Shown here: positions 1 through 64,000 of the stretch, piece by piece
Position numbering within the stretch: position 1 is the stretch's first letter
How the letters are laid out: each line of letters opens with the position of its first letter
Assembly: GCA_002840275.1 (NCBI GenBank)
Contig: PHAB01000001.1
Coordinates: 62,001-126,000 of the forward strand
Direction: 5' to 3'
From: Firmicutes bacterium HGW-Firmicutes-14
Lineage (GTDB): Bacteria; Bacillota; Thermincolia; Thermincolales; UBA2595
DNA: 64,000 bases
Program-made: the position numbers and the translations under genes
Notes under the pieces: model-generated
Told to the model about the DNA's origin: nothing
Databases searched by the model: none
What the model saw: the letters and a program-made list of their open reading frames with translations, nothing else

Positions 1-23
1 GCTTTAAACTGTTTTTTGGACAT
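1..23 (-). CDS. htpG: HtpG (Hsp90-family chaperone), N-terminal fragment cut by window edge
   Basis: Only the first eight codons lie in the window. They read MSKKQFKA, the usual start of clostridial HtpG. A strong ribosome site (GGAGAGG) lies just upstream of the ATG. HtpG is an ATP-dependent cytosolic chaperone that helps refold proteins after heat or oxidative stress. The identification rests on very few residues plus the CIRCE element and promoter immediately upstream, which fit a heat-shock gene. Another short match to the same residues cannot be excluded. Confidence 0.6.
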
Positions 24-72
24 TTTAACCTCTCCTTCCACTAATAAACTGCGCGTATAACTATTTTTGTTG

Positions 73-99
73 TTAGCACTCTCCCTCTTCGAGTGCTAA
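73..99 (-). promoter_or_regulatory. CIRCE element (HrcA repressor binding site)
   Basis: The sequence is TTAGCACTC, nine bases, then GAGTGCTAA, which matches the textbook CIRCE inverted repeat exactly. It sits just downstream of the -10 box of the minus-strand promoter and about 50 bases before the htpG start, where HrcA would block transcription until heat stress. CIRCE usually controls groES-groEL and hrcA-dnaK. Confidence 0.93.
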
Positions 100-110
100 T
101 TCTTATTCTT

Positions 111-139
111 TATATACCAAAATACAAGTTTTATGTCAA
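111..139 (-). promoter_or_regulatory. Sigma-A promoter of htpG
   Basis: On the minus strand TTGACA (134-139) is followed by a 17-base spacer and TATATA (111-116). The CIRCE begins about a dozen bases further on, so this promoter would be repressed by HrcA. Confidence 0.8.
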
Positions 140-250
140 GGTTTTTGGAAGAAAAACTCTCTCCTTATCCCCATTAGGGGAATCTATATTAAATAAAACA
201 GTCCGGTTGTGGGATACTAGTGTAAATAAATACTTGAGGGATAATGAACA

Positions 251-1654
251 ATGGTTAGAAAATGGCCTGACAAGTTACTGCTATATTCCCTGGGAGCATT
301 CCTGGGCTATGAGGGGATTAAGTTTTTAGGCAGACAGGTTTTTCGGGATGTAAGCACAGATGCTGTGAAAACAATAATGACAGACCTTTACGACGAAAAT
401 CTATGGGAGTTTGTCTCGGCGACGACTAAGTATACACCCCAGGTAGTTGTGGAAACCAACCTGCGTTCCCAGGAAGGCAAGGTTATTCAGCGTCCTTTGG
501 GCCCTCCCAAGAAATTCCCGAGCCTTGATCAACTAATGTTTAACATTGCGCAACTGCATGTAATGCCAACACCCCTGGAAACACCGGTAGATACAAAGGT
601 TATCATCGGTAAGTCATGTGATAAACCTTTGATTATTGATATACCGATTATGGTTTCCGCAATGGCATATGGGGCTGCCCTTTCTGAAAAAGCTAAAATA
701 GCACTGGCCAAAGGGGCCACTATGGCCGGAACAGCAACCAACAGCGGTGAAGGACCCTTTCTTCCAAGTGAACGAAAAGCAGCCCAAAAGTGGATTCTAC
801 AGTATAACAGGGGAAGCTGGAACAAATCAGATGAAATACTCAGTCAGGCTGATGCCATTGAAATCCAGTTTGGTCAGGGGGCCTCAGCCGGAACGGGTCA
901 TGTGAATAAGGTTGGCTTACTAGATTTTAAAATGCAAAAAGGGTTTGGGGTAAGTCCCGGACAAAATGCCCCGCTGCATTCCAGGCATCGTGAAGTTAAT
1001 CATCCGTCCCAATTTCCCAAACTTGTTGAAAAACTCAAGTACATTGCTGGCGATATACCAATCGGGATAAAGATGGGGGCCGGCAAGTACCTGGAAAAGG
1101 ACCTGGAATGGGCTGCAAAAGGGGGGGTTGATTTTATTACAGTGGACGGAGCAGAAGCCGCTACCAAGGCCTCTGCTCCGATACTGCAAGATGATTTTGG
1201 CGTACCAACCGTCTTTGCCATCAACCGCGCAGCACAATTCTTACGCCAACACGGGTTGCAGGACAGGGTTACATTAATCGCCGCAGGGAAAATAAGAACC
1301 CCCGGGGATATCCTTAAGGTACTGGCTTTAGGAGCAGATGTTGCCTATATTGGCGGTATTGCATTATTTGCTATGTCCCACACCCAGGTTTTAAAAGCGC
1401 TGCCCTTTGAACCCCCAACCCAATTGCTTTGGTACGACGGTAAACATGCTGATGAGTTTGATATTGAAACAGGCGCGAAACACCTTATGAAGTTTCTCAA
1501 CTCCTGCAGAGAAGAATTAATCGAAGGAATAAGGGCATTGGGGAAAACCGCCGTTGGGCAGGTTGATAAAAAGGATTTATTTGCTATTGATGAACTGATT
1601 TCCAAAGGTGTTGGTATCCCAATGGCATATGAGCCATACCTTCAGGAAATTTAA
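251..1654 (+). CDS. FMN-binding glutamate synthase-family protein
   Basis: A 467 aa protein with a short hydrophobic N-terminus (residues 8-25) followed by the TIM-barrel flavin domain seen in the central part of glutamate synthase and in stand-alone archaeal-type GltB2 proteins. Family hallmarks are the GQGASAGTGHV segment, the PLHSRHREV segment near residue 245, IGIKMGAG and TVDGAEAATKASAP. It lacks the N-terminal glutaminase domain, so it is not a full glutamate synthase; the true substrate is unknown. GAGGG lies 12 bases before the ATG. It stands alone and ends at a strong terminator. The N-terminal segment suggests membrane association (inference). Confidence 0.85.
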   Translation: MVRKWPDKLLLYSLGAFLGYEGIKFLGRQVFRDVSTDAVKTIMTDLYDENLWEFVSATTKYTPQVVVETNLRSQEGKVIQRPLGPPKKFPSLDQLMFNIAQLHVMPTPLETPVDTKVIIGKSCDKPLIIDIPIMVSAMAYGAALSEKAKIALAKGATMAGTATNSGEGPFLPSERKAAQKWILQYNRGSWNKSDEILSQADAIEIQFGQGASAGTGHVNKVGLLDFKMQKGFGVSPGQNAPLHSRHREVNHPSQFPKLVEKLKYIAGDIPIGIKMGAGKYLEKDLEWAAKGGVDFITVDGAEAATKASAPILQDDFGVPTVFAINRAAQFLRQHGLQDRVTLIAAGKIRTPGDILKVLALGADVAYIGGIALFAMSHTQVLKALPFEPPTQLLWYDGKHADEFDIETGAKHLMKFLNSCREELIEGIRALGKTAVGQVDKKDLFAIDELISKGVGIPMAYEPYLQEI

Positions 1655-1679
1655 TAGTAAAATTGAATATCTGCGGCTT

Positions 1680-1716
1680 TAGAAAGAGTTATCGTTTTCA
1701 CGATAACTCTTTCTAT
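1680..1716 (+). terminator. Rho-independent terminator after the glutamate-synthase-like gene
   Basis: AGAAAGAGTTATCGT pairs perfectly with ACGATAACTCTTTCT around a tiny loop, followed by a T-rich run. It begins about 25 bases after the stop codon. Confidence 0.88.
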
Positions 1717-1758
1717 TTCTAAGTAGTATTGTTTATTTTCCCAAGATAAAAAAAATCA

Positions 1759-1787
1759 TTGACTTCAAAAACAATCAATGGTATACT
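1759..1787 (+). promoter_or_regulatory. Sigma-A promoter of the DUF6323-DUF6179 operon
   Basis: TTGACT (1759-1764), a 17-base spacer and TATACT (1782-1787). This leaves a leader of about 100 bases before the ATG at 1899. Confidence 0.75.
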
Positions 1788-1898
1788 GAAATTTGATGCA
1801 AATGTCCCATGCATGCTTAGTTTTACCCAACTATACTATATCATAAAACATTTTATTTGTCAATAGCCTTCAAAAAAATAATTTGAAAGGAGTAAAAA

Positions 1899-2396
1899 AT
1901 GGGAAACGAATTAATGTTGCTTTTTAACGATATGATAAACAAGCCGGCAGTTTCCGAAATTATAAACTGCAACATAATAACCCTGCGTTTCGGGCTGGCG
2001 CTTTCCGCAGCAGAAGCCCTGGAACTTATCGAAACACGGGCAGCAGCTTTGAGAAGCAATGGACGTATCGAATTTGGAGCCGGGATCATTAATAAACTGA
2101 TTATGAAATTCTGTGACTCCCCCTTCCTTTCGCAGCACAACTATGCCGCTACATTGCACGATTTGATAGAAACCTTCTATTACTTCAAAAACGAGACACT
2201 GGATGAAATCAGTGATGATGAGTTGATTTCATTAATGAAGAAGTATTTTGACCAAAACTGCCAGGGTTCCATCGAACTCCTGCAAAACCGGGAGTTGGAA
2301 TTACTGGCCCGCAATATCCGGTATGGAGTCACGGATTATGCCAATCTATGTGAGGATGCTGAAGAATCTATTGATGAGGAGAATTATTATGACTAA
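1899..2396 (+). CDS. DUF6323 family protein
   Basis: A 165 aa cytosolic, largely helical protein. It resembles DUF6323 proteins of Clostridia: an early FGLALSAAEALELIETR segment, GRIEFGAGI, FCDSPFLSQHNYAATLHDLIE, FYYFKNETLDEISDDELI, then CQGSIELL and ELELLARNIR. No known biochemical function. GAAAGGAG stands eight bases before the ATG. Its stop overlaps the next start, so it is translationally coupled to the DUF6179 gene. The acidic tail carries the ribosome site of the downstream gene. Confidence 0.8.
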   Translation: MGNELMLLFNDMINKPAVSEIINCNIITLRFGLALSAAEALELIETRAAALRSNGRIEFGAGIINKLIMKFCDSPFLSQHNYAATLHDLIETFYYFKNETLDEISDDELISLMKKYFDQNCQGSIELLQNRELELLARNIRYGVTDYANLCEDAEESIDEENYYD

Positions 2397-3747
2397 TATT
2401 GATAAACAGCACTTGATTAAAAGAGAAAATCTTAACCGGGCACAATATTTCCGTTCAGTTTTACAGGAAGCCCGCCGCCTTAATCTGTTAACTGATTCCG
2501 AATTTAATAATATCAAAATGCAAACCATGCAGCTTTTAGCCAGGCAGGCAGAGCGCTACACAGGCGGGGACAGCAGTTCCATAAAGGAAGAAACCGCCCA
2601 GGGTATTATGCAATCGGTTTTTTACAGTATTGATGTTTGTTTAAAGAGTTTCCCCGATGCGGATATGAGTATAGGTGAGCTTAAACATAAACCCCTGGCA
2701 GAATTGTACCGCCAGGGCAAAAAACTGGTGGAAGCACAATTAGAGTATACCAAACAAATGTATAACGAAATTCGAAATAACTGCATTGCCACAGATAACT
2801 GTGCTTACAACGATACTATACAGAGTGCAATACCAGCGTTTTTCTCTGCCTATGATGTTGAATTTGCTGCCCATGATACTCCCGCTTCCATAGATTATCC
2901 TTTAAGCAATGATAAAATGGAGTTGACCGGCATAGAATACATCCATGATTATCTGCAAAAACTGCTGTTGGAGAACCGGTTTTGTAAAAACTTTAGCAAC
3001 CATGACATTAATTCTTTGCTGCGTGGATATGATGTCCATTATCAGGACCTGCTGATAAATATCTTTGGGTTGGTGTTAACAAACACGATTGGCTGTATTC
3101 TGGCAGAAAAGAGCGTGCTCAAGCTCGATATTCAACCTTTTGACAAACAGTACCTGCAGCAGAAACTGGTGAACATGACGAAAGAACAGCTGGATACAAT
3201 TCTGCAGGATGCATCTGAACAGCTCTTTAAAGAGTTTAAGATCTCGGACAGGCTGTTACAGAACCACATTACGGCAACGGCACTGGATTTCTCACCAAGA
3301 ATAAAAAATGCTTTAGGAAATAATCGGCTGGAATCTGTGTTCATCAGTCTGAAAGAAAAGCACCCACAAGGTGTCGTTGAATTCGAAGACGGCCGGAAAA
3401 TGGATGACGAATTATTCCGCCGTATTGCAGATGAAGTCAGACAATGCAGATACACATCAGATAAGATAGCAATCATTAAACGGGAAATTCACAGCATGAC
3501 TGATCTGGTGGATATCCTCGAGGGGTCTTGTCTTTTGGGCGATGAATTTTCTGAAGTTTTTCAGTATCTTGGAGATATGGAACTGGCCTGGCTCTTGACA
3601 AAACTCCCGGCAGATACAGCGGACGCGGATCTTCACTATACAGAAAATGAGAAGGACTGGCATGCCAGGCTTGACAATTTTTTAAAGGAAATGAACTTAT
3701 CCAGAAGAGAAAGTATTTTCCTGCACTATAAGAACTTTCTTTGCTAG
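2389..3747 (+). CDS. DUF6179 domain protein
   Basis: A 452 aa protein. The ATG at 2389 was chosen over an upstream in-frame start at 2248 because GATGAGGAG precedes it and the protein then begins like DUF6179 members (LIKRENLNRAQYF, then AERYTGGDSSSI, LAELYRQG and HDTPASIDYPL). No catalytic motif is evident; it looks alpha-helical and soluble, with no signal peptide. It overlaps the DUF6323 gene by eight bases. The two families are known to sit together in Clostridia, which implies a shared complex or pathway, but the role is not established. Confidence 0.8.
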   Translation: MTNIDKQHLIKRENLNRAQYFRSVLQEARRLNLLTDSEFNNIKMQTMQLLARQAERYTGGDSSSIKEETAQGIMQSVFYSIDVCLKSFPDADMSIGELKHKPLAELYRQGKKLVEAQLEYTKQMYNEIRNNCIATDNCAYNDTIQSAIPAFFSAYDVEFAAHDTPASIDYPLSNDKMELTGIEYIHDYLQKLLLENRFCKNFSNHDINSLLRGYDVHYQDLLINIFGLVLTNTIGCILAEKSVLKLDIQPFDKQYLQQKLVNMTKEQLDTILQDASEQLFKEFKISDRLLQNHITATALDFSPRIKNALGNNRLESVFISLKEKHPQGVVEFEDGRKMDDELFRRIADEVRQCRYTSDKIAIIKREIHSMTDLVDILEGSCLLGDEFSEVFQYLGDMELAWLLTKLPADTADADLHYTENEKDWHARLDNFLKEMNLSRRESIFLHYKNFLC

Positions 3748-3819
3748 TCTGTTGATTGCACTTTTCGCCCTTGCGTTTAAAATAGGAAAAAAGTACAATT
3801 TACGGAATAAAATGCAGAA

Positions 3820-3841
3820 GCCGCCACTTCTCGGTGACGGC
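3820..3841 (-). terminator. Probable terminator of the Tad pilus operon
   Basis: GCCGCCAC and GTGACGGC form a near-perfect stem right after the stop of the last operon gene on the minus strand, followed by a moderately T-rich stretch. The gap to the convergent DUF6179 gene is only about 100 bases, so it may work both ways. Confidence 0.45.
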
Positions 3842-3851
3842 ATGTGTCATA

Positions 3852-4667
3852 CTAATTATAGTATTTGTGCACAGGTATAATCCTGGACAGCCAAAGGGCG
3901 GCCTGCCCCCTGGTCAGCTGCCGTTTCGGGCAAAAGCTCCTGATTTCTCCCAATGCATGGCCAATTTCAAAATCAGACAAGAATACAGCGGTCCGGTAAT
4001 GGGGGTCAATCTGATCCCCATCGAAATAATTTGTGAACAGGGTCTTTTCAAAATCTACATAGCTGTCATCTTTGATGTCTTTTATCACTACCGGATCCCG
4101 GGTATAATATTTAGTTATAAAAGCAGCCTCTTCCCGGGTAATGTAATCATCGGGCCGGAATTTTTTATCTTCGTCGACGGGCAGGCAGCCATCCGTACCC
4201 AGCCGCTGGATAATGGCATAATACTTATGGCCCGGTCTGACATCAACATAGACCGGCGCCTCCGGCGGGACCGGACTTAACACATCATTGAAATAACCAA
4301 ACATCCAGGCCACAAATTCCCCGCGGGTAATGGTTTTATCAGGCTCAAACCTTCCGTCCGGCCCTATTTCCGCAGCCCCGGATTTAAAAAACCATTTGGC
4401 CATGTGCTGCCTGTCCTCTTCCCGGTATTCTCCCAGGTCTTTTATATGAATCTGTACAGTATCACCCTTTTGGGCGGCCTCATTCATTTTCACAAACCAG
4501 GCATCGGCTATGGCCTTTGAACCGGCGGAAGCATCCCCCTCCTGCGATTTGCCGTCATTTACACCGTTCGCCCCCGGCTGTCCATTGCCGCAGCCGGTTA
4601 CCAGGCCGAAGATAATTATCAGTAAACATAACTTTATTATACTCCGCAAAAGCCCCATCCCCTTCAC
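3852..4667 (-). CDS. SLH-domain lipoprotein at the end of the Tad pilus operon
   Basis: A 271 aa exported lipoprotein. Residues 1-26 form a lipoprotein signal ending in LVTGC, so Cys26 should be lipidated. The body carries S-layer-homology motifs (ITRGEFVAWMF, YVDVRPGHKYYAIIQRLG, ITREEAAF, LTRGQAALWLSRI), which in other proteins bind pyruvylated secondary wall polymer. A lipid anchor plus SLH repeats would bridge membrane and wall. It resembles the lipoprotein at 5740-6528 and probably forms part of the pilus platform (inference). The start may be GTG at 4667 or ATG at 4658; neither has a clear ribosome site. Confidence 0.8.
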   Translation of the reverse strand: MKGMGLLRSIIKLCLLIIIFGLVTGCGNGQPGANGVNDGKSQEGDASAGSKAIADAWFVKMNEAAQKGDTVQIHIKDLGEYREEDRQHMAKWFFKSGAAEIGPDGRFEPDKTITRGEFVAWMFGYFNDVLSPVPPEAPVYVDVRPGHKYYAIIQRLGTDGCLPVDEDKKFRPDDYITREEAAFITKYYTRDPVVIKDIKDDSYVDFEKTLFTNYFDGDQIDPHYRTAVFLSDFEIGHALGEIRSFCPKRQLTRGQAALWLSRIIPVHKYYN

Positions 4668-4673
4668 TATATA

Positions 4674-5480
4674 CTATAACTGAAACCGCTCGTAATCAGA
4701 TACATCAATGGGCAATTCTTCATCTGCCACCTTGACTGTGACCCTGGCCCCCGCTGCGCCCTTAATGCTTCTGCTCTCAGCGGGTATATATTCATTATAT
4801 AAGGCAAACCAAAGAGGCTGTATTGTTTCTACCCCGATAACCGGTTTCTCCCCGATAGGAAAATACAGGCCGCAGTCCTCCACCCCGTTTTTATTGGCAA
4901 ATTCCTTGGCTCCTTCTATAATTTCGTCGTTGTATTCCCGGCAGGTTTCCACTAGCAGGCCCCCATTGGCCTCCGCAGAAAAATTACTTTTAAAACGGGC
5001 GTGTTTCCACACGTATTTCAGGTCGGGATAGGCGGGCGGCCGGTTGTTATAAAAGACCTGGGCAGCAGTGCCATCATCTAATAAGGCAGATAAAGCTAAC
5101 ATGACCGCTTCATCCCAGCCGGTATTCTCGTCAACTAAATCGGACGCCAGGGGATATACTTCATTATCCCAAAAGGCATCCAGGATCTCTTCCTTTTTGG
5201 CCGCCAGTTCTTCCCGGTATCGTTCCTGAAGCACCAAAGCAGCCTTTAAGGCAGCGGCATCGGCAGCATTATCGCCATGGCGCTTGCCGATATAAACCGA
5301 AAAGAGGCTGAACATTACAAGCATTATTACCATCCCGATGATGATAGTGACCATGCTGATAACCGTCATGTTACCCCGTTCAATATATAAAGCCGATATA
5401 ACCCTGCTCCTTAATCCTAAACCTTTTTCAACCAACACCTTCAGGCCCTGCCTTTCCCAAAATCTACCAGCCCATGGCAA
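4674..5480 (-). CDS. TadG-like pilus-assembly protein
   Basis: Up to 268 aa. About residues 35-65 hold ERGNMTVIS followed by a long hydrophobic segment, then GDNAADAAALKAAL, the pattern of TadG/TadE-like proteins with one N-terminal membrane helix and an extracellular domain. It lacks the Glu at +5 that class IVb prepilins have after the Gly. The start is uncertain: the ATG at 5480 overlaps the upstream gene by 17 bases, and internal GTG/TTG codons are possible. The distal-operon position fits a minor pilus-associated role. Confidence 0.65.
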   Translation of the reverse strand: MPWAGRFWERQGLKVLVEKGLGLRSRVISALYIERGNMTVISMVTIIIGMVIMLVMFSLFSVYIGKRHGDNAADAAALKAALVLQERYREELAAKKEEILDAFWDNEVYPLASDLVDENTGWDEAVMLALSALLDDGTAAQVFYNNRPPAYPDLKYVWKHARFKSNFSAEANGGLLVETCREYNDEIIEGAKEFANKNGVEDCGLYFPIGEKPVIGVETIQPLWFALYNEYIPAESRSIKGAAGARVTVKVADEELPIDVSDYERFQL

Positions 5481-5721
5481 TTCGAATTAACTTGAACACT
5501 ACAATTGTTACCAATATGGAGACGGTTATCCTCCGGTTTTCCCCCTTTGAACCCAGTATGAGCATCGCCATAAAAACGAACATCAGAATGACACCGGCGT
5601 AACCGATATATCGCAATGTGGCTGCACTGATCGCTCCTTTAGACGATAGATAATATGTATAAAGCAAGAAAGCAAACATGCTGCTGATAAGAATAACACC
5701 GGTTTTGTATAGCATAGTCAT
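5464..5721 (-). CDS. Small polytopic membrane protein in the Tad operon
   Basis: An 85 aa, very hydrophobic protein with three predicted membrane helices (about residues 5-25, 33-58 and 66-83) and a short basic loop KGENRRIT between the last two. GGGAGG lies about ten bases before the ATG. I do not recognise the family. It is flanked by an SLH lipoprotein and the TadG-like gene, and overlaps the latter, so it belongs to the pilus operon. Confidence 0.6.
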   Translation of the reverse strand: MTMLYKTGVILISSMFAFLLYTYYLSSKGAISAATLRYIGYAGVILMFVFMAMLILGSKGENRRITVSILVTIVVFKLIRIAMGW

Positions 5722-5739
5722 AAAGCGCTTACCTCCCCC

Positions 5740-6528
5740 TTAATATTTCGGGGTTATCACGATAAATCCCGCCGCCTCCGCCTTAGTTACCGGCTTTTGC
5801 GGTTCAAAAAGCCTGCTCGTAAAGGTGAACTTAAAAATCTTTTCCAACCAGAACTGCTGTTTTGAAACCGCTATCATGAAATCCCGGCCGATCTTTTGAT
5901 GGTCATCACACATACTTCTCAGGTTTACTCTTTCTTTTTCAGGGTCAGCGCCCTTCCTGTGCCCGCTCAAAGCAAATTCATCACGATATGCAGACCATAT
6001 CAGGGCCATTTCCTCCCTGGTCATTTCTTTATCCGGGGCAAAGGTTCCGTCAGGGAACCCGACTACCCCTCCGGCTCCGGCCACTCCCTCGATTATAGAA
6101 TAATACTTATGACTTGGCGAAACATCGGAAAAGGTGGGAATAGTAGGAGCCTCCTTTTTCACATGCCTTCCGGACTTGTAATAAAACAGCCAGTTCATAA
6201 ACTCCCCACGAGTGATCCGGCTGTCAGGATTAAACTGGTTTCCCTCCAGCTCGACCGGTACTTTTGCCAGCAATTTGTTAATCTCTTCTTCAAACCGGTG
6301 TCCCGCAATGTCCGCCGGTTGGGGCGGCACATATGCCGGGCCAGGGTCAATAATTACCGTTACCTCCGGTTTGTACTCCACAGCCCCGGTTACTTCCCCT
6401 GACGGCCCAGGTATTTTCCCTGCTGCCCTCGTCTTTTCTGCCGCAATATCACCCTTATCACCTGCCGAACAGCCCGTCAAAGCTAAAGCTATTAAAGCCA
6501 GACTGATAATGAATTTAACAAGCTTCAC
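5740..6528 (-). CDS. SLH-domain lipoprotein, second copy in the Tad operon
   Basis: A 262 aa lipoprotein starting at GTG behind GGGGGG. The signal peptide ends in ALTGC (Cys20). After a Pro/Gly-rich spacer come SLH motifs: SRITRGEFMNWLFYY, FSDVSPSHKYYSIIEGV, VVGFPDGTFAPDKEMTREEMALIW, and a final PVTKAEAAGFI. It shares layout and motifs with the 271 aa lipoprotein at 3852-4667, so the pair probably arose by duplication. The expected place is the outer face of the membrane, in contact with wall polymer. Confidence 0.8.
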   Translation of the reverse strand: MKLVKFIISLALIALALTGCSAGDKGDIAAEKTRAAGKIPGPSGEVTGAVEYKPEVTVIIDPGPAYVPPQPADIAGHRFEEEINKLLAKVPVELEGNQFNPDSRITRGEFMNWLFYYKSGRHVKKEAPTIPTFSDVSPSHKYYSIIEGVAGAGGVVGFPDGTFAPDKEMTREEMALIWSAYRDEFALSGHRKGADPEKERVNLRSMCDDHQKIGRDFMIAVSKQQFWLEKIFKFTFTSRLFEPQKPVTKAEAAGFIVITPKY

Positions 6529-6594
6529 TCTATTCCCCCCGTTATATTGGTTATTAAAAATTGGCCGGTAGACTACTGCATTTTGATTTAGCTG

Positions 6595-6840
6595 CTAAAA
6601 TAAATAGTGCTTAAGGGTGACAAACAATACTGTTAAAGAAAATACTATAGCCATCCATATTCGTTCTTCAGTTTTTTCAAGCCAACCGAAGTAAAGTACC
6701 AAAGCTATAAAGCCACTTATAAACGCTACAGAAATTAACACTTGATGAATAGGTCTTATTGGGTTTCCGATTAATGAGGCGATAAATACAGATGCAATAC
6801 TAATTAAACAACTTACAAGAATTTTACCATGTCTTCCCAC
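6595..6840 (-). CDS. Small IGNPIRPIH-motif membrane protein, copy 3
   Basis: An 81 aa protein starting at GTG behind GAGGGG. It has two or three hydrophobic segments and the motif ASLIGNPIRPIHQVL near residue 25, then FGWLEKTEERIW and VTLKHYLF. It is nearly identical in length and plan to the gene at 7055-7300, and the DNA of the two is also alike, so they are a tandem duplication. I do not recognise the family. Small size, membrane nature and position in the Tad operon suggest a pilus accessory or minor membrane component (inference). Confidence 0.65.
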   Translation of the reverse strand: MGRHGKILVSCLISIASVFIASLIGNPIRPIHQVLISVAFISGFIALVLYFGWLEKTEERIWMAIVFSLTVLFVTLKHYLF

Positions 6841-6995
6841 TAATTCACCCCTCTTGACTTAGCATATTGATTTCCCGGCAAAATTCCGGATTCCCTATCC
6901 AAATTGCTCCAAATAATAACACCAATGCTAGCGTTCCCGAAATCAGCATACGCCCTGTATTACTGATTGTATATATTTCCCTTTTCACTCCACAT

Positions 6996-7035
6996 TAAGT
7001 ATTGGGCATCATATGGACAGGTTTACCTTTATGGG
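6996..7035 (-). pseudogene. Decayed copy of the tadE 3' end
   Basis: On the minus strand this stretch holds CCATAAAGGT and ATGCCCAATACT about 15 bases apart, matching the last codons of tadE at 9212-9247 (PIKVTMPNT) apart from a short insertion and frame breaks. It lies upstream of copy 3 of the small membrane gene, just as tadE lies upstream of copy 1. Confidence 0.6.
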
Positions 7036-7054
7036 TATTATTCGGATCTACCGT

Positions 7055-7300
7055 TCAAAATAGAAAGTGCTTTAAGGTGACAAACAATACTGATAAAGTA
7101 AAAATAATAGCTACCCATATCCTTTCTTCAGTTTTTTCAAGCCAACCGAACAAAAACACCAGACCTATAAAGCAACTTATTAACGCTACCGGAATTAATA
7201 CATGATGAATAGGTCTTATTGGGTTTCCTATCAATGAGGCAATAAAAAAACATGCCATACTAATCAAAAAACTCACCAGACTCTTGCCGTATTTTCCCAC
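7055..7300 (-). CDS. Small IGNPIRPIH-motif membrane protein, copy 2
   Basis: An 81 aa membrane protein. The GTG at 7300 was chosen over an ATG at 7336 because GGGGG precedes it and the product then matches copy 3 in length and first residues (GKYGKSLVSFLIS against GRHGKILVSCLIS). It shares ASLIGNPIRPIHHVL, FGWLEKTEERIW and VTLKHFLF. The conserved Asn-Pro-x-Arg-Pro-Ile-His sits between two hydrophobic segments and may be functional. Function unknown. Confidence 0.65.
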   Translation of the reverse strand: MGKYGKSLVSFLISMACFFIASLIGNPIRPIHHVLIPVALISCFIGLVFLFGWLEKTEERIWVAIIFTLSVLFVTLKHFLF

Positions 7301-7344
7301 CCTTTCACCCCCTGTCTTTATTGCTATGGAAGTCATATCTGCAC

Positions 7345-7374
7345 TAGGTCTCCGTATTGGCCTAACCTTTATGG
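7345..7374 (-). pseudogene. Second decayed copy of the tadE 3' end
   Basis: On the minus strand ATAAAGGT is followed by GCCAATACGGAGAC, which aligns with the final tadE bases ATAAAGGT...GCCCAATACTGAGAC. It lies about 45 bases upstream of copy 2 of the small membrane gene. Confidence 0.55.
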
Positions 7375-7389
7375 ATTTTACTATCTGAT

Positions 7390-8853
7390 TTAATCTTCAG
7401 AATCACCTTTAACTTCAGTCCCCCTTTTAAATTCCTGGGTAAAGTCAATCTCATTCAACGAATCGCCTATTTTGGATAAGTTCGATGACATAGAATCAAT
7501 TGACCTGCCCAAATCCTTTAAGTCAATATCTATTGAAATGCTCTTCCCAAAATCAGGCACCCTGATACCCTTGAATTCTACCACCAGTTCATTGACGCTC
7601 TGGGATGTCGTATTAACAAAATTATCAACCTTCGGAGCAACTTTCGCTTTAAAAATTCCTAATCCCGGTATAGCAAAACCACTGGCCTGCCACCTTTTAA
7701 ATCCTTCCCCGAAGAACTTGGTAATTGACCCGGTAAATCCGCTTACAAACTCACCCATTAAAGATACCATATGAATTCCTATTTCAACAGCAATTATGCT
7801 TGAAACCAAAGCAACCACTACATCAACTTTTCCTATAGATTCCCCCAGTAAAAAGCTGCCGAAAATATCAAAAGAAAAAGTGCTCAAAAAACCTATTAAT
7901 CTATGTAATAACTTACCTTGTCTAATAACGTTTTTTGCAATTAAAAAACCGGGTATAAAACCACCTATAAAACCTGTGATAAAGCCAACTACAAAATGCT
8001 TCACTAATCCGCCAGGATGAATTATTTGGTGCTCAAAAAAATATAATATTGCACCCTCATACGCCATTGTGATTACTCCATTTCCTACCCCAACAATAAG
8101 TAGTCTTTTAAATAAGGAGCTAGATAAAAAACTAATAATTTTCGGAACTATGGCGCTGGTAAAGACCCCCCATGCCTTTGCTATTTGCAATCCAACCCAG
8201 GGCAGGAATCTGTTGGTAAAAACTCTCCAGCCCTCCAGCAACAAACGACCTATTGCCGGTAATGCTGCCCTGGTTAACCAGGGCAAAGCAGTCTGAGTCA
8301 AAAAACCGAGAACGACTGCCCCAGCCCCTGTAAAATAGGCTGCTGCCGCCAAAACAGAGCCGCCAATACCAAGCCCCACAGCTGTCCAAAAACTGAATCC
8401 ATCCTCACCCGCAATGACAGAGTATATTCCTACAATAGCCGCTCCAATTAAACCAATAACTACTGCTGCCAATACTGCCGCTGAACCGAAAATTAATAGG
8501 ACTGCCACGGCTACAGCAGCAAAGACCAATAAAGCTGCTAAAAAGACTTTTTGTATAAAAGAGAGCCCTGCAAACCAAGCGGTAACAGCATTAAGTGTAT
8601 CACTGACAACGTCACTGACGGTACCCCATATTTGATCCCATAGACCAACCTCTCCTCCCCGGGGAATCCAAATGTCTATGCCGTCCCCAAAGTTACTTTC
8701 GTCCTTAACGTCCAGAGCTTCATAGAGCTTCACTTCCCCGGAGATGCTGTTGTCAGAGGCGGCGGAAATTGAGGAACATAAAGCTGGAAGCGGGTTATAA
8801 GTAAATAAAAATATCAAAAAAACAAATGTGATTCTGGCTGTATATTTCCTCAT
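7390..8853 (-). CDS. Large polytopic exported membrane protein in the Tad operon
   Basis: A 487 aa protein not recognised as a known family. It has an apparent signal sequence (residues 1-27), an extracellular acidic stretch (about 35-90), then a run of hydrophobic segments rich in Ala, Gly and Val (about 100-380), and a soluble tail with heptad-like DFGKSISIDIDLKDLGRSID and SMSSNLSKIGDSLNE. GAGGG precedes the ATG. It sits between copies 1 and 2 of the small IGNPIRPIH proteins, which suggests work at the membrane with them. The size and Gly-rich helices resemble a channel or membrane platform, but that is only an impression. Confidence 0.65.
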   Translation of the reverse strand: MRKYTARITFVFLIFLFTYNPLPALCSSISAASDNSISGEVKLYEALDVKDESNFGDGIDIWIPRGGEVGLWDQIWGTVSDVVSDTLNAVTAWFAGLSFIQKVFLAALLVFAAVAVAVLLIFGSAAVLAAVVIGLIGAAIVGIYSVIAGEDGFSFWTAVGLGIGGSVLAAAAYFTGAGAVVLGFLTQTALPWLTRAALPAIGRLLLEGWRVFTNRFLPWVGLQIAKAWGVFTSAIVPKIISFLSSSLFKRLLIVGVGNGVITMAYEGAILYFFEHQIIHPGGLVKHFVVGFITGFIGGFIPGFLIAKNVIRQGKLLHRLIGFLSTFSFDIFGSFLLGESIGKVDVVVALVSSIIAVEIGIHMVSLMGEFVSGFTGSITKFFGEGFKRWQASGFAIPGLGIFKAKVAPKVDNFVNTTSQSVNELVVEFKGIRVPDFGKSISIDIDLKDLGRSIDSMSSNLSKIGDSLNEIDFTQEFKRGTEVKGDSED

Positions 8854-8918
8854 AGATAACCCTCACAAAACACTAAATTAAGAAACCATTATCAAATCTT
8901 TTTGCTATTGTTATACAC

Positions 8919-9167
8919 TTACCTCCCGGCCAAATGCCGTATCGTTAGAACGATAATTGACACTAAAGGAATCAATATCGCGAACAACTTACCGTAATTT
9001 GTATCCTGAGATTTATAATGGAAAAATACCCCTAATAAAGCAAATACAAAAGCTGTCGTTCCTAAAACGTAGTGAATGGGTCGTACAGGATTCCCTATCA
9101 AAACAGCGGTAAATCCTAAAACTATTGCTATCACCGCATTAATGACCGCAATATTTGAATTGTTCAT
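8919..9167 (-). CDS. Small IGNPVRPIH-motif membrane protein, copy 1 (next to tadE)
   Basis: An 82 aa membrane protein. The ATG at 9167 is preceded by AGGGAGGG and gives the same length as the two paralogs. It keeps the motif AVLIGNPVRPIHYVL but differs more elsewhere (HYKSQDTNYG instead of WLEKTEERIW, and IRHLAGR at the end). As the most diverged copy and the one next to intact tadE, it is probably the ancestral locus (inference). Confidence 0.65.
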   Translation of the reverse strand: MNNSNIAVINAVIAIVLGFTAVLIGNPVRPIHYVLGTTAFVFALLGVFFHYKSQDTNYGKLFAILIPLVSIIVLTIRHLAGR

Positions 9168-9211
9168 CACATTCCCTCCCTGACAGCAGCTTATTTCCGA
9201 TACCACTTATA

Positions 9212-9598
9212 TCATGTCTCAGTATTGGGCATGGTCACCTTTATAGGCTGCAGCTCAACATCAAAGTCCTGCAATACCGGTATATCAAAAACCGGTACCG
9301 CGACCGTCAGCTCCACCCATACTTCCTCATCGTTTTTGCCACATTTAAAGTCTTTCAACGGTATTCCCGCCAATTCATTGCTAACCATACTCTTTACTTC
9401 CGAACTTGAATGGCCCACCGAATAATACCTGGCCCCGTCCCTGGCGGTGGCAGAGGCGACCACCATTGTATATGCGGCTATCGCCCCCTGCACTAAAAAA
9501 AGGATGATAAAAACCACCAGAGGTAATAAAGCAGTAAACTCCAGGGCCTGGGAGCCTCTCTCATCACACAGTACATTTTTAATACGAGGCCTTATCAC
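9212..9598 (-). CDS. tadE: TadE-like pseudopilin
   Basis: A 128 aa protein with a prepilin-like N-terminus: basic leader, then DERGSQALEF and a hydrophobic helix (about residues 20-45). Cutting after Gly would leave Ser+1, Glu+5 and Phe+6, as in TadE/TadF pseudopilins processed by a TadV-type prepilin peptidase. The rest is a small extracellular beta-rich domain. It lies directly after the flp gene. The last codons, PIKVTMPNTET, are the sequence whose decayed copies occur twice downstream. Confidence 0.82.
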   Translation of the reverse strand: MIRPRIKNVLCDERGSQALEFTALLPLVVFIILFLVQGAIAAYTMVVASATARDGARYYSVGHSSSEVKSMVSNELAGIPLKDFKCGKNDEEVWVELTVAVPVFDIPVLQDFDVELQPIKVTMPNTET

Positions 9599-9615
9599 GA
9601 TAGTCCCTCCCGGAT

Positions 9616-9852
9616 TTACTCTCCCACTTCAGTCTGGATTTTTGTCATAATTGCTTTAACTGTATCACTAAATGCTGACCCAACCGTGTCACCGCCACCG
9701 CCATCACCCAAGTACTTGGCAATAGCCGCAATCAGGGCCAGGCTCAGTATGCCGATTGCTATATACTCAATGGTCATGGCACCCTTTTCGTCTTTTCCAA
9801 GTCTTTGAATTACGGGATTTAAACAGAACCTAATCATATTCAGATAACCCAA
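9616..9852 (-). CDS. flp: Flp-family class IVb prepilin
   Basis: A 78 aa prepilin. After an unusually long leader (about 24 residues) comes DEKGAMTIEY, so cleavage after Gly gives Glu+5 and Tyr+6, the Flp signature. A 20-residue hydrophobic helix follows, then a Gly-rich GDGGGGDTVG and an amphipathic tail. Flp subunits polymerise into thin adhesive Tad pili. The ATG at 9852 has GGAGG upstream. No prepilin peptidase gene is visible in the window. Confidence 0.85.
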   Translation of the reverse strand: MGYLNMIRFCLNPVIQRLGKDEKGAMTIEYIAIGILSLALIAAIAKYLGDGGGGDTVGSAFSDTVKAIMTKIQTEVGE

Positions 9853-9877
9853 CTAAATCACCTCCTTACCAAAATTT

Positions 9878-10804
9878 TTATCTAAACCCTCCGCCAATAA
9901 ATTGCGGATTGTAAATAATATTGAGCACAATCAGCCCCAGGATGGCAATCATAACCCCGGGGGTAATCACAAACGATGTGACCAGGGTTACTTTGGGCGA
10001 TGCCTTGGCTGCCTTTTCTTTTACCTTATTAAATCTGGTAATCCGCATATCATCAGCCATGACCTTAAAGGTCCGGGCAATGGGCACCCCCAGCTTACTG
10101 CCCTGGATCAGGGATTGTACCAGGGTTTCCAGCTCTTCACACTCATTGCGGTTAACCAGTCTGTGATAGGCTTCCTCTCGAGGCACTCCCAACTCCAATT
10201 CCCGGTTAAAGCGCTGCAGTTCTTCCGCCAGCGGTCCTTCCATGTGGTTGACAACCTGGTCCATGGCTGCATCCAATGGGACCCCGGCCTGTAAGGTTAC
10301 ACTCATCCCATCGAGGAAGTCAGGCAGGTCCAGGCCGATTTGCTCCTGCCGGCTTTTCGCCGCCATGCTTATCCAAACCGAAGGATATATAAATCCGCCT
10401 ACCGGCAGCGCTATCAGTGCAAACAGGGCCAGCGGCATATCGAAATATAACCAAACATCCGCAATGAGCAGCCCGGACACAAACAATACGAATCGCAATC
10501 CTAGAAAGCCTCCCACATTCAGGTCACCGGGATTACCGGCCAGGGCCAGCTGCCGTTCCAGCTTCTCTGTATTCACAAATAGTTTAAATCTCTGCCCCAC
10601 GGGAGCGCACTTTTTACCCAAATTGATGATACTGTTGGTCAACCGGGTTCTTATGCTCTCCTTTTTCCGTTTTTCCTTTTTTGCCCCCAGATGCTCTAAT
10701 AAACTCTTTTTATTAAGCCAATTCAGGTACAAACAGGTAACGGCCAAAGCCCAGCTGAAAATAGCCAGGGCAGTAACTATAATAATGGTGGAAAAAAACT
10801 GCAC
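9878..10804 (-). CDS. tadC: Tad pilus platform protein TadC
   Basis: A 308 aa inner-membrane protein of the type II secretion F family. Hydrophobic helices lie near the N-terminus, mid-protein (about 90-140) and at the C-terminus, and the cytoplasmic T2SSF domain contains DLPDFLDGMSVTLQAGVPLDAA and LIQGSKLGVPIARTFKVMADDMR. With TadB it forms the membrane platform on which the CpaF ATPase works. The GTG at 10804 is preferred because the ATG at 10837 lies inside tadB without a good ribosome site. Confidence 0.87.
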   Translation of the reverse strand: MQFFSTIIIVTALAIFSWALAVTCLYLNWLNKKSLLEHLGAKKEKRKKESIRTRLTNSIINLGKKCAPVGQRFKLFVNTEKLERQLALAGNPGDLNVGGFLGLRFVLFVSGLLIADVWLYFDMPLALFALIALPVGGFIYPSVWISMAAKSRQEQIGLDLPDFLDGMSVTLQAGVPLDAAMDQVVNHMEGPLAEELQRFNRELELGVPREEAYHRLVNRNECEELETLVQSLIQGSKLGVPIARTFKVMADDMRITRFNKVKEKAAKASPKVTLVTSFVITPGVMIAILGLIVLNIIYNPQFIGGGFR

Positions 10805-10808
10805 ATGA

Positions 10809-11750
10809 TCACACCCTAATATCAGTAATCTTCGCAATCAGTATAAAGCCCACGGTCTCTATACCTATGACCACGGCTGCCAGAATAAGCCCCAGGGGGG
10901 TGAAGAGGGGCAGGAAAAAACCGGGGAAGGAAATATTCAGCACCAGACCCGCAATAATGGGCATAAAAGGCAGCACCATAGCCACAAATTTTGTCTCTGC
11001 CGTTTTCCCTCTTAACTCCTGGTTTACCCGGTCCCTGTTTTCCAGGGTCTGGCTCATCTCCTCCAGCACGCGGGCCATGTTGCCTCCGGCTTTGCGCTGT
11101 ACTATAATGGTACTTCCCATCAGCCGGAGTTCTTTGCTGGGCAGCCCCTCCATGATATGGCTGAAGGCGTTTTCCAGGGTATTCCCTAACTGCAATTGGT
11201 GGGCCAGTTCAGTGAATACCGTTTGGGCAGGCGGTTTTTGTTCCCTGGCCGCCAGCTCTATTCCCTGCTGGATGTTTAAACCTGCTTTGACAGAACTGCT
11301 CAGCAGCCTGCAGATATCAGGCAGCTGCCGGTTGAGAGCATCTACCAGTTTTTGCTGCTTCATCTTCAGGAATCTGGCAGAACCGATCTTCACCAACAAA
11401 TAAGCACAGAATATATCCAACGGGAAAAACAAGTCCAGGAAGTTATGGGCCAGGTAACAGCACAGACCAAAAAGCAGCGCCAATAGAGCAAAATACTCTG
11501 AGGGCTTAATGCCGATACCGGCATTTTTCAACAAAGCCGCTAACCGCTGGCCTGATTCGGTGCGGTCATACCAATTCCCAAACCAGAGAAACAAACTGGA
11601 CCGTTCTCCCTTTCTTTTCACCATAATGGGCTTGAGAGTTTTCCAGAGCTTCTTGGTATTGGTATAATAAATCCCCAGACAATAGAGGCCCCAAATCATA
11701 CAGAAAACCGCTCCTGCCGATACCAGAAGTATTAACCAGTTCCTATCCAT
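10809..11750 (-). CDS. tadB: Tad pilus platform protein TadB
   Basis: A 313 aa membrane protein with the T2SSF domain. Visible are LPDICRLLSSSVKAGLNIQQGI and QRKAGGNMARVLEEMSQTLENR, plus two C-terminal hydrophobic helices. Partner of TadC. The start overlaps the cpaF stop by eight bases, so translation is coupled. Confidence 0.87.
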   Translation of the reverse strand: MDRNWLILLVSAGAVFCMIWGLYCLGIYYTNTKKLWKTLKPIMVKRKGERSSLFLWFGNWYDRTESGQRLAALLKNAGIGIKPSEYFALLALLFGLCCYLAHNFLDLFFPLDIFCAYLLVKIGSARFLKMKQQKLVDALNRQLPDICRLLSSSVKAGLNIQQGIELAAREQKPPAQTVFTELAHQLQLGNTLENAFSHIMEGLPSKELRLMGSTIIVQRKAGGNMARVLEEMSQTLENRDRVNQELRGKTAETKFVAMVLPFMPIIAGLVLNISFPGFFLPLFTPLGLILAAVVIGIETVGFILIAKITDIRV

Positions 11751-13080
11751 TCCGGTCCTCCTTCACCTGAAAGATATGTGGGGGAATCTCCTGTCCGAAA
11801 GCCCTCAGCCGTTCCATGCAAGCCGGCACAAAACCCGCGGCCGTGTGATAACCGACGATTGTACCGTCAGGCAGGGTGTCCTGCCGTTGAAAGATAAATA
11901 TGGGCTCAATGCGGGGTTTATCCTTACCCTCGTATACCTCTGCTATATTCACTACTTTCCGGGTGCCGTCTGACAGTCTCTCTGTCTGTACAATTAAGTT
12001 AATGGCGCTCAATATGTAATAACGGACCACACTTACAGATAAAGATTCATTGTTCATCACTACCATGGCTTCAATCCTGGATAAACAATCCCGGGGAGTA
12101 TTGGCATGGACCGTGGTGAGGGACCCTTCGTGGCCTGTGTTCATCGCCTGCAGCATATCCAGGGCCTCGCCGCTTCTTACTTCCCCTACCACAATCCGGT
12201 CAGGCCGCATCCGCAGGGCATTCCTGACCAGCTGGCGAATTGTAATTTCACCCGTCCCCTCCACGTTCTGCGGTCTTGCTTCCATTCCCACCACATTACT
12301 CCGGTTCAGTCTTAATTCAGCCATATCTTCAATAGTAATAATCCTTTCATTGGCCGGAATAGCCGCGGACAGCACATTTAGAAAGGTTGTCTTCCCGCTG
12401 CCCGTTCCGCCAGATATAACGATATTGAGCCTGGCTTTTACTGCCGCCTGTAAAAAGTCAGCCATTTCTTCGGTTAAAGAACCGAAATTAATTAAGTCTG
12501 CTATACTGAATGGATCTTTATTGAACTTTCTGATTGAAATTACCGGGCCGTTTAAGGAAACCGGAGGGATAACGGCATTTACCCGGCTGCCGTCCCGGAG
12601 GCGGGCATCAACCATGGGGGAACTTTCATCAATTCTCCGCCCAATAGGGGCAATAATCCGCTCAATGATATGCCTGATGTGGTCATGATCTTTAAAGGCA
12701 GTTTCCGTTAAATATGTTTTTCCTTTTTTTTCGATATATACTTCATCCGGTCCGTTGACCATGATTTCTGTCACTTCGTCATCCTTTAGCAGCGGTTCCA
12801 AAGGACCGTAGCCGATAGACTCATTTAAGATCAGGGCCAGCAGGCGGCTCTTATCCCCGTGGGAAATGATCAGCTTCTCATCAGCCATCATTTCCGCAAC
12901 TTTCCGCTCAATGGCTAACCGCAGCTGCAGCGGTGACAGCCTGGTAAGCTGATTCAAATCGCATTCTTTCAATAAACGGTCTTTATAGTGCTTTGAAAGG
13001 GTATCCAGGTGGTCATTAACAGGAGAATCCGGTGCGGCCCCCGGCGTTTTTTGGGTGGATAACTTCTCAAACATTGTCAT
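11743..13080 (-). CDS. cpaF: Tad pilus assembly ATPase CpaF/TadA
   Basis: A 445 aa cytosolic secretion ATPase of the GspE/PilB superfamily. The Walker A ISGGTGSGKTTFLN lies near residue 219, with ITIEDMAEL, VVGMEARPQN, RPDRIVVGEVRSGEALDML and TGHEGSLTTVHAN following in family order (Asp and His boxes). It powers pilin extrusion through TadB/TadC. GGGAGAAG stands before the ATG. Confidence 0.93.
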   Translation of the reverse strand: MTMFEKLSTQKTPGAAPDSPVNDHLDTLSKHYKDRLLKECDLNQLTRLSPLQLRLAIERKVAEMMADEKLIISHGDKSRLLALILNESIGYGPLEPLLKDDEVTEIMVNGPDEVYIEKKGKTYLTETAFKDHDHIRHIIERIIAPIGRRIDESSPMVDARLRDGSRVNAVIPPVSLNGPVISIRKFNKDPFSIADLINFGSLTEEMADFLQAAVKARLNIVISGGTGSGKTTFLNVLSAAIPANERIITIEDMAELRLNRSNVVGMEARPQNVEGTGEITIRQLVRNALRMRPDRIVVGEVRSGEALDMLQAMNTGHEGSLTTVHANTPRDCLSRIEAMVVMNNESLSVSVVRYYILSAINLIVQTERLSDGTRKVVNIAEVYEGKDKPRIEPIFIFQRQDTLPDGTIVGYHTAAGFVPACMERLRAFGQEIPPHIFQVKEDRNG

Positions 13081-13095
13081 TTATCGTCTTCTCCC

Positions 13096-14259
13096 TTATC
13101 CCACTAATTGTTTAGACAGCCTGACCACATCTTTAGCCACCCCGTTCCACAATTTTTCCTTGGGTTTTTCCCACAGGGGCCGGCCATTGTTGACAGCGTC
13201 TTTAATGGCCTTATAATCGGACCGGATTCCGGCCAGAATAGGAATACCGGTAATCTTCTCAATATCCTTGGTAGTCAGGTCACTCTTTTTACTGACCTTG
13301 TTCACCAGTATTTTAAACCTTTCACCCTCTGCCAGCCCGTAACGTTCAAAGAACTCCACTGCCGCTTTTAAGCCAAAGAGGGCCGGGCTGTCAGGTGTAA
13401 CAACATAAATAATCTGGTCACTTTCATTTAATGCTGTGATACTGACTTTATTCAACTCGACGGGTAAGTCCAGAATGATATAGTCAAAATAACGGCGGCA
13501 GGCAGACAACAGCAGCTCAACATGGTTGTCAGTCAGAAGTTCGGCTATGTCTGGTTTAGCCGGTCCCAGCAGAACATTGAGGCCGGAATGCTCCAGAGTA
13601 AAGAGGATATTGTTGAGATGGCTTTCATCCAGCTCATGGATAACCGGGTCCAAATCGGCAATACTGCGCTGGCCCTGCAGGTTTAACATCCTTTGAATAC
13701 CGCCAAACTGCAGGCATAAATCAATCAATAATACTCTCTTACCGGTACTCAATCTTATGGCCTGGGCCACATTTGCTGCCAGGAAGGTCTTGCCACAGCC
13801 ACCCTTGACACTGTAAAAGGAAAGCACTTTCCCTCCACTATGGGAACCGAGGCCGCCTATGGTTTGCGCATGCCTGCGCTGGTCTTTATTCAGAAAGCGC
13901 AGGCCGTCACGAACCACCTTCTCCAGCAGCGTAATTTCGTCAGGCAGCCGCAAAACATCGACAACCCCGATTTTCACCGCATCCCGCATCACGGAAAAAT
14001 TTACGTTTTTTAATAAAAGGATAATGGCGACCTGCCTGTTTCCCTCCCTAAGAGCGCCGCAGAGGTCTTCCATGGTGACTGAACCCGCCGGCTCTGCCAG
14101 GAGAACGATAGTAGGTACATCAGGGCTTATTCTGTATACCTCTGTGGGGTTTTCTATAACGTTATCCACCGTCAAACCTACCGTCTGCATATGCTGTACC
14201 ACTTTCTCCGTAATATTCAGATCCTCGCTGAGCAAAGCGATTTTCGCATTACCTATCAT
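13096..14259 (-). CDS. tadZ: TadZ/CpaE-like ParA-type ATPase
   Basis: A 387 aa protein. The first 120 residues look like an atypical receiver-type domain. A MinD/ParA P-loop follows, with deviant Walker A SVKGGCGKTFLAANVAQAI near residue 148 and a later YIILDLPVELNKV. TadZ proteins mark the pole or the assembly site of Tad pili. The ATG at 14259 was chosen over 14283 because GGGGAGGG lies five bases upstream of it. Confidence 0.85.
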   Translation of the reverse strand: MIGNAKIALLSEDLNITEKVVQHMQTVGLTVDNVIENPTEVYRISPDVPTIVLLAEPAGSVTMEDLCGALREGNRQVAIILLLKNVNFSVMRDAVKIGVVDVLRLPDEITLLEKVVRDGLRFLNKDQRRHAQTIGGLGSHSGGKVLSFYSVKGGCGKTFLAANVAQAIRLSTGKRVLLIDLCLQFGGIQRMLNLQGQRSIADLDPVIHELDESHLNNILFTLEHSGLNVLLGPAKPDIAELLTDNHVELLLSACRRYFDYIILDLPVELNKVSITALNESDQIIYVVTPDSPALFGLKAAVEFFERYGLAEGERFKILVNKVSKKSDLTTKDIEKITGIPILAGIRSDYKAIKDAVNNGRPLWEKPKEKLWNGVAKDVVRLSKQLVG

Positions 14260-14275
14260 GGTTACCCTCCCCAAC

Positions 14276-14890
14276 CTAATCATTGATGTAATTTTGTTTG
14301 AGCACCCGGATTTCTTTGGCTTTGTGCAAATTATTGATTAACTGTAAAGCCTTTTCAATCTCCACCTGTAAGCCCAGACTGGCAATTTCTTTCTTCTTCT
14401 CATCCATTACCATGTCATGGACTGTAATGTCACTCTGGATAACCTGGGTAAGAAACTGTTTATTATCCAGAGCAAATGTTCCAATAATATCCACTTTATC
14501 TCCCGGTTCAAATTCCTTACTGTCAAAAACAACCGGAGGCCTTAACTCTACTATACGAACCCCTTTGGGCAGGTCATCAACGTTTTTCACCGTATTCTTG
14601 GTAATAATATCATTTTCGGTCATCGCAACTAAGGACACCTTCCCAAGAATTTCTTTTTCATCTGTTATAAAAGACTTGTTTAAGTACTTCCGGGGAATCT
14701 CTGTATAACCGAGTTTATCTTTGGTCAAAGGGGTGTAAGCTGGAATATCCCCGCTAACAGTAATGATTTGTACAGTTTCCCCCATGACTTTTTCTGTTTG
14801 CTGGACCATATTTAAAAACAGGTAAGCTGCCCCAAATGACAACAGAATAGATAAAATTACTAATACTATGCCAATTCTTTTAAACTCCAA
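14276..14890 (-). CDS. cpaB: CpaB/RcpC-like pilus assembly protein (SAF domain)
   Basis: A 204 aa protein, first gene of the Tad operon. An N-terminal membrane helix (residues 6-26) is followed by an SAF-type domain (about 40-110, TVSGDIPAYTPLTKDKLGYTEIP) and a small C-terminal domain. In diderms RcpC supports the secretin; here no secretin gene exists, so it probably acts at the outer face of the membrane or in the wall. The start is TTG, with GGGGAGG eight bases before it. Confidence 0.82.
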   Translation of the reverse strand: MEFKRIGIVLVILSILLSFGAAYLFLNMVQQTEKVMGETVQIITVSGDIPAYTPLTKDKLGYTEIPRKYLNKSFITDEKEILGKVSLVAMTENDIITKNTVKNVDDLPKGVRIVELRPPVVFDSKEFEPGDKVDIIGTFALDNKQFLTQVIQSDITVHDMVMDEKKKEIASLGLQVEIEKALQLINNLHKAKEIRVLKQNYIND

Positions 14891-15020
14891 CCAACAAACC
14901 TCCCCATATCTTTCTATTTATTGTAACTTCACCCAGACTCTATGGAAACACCTTTATAATTATATACCAAATTTTCTGATAATTGTGTCGAAGCTTGTCG
15001 GCAGTTTCCCCTTTCCCGGG

Positions 15021-15065
15021 AAAAAAAAGAAAGCCCCTCCGATCTTAAACAGCAGAGGGGGTTTC
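15021..15065 (-). terminator. Terminator-like hairpin in the leader of the Tad operon (minus strand)
   Basis: On the minus strand GAAA, one mismatch, CCCCTC pairs with GAGGGG, one mismatch, TTTC around a 15-base loop, and a run of eight T follows. No coding gene lies upstream on that strand, so it may be a leader attenuator for cpaB or end a small RNA. Confidence 0.55.
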
Positions 15066-15136
15066 TAAAGTTGTAAAATTCAGAAAAAAGGGTTTCCTAG
15101 GCAATTCAGAGAACTATTATTATTACAACATATTTG

Positions 15137-15165
15137 TTAATAATTAGGCATATCCTTATTATTAA
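15137..15165. promoter_or_regulatory. Palindrome in the tad/fdh divergent region, possible operator
   Basis: TTAATAATTAGG and CCTTATTATTAA face each other across five bases with 11 of 12 positions pairing. Such a site between divergent operons is a candidate binding site for a regulator, but the protein is unknown. Confidence 0.4.
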
Positions 15166-15259
15166 AGACCAGCATTAACAATTACAAATTCAATATCAAG
15201 ATTAATTATATACTATTTCAAGAGCCCTTTTTCACGCATCTCTAATCATAGTCTATTTG

Positions 15260-15301
15260 AAGGAACATTTTGGTGCTTAGGCCCCAAAGTGTTCCTTTTT
15301 T
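15260..15301 (+). terminator. Terminator/attenuator upstream of fdhA
   Basis: AAGGAACATTTTGG pairs with CCAAAGTGTTCCTT (14 pairs, one G-T) around a ten-base loop, followed by seven T. It ends about 80 bases before the fdhA start and no plus-strand gene precedes it, so it may attenuate the fdh operon. Confidence 0.7.
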
Positions 15302-15383
15302 ATTTCTAATTTCAACGAGAAAGGATGGTGAAAAAAGGGTTTTTAATCATTCTACACGTTTTTACGAAAGGGGGAGAGGCAAG

Positions 15384-18300
15384 TTGAATTTATCAAGAAG
15401 GAGTTTTTTAAAGTTATCCGGAGCAACAGGTTTGGGATTATTCTTTGGGGAGAAAATATTTGATTTATCCCCGGTTATGGCCCAGGTCAAGTTATTGAAA
15501 ATCAAATCTGCCAAAGCTACACCCACAATTTGCCCCTATTGCAGTGTAGGCTGCGGCCTGTTAGCTTACACGGAAAACGGTAAGCTGATCAACATGGAAG
15601 GAGACCCGGATAACCCGGTCAATCAGGGTTCATTGTGCAGCAAGGGTGCATCGGTTTACCAGCTCTATGACAATGAAAGACGGTTGACCAAACCCATGTA
15701 CAGGGCGCCGGGAGCCACCGAATGGGTGGAAAAGGACTGGGATTGGATGTTTGACAGGATAGTGGAAAGGGTTACAGAAACCCGTGACAAAAACTTTACT
15801 GCTAAACAAACGATTGATGACCCTAAAACCGGGTCAAAAATTGATATCACTGCTAACAGGACCGATGCCATTGCCTCCCTGGGCGGAGCCGGTCTGGACA
15901 ACGAGGAATGTTACCTCCTGCAGAAACTGATGAGAGGCCTGGGAGTTGTCTATCTCGAGCACCAGGCCCGTATCTGACACTCGTCCACGGTCGCAGGTCT
16001 GGGACCATCATTTGGACGGGGAGCAATGACAAACAGCTGGACTGACCTTCAAAATACCGATTGTGCTTTGATTTTGGGCGGCAATCCCGCCGAGAACCAT
16101 CCAATGTCGTTTAAGTGGCTGACTAAAGCCAGGGAAAAGCGCGGGGCTAAAATCATCCATGTTGACCCCCGGTTTACCCGGACTTCCGCCAAGGCTGATA
16201 TTTACGCAAGACTGAGGCCGGGTACGGATATTGCCTTTATGGGCGGTATGATTAATTATATCCTGCAGAATAACCTGTATAACAGGGATTATGTCTTAAA
16301 CTTTACCAATGCCGCATGTGTAATTGTGCCGGAATATAAATTTGAAGACGGGTTGTTCAGCGGTTATGATCCAGCCAAGCGCAAGTATAATCAGGATTCC
16401 TGGAAGTACCAAACCGGGGCAGACGGAAAACCCATCCAGGATTTAACACTTCAGAATCCCCGGTGTGTCCTAAACATCATGAAACAGCACTATTCCCGCT
16501 ATGACCTGGAAACTGTCTGCCGGATAACCGGTACCACAATCGATTCATACCTGAAAGCCATCAAGACCTTTGCTGCCACTGCAGCTAAGGATAAATCCGG
16601 GGTTATCATGTATGCCATGGGGACTACCCAGCATACTGTCGGTTCCCAAAATGTTCGTGCAGATGCAATCGTACAGCTCCTGCTGGGTAATGTGGGGGTC
16701 CCCGGCGGCGGGGTAGCCGCCATGCGCGGGGAGAGTAATGTCCAGGGTTCGACCGATTATGCTTTGCTCTACCATCTCATACCCGGATATCTCAACTGTC
16801 CAAAAACCATTCCGGAACACAGGACTTTAGCAGCTTACAACGAGAAGGAAACAGTCAAAACCAGTTACTGGGTCAATAAACCTAAATTTTTAGTCAGTTA
16901 CCTGAAGGCTATGTGGGGACCCGCAGCCACACCGGGAAACGAGTTTGCTTACCAGTACCTGCCTAAATATGACACTACTCAAAATTATTCCTTTATCGCG
17001 CTGTTCGAAGCCCTGGCAAAAGAGATTATCAAAGGCATGTTTATTTTTGGCATGAACCCCTCAGTAGGCGGGCCAAATACCGCCGTTGAAGCAAAAGCAA
17101 TGGAGAATCTTGACTGGCTGGTAGCGGTTGATTTATTTGAAACTGAGACCGCAGTCTTCTGGAAAGCCCCGGGGGTTGATCCGAAAACCGTGAAAACGGA
17201 AGTATTTATGCTGCCCGCCTGCGGTTCATATGAGAAACAAGGCTCGATCTCCACCAGCGGCCGGATGGCTCAATGGCGGTGGAAAGCGGTTGAACCAATC
17301 GGTGAATCACAAGCCGACCTGGAAATCATTCACCAACTGGCCCTTAAATTAAAGGCGGCTTATGCCATGAGCGCCAAACCTGAAGATGCCCCGATCCGTG
17401 ATCTTTTTTGGAATTACGGTGAAGGTCATGAATGTGACATTGACAAGGTAGCTAAGGAGATTAACGGGTACGATACCAATACCGGTAAACAGGTAGCGAC
17501 CTTCGGCAAGCTGATGGATGACGGTTCGACCTGCTCGGGTAACTGGATTTACTGTGGAAGCTACCCCGAGGAAGGCAAGAACCTGCTGCAGCGGCGTGAC
17601 AACAAAGATACCAACGGATACATTGGTATCTATGCCAATTGGGCCTGGGCCTGGCCGGTCAACCGCCGGATTATTTACAACAGGGCTTCAGCCGATCCCG
17701 CGGGTAAACCGTGGTCACAAGATAAAGCTATTATCTGGTGGGATCCGCTTGCTGTGGATGCTGCTACCGGCTCGGTGGGCAAGTGGGTTGGCTATGATGT
17801 ACCCGACTTTAAGCCAACCGTGGCTCCTGACGCCGTAGACGGTGTTTTCACCGGCAGCCGCCCGTTCATCATGCGTCCTGATGGTTTCGGCGGGTTATTT
17901 GCCGCCATGAATGAAGGCCCGCTGCCTGAACACTATGAGCCGTGGGATACCCCGCTGGACAGGAACCCGTTCTCCAGCCAGATGCTGAACCCGGTAGTAA
18001 AGATTTGGCGTCCCGAGGAGCAGGGAACCCCGGATAAGTATCCGATTATTGCTTCAACGTACAGGGTATGTGAACACTGGCAGGCCGGAATAATGACCCG
18101 GAATACCCCCTGGCTGGCCGAACTCTTCCCCACAATGTTTATTGAAATAGGTGAAGAACTGGCTGATGAAAAGGGTATTAAGAACAGTGACAAGGTCGTT
18201 GTAGAATCCGCCAGAGGCTCAATCGAGTGTTATGCTATGGTTACAAAACGGTTTAAACCCTATGAAATCGACGGCAAAACAATGCATATCATAGGTATGC

Positions 18301-18431
18301 CCTGGCACTACGGATATCAGGGAATCGCTAAAGGAGCCATTGCCAACTACTTAACACCTCATATTGGTGACGGTAATACTATGATCCCTGAATACAAGGC
18401 CTTCTTGGTCAATGTAAGGAGGGCTGAATAA
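15384..18431 (+). CDS. fdhA: Selenocysteine-containing formate dehydrogenase, catalytic subunit
   Basis: A 1015 aa molybdopterin oxidoreductase that reads through a UGA at 15975-15977. The two halves are in the same frame, and UGA falls at EHQARI-U-HSSTVAGLG, the exact place of the catalytic Sec in Fdh-N/Fdh-H. A SECIS-like hairpin follows. The N-terminus has a Tat signal (RRSFLKLSG), so the enzyme faces outside. CPYCSVGCG with a later CSKG binds a 4Fe-4S cluster. It oxidises formate to CO2 and passes electrons to FdhB. The TTG at 15384 was chosen because GGGGGAG precedes it; an earlier TTG at 15270 lies inside the terminator hairpin. Confidence 0.95.
15975..16015 (+). promoter_or_regulatory. 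Bacterial SECIS element at the fdhA UGA codon
   Basis: Directly after UGA, GGTC (15989-15992) pairs with GACC (16003-16006), and the loop contains GCAGGTCTG. That loop is the same as in the E. coli fdhF SECIS, which SelB recognises. Confidence 0.85.
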
Positions 18432-19219
18432 TGGCTGAACTGGCAAAATATATTGATGTTACAAAATGTACAGGATGCCGCGGGTGCCAGGTAGCCTGCA
18501 AACAATGGAACGGATTGGCAGCGGTTGATACAGAGTTCTCCGGCAGTTATGAGAACCCTCCCAAAATGGGTGGTGATACCTGGACTAAAATTCGTTTTTT
18601 TGAAACAGAAGAGAGCGGTAAGGTAAAGTTCCTGTTCCGAAAGGCCCAGTGTATGCACTGCACCGAGGCCAGCTGTGTGGCCGTTTGTGCCGCCGGGGCC
18701 GTAACCAAAAATGACCGGGGCGTGGTCATTATTGACCAGAACCGGTGTATAGGCTGCAAAAACTGTGTTGTGGCCTGCCCCTTCCATGCGGTGGGTTTTT
18801 CCGAGGAAACCGGCACCAGCCGGAAATGCCGGATGTGTTATGAAAGAATAGAAAACGGTATGGACCCTGCCTGTGTGAAGACATGTCCCGTCGGAGCCGT
18901 TACCATCGGTGAACGTGACCGAATTCTGATCCAGGCTAAAGAAAAGGCCTCCCAGTTAAAGGCCAAAGGAATCCGGACCTGGATTTACGGGGAAAACGAA
19001 CTCGGTGGTCTGCATGTAATATATCTTCTAGATGATAAACCCGAAGCTTATGGACTGCCGGTAAATCCCCAGGTGGCTACGGCAAGCCTTTTTGGCAACT
19101 GGTTAAGTGCGCTGGTCGGAGCCGGAATCCTGATTTTTACTCCATTCTGGCTGATATTCGGGCATAGGGGCGAAGGAATTATCAAATCTCGTGGAACGGG
19201 GGTGGACAGTAATGCATGA
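18431..19219 (+). CDS. fdhB: Formate dehydrogenase iron-sulfur subunit
   Basis: A 262 aa electron-transfer subunit with four ferredoxin-type cysteine groups: CTGCRGCQVAC, CMHCTEASC with CAAGA, CIGCKNCVVAC, and CRMCYERI with CVKTC. A single C-terminal helix (about residues 220-245, ALVGAGILIFTPFWLIFG) anchors it to the membrane, as in FdnH. The ATG shares one base with the fdhA stop, so it is translated as a coupled unit. It carries electrons from FdhA to the membrane subunit. Confidence 0.92.
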   Translation: MAELAKYIDVTKCTGCRGCQVACKQWNGLAAVDTEFSGSYENPPKMGGDTWTKIRFFETEESGKVKFLFRKAQCMHCTEASCVAVCAAGAVTKNDRGVVIIDQNRCIGCKNCVVACPFHAVGFSEETGTSRKCRMCYERIENGMDPACVKTCPVGAVTIGERDRILIQAKEKASQLKAKGIRTWIYGENELGGLHVIYLLDDKPEAYGLPVNPQVATASLFGNWLSALVGAGILIFTPFWLIFGHRGEGIIKSRGTGVDSNA

Positions 19220-20135
19220 GTTAACCTGGCCGATAATTATTGCAATTTACCTGTTTGTTGCCGGAGACGGAGTGGCAGCCTTTTACTCCGGGATCCTGGC
19301 TTACTCCTTTGGTAAGGAGAATTATGCAAAGGTTGCCAGGATCGGCGCCTATCTGGGAGTTCCACTGATTTTGTTCGGGCTGTTGATGCTTATCATCGAC
19401 CTGGGACGCCCCTTAAGCTTCTGGCACTTTATCATTGGCGATAATTTCCTGCCGATATTCAGGCCGAGTTCGACCATGTCCCTGGGTACCTGGCTTTTAA
19501 CCGCTTTTGTAATCCTGGGAGGGCTTTATGCCCTAACCTGGCTGGCAGAGGAACAGTTCGCCAAAAAACTGCCTTTTATCCGGGCATTTGCCAACAAACC
19601 GGTTTTGCGCAAAAACCTGGGTTTGGCCACCCTGCCGTTTGCTTTCCTGATCGCCTGCTATACCGGAATTTTGTTGTCCAGCACATCGGCTCCATTGTGG
19701 AACAGCACCCCTTACCTGGGCCTCCTGTTCCTCATGTCTGCCACCTCTACCGGCCTTTCATGTATAATCCTGATCCTGGCCGCCAAAAAAGCCGAACACT
19801 GCCTGATCTACCGGTTATCCATGGCTGATGCCATTGTTGACATCATGGAGCTGATTGTATTTGTCATGCTGATAGTCAGGCTCAGCTCAACCGCTCCCGA
19901 AGCCGCAGTCCTGCTGCTGAAGGGAGAATACAGTACATTGTTCTGGCTGGGTATCGTGGTTATGGGTCTGGTCGTACCGCTGGTTTTGGAAATATATGAA
20001 CTGACTGCCAAAAAGATAAACATAATCAATACCAAAGTACCTGTAGTATCAGCAGTGTTGATCCTGGTCGGCGGCTTTTTAACCCGGGTTGTAATCCTCT
20101 ATGCAGGTCAGGCAACTAAACTCGTCAATTATTAA
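19212..20135 (+). CDS. NrfD/PsrC-family membrane subunit of formate dehydrogenase
   Basis: A 307 aa integral membrane protein with about eight or nine helices of the NrfD/PsrC type; it replaces the cytochrome b subunit FdnI found in E. coli. It should hand electrons to menaquinone. Segments LIIDLGRPLSFWHFI and SPSSTMSLGTW-like (RPSSTMSLGTWLLTAF) are typical. The ATG at 19212 overlaps the end of fdhB by eight bases and follows GGGGGTGG. Confidence 0.88.
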   Translation: MHELTWPIIIAIYLFVAGDGVAAFYSGILAYSFGKENYAKVARIGAYLGVPLILFGLLMLIIDLGRPLSFWHFIIGDNFLPIFRPSSTMSLGTWLLTAFVILGGLYALTWLAEEQFAKKLPFIRAFANKPVLRKNLGLATLPFAFLIACYTGILLSSTSAPLWNSTPYLGLLFLMSATSTGLSCIILILAAKKAEHCLIYRLSMADAIVDIMELIVFVMLIVRLSSTAPEAAVLLLKGEYSTLFWLGIVVMGLVVPLVLEIYELTAKKINIINTKVPVVSAVLILVGGFLTRVVILYAGQATKLVNY

Positions 20136-20158
20136 AGAGAGGCAGGGGAAAATCCGAG

Positions 20159-20959
20159 ATGCAGAATATTATTCACCTTCCCCGGGAACTGGTAGATTTT
20201 TATACTGAGTTAACAGAAATTCAAAAGGATTTTGCCGGCAGCTGTGGTTTCAGCATCGATGAATCCGGAGAAAAAGACGCCGGTAACGGAATTCCATTGA
20301 TACAGGTATATAAGCCGGTTTTCCGCCGGGAAACAGTGATGGCCCTATTCAAACAAAACGCTTTATTAGTCTCTGACCACCAACCCGGATTTAAAAAAGA
20401 AGTTGAAACAATCCTCCAGTCTTCGCCGGATCTAATTTTCCAATTCATCGAAACCGTTATTTCCGGTAATCCTCCTGAATCCAAGGCCGCACTCTCTGAT
20501 GATGCGCACATAAACGATGATATCCTTAATTTTATTGTGCGAAATGCAGTGAAACCGCTTTTAAAGGAGTATGCGCTTCACGTTGCCGGGAAATTTAAAC
20601 CTGATAAGTGGTCAGAGAGCTGCTGCCCGGTATGTGGCGGGAGGCCCGGTATAGCCAGGCTGGAAAGGGAAAACGGGCAGAGGTATCTCAGGTGTTCGAT
20701 GTGTGATACGGAATGGTTGTATAAACGGATGTCATGCTGCAGCTGTGGCAACGAAGACCACGAAAGCCTGGGAATTCTGATAGTGGAGGAATCTCCCGGA
20801 TGCAAAATCGATGTATGTGAAAGATGCAGGTGTTATATTAAGGTCATCGACCAAAAAGAAATGCCGGGTTTTGACATGGAAACTTATGAATTGAACACTG
20901 TTTTCCTTGATATCCTGGCCCGGCAGCACGGGTATGGCAATGAATCTTTGGTTTGTTAA
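20159..20959 (+). CDS. fdhE: Formate dehydrogenase accessory protein FdhE
   Basis: A 266 aa cytosolic protein with a C-terminal zinc-ribbon half: CCPVCGGRPG, YLRCSMCDTEW, CCSCGNEDH and CERCRCYIK, which supply four Cys pairs (about residues 155-230). FdhE is needed for maturation of exported formate dehydrogenases. It is the last gene of the operon, 23 bases after fdhC, and ends at a terminator. Confidence 0.9.
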   Translation: MQNIIHLPRELVDFYTELTEIQKDFAGSCGFSIDESGEKDAGNGIPLIQVYKPVFRRETVMALFKQNALLVSDHQPGFKKEVETILQSSPDLIFQFIETVISGNPPESKAALSDDAHINDDILNFIVRNAVKPLLKEYALHVAGKFKPDKWSESCCPVCGGRPGIARLERENGQRYLRCSMCDTEWLYKRMSCCSCGNEDHESLGILIVEESPGCKIDVCERCRCYIKVIDQKEMPGFDMETYELNTVFLDILARQHGYGNESLVC

Positions 20960-20972
20960 TAAAACATGAAAA

Positions 20973-21017
20973 GACAGCCCTCTGCCAAGTTAGCAAAGCA
21001 GGGGGCTGCCTTTTATT
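20973..21017 (+). terminator. Terminator of the fdh operon
   Basis: CAGCCCTCTGC pairs with GCAGGGGGCTG (11 pairs, one G-T), followed by TTTTATTTCTTTT. Confidence 0.85.
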
Positions 21018-21040
21018 TCTTTTATAACTGCATACCAATA

Positions 21041-21365
21041 TCATTGCCCCGGCTTTGGTATTGGTATATGCAAAAGCCGCATCAATTCCTTCTGTGATTC
21101 GATAACCCGCTCGGCGATAAACTGTTCAAAGGGTTTATCATCTCTGTAAGCTTTCTCAAGAAGTTCAATGTATTCCTGCCGAAGTACCGGAGGAATGACC
21201 GCCAGCAGGTATCCGTCCTGTATCAGTACAGTGTTCATAATCAGTCTGGCAATTCTTCCGTTCCCGTCTTTAAAAGTTTTTTAGTTGTCTCAGCGTTTCG
21301 CCTTCGAAGGGTCTGCGCTCATCCATGGCAGCCTTATATAAGTCAATCAATCTATATGTATCCAT
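21041..21365 (-). pseudogene. fic pseudogene with an internal deletion
   Basis: The first 30 codons (from ATG 21365) read MDTYRLIDLYKAAMDERRPF, typical of the N-terminus of Fic-family proteins. After LRQLK the frame breaks near 21275-21285 and resumes in another frame at KDGNGRIARLIMNT, the Fic catalytic motif, to a normal C-terminus. About 100 residues of the core, including the HPF part of the motif, are missing. Intact Fic proteins transfer AMP to target proteins. This copy should be dead. Confidence 0.78.
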
Positions 21366-21441
21366 ATTTCTTCACCTGTTATTATTTTTTTTAAATTATA
21401 ACACAGAATCTTCCATCCAGCCACCGGCCCCGGTCTATGCC

Positions 21442-21711
21442 TTACCGGTTTTTAACACAGCTTTTGGCCTGCCTAAGATTTTCTTCCCGTGGTTTACCCA
21501 TATAGAAATATAAATTATAATCCCCTAATTGCAGCAGCCTAAGGCCAACCATTGTATTCCAGGCCATACCCAGAATTCCGCCAACCATGGCCAGAATCAT
21601 GGCCACTTTAACACCCTTGGCAATAACCGCCTCACCCGCTGCAGCCAGAATAGTCCTTTGAACATCTGTTGCCGCAGTACCAGCGGTCTGAGGGGAACAC
21701 CAATTGAGCAT
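21442..21711 (-). CDS. Hypothetical 89 aa membrane protein
   Basis: A small open frame just downstream of the large SLH gene, with an Ala/Gly-rich hydrophobic segment (about residues 35-60, VAMILAMVGGILGMAWNTMV) and a basic tail. No good ribosome site precedes the ATG at 21711, so it may be a leftover of a larger gene or be translated weakly after the SLH gene. Family unknown. Confidence 0.35.
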   Translation of the reverse strand: MLNWCSPQTAGTAATDVQRTILAAAGEAVIAKGVKVAMILAMVGGILGMAWNTMVGLRLLQLGDYNLYFYMGKPREENLRQAKSCVKNR

Positions 21712-21726
21712 TTAATTGCGCTGCTC

Positions 21727-24700
21727 TTAACTCTCTGATACTCTGAAAATTACACTGAAGGATTCGCTAATCCCGTTATCTGCGGTCACTGTGAAGCTCC
21801 CCGTATGCACCCCGCCCGGTAAGCCCTCTACCGCATGAACATAAAACATCGTTTCCGTTCTGTTCTGATCGAGCGTATCGGTCCATAGCCCTGGCGGATT
21901 CACTGGGTGTTCCAGAAGAACGGCAAACTTACTCGGATCTGAACTTACTACCTGCAAATTGGTTATAGTCCCCGTACCTGTGCGGTGTATTTCTACGAGC
22001 ATGGTAGTATGATCCCATTCATACCAGGGTGCCCATAATGCAGGGTTGGGATCATAAGGCAGTTCGAGAGTCTCACCAATAATACTTTCCGGACCGGTCA
22101 CGTAATTCTTAACCAAATCTATGGTATAGGTTGCCATCGTAATTGTATACTCAGCTTTTGTCCCGTCTTCCGCTGTCACTTCAATTACCATCTCTACGGT
22201 AACATCAGTATTCTCCTGGTCAGCCACCGGGTCTCCGCCCGGTCCCGCCAGTATCTCCACTGTTGCTGCGGCAGATACTGTAAGACCTGCTTTAAGTACG
22301 CTGACCTTGGTTGGAATGGGTACCACATCAATGTTTCCACCGGACAGCACCCCTATTGTGGTCCCTGTAATGATTTTGGCGGAACTTAGTTCCTGGGTAA
22401 GAGTGACTGTCTTTTCTCCAAATATCGTGTTATCTGTTGCCGATGTTGCCACAACTGTGAAGCTCTCAGCTTCTGTGGTATGTGCCACTGTCACAACCCC
22501 TGTATTAGCCGCTATACTTACGCCGGATACCGGGGTTTCCAATGACCAGGTTACGGTTTCATCAGCCATGGCGGCACCGTTTTGGTCTTTAACCGCTGCT
22601 GAATAAGTTTCGGTTGCGTTTCCGGATAATTTTACCTCTACTGAATCCGGTCCGGCAATTTCCGCCGTGGTAATTATGGCATCCATCAGTACAGCTTTCC
22701 ACGAACCGTCATAATAAACCTTATACCGCTTGCCGTCATTTTCTCCACCGGATACATTGAAATAGAATTTTTTGTCTCTTATACCATTCACGGTACCGTC
22801 AATATACACCTTTTGAGCCACAGAATCCAGCGCAAAACCTGCCACCGCCTGCAGCTGGGATGCTGTTCCCTCGCCTGTCTGAGCCGCCAGGTCCAGCTCA
22901 GTTGTAACAACATTGGCTGCCCAGGTTTCGTCCATAAACGAATAGGCTAATTCAACAGTCTCAAGTGTTCCATGGTCACTGTTACTGACAGTGAATTCAT
23001 AGGTAGATTCTATATCCGTACCTGCCGCGACGGTAATCTTTTCAGCGCCGCTTGTGGTATCGAGGGTAAATCCCTCAACCGCAGGCCCGCCGGTTACAAT
23101 ACCACCGTTTACAAGGCCCGATATATCGATTATTGCAGGTGTGGGTATTTCCAGATACGGATCACCCCATTCGTTTACCAGCCGCCAGTTATCAGAATTG
23201 CTTTCCAGCCAGGGTATACTGAAATCCATGGGTATTGATGCATCTATATAATAAACTGCGTTATCGGCGAGGTGTGTGACTGAATTGATGGTGATTGGTT
23301 CTCCCCAGTAATCATAAAGAACCAGGTCGTCAACTGTAAGGCTTTCCATATTATAATACAGATTCAGGATGAAACCATTCTCAGACAGGTTAGTGATAAA
23401 ACCTTCGTTGGCCGGTATAACAGGTATTATAGCGCCAGAAAACATGGCTTTGGCAAACGCTTGCACAAAACCGTCCACATTTATACCATCCCCGTCTGCT
23501 CGGATCAGGAGATAATAGCCTGCATCTGCTTGAGTCACATTATAAGTTAAACCGGTGGCCCCTTCAATCGGAGTCATTTCATAAGTAGCCGGATCAACCC
23601 GGAACCACTGGCAGCTCAAAAATGCGTGTAGATCGGTCCATTCAACAGGGTCTACCGCGAAAATCTCCGCTTCCAGGCCGGTGCCCGTCAAAATACCATT
23701 GGTATACGTATTAACACTTATGTACCCGTCGAAAAAAATATTAAGAGTGGGCTGCGGTTCCTCTACGACGTTCGACGGCAAACCGGCTTTGGGTCCGTCA
23801 CCCGCCACAATGCGGTACTGATAACTCCCGCCGGGATAGATCCAAAAACTATATATTCCACCATAATAATCTGGATAGAATTCACCGTCAAAATCAGCCC
23901 AGTTTTCGCCGCCATCGGTGGAATACTGCAGGGTAAAGCTCTCGCCGGCATCCTCTGACGGGATAAATTCGAGGTATAATTCTAGCCCGTCAACTGTTTT
24001 TTGATTTACCAAAACAAACAGGCCGCCAATACTATCCGGGTCAGCCACCGGAGGGGTGATTACAGGGAGGCTGCCACCTTCACCCGGTGTGAATGGGTCC
24101 TCCGCCAGGTTTACTACTGTCACTGTTGCCGCTGCAGTTTTCGTGCCGTCTGCCGCAGAAGTTGCCGTAATAGTGGCACTGCCTGTGGCCAGCGGTGTTA
24201 CCACACCGTTATCAACAGTGGCCACTGCTTCGTTGCTGGATGACCATGTAACATTTTTACTTGTGGCGTTTTCAGGGACTATGGTGACTGTTATGGTTCG
24301 CGCTGCCCCGCCTGCGATCAGGGTCATGGTTGCCGGTGAAACCGTAACACCGCTTACAGCTACAGATGAATTCCCACCGCTGCTTCCACCACCGCCGCCT
24401 GTGGTTACCCCGCCGCCGGAGGTTGTTGTCCCACTGGTGCCGCCGGGTACAGGCTGGCCTCCGCTGGTAGTGCCGCTTACCTCACTGCCAACCTCAATTT
24501 TGGTGCCAATAGTATTTATCGTACAGTTGTCTCCCTGTATATTTGCATTTTTGACAGTACCTGTGCCGCCGATTGTTGTGTTCGGAGCTTCAGAATTTAC
24601 ATTTGTAATAGTTGCGCCGGTTCTCGCCGTAATTGCCGCACCCTGGGCCGTCTGCAACACAGAAACCGTATTAACCGCTGCCGCGCTGCCAACAGTAAGA

Positions 24701-25725
24701 TTTGCGTCAGGGGCAGTGACCTTTACATTGTTAACCTGGGCGTTTTGGATCACGACGGGAACATTTGAAACAGAAATTTCAATACTGCCAATTTTCCCCT
24801 CGACGAAAACATCATCTTTCCCGTCATCAATATAAACCAATTCCACCGTTGCGCCGCTCTCGGTGAAGACACGGACGTTCCCGTCAACTTTGGATATTAT
24901 GACCCTGCCGAGTTCACTGCTGCCAATAATCCTGACAGAGTTCACACCGCCGCCGCGAACAACAGTTCTTCCTGTCACCTTAACATTTTCCAGAACAACA
25001 TTCCCGTCTCCGGCGCCATCGCCGATAATTAAATCGCCCCTAACCGTTACATCTTTAAGGGTGACCTCCGGAACGTTAATCATGACGTTACCTTCAGAAA
25101 CCTCAGTATAGGTGCCTGCGGTTTTTATATAGTTTTTCAACAGGTTATCCATGATCTGGGCAAATTCTGCCCGTGTTATGTTTTGCTGCGGGTTTAACCG
25201 TCCGTCCGAACCTGCAACATATCCTGCCGATACAAGAGACGCAATACTGTCTTTAGCCCAGGCGCTCACCTTGTTTTTGTCGGAGAACTTGTCCAGGCTG
25301 GTTTCAGCGCTGCCTGACAGTTTAAACGCCCGGGCAAGTACAGTGAAAACTTCCTCACGGGTAATACTGTTATCAGGATTTAATTTGCCGCCGCTGCCAA
25401 CAAATGTTTTCATGTAAACAGCCCTGGCCATGTCGTCATAGTACCATGCGCCCGGAGCTACATCAGTATATCCGTTTAGCGATGCCCTTTCCTCTGCGCC
25501 AAATGCACGGTTGATAATCACCGCCATTTGTGCTCTTGTTAAATTATCCTTTGGCATAAGTTTTCCGTCTGCCCCTGTCAGTAAACCATTGGCAACTGCT
25601 CTTTGCAGGGCAGCCGTTGACCAATCGTTTGGCATATCAGAGAACTCTGCGGTGAATGCTGCAATTGGCAGCATACAGATAACCACCGCTGCTGTAAGCA
25701 GATACACTAATGCTTTTCTGTTCAT
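21727..25725 (-). CDS. Large SLH / beta-helix / Ig-like surface protein
   Basis: A 1332 aa exported protein; the ATG at 25725 has AGGAGG seven bases upstream and opens a clear signal peptide (cut near residue 26). Three N-terminal SLH repeats (about 27-195) attach it to wall polymer. Next comes a Val/Asn-rich parallel beta-helix-like part (about 200-420), a Gly/Ser/Thr linker, a Big_2 Ig-like domain (about 460-540, starting VSGVTVSPATMTL), and further beta-sandwich modules to the C-terminus, including another Ig-like and a cadherin-like type. No catalytic motif is visible. It is probably an S-layer-associated adhesin or structural protein. Its promoter is close to consensus, which suggests abundant expression. 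Confidence 0.87.
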   Translation of the reverse strand: MNRKALVYLLTAAVVICMLPIAAFTAEFSDMPNDWSTAALQRAVANGLLTGADGKLMPKDNLTRAQMAVIINRAFGAEERASLNGYTDVAPGAWYYDDMARAVYMKTFVGSGGKLNPDNSITREEVFTVLARAFKLSGSAETSLDKFSDKNKVSAWAKDSIASLVSAGYVAGSDGRLNPQQNITRAEFAQIMDNLLKNYIKTAGTYTEVSEGNVMINVPEVTLKDVTVRGDLIIGDGAGDGNVVLENVKVTGRTVVRGGGVNSVRIIGSSELGRVIISKVDGNVRVFTESGATVELVYIDDGKDDVFVEGKIGSIEISVSNVPVVIQNAQVNNVKVTAPDANLTVGSAAAVNTVSVLQTAQGAAITARTGATITNVNSEAPNTTIGGTGTVKNANIQGDNCTINTIGTKIEVGSEVSGTTSGGQPVPGGTSGTTTSGGGVTTGGGGGSSGGNSSVAVSGVTVSPATMTLIAGGAARTITVTIVPENATSKNVTWSSSNEAVATVDNGVVTPLATGSATITATSAADGTKTAAATVTVVNLAEDPFTPGEGGSLPVITPPVADPDSIGGLFVLVNQKTVDGLELYLEFIPSEDAGESFTLQYSTDGGENWADFDGEFYPDYYGGIYSFWIYPGGSYQYRIVAGDGPKAGLPSNVVEEPQPTLNIFFDGYISVNTYTNGILTGTGLEAEIFAVDPVEWTDLHAFLSCQWFRVDPATYEMTPIEGATGLTYNVTQADAGYYLLIRADGDGINVDGFVQAFAKAMFSGAIIPVIPANEGFITNLSENGFILNLYYNMESLTVDDLVLYDYWGEPITINSVTHLADNAVYYIDASIPMDFSIPWLESNSDNWRLVNEWGDPYLEIPTPAIIDISGLVNGGIVTGGPAVEGFTLDTTSGAEKITVAAGTDIESTYEFTVSNSDHGTLETVELAYSFMDETWAANVVTTELDLAAQTGEGTASQLQAVAGFALDSVAQKVYIDGTVNGIRDKKFYFNVSGGENDGKRYKVYYDGSWKAVLMDAIITTAEIAGPDSVEVKLSGNATETYSAAVKDQNGAAMADETVTWSLETPVSGVSIAANTGVVTVAHTTEAESFTVVATSATDNTIFGEKTVTLTQELSSAKIITGTTIGVLSGGNIDVVPIPTKVSVLKAGLTVSAAATVEILAGPGGDPVADQENTDVTVEMVIEVTAEDGTKAEYTITMATYTIDLVKNYVTGPESIIGETLELPYDPNPALWAPWYEWDHTTMLVEIHRTGTGTITNLQVVSSDPSKFAVLLEHPVNPPGLWTDTLDQNRTETMFYVHAVEGLPGGVHTGSFTVTADNGISESFSVIFRVSES

Positions 25726-25911
25726 GAAAATACCTCCTGTCAATAATTGATTCCGGTAAGCCTTTTGGAAAATTAAGAAGTTCGCCGGGTTTTCTTCGCA
25801 TCCAGCGGTGTATTCAGAGGTAAAAAACGTCTTAGGATAATCTATGGGGACTAATGGATGAGACTTGATCAAATGAATTGTCGGAGTGGATGTTGTCCAA
25901 CAAAACCATTT

Positions 25912-25927
25912 TGACTGACTACAGTCA
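25912..25927. promoter_or_regulatory. Palindrome at the -10 box of the SLH gene, possible operator
   Basis: TGACTG-ACTA-CAGTCA overlaps the edge of the -10 box on the minus strand. CAGTCA recurs at 26108-26113 before the tetR gene at 26160, so the divergent TetR protein may bind both. Confidence 0.4.
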
Positions 25928-25955
25928 TTATAATTTTTTTTCATTATATTGTCAA
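25927..25955 (-). promoter_or_regulatory. Consensus sigma-A promoter of the large SLH gene
   Basis: TTGACA (25950-25955), a 17-base spacer and TATAAT (25927-25932): perfect consensus on the minus strand. The transcript would have a leader of about 195 bases. Confidence 0.88.
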
Positions 25956-26022
25956 TATAGGTGAAAATGTGGCGAAATATGTAAAATGTTGAAAACCAGA
26001 GTATACATATAAATTCAGGGTT

Positions 26023-26037
26023 TCAGAATAATTCTGA
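26023..26037. promoter_or_regulatory. Short palindrome in the SLH/tetR divergent region
   Basis: TCAGAAT-A-ATTCTGA, perfectly symmetric, lies about 50 bases before the tetR -10 box; the surrounding bases (GTTTCAGAAT, GTTTCACAGAAT) partly repeat. It may be a regulator site. Confidence 0.3.
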
Positions 26038-26082
26038 GTTTCACAGAATAGTTCGGGGTTTCTATACTAATTATAGTTTTTA

Positions 26083-26091
26083 TGGTATAAT
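26083..26091 (+). promoter_or_regulatory. Extended -10 promoter of tetR
   Basis: TGGTATAAT forms an extended -10 box about 70 bases before the tetR start; the -35 region is weak. Confidence 0.45.
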
Positions 26092-26159
26092 TTTGATAAA
26101 ATGGCTTCAGTCACTAAACTATAACCAATTCTACCGGTAAGACAGGAGAAGAGACAGTT

Positions 26160-26792
26160 ATGAATAAAAAGAAAACCGGCGGTAGAAAAGAACAAGCCAT
26201 TGAAACTAAAAAGAAAATATATGAAACTGCCGGCCGGTTGTTCAAAAAGAATGGTTTCGACAATGTCAGCGTTGATTCAATAGTAGAAGCAGCAGGAGTA
26301 TCCAAAGGTTCATTCTATGTGCATTTTCACTCAAAGGGTTCCCTGATTACTGCTCTGGGCGCTGATTTAGTAGCTAAAGTAGACTCCGAGTATAAATCCT
26401 ATTTCGAATCTTCACTTTCTGAAAAAAAGGCAACTGATTTGCTTATTTTGTTTGCGGAAAAAATTGCTGAAGTAATTGCCCATACCCTTGGTTATGACTT
26501 GATAAAATGTACATATCAGGCCCAGCTAACAAGGACAATAAATCTGGAATCGACGTTAAGCTATAACAGAGATGTTTACCAAATATTTGAAAAGATAATC
26601 AGCCGCGGCATTCAGCAGGGGGAATTCAGACATGATTTAGATATCGGGACAGTTGCCAATCACTGCGTAATGTCCATTCGGGGACTTACTTTTGAATGGT
26701 GCATCCGGTACCCTGACTTTAACTTAACAGATCAGGTTGTAAAACACTTTGAAATACTTCTGTCAGGCCTGAGAAAACAGCAGCCGGTCTAA
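26160..26792 (+). CDS. TetR/AcrR-family transcriptional regulator
   Basis: A 210 aa regulator. The N-terminal helix-turn-helix (about residues 15-65) reads YETAGRLFKKNGFDNVSVDSIVEAAGVSKGSFYVHFHSKGSL, shown here in overlapping family pattern. The C-terminal half is a helical ligand domain of unknown specificity. It is divergent from the large SLH gene, so that gene or itself is the likely target (inference). Confidence 0.88.
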   Translation: MNKKKTGGRKEQAIETKKKIYETAGRLFKKNGFDNVSVDSIVEAAGVSKGSFYVHFHSKGSLITALGADLVAKVDSEYKSYFESSLSEKKATDLLILFAEKIAEVIAHTLGYDLIKCTYQAQLTRTINLESTLSYNRDVYQIFEKIISRGIQQGEFRHDLDIGTVANHCVMSIRGLTFEWCIRYPDFNLTDQVVKHFEILLSGLRKQQPV

Positions 26793-26801
26793 GCGCTAAA
26801 A

Positions 26802-26830
26802 AACCCACCTTGTTTTTCTCAAGGTGGGTT
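26802..26830 (+). terminator. Hairpin terminator after tetR
   Basis: AACCCACCTTG and CAAGGTGGGTT pair perfectly around a seven-base loop starting ten bases after the stop. The T-run after it is weak. Confidence 0.6.
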
Positions 26831-26888
26831 CAGTTTATCCAAGATGAAAAAAAGCCCTGATTTCTCAAGGCTTCTAAGTTGTTTATAT

Positions 26889-27186
26889 TTATTTTTTTAT
26901 TTCCCAATAACAAACCTTCGGAGATACTATTTTCCCCTCTTTTTTAAGCTTGGTCATTACTTTGTCAACTTCAAGGTTTTATCCGATAGCTAGCCACCGC
27001 TAAAGCTCCCGGATGTTGATTGCCATATTATACCCCTCTTCACACCATTTTACCAAAGACTCTCTAAATCTGGCAGATTTTGTTTTACCTTCAGTACGAA
27101 GCTTTTCCAGTTCCTCTGATATTTTAATTTGTCCTTCCACAATGTCATCATAGACATTCTCAAACCTTGCCAGCTTGTTAATCGCC
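26889..27186 (-). pseudogene. Small degraded gene with two in-frame stops
   Basis: One minus-strand frame reads INKLARFENVYDDIVEGQIK and, after ISEELEKLRTEGKTKSARF and REL, a TAG (27000-27002), then RWLAIG, a TAA, then NLEVDKVMTKLKKEGKIVSP and KVCYWEIKK before a final stop. It has no start codon. Protein-like composition across two stops indicates a decayed gene of about 95 codons. The family is unknown to me. Confidence 0.55.
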
Positions 27187-27696
27187 TCTCCGGAATAATG
27201 ACCCCCCTATATTTTTAGCCCATTTGGTAATGGCTTCCCAGTTGCGGAAGTCACCAACTGGCGCTTTCACTTTATTAATAATCATTTTCTCAATAAAATT
27301 CATGGTTTTAAGGTCCAGCTTGCCGCCAAAACAGGTTATATCGCGGGGCTGAATCCGCTCAATCAACGGCCGCAGAGATTCGGGAAAGCACCACCCTTCC
27401 GTTATTTCCAGCGGGTCCCCTGAACCGGTAGGACCGCTGGAAAAAAGCCATACATGAATCTCTGATAATCGATTTTCATTCTCCCTGAGAAACTTTACAG
27501 CCCCCCTGCGCCAGAGTCCAATATAAACAGCACTGCCCAGTACAACCGCCCTGTAAGGTGTTAAATCCCGGACTTTGTTTACCGGCAGGACATCCGCCTG
27601 CAGACCGTTTTGCCGCACTACCTCTCCGATTTTTTCAGCAATTTCCGCTGTTGCCCCCCGTTTTGATGCATATGCCACCAGGATGTTTTTTTCCAC
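27178..27696 (-). CDS. Flavodoxin-domain protein
   Basis: A 172 aa protein related to HemG-type flavodoxins. The FMN phosphate loop is YASKRGATAEIAEKIG (residues 9-24), followed by VVLGSAVYIGLW and VWLFSSGPTG, the later flavin loops. It starts at GTG directly after the stop of the membrane gene, with GAAGGAGG before it. Probably a redox carrier or quinone/flavin reductase; the partner may be the membrane protein encoded upstream. Confidence 0.85.
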   Translation of the reverse strand: MEKNILVAYASKRGATAEIAEKIGEVVRQNGLQADVLPVNKVRDLTPYRAVVLGSAVYIGLWRRGAVKFLRENENRLSEIHVWLFSSGPTGSGDPLEITEGWCFPESLRPLIERIQPRDITCFGGKLDLKTMNFIEKMIINKVKAPVGDFRNWEAITKWAKNIGGSLFRRGD

Positions 27697-28374
27697 TTAG
27701 TGAACCTCCTTCTCAATATCATGTGCAATCCCTGATATGAAGGCAATAATCAGAAATATAAATCCTGCACCTAATGTAGTCACCATCACAAGGCTTATCG
27801 TATCCGGGTTGGAAATCCCCGGTACAAATCCATAGACGGCAATTTGCAGAGTATATAGAATGAGCAGTGAACTGAATATCAGGAAGAAGATCCACAGTTT
27901 AGCCAGGAACCTGCGCATACCGGCAGGGAGAACCTTCCTCCACCAGGTAAGCGGTTTGTGGATACGGGTTGAAAAGGCCCACCCGATGGTAAAAAACAGG
28001 ACCTGCCCGATACCTCCGCCAACCAGGAACAAGAGGATAAACAGCAGCAGAAATATGAGTGAACCATTCTTTTTATGCAGAAAACCTGCCGACCAGATAA
28101 TGACGGCCAGGCTGACTATCATGGCAGCGATCCCGGTAATCAAGAAATTCGGTATGATTGTAAAGGCGGGTTCATTCCCATATGCCCACATCCGGTTTAT
28201 TTCACCAATGGCATGGATAATAAGGCCATTGGTGGGGGTATAACCCTGCAGTGCTTCAAAAAATCCGTGGACCATACCGCCTATGCCAAAGATGACACCC
28301 ACTGTGGCAACAATCACCCGGGTAGCGTGGTTGATTTTGCACCCGCTTGAATTACAGGTATTCACGTATGTCAT
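27697..28374 (-). CDS. Five-helix membrane protein of a TetR-controlled operon
   Basis: A 225 aa protein with five hydrophobic helices (about residues 18-38, 73-98, 103-133, 157-180 and 192-215) and short loops. Family not recognised. The start overlaps the tetR stop (ATGA), and the flavodoxin gene follows with no gap, so the three genes are one operon. The pairing of a membrane protein and a flavodoxin suggests membrane redox chemistry or drug/stress response (inference). Confidence 0.7.
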   Translation of the reverse strand: MTYVNTCNSSGCKINHATRVIVATVGVIFGIGGMVHGFFEALQGYTPTNGLIIHAIGEINRMWAYGNEPAFTIIPNFLITGIAAMIVSLAVIIWSAGFLHKKNGSLIFLLLFILLFLVGGGIGQVLFFTIGWAFSTRIHKPLTWWRKVLPAGMRRFLAKLWIFFLIFSSLLILYTLQIAVYGFVPGISNPDTISLVMVTTLGAGFIFLIIAFISGIAHDIEKEVH

Positions 28375-28970
28375 TGTTCGACCTCCCTGGATAATCCGGC
28401 CAAAACACAGTCAATCATCTGATTGATCTTCTGCCTTCTCTGTTGTTCATCAAAAAAATTGGTATCAAGATATTTGTTATAAAGTTCAGGGTCCTGGACA
28501 ATATGATGGAAAGGCAGCATTAACTGTAAGGCAATGATGTTTAAATCCAATTCACTATGTCCCATAGACATCTCTTTTAACAAGGGCATGACCATTGCAC
28601 AGGAATTTTTACACCCTTGTTTAAGCTCGGTGGAAATGGCAATTTTGCATATGTTATAGTATTTAAATGCGGCATCTGCCGTTGTAATCAAGATATTTCT
28701 TAGCTTGGTTTGGGCATCTGTGTTCATACTGTCTTTTTGCATTACCCGGCTGATAATGTCATCCATCATCACCCCCACGACCTGGCTTAACAGGTTTTCT
28801 TTGGATTGGTAATAGTAGTTGACCAGGGCCGAATTTACACCCGCTTTCGCGGCAATCTGCCTGGTCGTAATCCGCTCTGCATTTTCTCCACCGGTGATTA
28901 ATTCCAAAGTGGCCTGAAAAATCTTTTCCCTGGCATTAATTTCATCCTGAGCCAATAGTCGCCCCCCCAT
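28371..28970 (-). CDS. TetR/AcrR-family transcriptional regulator, autoregulatory
   Basis: A 199 aa repressor. The helix-turn-helix spans about residues 15-62 (ITTRQIAAKAGVNSALVNYY, followed by YQSKENLL). It is the first gene of an operon whose promoter carries a matching inverted repeat right after the -10 box, so it likely represses itself and the two genes behind it. The ATG at 28970 has no clear ribosome site; a TTG five codons later, preceded by a G-run, could also serve. Confidence 0.88.
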   Translation of the reverse strand: MGGRLLAQDEINAREKIFQATLELITGGENAERITTRQIAAKAGVNSALVNYYYQSKENLLSQVVGVMMDDIISRVMQKDSMNTDAQTKLRNILITTADAAFKYYNICKIAISTELKQGCKNSCAMVMPLLKEMSMGHSELDLNIIALQLMLPFHHIVQDPELYNKYLDTNFFDEQQRRQKINQMIDCVLAGLSREVEQ

Positions 28971-28986
28971 GTTTTAAGCTCGCTTT

Positions 28987-29007
28987 AAACATGTTTTAAA
29001 CGTGTTT
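28987..29007. promoter_or_regulatory. Candidate TetR operator
   Basis: AAACATGTTT and AAACGTGTTT lie side by side with one base between, forming a 21-base near-palindrome. It lies between the -10 box and the tetR start. Confidence 0.65.
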
Positions 29008-29013
29008 AATTTA

Positions 29014-29041
29014 ATTATAGCTTAGTTTTGACAAAAGTCAA
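29014..29041 (-). promoter_or_regulatory. Promoter of the TetR-membrane-flavodoxin operon
   Basis: On the minus strand TTGACT (29036-29041), a 16-base spacer and TATAAT (29014-29019), followed seven bases later by the operator. Confidence 0.7.
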
Positions 29042-29144
29042 AGGGGAAAAATAAAAACAGCAAAAATATTACTAGAAATAATGATAGATTGTTATATAAT
29101 ATTGCATGAGACACACTACATTAATAAAGTAAAGGAGTTAAAGT

Positions 29145-32100
29145 ATGCCAAAACGAACGGATATCAACAAAATACTGATTATAGGCTCCGGACCCATAAT
29201 TATAGGACAGGCCTGTGAATTTGATTATTCAGGCACTCAGGCCTGTAAAGCCCTGCGAAAGCTGGGCTATGAAATAGTACTGGTAAACTCAAATCCGGCA
29301 ACCATTATGACTGACCCGGTCATGGCGGATGCCACCTATATAGAGCCCCTTAACCGGGAAAGAGTCACACAGATAATAGCCAGGGAACGCCCTGATGCGC
29401 TGCTGCCAAATTTGGGAGGCCAGTCTGCCCTTAACTTATGTTCAGAACTGGCAAAAGCCGGGGTCCTTGAAAAATACGGTGTCAAAGTAATCGGTGTACA
29501 GGTAGATGCGATTGAACGAGGCGAAGACAGAATCGCCTTTAAAGAAACCATGAACAAACTTGGCATAGAAATGCCCCAAAGCAGACCGGCCTATACAGTG
29601 GAGGAAGCTGAAGAAATCGCCCTTGAACTCGGTTTCCCGGTAGTTATCCGTCCTGCTTATACCATGGGCGGCACAGGGGGCGGACTGGTATACAACCTTG
29701 AAGAGCTTAGGACTGTTGCCCAGCGGGGAATTGCTGCAAGCATTGTCGGACAAATCCTTGTGGAAGAATCGGTTCTTGGCTGGGAGGAGCTGGAGCTTGA
29801 AGTTGTGCGCGATGCCAAAAACCAGATAATTACCGTGTGTTTTATTGAAAATATAGATGCCATGGGTGTGCATACAGGGGACTCCTTCTGCTCTGCACCG
29901 ATGCTGACAATCAGCCCGGAACTCCAGCAGTGTTTGCAGAAATACTCTTACGATATCGCCGAAGCAATACAGGTGATCGGCGGCACTAATGTACAGTTTG
30001 CCCATGATCCGAAAACCGGCCGTGTAGTGGTTATTGAAATTAACCCGCGCACTTCACGTTCTTCAGCATTAGCATCTAAAGCCACAGGTTTCCCCATCGC
30101 CCTGATTTCCTCCATGCTGGCCGCGGGCCTTACTTTGGATGAAATCCCCTATTGGCGTGACGGGACCCTTGATAAATACACTCCATCAGGTGATTATGTG
30201 GTTATCAAATTCCCCCGTTGGGCTTTTGAAAAGTTTAAAGGTTCCCATGATAAACTTGGAACCCAGATGAGGGCTGTCGGGGAAGTCATGAGCATCGGCA
30301 AAAACTATAAAGAAGCATTTCAAAAGTCTATTCGTTCCCTGGAAAACGGCCGTTATGGCCTGGGGTTTGCCAAGAACTTTAACAGATGTTCACTGAAAGA
30401 ACTTATGGAATTGCTTGCAGAACCGTCCAGTGAGCGGCAGTTCATTATGTATGAAGCATTGCGCAAGGGAGCCGATATCAATGAAATCAGCCGGTTAACC
30501 CATATCAAATCCTGGTTCATTGAACAGATGAAGGAACTTGTTTTATTGGAAGAAGAAATCCTGAAATATGCCGGAAACTCACTACCGGACAATTTACTTA
30601 TCCAGGTTAAAAAAGACGGTTTCGCCGACCGTTACCTGGCTATGCTTTTAAACATCCCAGAGGAAAAAATCAGGAACCAGAGGATTGCTTTGGGAGTTGT
30701 CGAAGGATGGGAACCGGTTCCTGTAAGCGGCGTTCAGGATGCGGCATATTATTTTTCAACCTATAACGCCCCTGACAAAACTTACTCCAGCAATAAACAG
30801 AAGGTAATGATACTCGGAGGGGGTCCTAACCGCATCGGCCAGGGAATAGAGTTTGATTACTGTTGTGTGCATGCAGCCTTTGCTCTGCGCGATCTGGGCT
30901 ATGAGACAATAATGGTAAACTGCAACCCCGAGACGGTTTCAACCGACTTTGATACATCAGATAAACTGTATTTCGAACCACTGACTGTTGAAGATGTACT
31001 AAGCATTTACCACAAAGAAAATCCCATCGGGGTAATTATTCAATTTGGCGGACAGACTCCATTGAATATTGCCGGAGAACTGGCCAGGACCGGAGCGAGA
31101 ATCTTAGGCACTACCCCGGAAACAATTGACCTGGCAGAAGACCGCGATATGTTCCGTAAAATTATGGAGGAACTTGATATACCTATGCCCGAATCCGGCA
31201 TGGCCAGCACTCAGGAAGAAGCGCTTGCAATTGCAGGCAAAATTGGATATCCTTTAATGGTCCGGCCGTCTTATGTTCTTGGCGGGCGCGGCATGGAAAT
31301 TGTCTATGATGAAGAAATGCTCCTCCAATATGTTAAAGCTGCTGTTGATGTAACACCTGAACGGCCCATCCTGATAGACAGGTTCCTGGAAAATGCCATC
31401 GAGGCAGAAGCAGATGCCATTGCTGACGGAACCGACGCTTTTGTCCCTGCAGTGATGGAACATATAGAACTGGCAGGTATTCATTCCGGGGATTCAGCAT
31501 GTGTAATACCACCGATCAACATTGCGCCTCAGCATTTACAAACTATTTATGAATATACCGCAAAAATAGCCCGGAAAATGAAGGTCATAGGCCTGATGAA
31601 CATGCAGTATGCAATCGCCGATGACAGGGTTTATGTTCTGGAAGCGAATCCACGTGCTTCAAGGACAGTTCCACTGGTTTCAAAAGTATGCAATATATCC
31701 ATGGCTCGTCTTGCGACAGAAATCATCCTGTCTCAGGTGACAGGGAAAAAGTCAGTTATAAGCGAGTTAAAGCCCAAAAAGATTAAACACTTTGGGGTAA
31801 AAGAAGCTGTTTTCCCGTTTAATATGTTCCAGGAAGTGGATCCCCTTCTGGGACCTGAGATGCGCTCCACCGGCGAAGTTTTAGGTATGGCAAATTCCTT
31901 TGGACTCGCTTTCTTCAAAGCCCAGGAGGCCACTCAGGTATCTCTGCCGGCTTCAGGAACGGTTTTAATCAGTGTGGCGAATCAGGATAAAACCGCCATG
32001 CTTGAAGTTGCAAAAATGTTCGTCGAGCTGGATTTTAAAATAAAAGCGACTGAAGGAACACATAGGTTTTTAGCCCAAAACGGTATAGAATCAGAATTAA

Positions 32101-32363
32101 TTAAGAAATTGCACGAAGGCCGTCCTAATATAGCAGACGCAATAATGAACAAAGAAATACAACTGGTTGTAAATACACCTATCGGAAAACAAAGCCAGCA
32201 TGACGATTCTTATATCCGGAAGACGGCTATAAAATGCAAAGTACCATACATTACTACCCTCACTGCCGCACTGGCCAGTGTCAAAGGCATAAAAGCCTAC
32301 AGGGAAACTCATCTCACAGAAGATAAGGTAAAATCCCTGCAGCAGGATTACCATCAAGAATAA
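29145..32363 (+). CDS. carB: Carbamoyl-phosphate synthase, large subunit
   Basis: A 1072 aa enzyme of normal length with the two homologous ATP-grasp halves (about residues 1-400 and 550-930) and a C-terminal MGS-like regulatory domain (about 935-1072). Family signatures are IIIGQACEFDYSGTQACKAL, FPVVIRPAYTMGGTGGG, EINPRTSRSSALASKATG, GGGPNRIGQGIEFDY and YPLMVRPSYVLGGRGME. It makes carbamoyl phosphate from ammonia, bicarbonate and two ATP for pyrimidine and arginine synthesis. The glutaminase subunit gene carA is not adjacent. AAAGGAG precedes the ATG. Confidence 0.95.
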   Translation: MPKRTDINKILIIGSGPIIIGQACEFDYSGTQACKALRKLGYEIVLVNSNPATIMTDPVMADATYIEPLNRERVTQIIARERPDALLPNLGGQSALNLCSELAKAGVLEKYGVKVIGVQVDAIERGEDRIAFKETMNKLGIEMPQSRPAYTVEEAEEIALELGFPVVIRPAYTMGGTGGGLVYNLEELRTVAQRGIAASIVGQILVEESVLGWEELELEVVRDAKNQIITVCFIENIDAMGVHTGDSFCSAPMLTISPELQQCLQKYSYDIAEAIQVIGGTNVQFAHDPKTGRVVVIEINPRTSRSSALASKATGFPIALISSMLAAGLTLDEIPYWRDGTLDKYTPSGDYVVIKFPRWAFEKFKGSHDKLGTQMRAVGEVMSIGKNYKEAFQKSIRSLENGRYGLGFAKNFNRCSLKELMELLAEPSSERQFIMYEALRKGADINEISRLTHIKSWFIEQMKELVLLEEEILKYAGNSLPDNLLIQVKKDGFADRYLAMLLNIPEEKIRNQRIALGVVEGWEPVPVSGVQDAAYYFSTYNAPDKTYSSNKQKVMILGGGPNRIGQGIEFDYCCVHAAFALRDLGYETIMVNCNPETVSTDFDTSDKLYFEPLTVEDVLSIYHKENPIGVIIQFGGQTPLNIAGELARTGARILGTTPETIDLAEDRDMFRKIMEELDIPMPESGMASTQEEALAIAGKIGYPLMVRPSYVLGGRGMEIVYDEEMLLQYVKAAVDVTPERPILIDRFLENAIEAEADAIADGTDAFVPAVMEHIELAGIHSGDSACVIPPINIAPQHLQTIYEYTAKIARKMKVIGLMNMQYAIADDRVYVLEANPRASRTVPLVSKVCNISMARLATEIILSQVTGKKSVISELKPKKIKHFGVKEAVFPFNMFQEVDPLLGPEMRSTGEVLGMANSFGLAFFKAQEATQVSLPASGTVLISVANQDKTAMLEVAKMFVELDFKIKATEGTHRFLAQNGIESELIKKLHEGRPNIADAIMNKEIQLVVNTPIGKQSQHDDSYIRKTAIKCKVPYITTLTAALASVKGIKAYRETHLTEDKVKSLQQDYHQE

Positions 32364-32413
32364 GTATGGCGAAATTCAGGATATTTTAAATAACACAGGG
32401 GAGTGAATTTGTC

Positions 32414-33814
32414 ATGGGAGGACTGTTTGGTGTAGTTTCCCACAGCAGTTGTGTTATGGATTTGTATTTTGGCACTGATTATCACTCACACCTCGGTACT
32501 AGCCGGGGCGGAATGGCAATTTGGACCGGAAACAGTTTTGTAAGGTCCATCCACAACATACAGAACATCCAGTTCAGGGCCAAATTCGAAGCTGACCTGT
32601 CCGGTATGGAAGGCAATATGGGTATTGGGTGCATCAGCGATACAGAGGCCCAGCCACTGTTGGTCTATTCTCATCTTGGGCACTATGCAATAACTACTGT
32701 GGGGCGTATTAACAATATTCAGGATCTTGCCAATAAAGCTTTGGCAAAGCAGAATACTCATTTTTTAGAGATGAGCAGGGGAGTAATCAATCCTACTGAA
32801 GTAGTGTCCTCCTTAATAGATGAAGGAGAATCCTTTAAAGAAGGCATTAATAAGGCCCAGGAAGCTATCGACGGTTCATGCAGTATGCTGATTCTGACTC
32901 CCGAAGGAATCTATGCCGCCAGGGACCGTTTTGGCAGGACACCCCTGGTTGTAGGTAAAAAAGAAGGCGCTTACTGTGTATCCTTCGAATCCTGTGCTTT
33001 TCCCAACCTGGGATATCAGATGACATACGAGCTGGGGCCAGGGGAAATCATTCTTTTAACACCTGAAGGCATCGAAAAAATTTCACCTCCCCGCGAGAAA
33101 ATGAAAATATGTGCTTTTCTGTGGGTTTATTACGGATATCCTTCTTCATCTTATGAAGGAATGAACGTTGAGGTCATGCGCTATCGCAACGGCGCTGCCC
33201 TAGCCCGCAATGATGATGTGGATGTGGACCTGGTTGCCGGCATACCTGATTCCGGTATTGCCCATGCCATAGGTTATTCCAATGAATCACGGGTTCCTTA
33301 CGGCAGGCCTTTCATCAAATATACTCCCACCTGGGCCAGAAGTTTTATGCCCCAGGACCAGAATATCAGAAATCTGGTGGCCAAGATGAAGCTAATACCC
33401 ATCACCGAATTAGTAGCGGAAAAAAGACTTCTTTTCTGTGATGATTCAATTGTGCGCGGTACCCAAATGAGGGAGACAACTGAACTGCTGTACAACTGCA
33501 AAGCCAAAGAGGTGCATGTACGGCCCGCTTGCCCCCCGCTGGTTTTCGGCTGTAAATACCTGAACTTCTCAAGGTCGAACTCAGAGCTGGATTTGGTAGC
33601 CCGGCGGGCCATATGGGATTTGGAAGGTACTGAACCGGATTCGCTGGATGAGTATTGCGACCCGGATACAGAAAAATACAGCTGTATGGTTGACTGGATC
33701 AGAAAACGTTTGAACTTTACATCACTAAAATACCAATCCCTGTACGATATGCTGGATGCCATCGGCCTACCGTGGGAGAATGTGTGCACCTACTGCTGGA
33801 ACGGAAAAGAATAG
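32414..33814 (+). CDS. PurF-like amidophosphoribosyltransferase lacking the catalytic N-terminal Cys
   Basis: A 466 aa protein with both PurF domains: an Ntn-type glutaminase fold (about 1-230) and a phosphoribosyltransferase fold (about 240-400) with the PRPP loop LLFCDDSIVRGTQM near residue 338. Normal PurF begins CGVFGI and uses that Cys to hydrolyse glutamine. This one begins MGGLFGV, so the Cys is Gly. It should therefore depend on free ammonia or serve another role. It follows carB by 50 bases and probably shares its transcript. A terminator follows. I do not assign purF because the substrate is unproven. Confidence 0.85.
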   Translation: MGGLFGVVSHSSCVMDLYFGTDYHSHLGTSRGGMAIWTGNSFVRSIHNIQNIQFRAKFEADLSGMEGNMGIGCISDTEAQPLLVYSHLGHYAITTVGRINNIQDLANKALAKQNTHFLEMSRGVINPTEVVSSLIDEGESFKEGINKAQEAIDGSCSMLILTPEGIYAARDRFGRTPLVVGKKEGAYCVSFESCAFPNLGYQMTYELGPGEIILLTPEGIEKISPPREKMKICAFLWVYYGYPSSSYEGMNVEVMRYRNGAALARNDDVDVDLVAGIPDSGIAHAIGYSNESRVPYGRPFIKYTPTWARSFMPQDQNIRNLVAKMKLIPITELVAEKRLLFCDDSIVRGTQMRETTELLYNCKAKEVHVRPACPPLVFGCKYLNFSRSNSELDLVARRAIWDLEGTEPDSLDEYCDPDTEKYSCMVDWIRKRLNFTSLKYQSLYDMLDAIGLPWENVCTYCWNGKE

Positions 33815-33824
33815 CCTGATATTC

Positions 33825-33864
33825 AAAATGCCCTGTGGCGTAAGCTTAGCCACAGGGCATTTTT
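33825..33864 (+). terminator. Terminator of the carB operon
   Basis: AATGCCCTGTGGC pairs with GCCACAGGGCATT around nine bases, followed by TTTTT. The same stem recurs at 37410-37450. Confidence 0.88.
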
Positions 33865-33920
33865 CCGGACCTGTATCATAATGTTAAATTGAGGCAATTC
33901 CGCTTGCCCAGCGATATAAA

Positions 33921-35420
33921 TTATAATGGTTTCCAGGCATATTTAAGGTCACTTTTAAATACGTCCTGGTAGCTGACATGAATTGAATTTGTGCCTACAG
34001 CAATAGAGTTGGATGAACCGGTCCAACTTTCATCTATTTTAGATATCCGCCATGTACCGGCCGACTTTCTCGCGTACATAAATCCGGAAGCGGAGCCATA
34101 AACCATATGAACCTGGTTGCCGTTTGTCCTGTCAATAGCAAGGGAAGCATTGGAGACGTTACCAGAACAATTATCCACAACCTCCGTCTGCCATGTGCCC
34201 GAAGTATTGGATGCATATTTAAGTTCATCATTACCCCAATTATAATATGAAATATGGATCTTGTCATTCGAATCAACAGCCAGAGAGGTACTCCAACCTC
34301 CGGCCAGTCCTATCGTGTCTATTGTTGTCCCGCTCCATGAGCCGGATATGTTATTGACATATTTTATGCTGTCAGGCGCAGCATCGTCATAATAGCAGAT
34401 ATGGACCTTATTGTTGGAATCTGCTCCAATTGAAGCCGAATATGCCGGCAGTGAATCAGTAGTTTTTTTGTCTATGATTTTAGAAGTCGACCATGTTCCC
34501 GAAGCATTCGTGGTATACATGAAATTCATAGCATTTGCATCGTGGTAGACTATATGAACCTTGCCGTTTGAATCAACAGCGATGTCCATATTTCCAAGCA
34601 ATCCTGCCCAAACCCCGGTCTCTATTGTTGTAACTGAACCATTATCACATGTTGCATTCGTGGTATATTTTAAATCGCCATTTGTATCGCTATAGACGAT
34701 GTGACAATGGCCATCGGCGTCTGCGGCGATGCTTGTAGCATAGTTACCTGCACTGCCTATTACTTCCCAGGTAACCCAGCTTCCCGATGTATTTGTCATA
34801 TATTTGAGTTTTCCATTTGTCATATCAATATAGCTTATATGAACTTTCTCATTCGGATCCACTGCAATAGATGTATTGTAACCAACACTTCCGATACTGT
34901 CCATTATATCGAAATTCCATGGACTGTAGAGAAGCGTAATTTTTCTCGTGGCATCATCGTATTGTACATCAATACCCAACGATTCCCCAACAAACCGGAG
35001 CGGAACCATCGTCCGCCCGTTCACAAGTATGGGTACAACTTTGGGGTTCGCTGAATCGATGTTAAGGGTGGCTCCGTTCAGTGATGCCTGGGGCTTGCCA
35101 ATCCACAGGCTGAGCGAGTTCTTTTCCAACGTAACTGTGATTTTACTCGCAGAGGACTCCCAGGCAACTTTTCCGCCAAACGCTTCCATGACAGCACGGA
35201 TAGGCAAAAGTGTCCTGCCTTCGTATAGAATAGGTTTGGTTCCCTGTGCGTCAATCGGTTTTTGGATTCCATTAACCGACATGGATGAGTTGCCAATCCA
35301 CAGCTCGATGGTCGTTGACGACTGAGCAGTCGCAGACGAAGGTATAAGAATCGTTGAACCAAGTTGTGCCAGAACAATGAGGATGGCAACCCGTACGTTC
35401 AACCAATACTTGCTTTTCAT
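33921..35420 (-). CDS. Copper-amine-oxidase-N domain and beta-propeller-like surface protein
   Basis: A 499 aa exported protein. The signal peptide covers residues 1-32. Residues 35-170 form a copper amine oxidase N-terminal-type domain (LWIGNSSMSVNG, RTLLPIRAVMEAFGG, RTMVPLRFVGESLG), common in clostridial surface proteins and not itself an oxidase. The rest is about seven repeats of 45-50 residues with the pattern IAVDSNGKVHIVYHD followed by YTTNASGTW, which suggests a beta-propeller. AAGGAGG precedes the ATG. Likely a wall- or matrix-binding protein; the ligand is unknown. Confidence 0.82.
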   Translation of the reverse strand: MKSKYWLNVRVAILIVLAQLGSTILIPSSATAQSSTTIELWIGNSSMSVNGIQKPIDAQGTKPILYEGRTLLPIRAVMEAFGGKVAWESSASKITVTLEKNSLSLWIGKPQASLNGATLNIDSANPKVVPILVNGRTMVPLRFVGESLGIDVQYDDATRKITLLYSPWNFDIMDSIGSVGYNTSIAVDPNEKVHISYIDMTNGKLKYMTNTSGSWVTWEVIGSAGNYATSIAADADGHCHIVYSDTNGDLKYTTNATCDNGSVTTIETGVWAGLLGNMDIAVDSNGKVHIVYHDANAMNFMYTTNASGTWSTSKIIDKKTTDSLPAYSASIGADSNNKVHICYYDDAAPDSIKYVNNISGSWSGTTIDTIGLAGGWSTSLAVDSNDKIHISYYNWGNDELKYASNTSGTWQTEVVDNCSGNVSNASLAIDRTNGNQVHMVYGSASGFMYARKSAGTWRISKIDESWTGSSNSIAVGTNSIHVSYQDVFKSDLKYAWKPL

Positions 35421-35478
35421 AATTACCTCCTTATAATTCTATAATATCTATTTTTTTGCATGACAATTGTATAAATTT

Positions 35479-35507
35479 ATTATAATATTTCTTATTATTT
35501 CGTTCAA
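35479..35507 (-). promoter_or_regulatory. Sigma-A promoter of the propeller protein gene
   Basis: On the minus strand TTGAAC (35502-35507), a 17-base spacer and TATAAT (35479-35484), about 60 bases before the ATG. Confidence 0.8.
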
Positions 35508-35594
35508 TACAAAGCAAAAAAAATTAACTTGCATTATGTAAAAGATAACATTTTACAGAGGACAAAAGGGTCATCCCAATAAATACAGTAACTT

Positions 35595-35662
35595 TTGATT
35601 AACTCTTCTTTACCGCTGCGCGCTAATTTATCAACGCTCTCAAAGCCGCCTTTTTCCTAAAA
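35595..35662 (-). repeat. Stray 68-base copy of part of the nearby tetR gene
   Basis: This stretch matches 36891-36958, inside the tetR gene at 36704-37312, at 66 of 68 bases. It encodes no useful frame here. The rest of the 35421-35727 gap holds only the promoter and AT-rich sequence. Confidence 0.85.
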
Positions 35663-35727
35663 TATTTTAAGATAACTGCTTTTTTTTTGCTCAATTAACT
35701 GACCTCCCTGGTGACGTTAGCCATCCT

Positions 35728-36414
35728 TTATCTTTGCGTGGCCATCCGTTTCCCCAAAAATTCAAAAAAATGACCTGTCAGCTTTTTGATAATCCCTAAG
35801 GAAGCATCATAATAATAATCGGACTCAAACCATCCTTTTTCTTTATAATGGCGATAATCGCGGGATTTCTCATCAAGCATCAGCCTGATACTTGTGCGGC
35901 TCATCCGGAATACCATAAGCCTAAAAAAAGAAGGAGCTGGCAGCGTTTGACGCGTAAGTTCATTGTAAAATCTTACAGAGGCCTTTTTGATCTCCTGAGA
36001 TATCTTTTTCTGTTCAAGCGGTATCATGGGCTCTAAGGCCGTTAAACAACATCCAACCGCCGTAAAGGCCTTGCCGAAAAAGCGCGGCCTGTGAAGAACA
36101 AAACCCAGCCGGTCCAGGAAGGTCTTCATAAGCGCTGATACCTGGAATGAATAATTTGGGGTGGCAAAAATTATTCCATCTGAATTATTCATTTTCTCAA
36201 GTAATATATCCCGGTCATCTTTTAAGGGACAAAATTCCTCTCCTTTGACAAAACACGACTTACAACCCCTGCAATACTCAAGGTGATAATCCTTTAGAAA
36301 AACATACTCAATGTCAATCTCCCCATAAGACTTTAAGTTTGCGGCAAATTCCTGAGCCGCCTGGTAAGTTGCCTGCTTTCGCGGACTCCCGATAAAGACA
36401 GTAACTTTTTTCAT
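35728..36414 (-). CDS. NADPH-dependent FMN reductase / flavodoxin-family protein
   Basis: A 228 aa protein. The start MKKVTVFIGSPRKQATYQAA contains the FMN-binding loop; then CRGCKSCFVKGEEFCPLKDD is the Cys-rich insert seen in iron-sulfur flavoprotein-like reductases, and IIFATPNYSFQVSALMKTFLDRLG is the second flavin loop. The ATG at 36414 follows GGGAGG. It is the last gene of a TetR-led operon and probably reduces a quinone, nitro or other electrophile (inference). Confidence 0.85.
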   Translation of the reverse strand: MKKVTVFIGSPRKQATYQAAQEFAANLKSYGEIDIEYVFLKDYHLEYCRGCKSCFVKGEEFCPLKDDRDILLEKMNNSDGIIFATPNYSFQVSALMKTFLDRLGFVLHRPRFFGKAFTAVGCCLTALEPMIPLEQKKISQEIKKASVRFYNELTRQTLPAPSFFRLMVFRMSRTSIRLMLDEKSRDYRHYKEKGWFESDYYYDASLGIIKKLTGHFFEFLGKRMATQR

Positions 36415-36455
36415 TTTTAAGGCCTCCCTTTTAATAAAGCACACTTCCCCGTATG

Positions 36456-36482
36456 TGAATGAATATCCCACAAGTTCATTCA
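36456..36482. promoter_or_regulatory. Second candidate TetR operator, before the FMN reductase gene
   Basis: TGAATGAA and TTCATTCA face each other across 11 bases. The half-sites equal those of the site before tetR (37315-37341). Confidence 0.5.
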
Positions 36483-36518
36483 AGTTTAGGTAAAAAAACA
36501 ACTACAGTGTTCCTTCCG

Positions 36519-36707
36519 TTATTTCCTTATAAATATTGTTATTACCGTTATAAGTACAAGTACCGTAGTAATAATATTTATTGGCATGTAACAATCGGGG
36601 AGAGCTGCTCCCTTTGCAAAGTTGGATTTGATCCATATACTCATTCCAAAGGCGCCAAACGTCATTAAAGCAGTAACCACCGCAATTATTAATTGAAACA
36701 TTCTCAT
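36519..36707 (-). CDS. Small two-helix membrane protein in a TetR-led operon
   Basis: A 62 aa protein with two hydrophobic helices (about residues 4-25 and 42-60) and a short loop with FAKGAALPDCYMP. AGGAGGG precedes the ATG, and its start overlaps the tetR stop (ATGA). Family not recognised. Confidence 0.6.
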   Translation of the reverse strand: MRMFQLIIAVVTALMTFGAFGMSIWIKSNFAKGAALPDCYMPINIITTVLVLITVITIFIRK

Positions 36708-37312
36708 TTAGATACCCTCCTTTCAGTTAAACCTTTCATTACAAATTCCGTTATATATAGCAAAATCTGCGGAAAATACTGAATCCCAATGTCATTTTTA
36801 TGAATGTCGATATAAGTTATGGAGTCAAAAATGGCGCTTATCATATCATCATCTATATCGTCCCTTATTTTCCCTTCAGCCTTCCATTTCTTGATTAACT
36901 CTTCTTTACCGCTGCGCGCTAATTTATCAATGCTCTCAAAGCCGCCTTTTTCGTAAAAATATTTCTCCAGTTTACTAAAAAGTTCTTTATTATACCATTC
37001 CTTCAGTATACGATTTGAATTCATTTGACTAATGTTCTGTGTCACCAATTTTATAACCAGAGTTACGGGATCATCATTAAGGTCAAGAGATTCAAACAGG
37101 CGCTTTTTTAGATCCTCATTTTCTTTGATATAAATTTCTATAAAAAGCTCCTCTTTCGAAGAATAGTAGTTATAGAAAGTACCTACCCCAATCCCGGCCG
37201 CCTTCGCTACCTGAGAAATGTTTGTATCCTTGAAGCCTTTGTCGTAGAATAACTCCCTTCCTGCCTTAAAAATATCTGCTTTTTTATCTGTCACGCAACT
37301 TACCTCCGTCAT
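36704..37312 (-). CDS. TetR/AcrR-family transcriptional regulator
   Basis: A 202 aa repressor with the helix-turn-helix at about residues 10-60 (DTNISQVAKAAGIGVGTFYN, then YYSSKEELF). A perfect inverted repeat lies a few bases upstream of the start and a second one before the FMN reductase gene, so it likely represses its own three-gene operon. A 68-base piece of it is repeated at 35595-35662. Confidence 0.9.
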   Translation of the reverse strand: MTEVSCVTDKKADIFKAGRELFYDKGFKDTNISQVAKAAGIGVGTFYNYYSSKEELFIEIYIKENEDLKKRLFESLDLNDDPVTLVIKLVTQNISQMNSNRILKEWYNKELFSKLEKYFYEKGGFESIDKLARSGKEELIKKWKAEGKIRDDIDDDMISAIFDSITYIDIHKNDIGIQYFPQILLYITEFVMKGLTERRVSK

Positions 37313-37314
37313 CC

Positions 37315-37341
37315 TGAATGAATATTTTTTTTATTCATTCA
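37315..37341. promoter_or_regulatory. Candidate TetR operator upstream of tetR
   Basis: TGAATGAATA and TATTCATTCA form a perfect inverted repeat across seven T bases, directly upstream of the tetR start on the minus strand. Confidence 0.7.
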
Positions 37342-37409
37342 TATTATAGCACTATAATATTTGCACGTCAAGTTTAATTGCCAAAAATAAATTTCCAACT
37401 CCAGGCAGT

Positions 37410-37450
37410 AAAATGCCCTGTGGTCTGGGAGTAATCCGCCACAGGGCATT
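37410..37450. terminator. Hairpin with the same stem as the carB terminator
   Basis: AATGCCCTGTGG and CCACAGGGCATT pair across about 15 bases. The arms match the terminator at 33825-33864 almost exactly. It lies between the tetR promoter region and the SLH remnant and could end minus-strand transcripts of the big SLH gene. Confidence 0.55.
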
Positions 37451-37481
37451 ATTGCATACAGCATAGGGATAGAAGTTGTTA

Positions 37482-37658
37482 TTATATCAGATTGAATTTT
37501 TGCAGCAAAAGTCTTACAATCACTGTCACCTCAGCCCTGGTGATATTATCCTTTCGAGCGATCGAATTGCCATTCCTGCCGGAAACTATTCCTGTTTTCA
37601 CGCAAGCTGCGATACCGGTTTTTGCATAATTTGCAGATTCGTCTGCATCAACCAAATT
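37482..37658 (-). pseudogene. Remnant of an SLH-protein C-terminus
   Basis: The minus-strand frame reads NLVDADESANYAKTGIAAC, VKTGIVSGRNGNSIARKDN, ITRAEVTVIVRLLLQKF and a stop. ITRAEVTVIVRLLL and the preceding pattern are those of a final SLH repeat. It has no start and lies just behind the stop of the 1252 aa SLH gene, so it is a leftover of another SLH gene. Confidence 0.75.
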
Positions 37659-37674
37659 CTAATCGGCGCTTACC

Positions 37675-40600
37675 TCAATACTTGTTATATATCATGTACA
37701 GGAATGCGGCTGCTTCCGCTCTGGTGGCATTGCCAAGGGGATTAATCCTGTCGCCGCTGCCGACGATCAATCCTTCCTTTACAAGGGAGGCTATGCTATC
37801 TGTGGCATAGGCCGCTATCAGCGATTTGTCGGTAAATCTGTCAAGGTCTGAATCCGTGCCCTGCACTTCAAGCTTTTTCAACATTCTTAGCGCTCTCTCT
37901 GTCAATACCATCATATCCAGCCTTGTGATGCTCTCATCAGGGCTGAATTTGTTGTTTCCCGTACCATAGGTGATACCCAGCTTTTTGGCTATACCTATCT
38001 CCTTATAATAATAGGCATCCCGGCTTATGTCATCAAAGTTACCGTCAACCATTGCATCAACTCCCAGGGTTCTGACCAGGTAATACAGGAAGTCCGCCCT
38101 TGTTATATTTCTCTGTGGAGCGTATTCCTTTTCCGAAATGCCCTTCAAGATGCCTTTGGAGGCGAGAACTTCGATGGGCTTCTTAGCCCATACAGCACTT
38201 TCCAGATCGTCAAAGGTTTGGGTTACATATACCACTGCATACCGGCTGAAATGGGTAGTGCTGAAGGTTACGGTTCCGGTTCCGGGGTCATAGCGGCCAT
38301 TGGGCACTTCCACCACATTACCATCACCGTCAATGTACCATACTGTGATATGCTCAGGATTGGCCAGTTCCTGTGCAGTCGGTGTGTAAGGGATGCTTAC
38401 CGTCACAGGAACGCTCTCATTGCGCCATGCGTAAGGCTCTCCGTCCACCTTCAGACTAAGCTGGATTACCGGTTTGTCACCTATCTGGTTCCTTGTTTCC
38501 TCATCCACACCCGATACATCTGCCTGTGCAATGGTAAGGGATATGTTTTCAGCGCCTGCCGCGGATTCCTGTGTCAGCATGTTGGCGGGCAGGGTTGCCG
38601 CTGCTATCCCGGCCTTAATCTCAAGCTGTTTGTTTACATCAGAGGATGTAAGGGTGCTTACAGGCAAAGTGGCTTCATAGGCCTTTGCACCTTCCACTTC
38701 GGGTATTGTAATCACTATAGTCTTCTTACCGTCAATGTTTTCTGCGGAATTATCAAAGGCTTTGGTCAGTGTGGCAGTATCTATGACCACTGCTGCGACA
38801 CCAGTGTTTTTATTCAGCTTCGGTATAGTGGTTATATTTCCGCTTGAATCTACGGCCAGAATATATACAGGCGCAGGTGTCTGTGTTCCGCCGCCACCGT
38901 TGGTGGATGATGCCCTGTTCACTGTAATGGTGTAGGTTTTTGATGTGGTCCCATTTTCGGCTGTGACCACAAGGGTTATGGTATTATTTCCTGTGCTCAG
39001 GCTGACAGACCGGGCGCTTCCACTGGCAACGTCGGTTCCGTTAACCGTTACCGTTGCCTTGCTGTCTGCCAAAGTTGGTGTTACGTTGATACTGGATACA
39101 CTGCTGCCTGCACTGGCAGAATAGGTGATTACATTCTGATTAAAGGCGGGACTCAGTGTTCCTGCACTTAATGCCAGCCCGCTTAAATTGGCATTGTCGG
39201 AGGGTACATTCGGGATATCTTCCCAAATAGCATATAACGTCAGGTTTTCCTCCGGCATGGTTACTGATGCTCCTGGCATATAAGCTGTTCCTGTCCCGTC
39301 GTCTTTCGTGTTCCACTCCTTAAACTGCTTGTTCTCCGGCGGAGTTAAGCTGTCGGCAGATGCTGCTGTGAAGGTTTCCCCCTGAGTTTTCTCACTTTCC
39401 GCCGGAGCTGTTCCTGTCCCGCCGTTGGCATTATAGGTTACAGTGTAGGCAGCCGGTACAATCACAATATCCACCGTGAATGTTGTCGTTATCCCCTCAC
39501 AGGTCACAGTCACGACCTGACCGGTGGCTGCCGCGCTGCTGTCAAAGCCACTTATGTTTGCCTCAGTTATCTCCAATACCACTGTGGAGTCGTCGCTAAG
39601 AGTGCCAGTCACTACCAGTCCTGCCAGGTCAAGTTCTTCTCCCACATAGTAGGTTGTCTTGTCCGGCGGATTTGTTACCTCTATACTCATATACTGGGAC
39701 TCTATAATATCCACCGTGAAGGTGGCCGTCTTGCCCGCATAGGTCACGGTTACGATTTGGTTGTCTGCAGTCTCATTGCTGTCAAAACCGCTTATGTTTG
39801 CCGTTGTTAAAGGCAATACCGCTGTGGAACTGTCGCTGTAAGTGCCGGTCACCTCCAATCCTGCCAGGTCAAGTTCTTCTCCCACATAGTAGGTTGTCTT
39901 ATCCGGCGGATTTGTTACCTCTATACTCTCCACAGCCAGCAATTCCACAGTCAACAGGTTGGAGTAGGAAACACCGTCCACGTAAACGCGCAGATCATGG
40001 GATCCGGACGTATCCAGGGTGACAGGTACTGCGGCCTCACCGCCGGAGAAACTAATATTGGATTCAACCACGTTTTCATCCAGCGTTTCGCTATAGACCG
40101 TCACTGATACGGCTCCATTCAGCGTATTACCGTTCGCCCCTTTGGCTTGGCTGATGTCCAATTGGAATCCCTTTCCCATATATACCGGGATCTCCGGCGT
40201 GACATCGAAGCCGGACTGGGGGGCTCCGTTCTGCCACCGGAGAACGGGGTAGCCCTCGTCGTCCTGTATGCCCCATATATCCACAAAATTCCAGACTGTA
40301 TAGGTGGACCGGAGTTTCATATCCTTGGTTGTTTCCGGTATTCCTTTGCCGGTGTCCGATTGGCCGGTGGTCTCTTCATCGTAGTAGGAGCCGATGATTT
40401 CAGCACTGTTAGCGCCCACTAATCCGCCAACATTATCTTCGCCGGTGACTTGGCCAATGGCGTATGTATTAGTAATGTGGCCCTGGTTTTCGCCCACCAG
40501 ACCGCCAACGTACTCTTCGCCGGTGACTTTGCCCGTGGCGTATGAATTAGTAATGGCAGCACCGGATCCGAATGAGCTGTTAAATCCCACCAGACCGCCA

Positions 40601-41433
40601 ATGGCATATCCGGCGGATTCATCGCCTGTGGAGTATAAAGCCTTGACTTCGCCTGTGGCGTATGAATTTGTGATGTTGCCCCCGTTCAGTCCCGCCAAAC
40701 CACCAACGCTCATATAATTATAATAACCGTCCACATTAACCGTTACCATTGCGTAGGAGTTAGTAATGCTGCCCACATTATTTCCCACCAGACCACCGAT
40801 TTCCTCTACAGACATGTCACTACTGCCGGTGACGTAACCCGCGGCATAAGAGTCAGAAATGGTGCCTGTATCCCATTGCCATCCCACCAAACCGCCAACC
40901 TCATCATTACCTGTGATGCTGCCTTCGATACTGCAATTGATGATCTCACCTCTGTTCTCCCCTACCAGACCTCCTACCGAATATAAGCCTGTTACCTCCA
41001 CCGCAGCCAGCCTCAGGTTGCGAATCCCGGCATTCTCTCCCGCACAGCCGAAAAATCCGATGGAACCCGTGACAGACCTATTAATGATTAGGTTGCTAAT
41101 GGTATGCCCATTGCCATTGAAGGTGCCGGTGAAAGGAGTTCCGCTTGAGCCAATGGGCTCCCAGCCCGCGCCATCATTCCAGCCGCCGCCTCCCTCCGAC
41201 AGGTAACCGGTAAGGTCAATGTCGGTATTCAATTTGAAATGGCTGCCGCTATAAACCGCTTCCGCAATACTGGCTAACTGCTCAGGGGTCTCAATCAGCC
41301 AGGGGTCTTCTTCAATACCTGTCCCCCCCGCAAACCCGCCTTCGGCCATGGCCGTATGACCCGTGAGAAACATTACAGCCAGAACCAAGACCATGCCTGC
41401 TGCAAACAGCAGGATTCTGCTTGCTATTTTCAT
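37675..41433 (-). CDS. Giant GLUG / Ig-like / SLH surface protein A
   Basis: A 1252 aa exported protein. Signal peptide to about residue 31; EDPWLIETPEQLASIAEAV opens a series of GLUG repeats (about 115-375, each with IGGLVG or VGGLVGEN), then two near-identical 80-residue Ig-like domains (about 500-660, SIEVTNPPDKTTYYVGEELD), a Flg_new-type repeat (TYNANGGTGTAP), a cadherin-like beta-sandwich (LSGLALSAGTLSPAF), a further beta domain, and three SLH repeats at the C-terminus (about 1085-1252). AAGGAGG precedes the ATG. Likely an adhesin held on the S-layer polymer. It shares layout with the 1201 aa protein at 45204-48809. Confidence 0.87.
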   Translation of the reverse strand: MKIASRILLFAAGMVLVLAVMFLTGHTAMAEGGFAGGTGIEEDPWLIETPEQLASIAEAVYSGSHFKLNTDIDLTGYLSEGGGGWNDGAGWEPIGSSGTPFTGTFNGNGHTISNLIINRSVTGSIGFFGCAGENAGIRNLRLAAVEVTGLYSVGGLVGENRGEIINCSIEGSITGNDEVGGLVGWQWDTGTISDSYAAGYVTGSSDMSVEEIGGLVGNNVGSITNSYAMVTVNVDGYYNYMSVGGLAGLNGGNITNSYATGEVKALYSTGDESAGYAIGGLVGFNSSFGSGAAITNSYATGKVTGEEYVGGLVGENQGHITNTYAIGQVTGEDNVGGLVGANSAEIIGSYYDEETTGQSDTGKGIPETTKDMKLRSTYTVWNFVDIWGIQDDEGYPVLRWQNGAPQSGFDVTPEIPVYMGKGFQLDISQAKGANGNTLNGAVSVTVYSETLDENVVESNISFSGGEAAVPVTLDTSGSHDLRVYVDGVSYSNLLTVELLAVESIEVTNPPDKTTYYVGEELDLAGLEVTGTYSDSSTAVLPLTTANISGFDSNETADNQIVTVTYAGKTATFTVDIIESQYMSIEVTNPPDKTTYYVGEELDLAGLVVTGTLSDDSTVVLEITEANISGFDSSAAATGQVVTVTCEGITTTFTVDIVIVPAAYTVTYNANGGTGTAPAESEKTQGETFTAASADSLTPPENKQFKEWNTKDDGTGTAYMPGASVTMPEENLTLYAIWEDIPNVPSDNANLSGLALSAGTLSPAFNQNVITYSASAGSSVSSINVTPTLADSKATVTVNGTDVASGSARSVSLSTGNNTITLVVTAENGTTSKTYTITVNRASSTNGGGGTQTPAPVYILAVDSSGNITTIPKLNKNTGVAAVVIDTATLTKAFDNSAENIDGKKTIVITIPEVEGAKAYEATLPVSTLTSSDVNKQLEIKAGIAAATLPANMLTQESAAGAENISLTIAQADVSGVDEETRNQIGDKPVIQLSLKVDGEPYAWRNESVPVTVSIPYTPTAQELANPEHITVWYIDGDGNVVEVPNGRYDPGTGTVTFSTTHFSRYAVVYVTQTFDDLESAVWAKKPIEVLASKGILKGISEKEYAPQRNITRADFLYYLVRTLGVDAMVDGNFDDISRDAYYYKEIGIAKKLGITYGTGNNKFSPDESITRLDMMVLTERALRMLKKLEVQGTDSDLDRFTDKSLIAAYATDSIASLVKEGLIVGSGDRINPLGNATRAEAAAFLYMIYNKY
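39449..39928 (-). repeat. Tandem 240-base repeat encoding two Ig-like domains
   Basis: Two direct copies, 240 bases apart, encode 80-residue Ig-like domains. The stretches at about 39621-39688 and 39861-39928 differ at only one base, while the rest is more diverged. Confidence 0.8.
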
Positions 41434-41485
41434 TTCCTTCAGCCTCCTTTATTATCTCCTTATGGTAAACAGTGGTTGTCCACCG

Positions 41486-41734
41486 TCATGCGGACGGGAA
41501 TTTTTCTTTTTGTGCCAGTTGAAATACCTCGCTGACGGATATTTCAATTTTGTTGTCCCACCTGACAAAGTCGCCGTCTGTGACTGCACGCCGGAAAAAG
41601 GCTTTGTCGGCAAGCAACCCAAAGCGGACAGTATGCAGCCTGTCTGAAAAATCCAGTATAATGCTGCTGCCGTTTGCAAGCTGTACCTCCAAACGGTAGC
41701 CACTCTTCGGTATGACACTTTTTATTCTAATCAT
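41486..41734 (-). CDS. DUF2442 family protein
   Basis: An 82 aa protein of the DUF2442 type: VIPKSGYRLEVQLANGSSII with LDFSDRLHTVRFGLLAD, then FFRRAVTDGDFVRWDNKIEI. Such proteins often sit beside DUF4160 proteins, and some are treated as toxin-antitoxin-like pairs; no DUF4160 partner is present here. CGGAGG precedes the ATG. It lies between the double hairpin and the giant SLH gene. Confidence 0.78.
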   Translation of the reverse strand: MIRIKSVIPKSGYRLEVQLANGSSIILDFSDRLHTVRFGLLADKAFFRRAVTDGDFVRWDNKIEISVSEVFQLAQKEKFPSA

Positions 41735-41756
41735 TAAGCATCACCTCCGTACAAAT

Positions 41757-41820
41757 AAAAACCCACTATACCAAAATGATATAGTGGATCCTTTTGAGAT
41801 GATACTACCCATCGGGTAGT
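41757..41820 (-). repeat. Double-hairpin repeat, copy A (terminator-like)
   Basis: On the minus strand a small hairpin ACTACCC-GAT-GGGTAGT is followed by CCACTATA, nine bases, TATAGTGG and a T-rich run, a good terminator. About 60 bases are shared with copy B at 48917-48981. Both copies lie a few bases after a LuxR-like stop and upstream of a GLUG/SLH gene. Confidence 0.85.
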
Positions 41821-41832
41821 ATTTAGACTCTT

Positions 41833-41874
41833 TTACAAACCAAGGTCATTCAAATGCTGTTGCAACAGTACACG
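41833..41874 (-). pseudogene. Detached 3' end of the luxR/malT-type gene
   Basis: The minus-strand frame reads RVLLQQHLNDLGL and TAA. The intact regulator at 42498 ends SRILLQQ then CLDNRGHYS. The LLQQ codons are identical in DNA and frame. This is probably the original C-terminus, cut off by the toxin-antitoxin cassette. Confidence 0.7.
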
Positions 41875-41884
41875 CACATAATTA

Positions 41885-42193
41885 TTATATTAGCTTTACA
41901 TAATCTTGTGCGCTGTAAAAAAAGCGCAGAATGAGAACAGTTTTGGAAGCTTCATTGATCTTGTACACAAGCACATAATTCTTAATCAAGGCCTTACGAT
42001 AGCCTTCTTTTTCCAACCTCTTATCCTGACATTTCGCATACATCATCGGATTGCCCTTTAGATAACCATAACATTTATCCACTTCATCAAGAAAATCACC
42101 GGCAGCCGTTGGATTGGCTAACTTTACGGCAATGTAAGATACGATATAGTCCAAATCTTGATGCGCAAGCTCTGAAACAACCAATTTATACAT
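41885..42193 (-). CDS. RelE/ParE-family toxin
   Basis: A 102 aa basic protein with the RelE/ParE fold pattern: YKLVVSELAHQDLDYIVSYI, KLANPTAAGDFLDEV, GYRKALIKNYVLVYKINE, and ILRFFYSAQDY at the end. RelE-type toxins cleave mRNA at the ribosome, while ParE types poison gyrase; the sequence does not settle which. The start overlaps the antitoxin stop by eight bases. Confidence 0.88.
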   Translation of the reverse strand: MYKLVVSELAHQDLDYIVSYIAVKLANPTAAGDFLDEVDKCYGYLKGNPMMYAKCQDKRLEKEGYRKALIKNYVLVYKINEASKTVLILRFFYSAQDYVKLI

Positions 42194-42446
42194 TGTACTT
42201 CTCTCTTATACATTTTAAAGAAGCGTCCCCGTCAAGCATTTTCCCTTCCGCCAATTGTTCCTCAGCTGCAATAAGTTTACTATATACATCAAGCATAAAC
42301 ATTTTTTCTTCATACATTTTCATGCTCATGATAACCATATCGCCATAACCGTTCTTTGTTATAAAAATTGGCTCATCAGATGCATGACACATTTGAGAAA
42401 TCTTACTTGTGTTTTTCATATCCCGAATTGGAATAATCTGTGGCAT
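42186..42446 (-). CDS. Phd/YefM-family antitoxin
   Basis: An 86 aa antitoxin: PQIIPIRDMKNTSKISQMC, EPIFITKNGYGDMVIMSM, then an acidic helical tail that would wrap the toxin. The ATG at 42446 follows AAAGGAG; an in-frame TTG three codons earlier is less likely. It should neutralise the toxin and repress the pair. Confidence 0.88.
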   Translation of the reverse strand: MPQIIPIRDMKNTSKISQMCHASDEPIFITKNGYGDMVIMSMKMYEEKMFMLDVYSKLIAAEEQLAEGKMLDGDASLKCIREKYNV

Positions 42447-42497
42447 AATATCCAACTCCTTTCCGTGGCCTTATTGTACCATAATTATGCCCCATCA

Positions 42498-44993
42498 TCA
42501 ACTATAATGCCCCCTATTGTCAAGACACTGTTGCAACAGTATCCTGCTGTTGATGGAAAGCTTTGCATAGATGGACTTTAACGTCACTTTAACCGTATTG
42601 GACGATATGAAAAGCTGTTTTCCTATTTCTCTGTTGGTCATCCCCGCTGCCGCCAGACGGGCTACCTCGATTTCCCTTTGTGTAAGCCTGGGCTTTTGTT
42701 CCGTAAAATATTTTTTAATCATTTGCTCTTTGGAACTCTTGAAGGTCTTATACAGCGTCAATATTTTGGCAATATCCTCCCGGTAACTGCCTTCTGCGGC
42801 AATTTTCTCAAGAAGAGGTTCAATGTAATCGCAGTTTTCCGCAAAGAGCATGTACTGCTTGTCCGGCATAGCAATATCAAGGGCCTTTTTCAGACTGGAC
42901 AGCGCTTCATCCTCCCTGAATATCTTTCTGTATGCTGCCGCCAGATAAATGTATGTATAAATGTATCCCAGCAGATTGGAAAAAACGGAGCATATGGAGA
43001 TAAAATGCTCTGCACTGCCGATCAGCTTTAAGTATTCTCCTTTGATTAACAGCGCCCTGCCATACATGACATTAAAAAACGGATATGCGGGAAATCTCAG
43101 CCGGGGATTGCCAAAATCAACTTCCAGCAGCCTTTCCGGGAGTTTATCCGTTTGATCAAGGTAGGCGTAGATGCAGCCCTCACAGATTTCAACCGTATGG
43201 ATAAAATAATATTCGTTTGTGTCCGGCATATACTCATGAATTATATTCATAAGCTCCATTACCCTGGATAAATTACCTTTCATGAAAGCAATAAGTATCT
43301 GAAAGTATTGTGCGCTAAAAACAATATTTTCGTCCTTACCCGACTTCGCCTTAAGCAATGCCTTTTCCGCCAGAATCTCAGCATTTTCAAAATCACCCTG
43401 ATTAAAGCAGCTTTCGGCCTCCATGACATATTCCGCACCTGAACCATGTCCCTTTGTCAGACGGTTAAAGTGAGGCATGGCTTTTTTTAAATCTCTTATA
43501 TGCTCTTCGAGCCTGCCGCTTTCTCTATAATACAGACTCAACACCGATGGCGATCCAAAAGTCCAATTCATTCCGGTATCATAAATGGATGTCGGCTGAT
43601 TCAACAATTGCCAGGCCTTTTGATGTCGTACCGACATTTTTTTCAGGTCATTGAATTCGGCAAAACTGAGCAAAAGCTCATATTCGCCCAGTAACCTGTT
43701 TCGCATGCCGGGGTCCAGGCCTTCATCCCTTTCTATATTGACCCTGAGTTCATCGCATGTTTTATGAAACAATTCAAGCTCTTTATGGACAAACAAGTAC
43801 ATGGCATAGATGAGCAGCGCATAGTGGTGCCGGGACTTGATCTCCTCCGGACATTCGGCCATATACATTGTGAGCAGCTCTTTGTTCAAAGCGGTATAAT
43901 CATTAGATCTGTCCGTCTCCAGGGCCAGCAAAATACCGTCAAAATCCCCGCACTCATAATAATATCGCCGGGCTGAGGGGTAATCACCGTTTTCCATGAA
44001 CCACTGTGCCGCTTTTCTATAAAGGTTTTGTTGATTGCTTACCTCTTTTCTCTCAAGCAGTTCTTTCAGGAATTCTGTGAAGATGGTGTGAATATGATAG
44101 GTTTTAAACTTGCTGTCATATTTAACGAAGGAGTTATTACCGGTGAGCCGGTCAAGGAACCGGCCGGCATTTTCCTGCCCCCACATATATGTGGCTTGTT
44201 TAAGCGTAAAGCTGTCAAAAATGCACAGCGTAACCAAGAACTCTTTTATATCATCCGGAAGCGGTATATATACAGCCTTTTCAATCAGCTTATAGATGCT
44301 TTCGGCTGGCGTATAGCTGCCCGTGGCTGCGTATTCCAGCATGATCAGGTGCAGGGCGCTGATCCATCCCTCAGTGTCCGCATAAAGCTGCTGTGCTTCA
44401 CTGTCACTAAGGGTTATCCCGCAGGTCTTGTAATACGCCATGATTTCCTTTGGCATAAGCTCGAAGGTTTCCTTTGTTATATGATGCAGATATCCTTTCA
44501 GGACAAGCTCTTCAAGCCTTTGAAATTTCGCAATGCGTGTGGTCAGGACGATATGCAGATGATCAATTCTGTTTTCTGCAAGAAGCTCAATAAAGCTGTT
44601 TAAACGTGGAATATTGATATTGTGATAGTCGTCGATTACCAAAACGGTTTTTTCCGGCAGCTTAATATCTTTGATTAATTTAATTACTTCATGCCTGGAT
44701 ATGTCGTCATCCGGCAAACGGAGATGGACAAGGCTTTGGGAGCGGTCGCCGTCCAATTCGCAAAACAGATTGGCGAAACCGTCCCAAAAGCTGACGGTTG
44801 AACTGTCATAAACCCTTTGCCACAGCATATCCACTCCGGCGTTTCTTAAATACTCCCTTACGGAAGTGGTTTTGCCGTAGCCCATGGGCGCTTCGATGAT
44901 GGTAAGGGGATAAGCAAGGATTCCGTCCAAAGCCTTTGTTATCCGATTTGAAAAGTACAGGCTTTTGGTGTTGTATTGCCTTGCTTTGGGCAT
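42498..44993 (-). CDS. MalT-type LuxR-family ATP-dependent transcriptional regulator
   Basis: An 831 aa STAND-type regulator. Walker A EAPMGYGKTTSVREY (about residue 35) and Walker B KTVLVIDDYHN lie in the N-terminal NTPase; the middle is TPR-like helices; residues 768-825 form the LuxR helix-turn-helix (LTQREIEVARLAAAGMTNRE, then IGKQLFISSNTVKVTLKSIY). GAAGGGGGG precedes the ATG. It stands between the two giant GLUG/SLH genes and may control them (inference). The final nine residues seem to come from the inserted cassette and not from the original gene. Confidence 0.9.
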   Translation of the reverse strand: MPKARQYNTKSLYFSNRITKALDGILAYPLTIIEAPMGYGKTTSVREYLRNAGVDMLWQRVYDSSTVSFWDGFANLFCELDGDRSQSLVHLRLPDDDISRHEVIKLIKDIKLPEKTVLVIDDYHNINIPRLNSFIELLAENRIDHLHIVLTTRIAKFQRLEELVLKGYLHHITKETFELMPKEIMAYYKTCGITLSDSEAQQLYADTEGWISALHLIMLEYAATGSYTPAESIYKLIEKAVYIPLPDDIKEFLVTLCIFDSFTLKQATYMWGQENAGRFLDRLTGNNSFVKYDSKFKTYHIHTIFTEFLKELLERKEVSNQQNLYRKAAQWFMENGDYPSARRYYYECGDFDGILLALETDRSNDYTALNKELLTMYMAECPEEIKSRHHYALLIYAMYLFVHKELELFHKTCDELRVNIERDEGLDPGMRNRLLGEYELLLSFAEFNDLKKMSVRHQKAWQLLNQPTSIYDTGMNWTFGSPSVLSLYYRESGRLEEHIRDLKKAMPHFNRLTKGHGSGAEYVMEAESCFNQGDFENAEILAEKALLKAKSGKDENIVFSAQYFQILIAFMKGNLSRVMELMNIIHEYMPDTNEYYFIHTVEICEGCIYAYLDQTDKLPERLLEVDFGNPRLRFPAYPFFNVMYGRALLIKGEYLKLIGSAEHFISICSVFSNLLGYIYTYIYLAAAYRKIFREDEALSSLKKALDIAMPDKQYMLFAENCDYIEPLLEKIAAEGSYREDIAKILTLYKTFKSSKEQMIKKYFTEQKPRLTQREIEVARLAAAGMTNREIGKQLFISSNTVKVTLKSIYAKLSINSRILLQQCLDNRGHYS

Positions 44994-45102
44994 GAATATC
45001 CCCCCTTCATCTATAGCTTTTTATAATTCGCTAAATTTCTCCCTATTTTTTATTATATCATCTATTTTTGCCAATATTGCATTAAATTTTTGACTAAGAA
45101 AA

Positions 45103-45148
45103 GCGTATAGGATAAAGCAGCCGGTGTTTTAGCTGCTATCCTATACGC
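45103..45148 (-). terminator. Strong terminator after the 1201 aa GLUG/SLH gene
   Basis: GCGTATAGGAT and ATCCTATACGC, with an inner AGCAGC/GCTGCT, form a long stem, followed on the minus strand by a T-rich run. It separates the SLH gene from luxR. Confidence 0.8.
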
Positions 45149-45203
45149 ATCAGTTTTGGTTAAATTCAGCTTACCCTATTTTTGACGTTTGTCCCTTTAT
45201 GTT

Positions 45204-48200
45204 TCATTTGTTATATATTCTGTAAAGGAATACCGCTGCCTCAGCGCGGGTGGTATTGCCCAGGGGGTTTATCGTATTCCCGTAACCCGCGGCCAGACCT
45301 TCCTTAACCAGGGTCGCCAGGCTCTCCAGGGCATAACCGCCAATTTCACCCTTATCGCTGAATTTATCCAGCGCTGTTAAATCACCGGAGACCTGCAGTC
45401 CTTTGAACTTCTCCAGGGCTCTGGCCGTCAGCACCATCATATCCTGGCGGGTGATGTGCTCATTGGGGTTAAATCGATTGTCCCCGGTACCGTTTGCTAT
45501 GCCCAGCTTTTTGGCGATGCCAGCGGCTTCGTAATAATAGCCGTCTGGCTCCACATCGGCAAAATTGCTGTCAAAGTCTGCTGTCAGCCCCAGGGTCTCT
45601 ACCAGCAGGACCAGGTAGTCGGCCCTGGTAATGCTTGCCCCGGGGGAATAAGTATCTTTTGCGATACCGCTGATGATGCCTTTGGAGGCCATGACCTCGA
45701 TGGGTTTTCTGGCCCACGGGTGATTATCCAGGTCGCTGAAGGTTTTGTGTATATCGACCACAGCATAATAGCTGAAGTGGGTGGCAGTGAATGTTACAGT
45801 GCCGGTTGCGGGGTCATACCTGCCGTTTGGTACCGCCACCGCATTCCCGGTTCCGTCTATATACCATACCGTAATGTGTTCGGGGTCGGCAAGCTCAGCC
45901 GCTGTTGGCGTGAAAGGTATGGATATCGTAACCGGAGCGTCGGGATTGTTCCATGCCACCTTTTCTCCATCCAGGGTCAGGGTAAGCTGAATAACAGGCC
46001 TGTCGCCAACAATCTCCTTTATCCCGGGAGCAAGCGCTTCCTTATCACCATACCCCATGGTCAATTCCATGTTTGAACTGTTTCCAGCCGCTGCCGGAGC
46101 CAGCATGTTCGCCGGTAATACCATTTCTCCTATCCCTGATGATACAATCACCTGGTACTCGCGGGTTTCCTGCGAAAGTGCCCCGGCAGGAAGTTTTAAC
46201 GTACAGGCTGTAATTTCATCACTTCCCGGTATTGTTATCCTTATTGTCTCCAAGCCCTCCTCGGACGCAAGCTGTACTGCACTTTGGAATAACTCAGGGG
46301 TAATTTCCACCGTGGAAGTACCATCTTCAATTTCCGCCTCCGGATTTACTATACTGATACTCCCGTCTTCTCCCTTTACAATTGGCTTCGGTTCAGGAAC
46401 CGGTTTACCGCCTCCCCCGCTATTGCCACCCGAAGGCGCAGACCGGACAGTGAAGCCTAATTGATACTGCCCTTCCAGGTTAGCCCCCGTTCCGATGCCT
46501 TTTACCGCCTCCGCCGGTACGGTCACCGTGTAGGTGGTACTGTAAGAGAGATTGACATCCGGTGTGACAGTCAAAACCTTGCCGCTGATGTTCTTACTGA
46601 TGCTCACAGTGTTGCTGCCGGCATCCTCCAGTGTAATGCCGCCGTAACCGGTATCTGCCTCAACGTTTTCGCTGAAGGTAATGGTTATGTCCGGTTTCAG
46701 CGAAACGCCCGTGGCGCCGTTTACCGGGCCGGTGGACGTCACGGTAATATACTGAGGTTCCGGGGCTGCTTCTGTCGCTGGGAATACTGCCGTTACTACC
46801 CCTGAATCAGCTTCATTATTTACGGTTTCCGCTCCCGCTATAGTAAAGAAGTCAGCAGCCACGCCATCAAAGGTAAAGCCTGCTTTGGCTGTCAGGGTAA
46901 TAGTTGCCGTATAAATTGTTTCTCCCTGGAACGGGTCATGGCCAGGCTCCCAGCTTACGGTTCCGGTATACTGATCGGTCCCGGTAACGGCTGTCACCGG
47001 AGAGCCTCCCGTTACCGGAACAGTTAGGCCGGGGATAGCTGCAATGTTAACCGTACCGGGGGACGCTGTGGTAAACTGAACCTGCTCCCCGTAAACTGTT
47101 CCTGCATCATTTGTAGCGTAGGCTCTAACATAATAAAGGGTACCCGGGACCAACTCACTTAGAGAGGAGGTAAATGCTCCGGTCGCCGAAACTGCCCCCT
47201 CTGCCGTCTTGGCATTGTCTGTGTCCGGATTCTCTAAAGTGCTCCAGCAGACCCCATGCTGTATGGGATTACCGGGATAGCCCAAATATGTAATCTCCCC
47301 ATTGACGGCAGCTGTTGTTGCGGTAAGGTCATTTACTTCCCCGGTGGTTACGGCAGGCCGGAGTATATGGTCATAGCCCTGCCAGGCCAGGAAGGGGTAG
47401 CCGTCATTGGCAGGGGCAGTTAAAGATTCATCAATACCCCAGATGTCTTCAGCTCCATTGCCGGTTTCACCGGTAAAATCCCAGCCGGCACCCAAAAAGG
47501 TGGCATAAGATATCATCTCAGTGGTGGTTTTGGGCTCACCTTTACCGGTATCAGACAGGCCGGACGCATCGCTGTCGTAATAGGAACAGGTAATTGTGCC
47601 GCCATCGTTACGGCCCACCAGGCCGCCGACATAAGTAGTGAAGCCCTTCACCACACCCACAGCATAGGAATTAGTGACCCCGCCGTCATTGTCTCCCACC
47701 AGGCCGCCGACATAATCTCCGTAACCCGTCACATCACCCAAAGCGTATGAGTTACTGACCCCGCCGCCATTGTTCCCCACCAGGCCGCCGACACTGTCGG
47801 CTCCTGTCAAAGCACCCGTGGCATAAGAGTTTTGGATGATACCATATTGGTTTTCTCCCACCAGGCCGCCGATAAAACTGCTGCCCACTACATCACCGTC
47901 CGCATGAGAACCGGTGACCGTTCCATAGACGTTACACCCGACCAGGCCGCCAACCCTGCCAGTACCCTCAACTGCACCCGTAGCATAGGAGCCGGTGATC
48001 GTGCCTGATGCGCTTGGGACATTCCCTGCCAAGCCGCCCACAACATAATCGCCTTTCACGGCGCCCGTAGCGTAAGAACCGGTAATAGTACCGCCATTGT
48101 GCTCACCCACCAGGCCGCCGGCACTATTGGCACCCGTCACGACCACGGCAGCACCGGAATCGGTAATCGTACCGTCAACGTTTCTCCCCGCCAGGCCGCC

Positions 48201-48809
48201 GGCATTATCTCCGTAACCCGTCACAGTGCCGGTAGCGTAAGAACCGGTGATAACGCCCGAGTTACTTCCCGCCAGGCCGCCGACATTTTGGTAGCCCTTC
48301 AAGACACCTGTAACACTGGAATTTTCGATACTGCCTTCGATGTTTATCCCCACCAGGCCGCCAACATAGTCACGGCCTGTAATATTGACATCCAGCAGCC
48401 CCAGGTTCTCGACGGAGGCACTGCTCCAGGTATAACCGAACAGGCCTAAACAATCCCAATCCGGCCGATCAATAAAGAGGTTGCTGATGGTATACCCGTT
48501 GCCGTCAAAACTGCCATTAAAGGGTGTTATGGCTGTGCCGATAGGCGCCCAGCCTGCACCGTCGTTATAGCCGCCGCCTCCTTCCGACAGGTAATCTGAC
48601 AGGTCAATGTCGGCCGTCAGGATAAAATGCTTGTCCAGGTAAACTGCCCCGGCTACTAATGCCAGCTGTTCCGCTGTTTCAATCCGGTAAGGATTTGCCA
48701 GAGACCCGTCGTTCCCATAGTTGAAAGCATCTGCCTCCCCAGGTATGGCCAGCAGCATAAATACCAAAATAAGGAGCAGGGGCAGCGCCTTGCCAAAATA
48801 GTTTTTCAC
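45204..48809 (-). CDS. Giant GLUG / Ig-like / SLH surface protein B
   Basis: A 1201 aa exported protein with a signal peptide (to about residue 28). NPYRIETAEQLALVAGAVY is followed by many GLUG repeats (about 85-420, VGGLVG and AGGLAG). Then come a fibronectin-type segment (about 475-570), a Big_5-type Ig domain (about 695-800, GPVNGATGVSLKPDITITFS), a Gly/Pro linker, a beta domain shared with protein A (ITVWYIDG..VPNGRYDP), and three C-terminal SLH repeats (about 1025-1201). Likely an S-layer-bound adhesin. Upstream lies copy B of the double hairpin. Confidence 0.87.
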   Translation of the reverse strand: MKNYFGKALPLLLILVFMLLAIPGEADAFNYGNDGSLANPYRIETAEQLALVAGAVYLDKHFILTADIDLSDYLSEGGGGYNDGAGWAPIGTAITPFNGSFDGNGYTISNLFIDRPDWDCLGLFGYTWSSASVENLGLLDVNITGRDYVGGLVGINIEGSIENSSVTGVLKGYQNVGGLAGSNSGVITGSYATGTVTGYGDNAGGLAGRNVDGTITDSGAAVVVTGANSAGGLVGEHNGGTITGSYATGAVKGDYVVGGLAGNVPSASGTITGSYATGAVEGTGRVGGLVGCNVYGTVTGSHADGDVVGSSFIGGLVGENQYGIIQNSYATGALTGADSVGGLVGNNGGGVSNSYALGDVTGYGDYVGGLVGDNDGGVTNSYAVGVVKGFTTYVGGLVGRNDGGTITCSYYDSDASGLSDTGKGEPKTTTEMISYATFLGAGWDFTGETGNGAEDIWGIDESLTAPANDGYPFLAWQGYDHILRPAVTTGEVNDLTATTAAVNGEITYLGYPGNPIQHGVCWSTLENPDTDNAKTAEGAVSATGAFTSSLSELVPGTLYYVRAYATNDAGTVYGEQVQFTTASPGTVNIAAIPGLTVPVTGGSPVTAVTGTDQYTGTVSWEPGHDPFQGETIYTATITLTAKAGFTFDGVAADFFTIAGAETVNNEADSGVVTAVFPATEAAPEPQYITVTSTGPVNGATGVSLKPDITITFSENVEADTGYGGITLEDAGSNTVSISKNISGKVLTVTPDVNLSYSTTYTVTVPAEAVKGIGTGANLEGQYQLGFTVRSAPSGGNSGGGGKPVPEPKPIVKGEDGSISIVNPEAEIEDGTSTVEITPELFQSAVQLASEEGLETIRITIPGSDEITACTLKLPAGALSQETREYQVIVSSGIGEMVLPANMLAPAAAGNSSNMELTMGYGDKEALAPGIKEIVGDRPVIQLTLTLDGEKVAWNNPDAPVTISIPFTPTAAELADPEHITVWYIDGTGNAVAVPNGRYDPATGTVTFTATHFSYYAVVDIHKTFSDLDNHPWARKPIEVMASKGIISGIAKDTYSPGASITRADYLVLLVETLGLTADFDSNFADVEPDGYYYEAAGIAKKLGIANGTGDNRFNPNEHITRQDMMVLTARALEKFKGLQVSGDLTALDKFSDKGEIGGYALESLATLVKEGLAAGYGNTINPLGNTTRAEAAVFLYRIYNK
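47560..48460 (-). repeat. GLUG repeat array in surface protein B
   Basis: About a dozen degenerate repeats of 60-75 bases share a core like GGCGGCCTGGTGGG and code for VGGLVG followed by NSYATG. It is a coding repeat, not a CRISPR. A similar array lies at about 40390-41130 in protein A. Confidence 0.8.
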
Positions 48810-48916
48810 TTTTTCATCTCTCCATTCCCTTTAGCTTTTTTTATTTTCAATGGCATTGTAATTGTCAGATGGAGTCCAAACTCCACCTGACGCCAAGAGC
48901 TCTGTTGATTTGAATA

Positions 48917-48981
48917 AAAAAACCCACTATACCAAAATGATATAGTGGATCGTTTCAACATGATACTACCCACCGGGTAGT
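48917..48981 (-). repeat. Double-hairpin repeat, copy B (terminator-like)
   Basis: On the minus strand ACTACCC-GGT-GGGTAGT is followed by CCACTATA, nine bases, TATAGTGG and seven T. It matches copy A at 41757-41820 over about 60 bases with few changes. Confidence 0.85.
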
Positions 48982-48990
48982 TTTGACTTT

Positions 48991-49026
48991 TTACTTCGCA
49001 TAATCATTCAGCCGCCGCAAAGCGTA
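48991..49026 (-). pseudogene. Possible remnant of a second LuxR C-terminus
   Basis: The minus-strand frame reads YALRRLNDYAK and TAA, then copy B of the hairpin. It aligns with QQHLNDLGL-TAA before copy A: LND is shared and the distance to the hairpin is similar. The match is short. Confidence 0.35.
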
Positions 49027-49090
49027 CGATATATTTTATTTTACATTATTTCGCACCATATGGTATAATTATCGCACGAGGTGATTAAAT

Positions 49091-49840
49091 ATGAATGATA
49101 CGACAAAAGTTATTACAGCAACAGAGTTTAAGACAAATTTGGGGAAGTATATTGATTATGTGATGGATGACAACGAGGTTGTTATTACAAAAAACGGCAA
49201 AAAAGCCGTACGACTTACACCTTATATTACAGAAATCGAACGATATTTTATGGTAAAGGAAAATGCTTTGGATTACCAGTACGGTGGAAAAAAGGTATCA
49301 TATGAAGAATTTATGGAGATTTATGAGAAAAGCGAGCTAAGAATGGAATATATCAATGGTGAAATAGTACTTTTAGCTTCTCCTGATACCTTTCACCAGG
49401 ATATTTCCGGGAATCTGCATGTCCGTCTGCGAGAGTACTTAAATGGCAAGAAGTGCAAGGTTTTTTATGCGCCTTTTGATGTCCATTTTTTTAAAAAGGA
49501 TTTCGATACACCTGATGTAATGCAGCCTGATTTACTGATTGCATGTGATTTAGAGGACACAGTTAACGAAAAAGGGCGATATATGGGCACACCCACACTC
49601 TGTATCGAAATTTTATCAAAAAGCACCCGCACAAAAGACATGGTGGATAAACTCAATACCTATATGTTATCCGGTGTGAGGGAATTCTGGATCGTCGACC
49701 CTAAAAAGCATACAGTTCTGGTCTATGGCTTTAAGGATTTTGACATTGACGAATATACCAGCTATAAGGCTGGAGACACCCTGGTTTCATACTTTTTTGA
49801 GGGTCTGGAGATTGCGGTAAACGAAATATTTGAGATATAA
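49091..49840 (+). CDS. Phd-type antitoxin fused to a Uma2-family nuclease domain
   Basis: A 249 aa two-domain protein. Residues 1-50 form a Phd/YefM antitoxin N-terminus (KVITATEFKTNLGKYIDYVM, VVITKNGKKAVRLTPY). Residues 75-249 are a Uma2/DUF820 domain of the PD-(D/E)XK type: LRMEYINGEIV, HQDISGNLHVRLREYL, DVMQPDLLIACD, CIEILSKSTRTKDMVDKLN, VREFWIVDP. The Asp in QPDLL and the Glu and Lys in the following strand are the expected catalytic set. GAGGTG precedes the ATG. The role is unknown; the fusion suggests a DNA-binding autoregulated nuclease. Confidence 0.85.
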   Translation: MNDTTKVITATEFKTNLGKYIDYVMDDNEVVITKNGKKAVRLTPYITEIERYFMVKENALDYQYGGKKVSYEEFMEIYEKSELRMEYINGEIVLLASPDTFHQDISGNLHVRLREYLNGKKCKVFYAPFDVHFFKKDFDTPDVMQPDLLIACDLEDTVNEKGRYMGTPTLCIEILSKSTRTKDMVDKLNTYMLSGVREFWIVDPKKHTVLVYGFKDFDIDEYTSYKAGDTLVSYFFEGLEIAVNEIFEI

Positions 49841-49843
49841 AAG

Positions 49844-49874
49844 AGCCTCGGTCCGCCTGATGCGGGACGAGGCT
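49844..49874. terminator. Shared terminator between convergent genes
   Basis: AGCCTCG-TCC pairs with GGA-CGAGGCT with one bulged base. The T-rich run is better on the minus strand, where it would end the SPFH gene. Confidence 0.7.
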
Positions 49875-49883
49875 TGCTTAGAG

Positions 49884-50726
49884 CTATTTTACTTGATTGA
49901 TATCAATGAACGGAGTTGCTCCCCCGGTTACAGTTGGCAGTTTACCGTCCCATTTCTCAATGGCTTTCATTTGAGCTTCAATTTTTCTCAAATCAATTAA
50001 CTCTTGAGTAACCTCTTGTTTTTGAAGACGCAGGGATTCGGCTTCAGCTTTGGCCTGCTCAATTTTTTGCTGTGCCTCAACAGTGATACGCTGCAAGTCA
50101 AGCTTCGCTTTTAAGGCGTTCTGTTCAGCGATTTGTTTTTGTTCAATGGCATTGTTGTATTCATTACTGAATTTAAATTCTGTAATGTTAATTTCATCTA
50201 GAGTCATAAAATAAGTTGAAAGTTTAGAGGCAAGGGTTTCCTTAACCTTAGAACTAACTTCTGAACGTTTGGAAATAAGCTCTTCAGCAGTATATTGTGC
50301 AGTAACTGCTTTAACTGCTTCACCGATTGCAGGGGCCACAATCCGGTCCTCATAAGCTAAACCAACATTTTGATAAAGCTTATTGACATCGTCCGGAACC
50401 AGGTGAAAGTTAACAGCAACCGTTGTGGTAACAGTTTGTAAGTCCTTAGAGGCAGCTGTCTGATCTGACTGAGCTTTTGTAACTCGTACATCTACAGGTA
50501 TAACTTGTTGAATGAACGGAATCTTAAAATGAAATCCCGGATTCATAACAAGGGGTTTCACTGCGCCCAGTTGGAGTACGATTCCCCGTGTACCTGCCTG
50601 AACAATAACGACAGAGTTTAAAGCAGTTATGAGCAAAATAAGTCCTGCTACAACAAGGGGAACTAACATTTTAACAGCTTTATGGCTTGGTTTCGGAACC
50701 ATATTAACCACTTTTTCTTTATCCAT
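49884..50726 (-). CDS. SPFH/prohibitin-family membrane protein
   Basis: A 280 aa protein with one N-terminal membrane helix (about residues 18-40) and a long SPFH domain (QAGTRGIVLQLGAV, NPGFHFKIPFIQQVIPVDVR, TTTVAVNFHL), then a charged coiled coil (KQIAEQNALKAKLDLQ onwards). Such proteins form ring-shaped membrane scaffolds that affect proteases and membrane domains. The ATG at 50726 follows AGGAGG. Confidence 0.88.
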   Translation of the reverse strand: MDKEKVVNMVPKPSHKAVKMLVPLVVAGLILLITALNSVVIVQAGTRGIVLQLGAVKPLVMNPGFHFKIPFIQQVIPVDVRVTKAQSDQTAASKDLQTVTTTVAVNFHLVPDDVNKLYQNVGLAYEDRIVAPAIGEAVKAVTAQYTAEELISKRSEVSSKVKETLASKLSTYFMTLDEINITEFKFSNEYNNAIEQKQIAEQNALKAKLDLQRITVEAQQKIEQAKAEAESLRLQKQEVTQELIDLRKIEAQMKAIEKWDGKLPTVTGGATPFIDINQVK

Positions 50727-51058
50727 TACTCCGCCTCCTAATAGTTTCACTAATTATTTTTACTTATACTCTATATCATACCTTAGGTGAAACTATTTAG
50801 CCAGCACTTCTTTTTGACATTCAATTCTAGTCTCCTTTCATTCACAATTGGTAGCATTCATCTTTCTTACTCCTCTTTCATCCATCATTAACTATAGAAA
50901 AATTCACTTCAATGGAGTTATTCCCTACAGAAATATCTTTTTGAGAGAAAGACATCTCCCTGTCTAATATAACAATTACAATAGCAACAACATGTACATG
51001 AAAACAGCCTCCGGATAATTACCCGAAGGCTGTTTTCATATTATGTTTCATTCTCTTT
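50727..51058. other. Intergenic stretch
   Basis: About 330 bases. Apart from the terminator at 51001-51036 and AT-rich sequence upstream of the SPFH gene, I see nothing in it. Confidence 0.6.
51001..51036 (-). terminator. Hairpin terminator
   Basis: AAAACAGCCTCCGG and CCCGAAGGCTGTTTT pair with one mismatch; T-runs occur on both sides, so it may work in both directions. It follows the GLUG remnant. Confidence 0.75.
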
Positions 51059-51556
51059 TCAAATTATATATTTTACAACACACCCATTGCATAGCAATAC
51101 TTTATGGTAAAAGCAGAAATTGCTGTTGCTTCCATGCCCTTCGGAAGAAGCATAGCCTATCAGTCCCCCTGCGTAGCCTGAAGCTGCACTAACGTCTCCC
51201 AGTGCATAACATCCGCTGATATTTGCGATTGTGTCTCCTTCAGTGGCCGATGTGCGCACACTTGCATATCCGATTAGCCCGCCTGCATTCCAGCTCGGAC
51301 TTGATATAACCCTGCCTGCGGAATAACAGCTGTCGAGAATCGCTGAAGCCCCGATTTTAACTTCGTAATAACCAATCAATCCGCCGTTGGAATCATAGCC
51401 TTTTACATCGCCCTCAGCGTAGCAGCGGCTTATTGCACTGTATTCACCATCGGTGGTATAAAAACCAATCAGGCCTCCGGCGCTTGTAGACCAGGAATCA
51501 GCCGTACTGGTAACATCTCCCGCTGCAAAGCAGGAATCAATAGACCGGCATTATCA
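51059..51556 (-). pseudogene. Fragment of a GLUG-repeat surface protein
   Basis: A continuous minus-strand frame encodes about 160 residues of GLUG-like repeats (AGGLIGFYTT, SRCYAEGDVKG, NGGLIGYYEV, AGGLIGYASV, GCYALGDVSA). It has neither a signal peptide nor SLH repeats; upstream the frame runs into unrelated sequence. It is likely a broken piece of a GLUG/SLH gene. Confidence 0.75.
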
Positions 51557-51704
51557 ATAACCATGCCTGTGTATGCCTCAAAAAACTTCTGTCAAAGTCT
51601 TTTGATTGAATTTCTTCCAGAGTGAAAGTCCCGAATGCATCCTCCAGATATTCAATGGCAGGAATGGGAATTTGTGTTTCAAGATTATTATTACGAGCGG
51701 GACT
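51543..51704 (-). pseudogene. Short protein-like fragment without start codon
   Basis: A minus-strand frame reads LIAFSSPARNNNLETQIPI, PAIEYLEDAFGTFTLEEIQ, SKDFDRSFLRHTQ and ends at a stop next to the GLUG fragment. It has no ATG and I do not recognise the family. It may be the tail of a deleted gene. Confidence 0.35.
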
Positions 51705-51770
51705 TGAAAAAGCGATTAATTAAAACTCCTTTATCCGGTTATCATGGCATGATTAATATTGCACAAAACT

Positions 51771-51793
51771 AAAACCCTGCCATGTGGCAGGGG
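51771..51793 (-). terminator. Hairpin terminator downstream of the rph-like gene
   Basis: CCCTGCCA and TGGCAGGG pair perfectly around a tiny loop, with TTTTAGTTTTG following on the minus strand, about 115 bases after the stop. Confidence 0.7.
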
Positions 51794-51907
51794 TCAAATT
51801 CCTTAAGTTGCGGTTGCTGATTTCCCCCTTTGCATAAAATCCGCATATCCTTTAGCTTCTTCCAAAGTACTCAAAGTCAAAATCAAAGAATGCCGTTTGA
51901 ACCCGGC

Positions 51908-54574
<2,667 letters not shown>

Positions 54575-54761
54575 TAGCAAATGAGAACAAACAGTCTGCA
54601 TTTACAATTTTTTATATGTTATAATTAAAGTGGAGAGAATTCAATTTTCAAAGAAGTAAACCTTAAAGACGCTAACCCGATGCCAAGGTATATCCTTTTA
54701 TAAGCAATGAAAACAGTTATTTAACGAACTTCCTGACTTTTACAACAAATTCGCAAAAAAT

Positions 54762-54796
54762 GGCCGCAATCCCTTGATACAAGCGGGATAGCGGTC
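54762..54796. terminator. Bidirectional terminator after the toxin-antitoxin pair
   Basis: GGCCGC-ATCCC pairs with GGGAT-GCGGTC around about 11 bases. T-runs flank both sides (six T on the minus strand). It ends the minus-strand toxin-antitoxin operon. Confidence 0.75.
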
Positions 54797-54884
54797 TTTT
54801 CTGTTTTGTCATAAATATAAAAAAGCGCCAAGCAGTATATTGCTGACGTTCAGATTAATAATTCTATCTACTATAGCTGCATAT

Positions 54885-55217
54885 TTATGTTTCTTCATTC
54901 TCCAGCAAATCCCCGAATAGGATACGCGTATAATTTCGTCTACCGTATAAGATTCTTGACACGAAAGCAATTCCACCTTCGTACCTGTAAAATATCAAGT
55001 AATTGTCACAAACAAGGAAACAGTAATCTGTTTGTATATCCAGGACGGAAGATAGTGGCACACCTATTCCGGGATACTCTGTCAACCCACGTATCTTTTT
55101 GGTGATTTTAGAAACAAGATTTATAGCTGCCTGTGGATTGCAAAGTTCTTTAGAAATAAAGTCTTTAATTTCTGCTAAATCATCTTTAGCTTCAGGTGAA
55201 ATTTTCAGCTTATACAT
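54885..55217 (-). CDS. RelE/ParE-family toxin
   Basis: A 110 aa toxin: YKLKISPEAKDDLAEIKDFI, LCNPQAAINLVSKITKKI, YPGIGVPLSS, DYCFLVCDNYLIFYRYE and VSRILYGRRNYTRIL, all typical RelE/ParE features with basic residues near the end. The ATG at 55217 follows GGGGATTGAGG and overlaps the antitoxin stop by eight bases. Not closely similar to the toxin at 41885. Confidence 0.9.
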   Translation of the reverse strand: MYKLKISPEAKDDLAEIKDFISKELCNPQAAINLVSKITKKIRGLTEYPGIGVPLSSVLDIQTDYCFLVCDNYLIFYRYEGGIAFVSRILYGRRNYTRILFGDLLENEET

Positions 55218-55464
55218 CCTCAATCCCCAGTTCTGCTTCCACTTCCTCTATTGTCATCCATCCTTTTTCTTTTGCGGCCAGTTCTCCTTGAGCAAGCTGT
55301 GACATCAGCTTTAGTGAAGCCTTTAATTTCTCATATTCATTAATATCAACAACAGCAAATTTCCCTCTGCCATTTTTTGTTAAAAAAACCGGTTCACCTA
55401 TGGCAATGTCCTGCAAGACTTTGTTGTAATTCCTTAAATCTGATATTGGTTTAATGTTTGGCAT
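55210..55464 (-). CDS. Phd/YefM-family antitoxin
   Basis: An 84 aa antitoxin: PNIKPISDLRNYNKVLQDI, EPVFLTKNGRGKFAVVDINEY, and an acidic tail EEVEAELGIEDV that should bind the toxin. AAGAAGGAGG precedes the ATG, and an almost identical second copy of that ribosome site lies 20 bases further upstream. Confidence 0.9.
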   Translation of the reverse strand: MPNIKPISDLRNYNKVLQDIAIGEPVFLTKNGRGKFAVVDINEYEKLKASLKLMSQLAQGELAAKEKGWMTIEEVEAELGIEDV

Positions 55465-55466
55465 TT

Positions 55467-55505
55467 ATAACCGCCTCCTTCTTTAGCTACCGCCTCCTTC
55501 TTTGC
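55467..55505. repeat. Tandem duplication of the antitoxin ribosome-binding site
   Basis: ACCGCCTCCTTCTTTAGCT is followed at once by ACCGCCTCCTTCTTTGCT. On the coding strand this gives two AAAGAAGGAGGCGGT copies in a row. Confidence 0.75.
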
Positions 55506-55579
55506 TATTATTATACACTTTTCATTCGTAAAATACTACATCAAATTTATCATAATATTAAATGCAGCCCTATTACTCA

Positions 55580-56968
55580 TCATCCTTTCACCCTCTCAAT
55601 TCTCACACAGCACTCAACGTGCGCCGTCTGGGGGAACATGTCCACCGGCTGCACCTCTACCGCCTTATACCCGCGGTATGACAGAAAATTCACGTCCCTG
55701 GCCATGGTACCCGGGTCGCATGAGATATATATAATCCTCTTCGGGCCCATATCGGCGATTGCCTGTAAGGCCCTTTTTTCTATACCCTGCCTGGGAGGAT
55801 CCACAACAACCACATCAGGCCGTATCCCCTGGTTCCTCAGCCCGGGCAGGCGTTCTTCCGCCCTCCCGGTAATAAACTCAACATTAATTATATTATTAGC
55901 CCTGGCGTTGTCAGCCGCATCCTTTACAGCCTCCCTGGAGACCTCCAGGCCAAATACCCAGCGGGATTTTTGCGCCAAAAACAGGGTTATGGTCCCTATC
56001 CCGCAGTACAGGTCCAAAACAGTCTCGTTCCCGGTCAGCCCGGCATACTCGACCGCCTTTTTGTACAGGACCTCTGTCTGTTGAGGATTCACCTGGAAAA
56101 AAGATGTGGGTGATATGGTAAATGTAAAATCACCAATGCGGTCGGTAATGGAATTATGTCCCGCAAGAAGAATAGAATCTCTGCCAAATACGTATTTTAC
56201 CGGTCCTGCATTGATATTCCGGACTACAGACACTACCCTGGGAACTTTGGCCTTTATTTCCCTGCCCAGGGTAAACTGTTCCGGGAATTTCTCATCAGAA
56301 GTCACCAGGACCACCATTATTTTGGAAGTATGCCAGCCTTTCCTGACAATCACATGCCTCAATAAACCTTTTTCTGATTCCCAGTCATAAGGACTCACCC
56401 GGTATTTATTCAGCATACCCTCAATCATTGACGCAATATCCCGGACCTGCCTGTCCAGCAGGAGGCAATCGGTAGTCGGAACAAGTTCGTGGGAGCCTTC
56501 CTCAAAAAACCCCAGCTTTATCCTCCCGCCGACCTCATTAACCTGGAACTGGGCCTTGTTCCTGTACCCCCAGGGGTCGGTCATACCAACCACCGGTTTG
56601 ACAACGGTATTATTTACCCTGCCTATTCTTACCAGGGATTCCTCGATCAGTTTGCGTTTGATTTCCAGCTGGACAGCATAATCAATGTGCTGGAATTGTG
56701 ACCCTCCACAGGTCTCAAAGACCGGACATCTGGGTTCCACTCTGATACCTGTTGAATCCAGTATTTTTTTTACTCTGCCCAGGGCATGGTTTTTTTTGAG
56801 TCCGGTGATTTCCACAGCTACCTTTTCACCCGGTACCGTAAAGGGTACAAATACTGCCAATCCCTGATACCTGCCAACCCCCGAGCCCTGGTGATTAACC
56901 GAATTTATCAGTAATTCGATTTCGTCTCCCGGGTTGACAAGTGTTTCCCTGTTTGTCAATTTATTCAC
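55580..56968 (-). CDS. 23S rRNA (uracil-C5)-methyltransferase, RlmD/RlmCD type
   Basis: A 462 aa SAM-dependent RNA methyltransferase. TRAM domain (about 10-65); CPVFETCGGSQFQHI supplies iron-sulfur Cys; the SAM domain has ETVLDLYCGIGTITLFLA and DVVVVDPPRQGIEKRAL; the catalytic Cys is in YISCDPGTMARDVNFL. It makes 5-methyluridine in 23S rRNA. The start may be GTG at 56968 or, with better ribosome-site spacing, TTG at 56959. Confidence 0.92.
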   Translation of the reverse strand: MNKLTNRETLVNPGDEIELLINSVNHQGSGVGRYQGLAVFVPFTVPGEKVAVEITGLKKNHALGRVKKILDSTGIRVEPRCPVFETCGGSQFQHIDYAVQLEIKRKLIEESLVRIGRVNNTVVKPVVGMTDPWGYRNKAQFQVNEVGGRIKLGFFEEGSHELVPTTDCLLLDRQVRDIASMIEGMLNKYRVSPYDWESEKGLLRHVIVRKGWHTSKIMVVLVTSDEKFPEQFTLGREIKAKVPRVVSVVRNINAGPVKYVFGRDSILLAGHNSITDRIGDFTFTISPTSFFQVNPQQTEVLYKKAVEYAGLTGNETVLDLYCGIGTITLFLAQKSRWVFGLEVSREAVKDAADNARANNIINVEFITGRAEERLPGLRNQGIRPDVVVVDPPRQGIEKRALQAIADMGPKRIIYISCDPGTMARDVNFLSYRGYKAVEVQPVDMFPQTAHVECCVRIERVKG

Positions 56969-57048
56969 TCCCGATTTTTTCTTTCAGTTAACGACATGGT
57001 TACTTATCTATTAGATTTTTCTTTACAACAAAAAAAATTCCTTCATTT

Positions 57049-57171
57049 GGGTTGATATATACAACGGAATTACTCTTGGTTCCATTATGCGCCTCTAAGG
57101 CGAAATCACTGATTCCGCCTTAGAGGCGCAACAATGGAACCAAAGGCAAATCCTTTTGTATATATCAACCC
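57049..57171. repeat. 123-base long inverted repeat (hairpin element)
   Basis: GGGTTGATATATACAA (57049-57064) pairs with TTGTATATATCAACCC (57156-57171), and the inner arms TTGGTTCCATT and GCGCCTCTAAGGCG pair with GCCTTAGAGGCGC and AATGGAACCAA. It has a small central loop and a few bulges. It may be a MITE-like palindromic element or a structured RNA. It has no coding frame and no clear flanking duplication. The rest of the 56969-57284 gap is AT-rich with nothing recognised. Confidence 0.85.
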
Positions 57172-57284
57172 TTGTATGTTGCCGGATGGGGCACTGGATG
57201 CTGCCCGCAGGTGCCGGGGTATACCTTTATAAAACTTAGAGATAATAAAAAATGTATCAGAGAAAACACAACAGAGGGTAAAAA

Positions 57285-57881
57285 GTGGAAAAATATCTGC
57301 AAGAAATCAGAAAAATACTAACCCGCTCTTCCATAAGACAAAGGAACACCGACAAGTACCTGGATCTGGCTTCACTGCAGGGCCCTCCTTCGCCGGAAGA
57401 ACTTAACTCCACTGCCCTGCCCGGGGACGCGCTGGTGACCTTCCAGGAAATGCTGATGCTGGAAATATCAAAATTTAGTCTCGATAAAATCAAGGTCGGT
57501 ATAAATGAACTGCTTAAACATTTTATGGTCTCTATAAACCCGGAATTGGAAGACACTCTCGCCGAACATTATATGTACAGGCTGCGGCTTATTTTCAAAA
57601 GGTGCCTGATGCCGGATTTCCCTTTTCCGGAAGAAATCTGGAATTATATATGTGACTGCCTGCGCACTACCGGGTCCTTCCTCCTGGAGGAGGGGTATTA
57701 TACCGCCTCCAGGGAAATTATCGACTCCCTGGCCGGTATGGGAAGGATTGCGGCTGTAAAAGGCCTCCCTACTGCCAATACCCAGTCTTCCCTGAGGATA
57801 CTTGAAAACAGGGCTATTGACAGGGGAGAAAAAGCGCTGGCTTCTGTAGCCAAAAATGCACGGTTTAACCTGGAAACTTAG
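57285..57881 (+). CDS. Hypothetical 198 aa cytosolic protein
   Basis: Starts at GTG behind GAGGGT. Helical and soluble, with a proline-bearing segment GPPSPEELNSTALPGDALVT near residue 33 and a Cys in a helical middle (YICDCLRTTGSFLLEEGYY). No known family or active site recognised. The membrane-protein gene follows after 33 bases and probably forms one operon with it. Confidence 0.6.
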   Translation: MEKYLQEIRKILTRSSIRQRNTDKYLDLASLQGPPSPEELNSTALPGDALVTFQEMLMLEISKFSLDKIKVGINELLKHFMVSINPELEDTLAEHYMYRLRLIFKRCLMPDFPFPEEIWNYICDCLRTTGSFLLEEGYYTASREIIDSLAGMGRIAAVKGLPTANTQSSLRILENRAIDRGEKALASVAKNARFNLET

Positions 57882-57914
57882 CATGTAATCTAAAAAACAT
57901 CGGAGTGTTAACAG

Positions 57915-59000
57915 ATGTTCGATTCACAATCATATTACCGCGTGCTGGCATCCATTGTGGCAGCGCTGACTACCCTTCTTGGCTCTGTGGGAATATTCGT
58001 ATCCCTCACGGTACAGCGAAGGGTGGAAAAACTTCAGGATATTTTGGAAGAATTTCTTGATTTATCATATCACAGCGATACAAATATAACCGGGACTATA
58101 TATAAACTGATTGAAAAGTACCAGATGCACTACCTGTTTCCCGATACGCCCGGACGAACCATCCTGCAGTATATAAACCTAACCATTGGAGCAGTGGTCC
58201 TGTCATGGGCAGCTATTTTGGCTATGGGGTTCAAAGGATTTCGGGAAGCTGTAGGAGTTATATACCTGTTTCCCCTGCTGTTAAGCCTGGGGATACTTGT
58301 TTTCTACCGTTATCTTCTAAAAAATGCCATCTATCCCTTTGGTAATAATATGATGAGCCCACTGATACCGCCGCCTGTACACCTCAGGAGTGTATCTTTT
58401 CTTTCCCGGTATGTAAATGTTTCGGTCAAGTCGATCCTGAGGCAGGCCAGGCTGCGGATCCTCATAAAAAACTGCAGCGATAAGGCGGCAAGGGTTATCC
58501 TTAAGGAAGAATTGTCCTTTGATGATTATTTTTATTACATGCTGATAAAAGGCAGGGATGAACCCGTATTTGTTTCATATGGTGAAGTCTTTATTCTTTT
58601 CAGGGATGAACCCGTAACCGGAAAACCCATTCCTGTTGCCAAAAATGTAAATATCCCCATGGGGTATTTACCCGGTAAAGACTTAACGGGTTATCAGGAA
58701 TTTGAAGCCAGGTTTTTTATCTTTCCCAGGGGGGAAAAACATCCGATCGAATATATATTCAGCCTCATTAGACAGGGGAATATCATACTGATGTCCGGGG
58801 AACCCGAAATTTCCGTCAATTACATGGTTACCTATCATATAGAACAGGAAAAGTTTCAGATTATCGAAGAAAACGCAGATATCCCCTTTTTCCGGGATTT
58901 TGTCCGTAAATCCGTTCTGGACAAGAAGCGTTATGCATGTTCACATCCGTTTAAACCGGAAAATGTATATGAATGTGAAGAAACAATCTATATTGATTAA
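57915..59000 (+). CDS. Hypothetical 361 aa membrane protein
   Basis: The N-terminal third holds three hydrophobic helices (about 8-30, 85-105 and 113-135), separated by a loop with a short coiled coil (RRVEKLQDILEEFLDLSYH). The remaining 220 residues look like a soluble beta-rich domain (ILKEELSFDDYFYYMLIKG, FVSYGEVFILFRDEP, EFEARFFIFPRGEKHPIEY). GGAG precedes the ATG. I do not recognise the family. It converges with the CPBP gene, with a four-base overlap of ends. Confidence 0.6.
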   Translation: MFDSQSYYRVLASIVAALTTLLGSVGIFVSLTVQRRVEKLQDILEEFLDLSYHSDTNITGTIYKLIEKYQMHYLFPDTPGRTILQYINLTIGAVVLSWAAILAMGFKGFREAVGVIYLFPLLLSLGILVFYRYLLKNAIYPFGNNMMSPLIPPPVHLRSVSFLSRYVNVSVKSILRQARLRILIKNCSDKAARVILKEELSFDDYFYYMLIKGRDEPVFVSYGEVFILFRDEPVTGKPIPVAKNVNIPMGYLPGKDLTGYQEFEARFFIFPRGEKHPIEYIFSLIRQGNIILMSGEPEISVNYMVTYHIEQEKFQIIEENADIPFFRDFVRKSVLDKKRYACSHPFKPENVYECEETIYID

Positions 59001-59731
59001 CGGTTTACGACCAAAAACAGAAGAATTATCATCAATGTATTCCAGGCGCTGTGGGCCACAATACAGGTCACAAGGCTTCCGGTTCTTTCGTAAAAATATG
59101 CCAGGGCAAAGCCCATAAAACCAATAGGAACCAAACGGTAAACATCCAGGTGGAGGGCGCCGAAAAACAGTCCGGACAAGACCATACCTGCAAGAGGTCC
59201 CAACCGGGCCCTGATAACCGGATAAACCATTCCCCTAAAATAAAGTTCTTCACTCAGGGGAGCAAACACTGAAACTGAAATAAACGGCAGAAACAGGTCC
59301 TTCCCGGATTTCAGTCCGGTCAAAAGTTTCTCAATATCCTGAGGAGGCGGAGGACCGAAAAACGTGGAAATCAGGGCTCCGATAAACCAGACCGAAACCC
59401 CCAGGGCCACTCCTCCCAGCAGGCCAAGGACAATGTTATAAACAGGGCTATCCCACACCAGTCCGAGATCCCGGCCTGAAGCGCCTCTTATACGGGCTAT
59501 TATGACTATTGCCAGTGCCATTGTCAGGGACTGCAAAAAACTCCCCAAAAACAAGGCCAGGGTTTCCGGGCTGTTTCCCGTGACCATAAGAACTGTGATG
59601 ACTTTTGCCAGATACCCTTTGAATATCCTGGCCAACGGTATCAGGGCCAAAAGAATGATAAGAACAATAATCACATCAGTCAAAGACCATTTAGGCCGTT
59701 GGGGTGGTTTTACATTTTCCTCATAAGTCAT
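58997..59731 (-). CDS. CPBP-family intramembrane metalloprotease
   Basis: A 244 aa multi-helix membrane protein with the Abi/CPBP motifs: EELYFRGMVYPVI (Glu-Glu-x3-Arg), FFGALHLDVYRL and VAHSAWNTL supply the metal-binding residues. Family members include CAAX-type proteases and bacteriocin-immunity-related proteins; the substrate is unknown. The ATG at 59731 was chosen because AGGCAGG precedes it, while an in-frame ATG at 59779 has no such site. Confidence 0.88.
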   Translation of the reverse strand: MTYEENVKPPQRPKWSLTDVIIVLIILLALIPLARIFKGYLAKVITVLMVTGNSPETLALFLGSFLQSLTMALAIVIIARIRGASGRDLGLVWDSPVYNIVLGLLGGVALGVSVWFIGALISTFFGPPPPQDIEKLLTGLKSGKDLFLPFISVSVFAPLSEELYFRGMVYPVIRARLGPLAGMVLSGLFFGALHLDVYRLVPIGFMGFALAYFYERTGSLVTCIVAHSAWNTLMIILLFLVVNR

Positions 59732-59790
59732 ATTGGTTACCTGCCTGATAAACGGTATGCACCGTGTAATACATATCATACTAGGTTATT

Positions 59791-61797
59791 TTATTCTACC
59801 GGCAGATTATTTTTACCTCTAATTCTATAAACACCCTTTAAATACTTTTCCACCGCAAGGACATAGGTTGAATGGGACCATGTCAGGGGGGAAACCGATA
59901 AATCCTCTCCCGTAAAGGGATGTACCTGTTCAGGCAATACACCGCTCGGTAATGCATACCTTACAGCCCATTCAATAATTTCCCTGCACCGGGCCAGATC
60001 TTCTTTGACCGAAGCTGTCTCAGCCAGGTATTCAGCCATCCAGAGAGTACAAATTACCCACGGGTTGCCCGGGACTGTCTCCAAATCATGGCTTTTTCTG
60101 AAATAGTAATCGTCTGTATAACGGGCTGTCCCGCCAACATCAGTTTTAACCCACAGACCGTCCATAACGGCTTTCATTGTTCCGGTAACGCGCCTGTCTG
60201 CCGGTGAAAAAGCCCCGAATTCAAAAATACCGTACAGGCTGCTGTCAAGGGTTGAATCAGGGATAAGGCTTCCATCCTCTTTCGGATATATTCCCCTCAA
60301 AAACCGGCCCAGTTCAGGATTGTACAGGTATTTTTCCATGGCTTCCCGGGTTTCCTGTGCGGCCTGGCTGTATTTCTCACAGGCAGACCTGTCATTGAGA
60401 AGAAATGCCAGGGAGGCAGCAGAAGACAAAGCCGCATAAACTGCTGAACAGGTAAAGGTAAAAATCCCCCTTCGTTCCTCCCAAAGGTCAAAACTCGGAA
60501 ACGGCAGCTTTGTTGACGGGTCCCGGTAGGATACCAGAAAATCACCTGCCTTGGTGATAAGGTCCTGATAAAGGGATTCTATAAAATCGACATTCCGGTA
60601 AAGAGCGTAGTGCTTTCCGAGAGCAAAAAGGACCAGGGCTGTCTCATCTTCCTGTATCGGAAGCTGGCTCTGACCGTCTTGCCACCATGGATGCCAGCTG
60701 GACCCCAGGGTGCCGTCTGAATTATATTTATGAAGGAAAAAACCTCCTTCTGTAATGATGTCTGCACAAAAACGAAAAAACTTCATGGTCAGTTCAGGAT
60801 ACCCGGCTATATCCAGGGCATATGCCACAAGCGCTCCGTCTCTCGGCCACATGTAACTGTAATGGTCGCGGTGGTACAGTAAAACATCGGAATCATTTGC
60901 TGCCAGAATAGCTCCTTTATTATCTGTCTGGGTCCGGATAATCAGAAGGCTTCTGAAAAACATGTCCACCGCTTCAGGGGAGAGATCAAAGAAATCCCTC
61001 TCTTTTCTTCGCACCCATGCCCTCCAGTACCCGCTGATTTCATTGAATACCCTTTCAGCCCCGTTTTCCAGGATGAACTCATTTTCCCTGCGCACCTCTT
61101 TTATATTCCTTCCGGCGATTATCCAGTAATAGACAGCAACCGTTTCACCGGCTTCAGGACGAACCCTTAAACTCACCGTACTGTCTATGGACCCATGGGC
61201 AACGGTATTGTGTTCCAGATTGCCGTCTTCAGCATCCCGCCATGTTCCTTCAGCCCCCTTAAATCTTTTGGTCCCGACAGAATACTCAAATATCCCTTCT
61301 TCACCGATGCTGCCATCCTCACGGGCAGTTCTTCCGTTTATCAGAAAATACCGGTCCCGCTTATAGTGATAAATGCATCTGCGGGTAGGGTCGAACAGGG
61401 CAGTATCGCCAATATCTGTTTCATTAATAGACAGGTCGTGGGTAAAAAACAGCCGGACCTCCCGGCTGCAGTGATCCAAATTGGTTACATCTATTCTCAT
61501 GAGATACAGGTTCTTGCGGAAATGAACGGCCCCTCTCATAGACAGTGACAGAGAAAACCCCTTATTTAGAGCCTGAACACGGCTGATAAGGGCATCTTTC
61601 TCATAACCGGCATCCCGGGACCAGCTTTGGTCATCAAGCCAGGCAAACCGCTCGTCCACCCATATACCAATCCTGTTCCGGTTTCCCAGTATGTGGTTAT
61701 CAAGCCCGACCCGGGGGTAGAACAAATCCCTCATATTCATGCCCCGGTCGAAATTGACAAGCATAGAACCATTCCCAAGAACAATATCTCTCGGCAT
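59791..61797 (-). CDS. Glucoamylase-family glycoside hydrolase (GH15)
   Basis: A 668 aa enzyme with an N-terminal beta-sandwich (about 1-270) and an alpha/alpha-barrel. The barrel shows YMWPRDGALVAYALD (about 312), WWQDGQSQLPIQEDETALV (about 386, catalytic Glu), FPSFDLWEER and LPEQVHPFTG (about 622, the second Glu), then SPLTWSHSTYV. Such enzymes release glucose from the ends of starch, glycogen or maltooligosaccharides. No signal peptide, so it acts in the cytosol, probably on glycogen. The start follows GGGGGGAG. Related glucan dextranase/trehalase members share the fold. Confidence 0.9.
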   Translation of the reverse strand: MPRDIVLGNGSMLVNFDRGMNMRDLFYPRVGLDNHILGNRNRIGIWVDERFAWLDDQSWSRDAGYEKDALISRVQALNKGFSLSLSMRGAVHFRKNLYLMRIDVTNLDHCSREVRLFFTHDLSINETDIGDTALFDPTRRCIYHYKRDRYFLINGRTAREDGSIGEEGIFEYSVGTKRFKGAEGTWRDAEDGNLEHNTVAHGSIDSTVSLRVRPEAGETVAVYYWIIAGRNIKEVRRENEFILENGAERVFNEISGYWRAWVRRKERDFFDLSPEAVDMFFRSLLIIRTQTDNKGAILAANDSDVLLYHRDHYSYMWPRDGALVAYALDIAGYPELTMKFFRFCADIITEGGFFLHKYNSDGTLGSSWHPWWQDGQSQLPIQEDETALVLFALGKHYALYRNVDFIESLYQDLITKAGDFLVSYRDPSTKLPFPSFDLWEERRGIFTFTCSAVYAALSSAASLAFLLNDRSACEKYSQAAQETREAMEKYLYNPELGRFLRGIYPKEDGSLIPDSTLDSSLYGIFEFGAFSPADRRVTGTMKAVMDGLWVKTDVGGTARYTDDYYFRKSHDLETVPGNPWVICTLWMAEYLAETASVKEDLARCREIIEWAVRYALPSGVLPEQVHPFTGEDLSVSPLTWSHSTYVLAVEKYLKGVYRIRGKNNLPVE

Positions 61798-61987
61798 AGC
61801 CGCAGCTCCCCCCGCTGAACTGAATTTCCTGTATATTCATTAAATGATACCGGCATTATCTAAATAAATTTTTAAATTAGTGAAATAATAAAAAAGTCAA
61901 TAACATTATTCCACAAAGGCCTTTAAAATATAAAACTATACGGCCCGCTGTCTTCCAGGAAGAAAGGGGGAAAAGGAGGAGGGATCT

Positions 61988-62683
61988 ATGTATAATTTGG
62001 ATACTTTAGGGATAATACTGATGTTTGGCGCTCTAATTTTAGGCGGAGGTTTATATTTAATGTCTGCAAACGAGAAAAAAAACTCTAAAAAAATTCCAGT
62101 TACTGCAGTATCAGAGGATGCTACATTTGAATCTGCCGAAGAGTTGTTTCCCGTAATAGAGTTCCCCCCTGAATTCGAACATAAACCAGACCCTGAACTG
62201 CCGTGGGGATATGATGACAACAAAATTATCATAATGGCCCGGGACCCGGATACTATTTATGCATATTGGGATATCAGTGAAGAAAAACGCAATTCCCTAA
62301 GGGATTTGTATGGTCACCATTGGGAAAACTCCCTGCCTGTCCTGCGAATTTATGATGTAACGGGAATCACTGATTTTGACGGTTACAATGCAAACCATCA
62401 TTATGATGTGGTAATTAATGACTATGCAGGCAGTTGGTACCTCCATGTGGGGACCCCCAACCGCACCTTCTGTGTTGACCTTGGACGCATCTTAAATGAC
62501 GGCCGTTATATTACGGTCGCGCGTTCGAATTTAACTTTTACCCCGCGTAATACCTTTTCAGACCGGACAGACCCCGAATGGATGCTGGTCTCGGAAAATG
62601 AACGCAGACTTTATGCACGGATAATGCAAGCAGACGGCCATAGTTCGATTGAACTTTTTGACCGCCAGAACAGGCAGGAGTAA
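61988..62683 (+). CDS. DUF4912 domain protein with N-terminal membrane helix
   Basis: A 231 aa protein. One helix at residues 7-25 (LGIILMFGALILGGGLYLM) is followed by a linker and the DUF4912 domain (about 75-200) with ARDPDTIYAYWDIS, DYAGSWYLHVGTPNRTF and RLYARI. DUF4912 genes commonly sit next to GH57 glucan genes, as here, and may bind glucan. AAGGAGGAGGG precedes the ATG. Confidence 0.85.
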   Translation: MYNLDTLGIILMFGALILGGGLYLMSANEKKNSKKIPVTAVSEDATFESAEELFPVIEFPPEFEHKPDPELPWGYDDNKIIIMARDPDTIYAYWDISEEKRNSLRDLYGHHWENSLPVLRIYDVTGITDFDGYNANHHYDVVINDYAGSWYLHVGTPNRTFCVDLGRILNDGRYITVARSNLTFTPRNTFSDRTDPEWMLVSENERRLYARIMQADGHSSIELFDRQNRQE

Positions 62684-62710
62684 TGATTTGGATATGAAAG
62701 GAATGGTCTG

Positions 62711-64000
62711 ATGGAGCCTAAAGGTTATCTCGCATTTGTATTACATGCTCACCTGCCCTATGTCCGGCATCCTGAGCATGAGTTTTTTTTGGAGGAAAGG
62801 TGGTTTTACGAGGCTGTTACGGAGTGTTATATCCCCCTGATCCATGTTTTCGAATCCCTGGTGAATGACGGGGTGGATTTTCGCCTTACTATGTCCATAA
62901 CCCCTCCGTTGATGTCAATGTTTACAGATGAACTGCTTCAGCAGAGGTATTCGAAGCATATTACCAGACTGATAGAACTGGCGGAAAAGGAAGTAGAACG
63001 CACTAAACATGAGCATCACATTCATAAAACAGCCAAAATGTACAGAAACATGTTTATTGAGGCCAGCCGTACTTTCCACGAAAGATATCACAGGAATCTG
63101 ATGAATGCCTTCAAGAAATTTCAGGACGCGGGATTCCTGGAGATAATTACATGTGGGGCAACCCATGGCTATTTCCCTTTGCTGGGGGTCCACAGGGAGA
63201 GCCTGAGGGGACAGGTTGGGGTTGCCGTGGACCAGTATACCCGGGTGCTTGGCCGAAAACCCCGGGGAATATGGCTTCCCGAATGTGGTTATAAACCTGG
63301 AGATGACGAGATACTGAATGAATTTGGTCTCAGGTATTTTTTTGTTGACACTCACGGAATAATGCATGCCGAGACCCGCCCTAAATACGGCATTTATGCT
63401 CCTGTTTATTGCCCTTCAGGGGTTGCAGCTTTTGGCAGGGATACCGAAACATCCAAACAGGTCTGGAGCATGGATGAGGGGTACCCGGGCGATTACGATT
63501 ACCGGGAATACTACAGGGATATCGGATGGACCCTGGATTATGAATATATTAAACCTTATATCCATCCCAACGGACAGCGCATCAATACCGGGATAAAATA
63601 TTACCGGATTACAGGCAAAACCGAGGACAAGCAGCCCTATGTCCCGGAACATGCCGCTAATAAGGCGGCAATCCATGCCGGAAACTTTATGTTTAACCGG
63701 GAAAAACAAGTGGAATTCCTGGCCGGAATAATGGACCGGAAACCAATAATCGTATCTCCATATGATGCTGAACTTTTTGGCCATTGGTGGTTCGAGGGTC
63801 CCTGGTTCTTAAACTATCTGATCAAAAAAATCGCTTATGACCAAACAGTAATCAAACTTATAACACCCAGCGAATACCTCTTGAAATACCCCGTTAACCA
63901 AAGGACTGTTCCCTGTTCATCCAGCTGGGGGTTGAAAGGTTACCATGAAGTCTGGCTGGAAGGAAGCAATGATTGGATTTATCCACACTTGCATAAGGCT
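62711..64000 (+). CDS. GH57 family 1,4-alpha-glucan branching enzyme-like, cut by window edge
   Basis: The first 430 residues of a GH57/DUF1957 protein. It starts YLAFVLHAHLPYVRHPE, then SITPPLMSMFTDELL, GIWLPECGY with the nucleophile Glu, and SPYDAELFGHWWFEGPWFL with the catalytic Asp. GH57 branching enzymes create alpha-1,6 branches in glycogen; some members are amylases. The C-terminus lies beyond the window. AAAGGA precedes the ATG; it follows DUF4912 by 27 bases, in one operon. Confidence 0.9.
   Translation, partial: MEPKGYLAFVLHAHLPYVRHPEHEFFLEERWFYEAVTECYIPLIHVFESLVNDGVDFRLTMSITPPLMSMFTDELLQQRYSKHITRLIELAEKEVERTKHEHHIHKTAKMYRNMFIEASRTFHERYHRNLMNAFKKFQDAGFLEIITCGATHGYFPLLGVHRESLRGQVGVAVDQYTRVLGRKPRGIWLPECGYKPGDDEILNEFGLRYFFVDTHGIMHAETRPKYGIYAPVYCPSGVAAFGRDTETSKQVWSMDEGYPGDYDYREYYRDIGWTLDYEYIKPYIHPNGQRINTGIKYYRITGKTEDKQPYVPEHAANKAAIHAGNFMFNREKQVEFLAGIMDRKPIIVSPYDAELFGHWWFEGPWFLNYLIKKIAYDQTVIKLITPSEYLLKYPVNQRTVPCSSSWGLKGYHEVWLEGSNDWIYPHLHKA

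Follow-up and report, generated by a model that had tools for sequence, protein, structure and literature searches.

Tandem copying of a small membrane gene with the tail of tadE in a Tad pilus operon, and a candidate effector/immunity cassette

We have found three small membrane genes, c1, c2 and c3, embedded with a large neighbor, here called big, in a Tad pilus operon on the minus strand of the window (the whole 64,000-nt stretch of DNA that was analyzed). Tandem copying of an ancestral unit made up of the tadE 3' end, a spacer and a small gene is well supported as the origin of this array by sequence comparison. Big is proposed, at a probability of roughly 0.5, to be an effector of the Tad locus and c1-c3 to be its membrane immunity proteins; from gene comparisons and by analogy with described systems we infer that big is toxic, that it is exported or displayed by the pilus or together with it, and that the small proteins confer immunity. 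To our knowledge, Bacillota Tad pili have hardly been studied, and no description of a big-plus-small cassette in Bacillota Tad loci was found in the literature searched.

The components of a Tad (Flp) pilus locus are present in a single operon in the window: the tadA ATPase, the tadB/tadC platform, an Flp pilin, and TadE and TadG minor pilins. The gene order is tadA, tadB, tadC, flp, tadE, c1, big, c2, c3, after which come an SLH-domain lipoprotein, an 85-aa ORF, a TadG-like gene and a second SLH lipoprotein. The features are as follows, with tadA through flp forming the Tad core (9616..13080).

11743-13080, minus strand, tadA
10809-11750, minus strand, tadB
9878-10837, minus strand, tadC
9616-9852, minus strand, flp pilin
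9212..9598, minus strand, tadE, 128 aa (Pfam TadE PF07811, E 1e-7), with the original tail/leader at its 3' end
9222-9244, minus strand, original tail/leader inside the tadE 3' end (composite pattern match)
8919..9167, minus strand, small gene c1, 82 aa, three predicted transmembrane (TM) helices, straight after tadE and ahead of big
7390..8853, minus strand, big, 487 aa, signal peptide and Gly-rich hydrophobic core (core HMM)
7354..7372, minus strand, decayed tadE-tail-like leader upstream of c2 (alignment and pattern)
7055..7300, minus strand, small gene c2, 81 aa, three TM helices, GTG start
6999..7032, minus strand, decayed tadE-tail-like leader ahead of the truncated copy (alignment and pattern)
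6846..6988, minus strand, truncated fourth small copy, a 47-codon ORF like c1 up to IGNP
6595..6840, minus strand, small gene c3, 81 aa, tandem duplicate of c2
5740..6528, minus strand, SLH-domain lipoprotein (SLH PF00395, 3.4e-21; synteny)
5464..5721, minus strand, 85-aa ORF with three TM helices, between the SLH lipoprotein and TadG
4674..5480, minus strand, TadG-like minor pilin (TIGR03816, 2.5e-5; 26% identity to the TadG of locus L035)

As an earlier note on this DNA had read from the letters, the motif IGNP[IV]RPIH is common to c1, c2 and c3, of 81-82 aa each, and c1 follows an intact tadE. All three are intact three-helix membrane proteins. The three are the sole members of their family in the 3.65-Mb genome (E 3.6e-48, 3.0e-8 and 1.1e-7). 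From the ribosome-binding site onward, c2 and c3 share 81% identity across 272 nt, as befits a tandem duplicate. Neutral decay, which the earlier note had set against its own reading, is not what their comparison returned (dS 0.51, dN 0.127, dN/dS 0.25, bootstrap 0.13-0.51); judged from these rates, c2 and c3 are under purifying selection. Synonymous sites between c1 and c2 are saturated (pS 0.70, with the same codon in 7 of 21 shared residues), and the GC content of c1 is 37.3%, against 48-49% in the Tad genes of the window. A fourth copy that had been missed lies at 6846-6988. It aligns with the 5' half of c1 (43 nt, 74%, a score reached by 0 of 500 shuffles) and matches an HMM of c1-c3 (15.0 bits, E 0.0011), its likeness to c1 ends soon after IGNP, and c3 starts only a few nucleotides past its stop.

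The AlphaFold model of c2 consists of three helices (residues 3-24, 30-53 and 57-80; mean pLDDT 69.5), and the small-protein model had no significant match in the PDB. Neither a Pfam or NCBIfam family, nor a DUF443 match, nor a toxin or immunity domain was recognized in c1-c3. Relatives sought by sequence in 398 genomes of the phylum were limited to weak matches, mostly inside longer or broken frames, and there were none in further genome-contig and viral-contig collections. The window organism has no close relative in genome collections, so that turnover of copy number is not visible in its own lineage.

DNA resembling the tail of tadE stands ahead of c1 (where it is the real tadE end), ahead of c2 and ahead of the truncated copy. 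When the tadE 3' end was aligned with the c2 leader, its score was reached by 2 of 500 and 0 of 500 dinucleotide shuffles under two scoring schemes, and the corresponding counts for the leader at 6996-7035 were 8 and 3 of 500. The tails that the earlier note had proposed to align (6996-7035 and 7345-7374 with 9215-9247) thus do so significantly. Of the decayed tadE ends that it placed before copies 2 and 3, the one before c2 is there, whereas the one at 6996-7035 precedes the truncated copy and not c3. A composite pattern, ATAAAGGT-N(4-20)-CCAATAC, has just three matches across the 3.65 Mb of the genome, each at one of these leaders in the window, and its reversed control does not occur at all; as the pattern was picked after inspecting the data, the dinucleotide-shuffle tests are the fairer measure. 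The c2 leader retains ANTET*, frameshifted, where tadE ends in PNTET*, and the leader of the truncated copy retains MPNT*.

The copied unit of tadE tail and small gene that the earlier note envisaged is borne out as a history, with the truncated copy to be added to it. Copies of the ancestral unit would have been kept as c1, c2 and c3, another would have been halved (6846-6988), and the tadE tails carried along would have decayed; in the simplest version, one deletion would have taken the second half of one copy together with the leader of c3. A parallel comes from a three-copy array in another Tad locus, L092, where the repeat unit includes the last 43 nt of the upstream gene (unit start at 6537, stop of that gene at 6579). 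By this comparison, the L092 array is an independent duplication by a unit of the same kind, an upstream-gene tail plus a small gene. The window array illustrates how such arrays grow: tandem copying takes the end of the preceding gene along with the small gene.

Comparable loci were found through TadB, and about 30 were inspected. Fifteen Tad loci of Bacillota have small genes encoding three TM helices in the slot next to big, which is a large, Gly-rich membrane protein with a signal peptide. Loci that we call Paenibacillaceae-type, a family name inferred from their genes (L035 and L051-L054), have the order tadE, big (~600 aa), one 98-aa three-TM gene, SLH lipoprotein and TadG, and the order big-small-SLH-TadG is conserved between them and the window. 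The small gene is single in most big-bearing loci and multiple in five, namely the window (three and a half copy), L088 and L092 (three each), L089 (three and one broken) and L087 (two and one broken). In the tree, copies from one locus cluster together (support 0.82-0.998), which makes the amplifications independent events. Small proteins of distant loci have no detectable sequence similarity to each other and agree in slot, size and topology; in particular, homology of c1-c3 to the 98-aa proteins was not significant by HMM or hhalign. In each of seven loci examined, the small genes are the lowest in GC, and the single small gene of the pair L052/L053 has a dN/dS of 0.07.

Big carries the motif GIYSVIAGEDGFSF at residues 142-155, in its Gly-rich hydrophobic core. 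We define class-A big proteins by a core of this kind ending in [GA]xxYxxxxGxxxFSF, which window big possesses. An HMM of the core, built on 12 other Tad loci with window big left out, gave window big 44.7 bits, against a maximum of 36.8 in 500 shuffles that preserved local composition. An earlier whole-length HMM of the Paenibacillaceae big had missed it owing to composition-bias correction, which the core model and shuffle controls resolved. Scanning all loci with the core HMM returned one big in each of 15, the window included, and generic transporters scored at most 28 bits. Window big belongs to no Pfam, NCBIfam or PADLOC family, no toxin domain in Pfam or NCBIfam was found in the class-A big proteins, and a single-sequence structure prediction of big (pLDDT 45.9) was too poor for use. 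PADLOC did not support the presence of a known anti-phage defence system.

Relatives' loci show how the cassette changes. Between two species of one genus (G844 and G1114), tadB/tadC are 96%, tadE 88% and tadG 87% identical, whereas identity in big is about 88% for the first ~200 aa and about 35% beyond, and in the neighboring small gene it is 29%. The small gene of G1114 lies upstream of big, as c1 does in the window, and its contig ends inside big. A constant N-terminus, a variable C-terminus and a matching change in the neighbor, as in polymorphic toxins, are thus seen in this pair, that is, in relatives' loci only. In G959, tadA, tadB, tadC, tadE and tadG are 90-96% identical to those of G928, and the Tad locus outside the cassette is 85-96% identical; big and the three small genes of G928 are gone except for the last ~41 codons of one small gene. 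The cassette is accordingly dispensable to the Tad locus, having been deleted from an otherwise intact one. G1031 has an intact small gene of the L092 type at a distance from Tad genes (69% identical to those of L092), and G1056 and G1097 have decaying ones, so that tandem arrays and orphans, both known from polymorphic-toxin immunity genes, are present, with the orphans being of the L092 type; the window's own 3.65-Mb genome contains no orphan of the window type. Finally, dS between L052 and L053 is 0.16 for tadA, 0.17 for tadB, 0.58 for big, 0.90 for the small gene and 0.24 for the downstream gene, and this peak suggests that the big-small segment has been exchanged with outside lineages. 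Several of these key contrasts are each drawn from one genome pair.

Four of these observations, the joint change of the big C-terminus and small gene in G844/G1114, the loss in G959, the orphans and the L052/L053 dS peak, point away from a pilus part. A constant N-terminus with a changing C-terminus, matched replacement of the neighbor, arrays with pseudogenes, orphans and dispensability are marks of polymorphic toxin/immunity systems, which argues for the effector/immunity reading. Big would be a Sec-exported, Gly-rich, membrane-active protein encoded in the Tad locus, the small proteins would be its membrane immunity proteins, and the cassette would be accessory cargo of the locus and no structural part of the pilus. 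Extra, diverged small copies may widen or maintain protection while big variants change, as is the case for tsaI beside tspA. Several findings speak against this reading. No recognizable toxin domain is present, a lipase domain being confined to a sibling in a class-B Tad locus (described below), which is a different locus type; the class-A core is conserved in all loci, as would be expected of a structural component; and the window small genes are tied to those of other loci by slot, size and topology, without significant sequence similarity.

The main rival is a non-toxic accessory pilus module, in which a customized Tad pilus has big as an envelope or adhesion component and the small three-TM proteins are the dedicated membrane partners of big in assembly, anchoring or stability, with diversity and copy number selected by surfaces or pilus-specific phages. 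The position of the cassette inside the operon, between tadE/tadG and the lipoprotein genes, agrees with this, as do the core kept in all class-A loci, the divergence of big and small in step, and the customized minor components known in Tad pili (PMC12075869). It is less easily reconciled with the disappearance of the entire cassette from a conserved Tad locus (G959) or with orphan small genes off Tad loci; arrays of several diverged and broken copies would also be unusual for an assembly partner, as would replacement of that partner along with the C-terminal part of big alone. We regard it as possible but somewhat doubtful. The earlier note had concluded from selection for several copies that the small gene has a real role in this pilus; the keeping of the genes stands (dN/dS 0.25), and the step to a pilus role is weak, since the cassette is lost in G959, orphans lie off Tad genes and the small genes evolve with big and not with the pilus genes.

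Selection could be dispensed with altogether if a recombination-prone spot gained and lost small membrane ORFs whose number is of no consequence. Pseudogenes or half copies in the window, L087 and L089 and the differing copy number among loci would fit such neutral birth and death, which is nevertheless quite improbable given dN/dS values of 0.25 (c2/c3) and 0.07 (the single copy of L052/L053) and the independent amplification of the same slot in five loci. The leaders raise a separate alternative. Their blocks ATAAAGGT and CCAATAC are identical at 15 of 15 positions across all three, with spacers of 4, 8 and 19 nt, despite the saturated synonymous sites of c1/c2 (pS 0.70), so neutral decay since the c1/c2 split does not fit. 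Either the leaders are younger than that split, having been spread later by recombination between copies, which is known in tandem immunity genes (PMC9484751), or they are constrained. They might then be a conserved functional element, such as a regulatory site, leader peptide or recombination block, that overlaps the end of tadE before c1 and is not decayed tadE; conserved end blocks serve as recombination sites in the tandem esaG immunity genes (PMC9484751). Such an element seems unlikely, because the c2 leader keeps the frameshifted tadE end ANTET*, the remnant keeps MPNT*, the similarity continues toward the start codon, the independent L092 array has an upstream-tail unit too, and the genome holds no further copy.

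Returning to the effector/immunity reading, the closest described array is tspA-tsaI of Staphylococcus aureus, in which a membrane-depolarizing toxin of the type VII secretion system (T7SS), TspA, is accompanied by strings of DUF443 membrane immunity genes, tsaI, and the array also contains 3' pieces of the toxin gene that lies upstream (PMC9484751). Both arrays have a large membrane-active protein (proposed as such in the window) and, after it, a run of small multi-pass membrane genes that differ from one another, together with pseudogenes; 3' fragments of the upstream gene lie among them, and the copies share a conserved block at their 5' ends. They differ in that the window locus is a Tad locus, big, with its Sec-type signal peptide, lacks an LXG/WXG domain, and the small proteins have three TM helices, not the five of TsaI, and do not match DUF443. 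Gly-rich T7SS membrane toxins that are paired with polytopic membrane immunity proteins have been described; the glycine-zipper effectors of EsxX/ExiABCD and TelE/TipE are neutralized in part by adjacent polytopic membrane proteins, or else by small soluble ones (PMC12744356, PMC10434224). These share a Gly-rich hydrophobic segment with the cassette, but EsxX and TelE are T7SS substrates with a C-terminal zipper, whereas the Gly-rich core of class-A big lies mid-protein and the C-terminus is variable. A Tad-like machine is tied to the killing of bacteria in the contact-dependent Kil system of Myxococcus, the toxin of which was not identified when it was described (PMC8460266), and which has variable tip modules (PMC8460266, PMC12075869); its variable part consists of minor-pilin tip proteins, unlike the signal-peptide membrane protein of the window. 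Bacillota Tad/Flp loci resemble the window in their tadA-tadB-tadC-flp-tadE-tadG core and their SLH or VWA lipoproteins.

If big and small are a toxin/immunity pair, the cassette offers a candidate set in many genera. A tentative extension, which we hold with less than even confidence, is that Bacillota Tad loci carry polymorphic membrane-active effectors with fast-evolving three-helix immunity proteins, that the Gram-positive Tad pilus may also be a weapon of competition, and that the window is an amplified immunity array. The presence of database-orphan genes in a conserved slot would be explained by divergence too fast for recognition by sequence. In the class-B Tad locus L105, two adjacent proteins have a signal peptide and PFPEA repeats in common at the N-terminus and differ at the C-terminus, where one has a Gly-rich (Gly-zipper-type) segment and the other a lipase-like domain; the pair again looks like modular effectors and speaks for the effector/immunity reading. 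In the window itself, the 85-aa three-TM ORF at 5464..5721 is, by slot and topology, a possible further member of the c1-c3 slot type.

One of the three intact copies of the small three-transmembrane (3-TM) gene in the window, c3 (6595-6840, minus strand), is directly preceded by a 47-codon ORF (6846-6988), a half copy of c1 (8919-9167) with its own leader resembling the tadE 3' end. The earlier note had counted three copies of the small gene; these stand as the intact ones, and the count lacks this half copy.

Other features of the window locus and of a compared Tad locus, L094, are as follows.
Window 3852-4667 and 5740-6528: a pair of lipoproteins with SLH domains, one on either side of the TadG-like gene.
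Window 5464-5721: 85-aa 3-TM ORF, between an SLH lipoprotein and TadG.
L094:5701-10070: three tandem VWA-type lipoproteins, ~471 aa each, in a single Tad locus.

The 85-aa ORF showed a weak likeness to the 98-aa Paenibacillaceae-type small protein (hhalign, p 0.017). In other Tad loci of Bacillota, positions comparable to those of the SLH-domain lipoproteins are taken by VWA lipoproteins; in L094, the tandem three are followed by a repeated unit of the large Gly-rich membrane protein (big) of class B, a second type of Tad locus.

Besides the locus in the window, the same genome contains another Tad locus (L037, G000:C56:130000-143000), which is distantly related and lacks the big/small cassette. 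Elsewhere, two proteins of one Tad locus (L105:2770-4371 and L105:7275-8369) have a common signal peptide and PFPEA repeats but differ at the end, with a lipase-like domain (Mbeg1, SA1320-like) in one and a Gly-rich membrane segment in the other. Another Tad-locus protein (L104:2726-3916) has a pilin-like N-terminus (GGSTLEYVVILLGAIVL) fused to a DUF6792/Mbeg1-like hydrolase domain.

Follow-up and report, generated by a model that had tools for sequence, protein, structure and literature searches.

The hairpin studied here lies at positions 57049-57171 of the window, by which we mean the whole stretch of 64,000 nucleotides analysed, taken from the genome of Firmicutes bacterium HGW-Firmicutes-14 (G000; 3.65 Mb, 67 contigs). 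It is flanked by divergent genes: to its left a methyltransferase gene with TRAM and tRNA_U5-meth_tr domains runs on the minus strand (start 56968), and to its right the first of two genes starts at 57285. Neither of these two genes has a Pfam match at E <= 0.01, in keeping with an earlier note on this DNA, which had listed them as unknown. The 123 bases start with GGGTTGATATATACAA and end with TTGTATATATCAACCC, and coordinates, length and ends were as that note had given them. Its description of arms pairing over about 50 bases with few bulges agreed with the fold of the isolated hairpin (123 nt), which has 53 pairs and a free energy of -75.2 kcal/mol. The segment 57030-57190 folded at -78.4 kcal/mol, compared with a mean of -33.2 kcal/mol (SD 4.0) for shuffled sequences (z = -11.2), and none of the 200 shuffles was equally stable. 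The GGGTTG/CAACCC sequences do bound the hairpin, but they are not the ends of the element, as the terminal repeats of the copy C5a reach 57 and 61 bp further out. The following parts were recognised in the window copy:

57010..57048, plus strand: decayed left subterminal AT-rich part (BLAST of the flanks; the window copy, C15, against C5a gave 84% over 107 bp, beginning 35 bp before the hairpin)
57049..57064, no strand: left outer stem arm GGGTTGATATATACAA (exact match, both window strands)
57049..57171, no strand: core hairpin, short form of 123 bp (fold, genomic copies, and arms matching over 22 positions around TCACTGA, one mismatch at most)
57156..57171, no strand: right outer stem arm TTGTATATATCAACCC (exact match, both window strands)
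57178..57197, minus strand: remnant of the right terminal inverted repeat, GTTGCCGGATGGGGCACTGG (comparison with the right ends of the other copies)

The left terminal repeat was not recognisable in the window copy when compared with the other copies, and about 50 bp that the other copies have between the hairpin and the right repeat are missing (by eye). The core is a long stem, and its fold-back centre near 57109 replaces the two-hairpin TwoAYGGAY tip of the longer copies; the two AYGGAY-type loop hairpins present in the 211-bp copies are absent. An Rfam scan of the window found nothing, the TwoAYGGAY family (RF01731) included. Elsewhere in the window we have noted a minus-strand type II toxin-antitoxin pair at 54885-55464, with a ParE-type toxin (PF05016, 51.8 bits) and a Phd/YefM-type antitoxin (PF02604, 39.1 bits), and an inverted repeat of 31 nt at 36518-36592 (74% complementary, 13-nt loop).

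A genome-wide search for further copies, which the earlier note had proposed, placed the hairpin at 11 dispersed sites in G000 (window copy included), plus the weak fragments C37b and C1. The single, unconserved copy that would have spoken against the note's reading was thus not what we found. Three forms were distinguished: a short form of about 123 bp (n = 3; the window copy, C23, and C21 of similar length), one of about 211 bp (n = 5; C2, C33, C31, C5a and C37) and one of about 267 bp (n = 3; C5b, C39 and C19). The best kept copy, C5a (L038), measures 329 bp as a whole element and has terminal inverted repeats of 29 bp with 29 of 29 positions paired. The outer repeats of this subfamily read YAGTGCCCCWTCNGGCAACRTTGACCTG, with ends of the form YAGTGCCCC...TTGACCTG, and are unlike those of the IS1182-type relatives described below. 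Their pattern matched 10 sites in G000 and none with the reversed control. For the inner repeat pattern there were 189 sites (about 100 of them listed) against 97 for its reverse; 16 unassigned sites were examined, about six of which had solo or mini repeat forms, and most of the others resembled chance matches in genes. The family is therefore short, non-coding and dispersed, with terminal inverted repeats that are complete in C5a and reduced to the right remnant in the window copy. The note's suggestion of a MITE-type element was supported by these 11 copies and the fully paired ends of C5a, and by relatives with target duplications.

The core of the window copy differs from that of C23 at one of 123 bases, and the flanks of the two do not align by BLAST. 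Conversion between copies or constraint may have kept the cores alike. In C23 and C21 the orientation of the core is inverted relative to the flanks. In the 267-bp copies (C39, L039; C5b, L034; C19, L041), the loop of the first tip hairpin is enlarged by an extra stretch of about 56 bp, itself foldable. In the genome G236 this loop holds the transposase part (see below), and the extra bases may be what a lost cassette has left behind. Besides, the fragment C37b (L042, G000:C37:188500) lies beside an apparent element of another subfamily (like L103, with a TGTTGA end and ATTCTAAGYCGGACATT), perhaps a nested insertion. A second TwoAYGGAY-type subfamily with CTTGTTGACAAA-like ends was seen at L100 (G000:C26:85700-85858) and L103 (G000:C19:13822-13933), of which L100 interrupts a terminator-like hairpin, AAAGGGCTAACTCT..AGAGTTAGCCCTTT.

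The earlier note had also considered a structured RNA, and this held in part: the longer copies match TwoAYGGAY, below the cut-off in G000 and reaching or exceeding it in a sister genus, and their fold covaries, but the family appears to be the tip of mobile elements. Against the cut-off of 43 bits, C33, C5a, C2 and C37 scored 36.2-38.8 bits and C31 27.8 bits, and the 267-bp and short copies were not among the RF01731 matches of G000; four further matching places in this genome belong to other subfamilies. Copies of the sister genus (G001, Firmicutes bacterium HGW-Firmicutes-8, stretches 100% identical) reached 43.2 and 48.2 bits. As the window copy gave no match and the other G000 copies at most 38.8 bits, we have filed the window copy as a derivative of RF01731 and not as a member. 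In a set of 12 cores (five of the eight longer G000 copies and seven G001 copies), 54 predicted pairs were common to all, and for 17 of the 54 at least one sequence has both partners changed with the pairing intact. Of 398 sampled genomes of the phylum, 51 matched RF01731 at E <= 0.001, 34 of them above the cut-off, with up to six candidates scored per genome. A scan of named genomes with the tip pattern returned 27 stretches, six of them in G001; RF01731 was not matched in the eight that were tested among the other 21. In the genome G002 (L046, 1896-2230), the cspA thermoregulator family RF01766 was matched with 74.5 bits, narrowly below the cut-off of 78.

We found no IS1182 match in G000 at E <= 1e-5, and the 10 terminal repeat sites of the window subfamily included no transposon-sized pair that could represent an autonomous partner. 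Target duplications, for which the earlier note had recommended a search, were not found in this subfamily, where the direct flank score averaged 5.2 against 5.3 for controls (9 copies), but the relatives show a clear duplication of hairpins. The flanking dinucleotides of the window-type copies were TA/TA in 4/9 and TG/TG in 1/9, with no longer duplication, and the inverted pairing of their flanks, which would reveal a split hairpin, scored an unconvincing 6.2 against 5.5 in the control (9 copies). Because of the differing repeats, the missing hairpin duplication and the lack of an IS1182 match in G000, the window copy was assigned to the element group by its core and architecture.

The relatives in other genomes are better preserved and mobile. 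Identity among six copies in G259, whose flanks are unrelated, is 94.6-98.2% over about 250-287 bp, and four copies in G036 share 93.3-97.6% identity. With at most one mismatch, the terminal pattern CAGWYTGTWGACAAA matched 90, 81 and 172 sites in G125, G259 and G254, compared with 2, 3 and 2 for the reversed pattern. Copies were chosen by this terminal repeat and not by RF01731, as the first 20 exact sites listed in G125 and in G259 and the first 19 exact pairs in G254, in each case outside the loci already obtained; six, six and two copies obtained earlier for RF01731 were added. Among those chosen by repeat, RF01731 was matched at E <= 1 in 11/20 (G125), 18/20 (G259) and 8/19 (G254, all below the cut-off). 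For each copy, the 45 bases to the left were aligned with the 45 to the right, right ends being sought down to 25 bp, and for control the left flank of one copy was paired with the right flank of another. Scores were obtained for 25 of 26 copies in G125, 22 of 26 in G259 and all 21 in G254; the unscored ones were L229, L156, L157 and L158, for which the pattern did not find both ends, and L253, whose flank was too short.

Hairpin duplication at or above the 99th control percentile was observed for 18/25 copies in G125, 19/22 in G259 (18/21 distinct) and 20/21 in G254, with 18, 16 and 18 copies, respectively, above every control pair (600, 462 and 420 pairs). L259 and L263 are one site on two contig ends and were counted twice here, and their cross pair gave the top control score of G259 (12.0). 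For distinct sites pooled over the three genomes, 56/67 reached the 99th percentile and 52/67 exceeded every control. The duplicated sequence is mostly a terminator-type hairpin that differs from site to site (AAGGATGCATTTGATTGCATCCTT at L278, for instance). A hairpin of -8 kcal/mol or lower stood at the left foot of 52/68 scored copies, compared with 4/67 windows taken 78-110 bases upstream. Seven G125 copies scored low (L226, L230, L232, L233, L234, L243 and L177). On inspection by eye, two of them (L230 and L233, whose right end had been misassigned) are flanked by the hairpin on either side, as is L177 with a reversed loop; none of the three was counted. Of the initial six G125 copies, five passed the scored test.

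Several of the remaining G125 loci lack the tip, like the window copy, or are mini forms; their ends are those of the other copies. Three tip-less ones (L224, L239 and L240) passed the duplication test, so that insertion either does not require the tip or preceded its loss. As seen by eye, L224, L230, L233, L239 and L240, some shorter than 120 bp, have full ends and a hairpin on both sides, which parallels the short form in the window. In G001, where the element ends read CTTGTTGACAAAT and resemble the IS1182-type repeat, three of seven copies (L049, L053 and L059) lie inside hairpins, their flank pairing being 15.5-18.5 against a highest control of 14.5, which the other four did not exceed. 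L049, L055 and L059 sit in another repeated hairpin, of type CCGGAGGGGCTGGGGTGTTCC, so that a second palindromic repeat family appears to serve as target in this genome. A G254 element had no match among plasmids and phages. Of five G125 stretches with wider-spaced repeat pairs, three (one of them in part) were read for genes, as was one G254 stretch; they enclosed ordinary genes, and no transposase was recognised there.

IS1182-family transposases (NF033551, E <= 1e-50) were present in 67 of 299 genomes sampled. The terminal repeat TGTWGACAAA (at most one mismatch) was found at both ends of 8 of 31 IS1182 loci, and the reversed pattern gave three single matches in all flanks together. By eye, six of these eight transposons lie between two copies of one hairpin (L290, L293, L294, L300, L304 and L310; not L292 and L296). 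A direct connection was seen in G236, where three elements scored 42.0, 41.7 and 37.6 bits for RF01731, under the cut-off. The last of them, L320, aligned with all five IS1182 copies examined at 89.5-98.5% identity: the left part, up to base 176, matched one end of the transposon, and the right part, from base 172 on, matched the other. Hence, the TwoAYGGAY-type fold of G236 amounts to two transposon ends joined. The transposase frame has 499 aa, and in L323 and L325 the first GGA-type hairpin harbours the transposase part in its loop, with ACGT on either side. Hairpin duplication was recognised by eye at four of the five IS copies (for L322 only one end was found) and at the elements L319 and L320; for L318 no end was found. 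The MITE may have arisen from the transposon by deletion, or a MITE may have become the transposon by receiving a transposase cassette.

Other repeat-bearing IS1182 transposons have other subterminal sequences, with no RF01731 match in the six tested, and no shared ends were recognised for the IS1182 transposases of G001, G125, G254 and G259. Common ends link RF01731-type elements with IS1182 transposons directly in G236, and by repeat type in G125, G254 and G259; the window subfamily shares neither. In G182 (L197, L202 and L209), the end TTTGTCAACACTCTG of both partial IS1182-family transposase copies is followed by one hairpin, AGCCACTCCTACACGGAGTGGCT, beyond which the two diverge; on a third contig there is a left end that has TGTAGACAAA.

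These comparisons indicate that the window hairpin is probably a worn form of a non-autonomous mobile element (MITE) from the TwoAYGGAY group, one that has lost its tip and most of whose outer ends have decayed. The group itself would be best read as MITEs of IS1182-type transposons that insert at terminator hairpins, and not as a free-standing regulatory RNA, because of the hairpin duplication in the relatives, the repeats shared with IS1182 transposons and the shared ends in G236. A full element has, besides terminal inverted repeats and an AT-rich spacer, a long imperfect stem whose tip bears two small GGA-loop hairpins. Being gene-less, it would need a transposase acting on its ends. In the better preserved relatives these ends (type CAGACTGTWGACAAA) are also those of certain transposons of the IS1182 family, and an enzyme of this kind may have moved the window subfamily. 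The target in the relatives is a terminator-type hairpin, which is found whole on both sides of the element. Most simply, strand transfer would take place at the two 5' feet of the extruded stem-loop, and the repair that follows would duplicate the hairpin. The elements of the relatives fit the hairpin-duplication pathway drawn as a possibility in PMC5678879. A likely benefit would be that the upstream gene keeps its terminator after insertion.

The short form may be explained separately. In all three short copies the right arm complements the left one about a TCACTGA palindrome, over 36 positions in C21 and 22 in C15 and C23 (at most one mismatch). In the simplest reading, a template switch during replication would have produced it: synthesis would have switched template at the TCACTGA palindrome of the left arm, so that the right arm was copied from the left and the tip was lost. 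The outer ends of the window copy would have decayed afterwards. This copy is a fossil, with no sign of recent movement or of a present function.

A different origin of the window subfamily, as a MITE of another transposase (of a TA-target type, for example) that took over a TwoAYGGAY core, would confine the IS1182 mechanism to the relatives. IS630/Tc1-type elements use TA target sites, and the TA on both sides of four of nine copies, the lack of hairpin duplication, the differing outer repeats and the absence of an IS1182 match from G000 would all suit such an origin. Yet the core is homologous to that of G001, where the CTTGTTGACAAAT ends resemble the IS1182-type repeat and 3/7 copies lie in split hairpins. 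TA, being palindromic, may belong to the terminal repeat, and the repeat-pattern search of G000 did not find a transposase of another kind with window-subfamily ends either. We regard this origin as possible but rather doubtful.

TwoAYGGAY was tabulated as a probable RNA, not cis-regulatory, in the part of PMC2864571 consulted, and was proposed in 2014 as a candidate CsrA-binding sRNA in that of PMC4333381. It would then act in trans, titrating CsrA through its two GGA loops, and the repeats would be duplicated RNA genes. Besides this proposal (PMC4333381), the conserved GGA loops and the covarying structure point that way, and so does a slight excess of G-U over A-C changes on the AYGGAY strand (26 vs 19 events), an asymmetry that is however too small to show selection on an RNA. 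Such a role is nevertheless improbable given the terminal repeats, the target duplications and the tens of sites per genome, the ends common to a transposon in G236, the tip-less forms that also lie between duplicated hairpins, and the window copy, which has no GGA-loop tip. That the hairpin is retained as a terminator or attenuator for the genes beside it is very improbable. The hairpin is very stable and intergenic, and its core was kept as the flanks decayed, but it stands between the starts of divergent genes with no T run after it on the relevant strand on either side, which does not correspond to a Rho-independent terminator, and C23, with one of the 123 bases different, stands elsewhere between flanks that show no alignment to those here.

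If the MITE reading is extended to the whole group, TwoAYGGAY would represent a phylum-wide, structure-guided transposition, in which IS1182-type transposases move long-stemmed elements with a conserved two-hairpin tip into terminator hairpins. With the whole terminator duplicated, the upstream gene would retain it and the insertion would be nearly neutral. The tip hairpins would serve as landing pad for a transposase cassette, turning a MITE into an autonomous transposon again; in G236 such a cassette lies between two ACGT within the first GGA-loop hairpin. We see the chances for and against this broader picture as evenly balanced.

An identity is thereby offered for an Rfam family of unknown function matched in 51 of the 398 sampled phylum genomes, and a mobile-element reading is set, testably, against the CsrA proposal of 2014. 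The relatives also provide natural, controlled examples in which a whole stem-loop is duplicated on transposition, which the IS1272 paper, in the part consulted, drew as a possibility only (PMC5678879). They suggest that an element may settle at little cost by copying the terminator that it enters.

Group IIC introns likewise insert at transcription terminators. They do so by a mechanism based on the intron RNA and a reverse transcriptase, whereas the elements described here have DNA-transposon repeats in common with a transposase-bearing element. As with bacterial MITEs, in the portion of PMC10969869 consulted, they are short, non-coding and intergenic, with terminal inverted repeats, many copies and transcripts predicted to fold; they differ by their very long stem, their conserved and covarying tip, and a target duplication set by structure and not by a fixed stagger. 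With TwoAYGGAY they share the branched tip with two small GGA-loop hairpins (27.8-38.8 bits for the 211-bp copies of the window family, up to 48.2 in G001). However, TwoAYGGAY carries the type cis-regulatory in Rfam and has elsewhere been tabulated as a probable RNA or proposed as a CsrA-binding sRNA, whereas here it would be the tip of a mobile element, which the window copy has lost. A description of TwoAYGGAY as a mobile element was not found in the portions of the literature searched, which included PMC2864571, PMC4333381, PMC11701678, PMC4923244, PMC5678879 and PMC10969869 and left subscription papers and supplements aside. Also among the nearest known systems are the IS1182 transposons, of which IS1272/TnSha1 has been studied: 8/31 loci carry the same type of repeat at both ends, 6/8 of these have a hairpin on both sides, and IS1272, an IS1182 member, targets terminator hairpins too. 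In the parts of PMC4923244 and PMC5678879 consulted, IS1272 replaces or partly deletes such hairpins without target duplication. Here, in contrast, the whole hairpin is duplicated, and the element in the window has no transposase gene.
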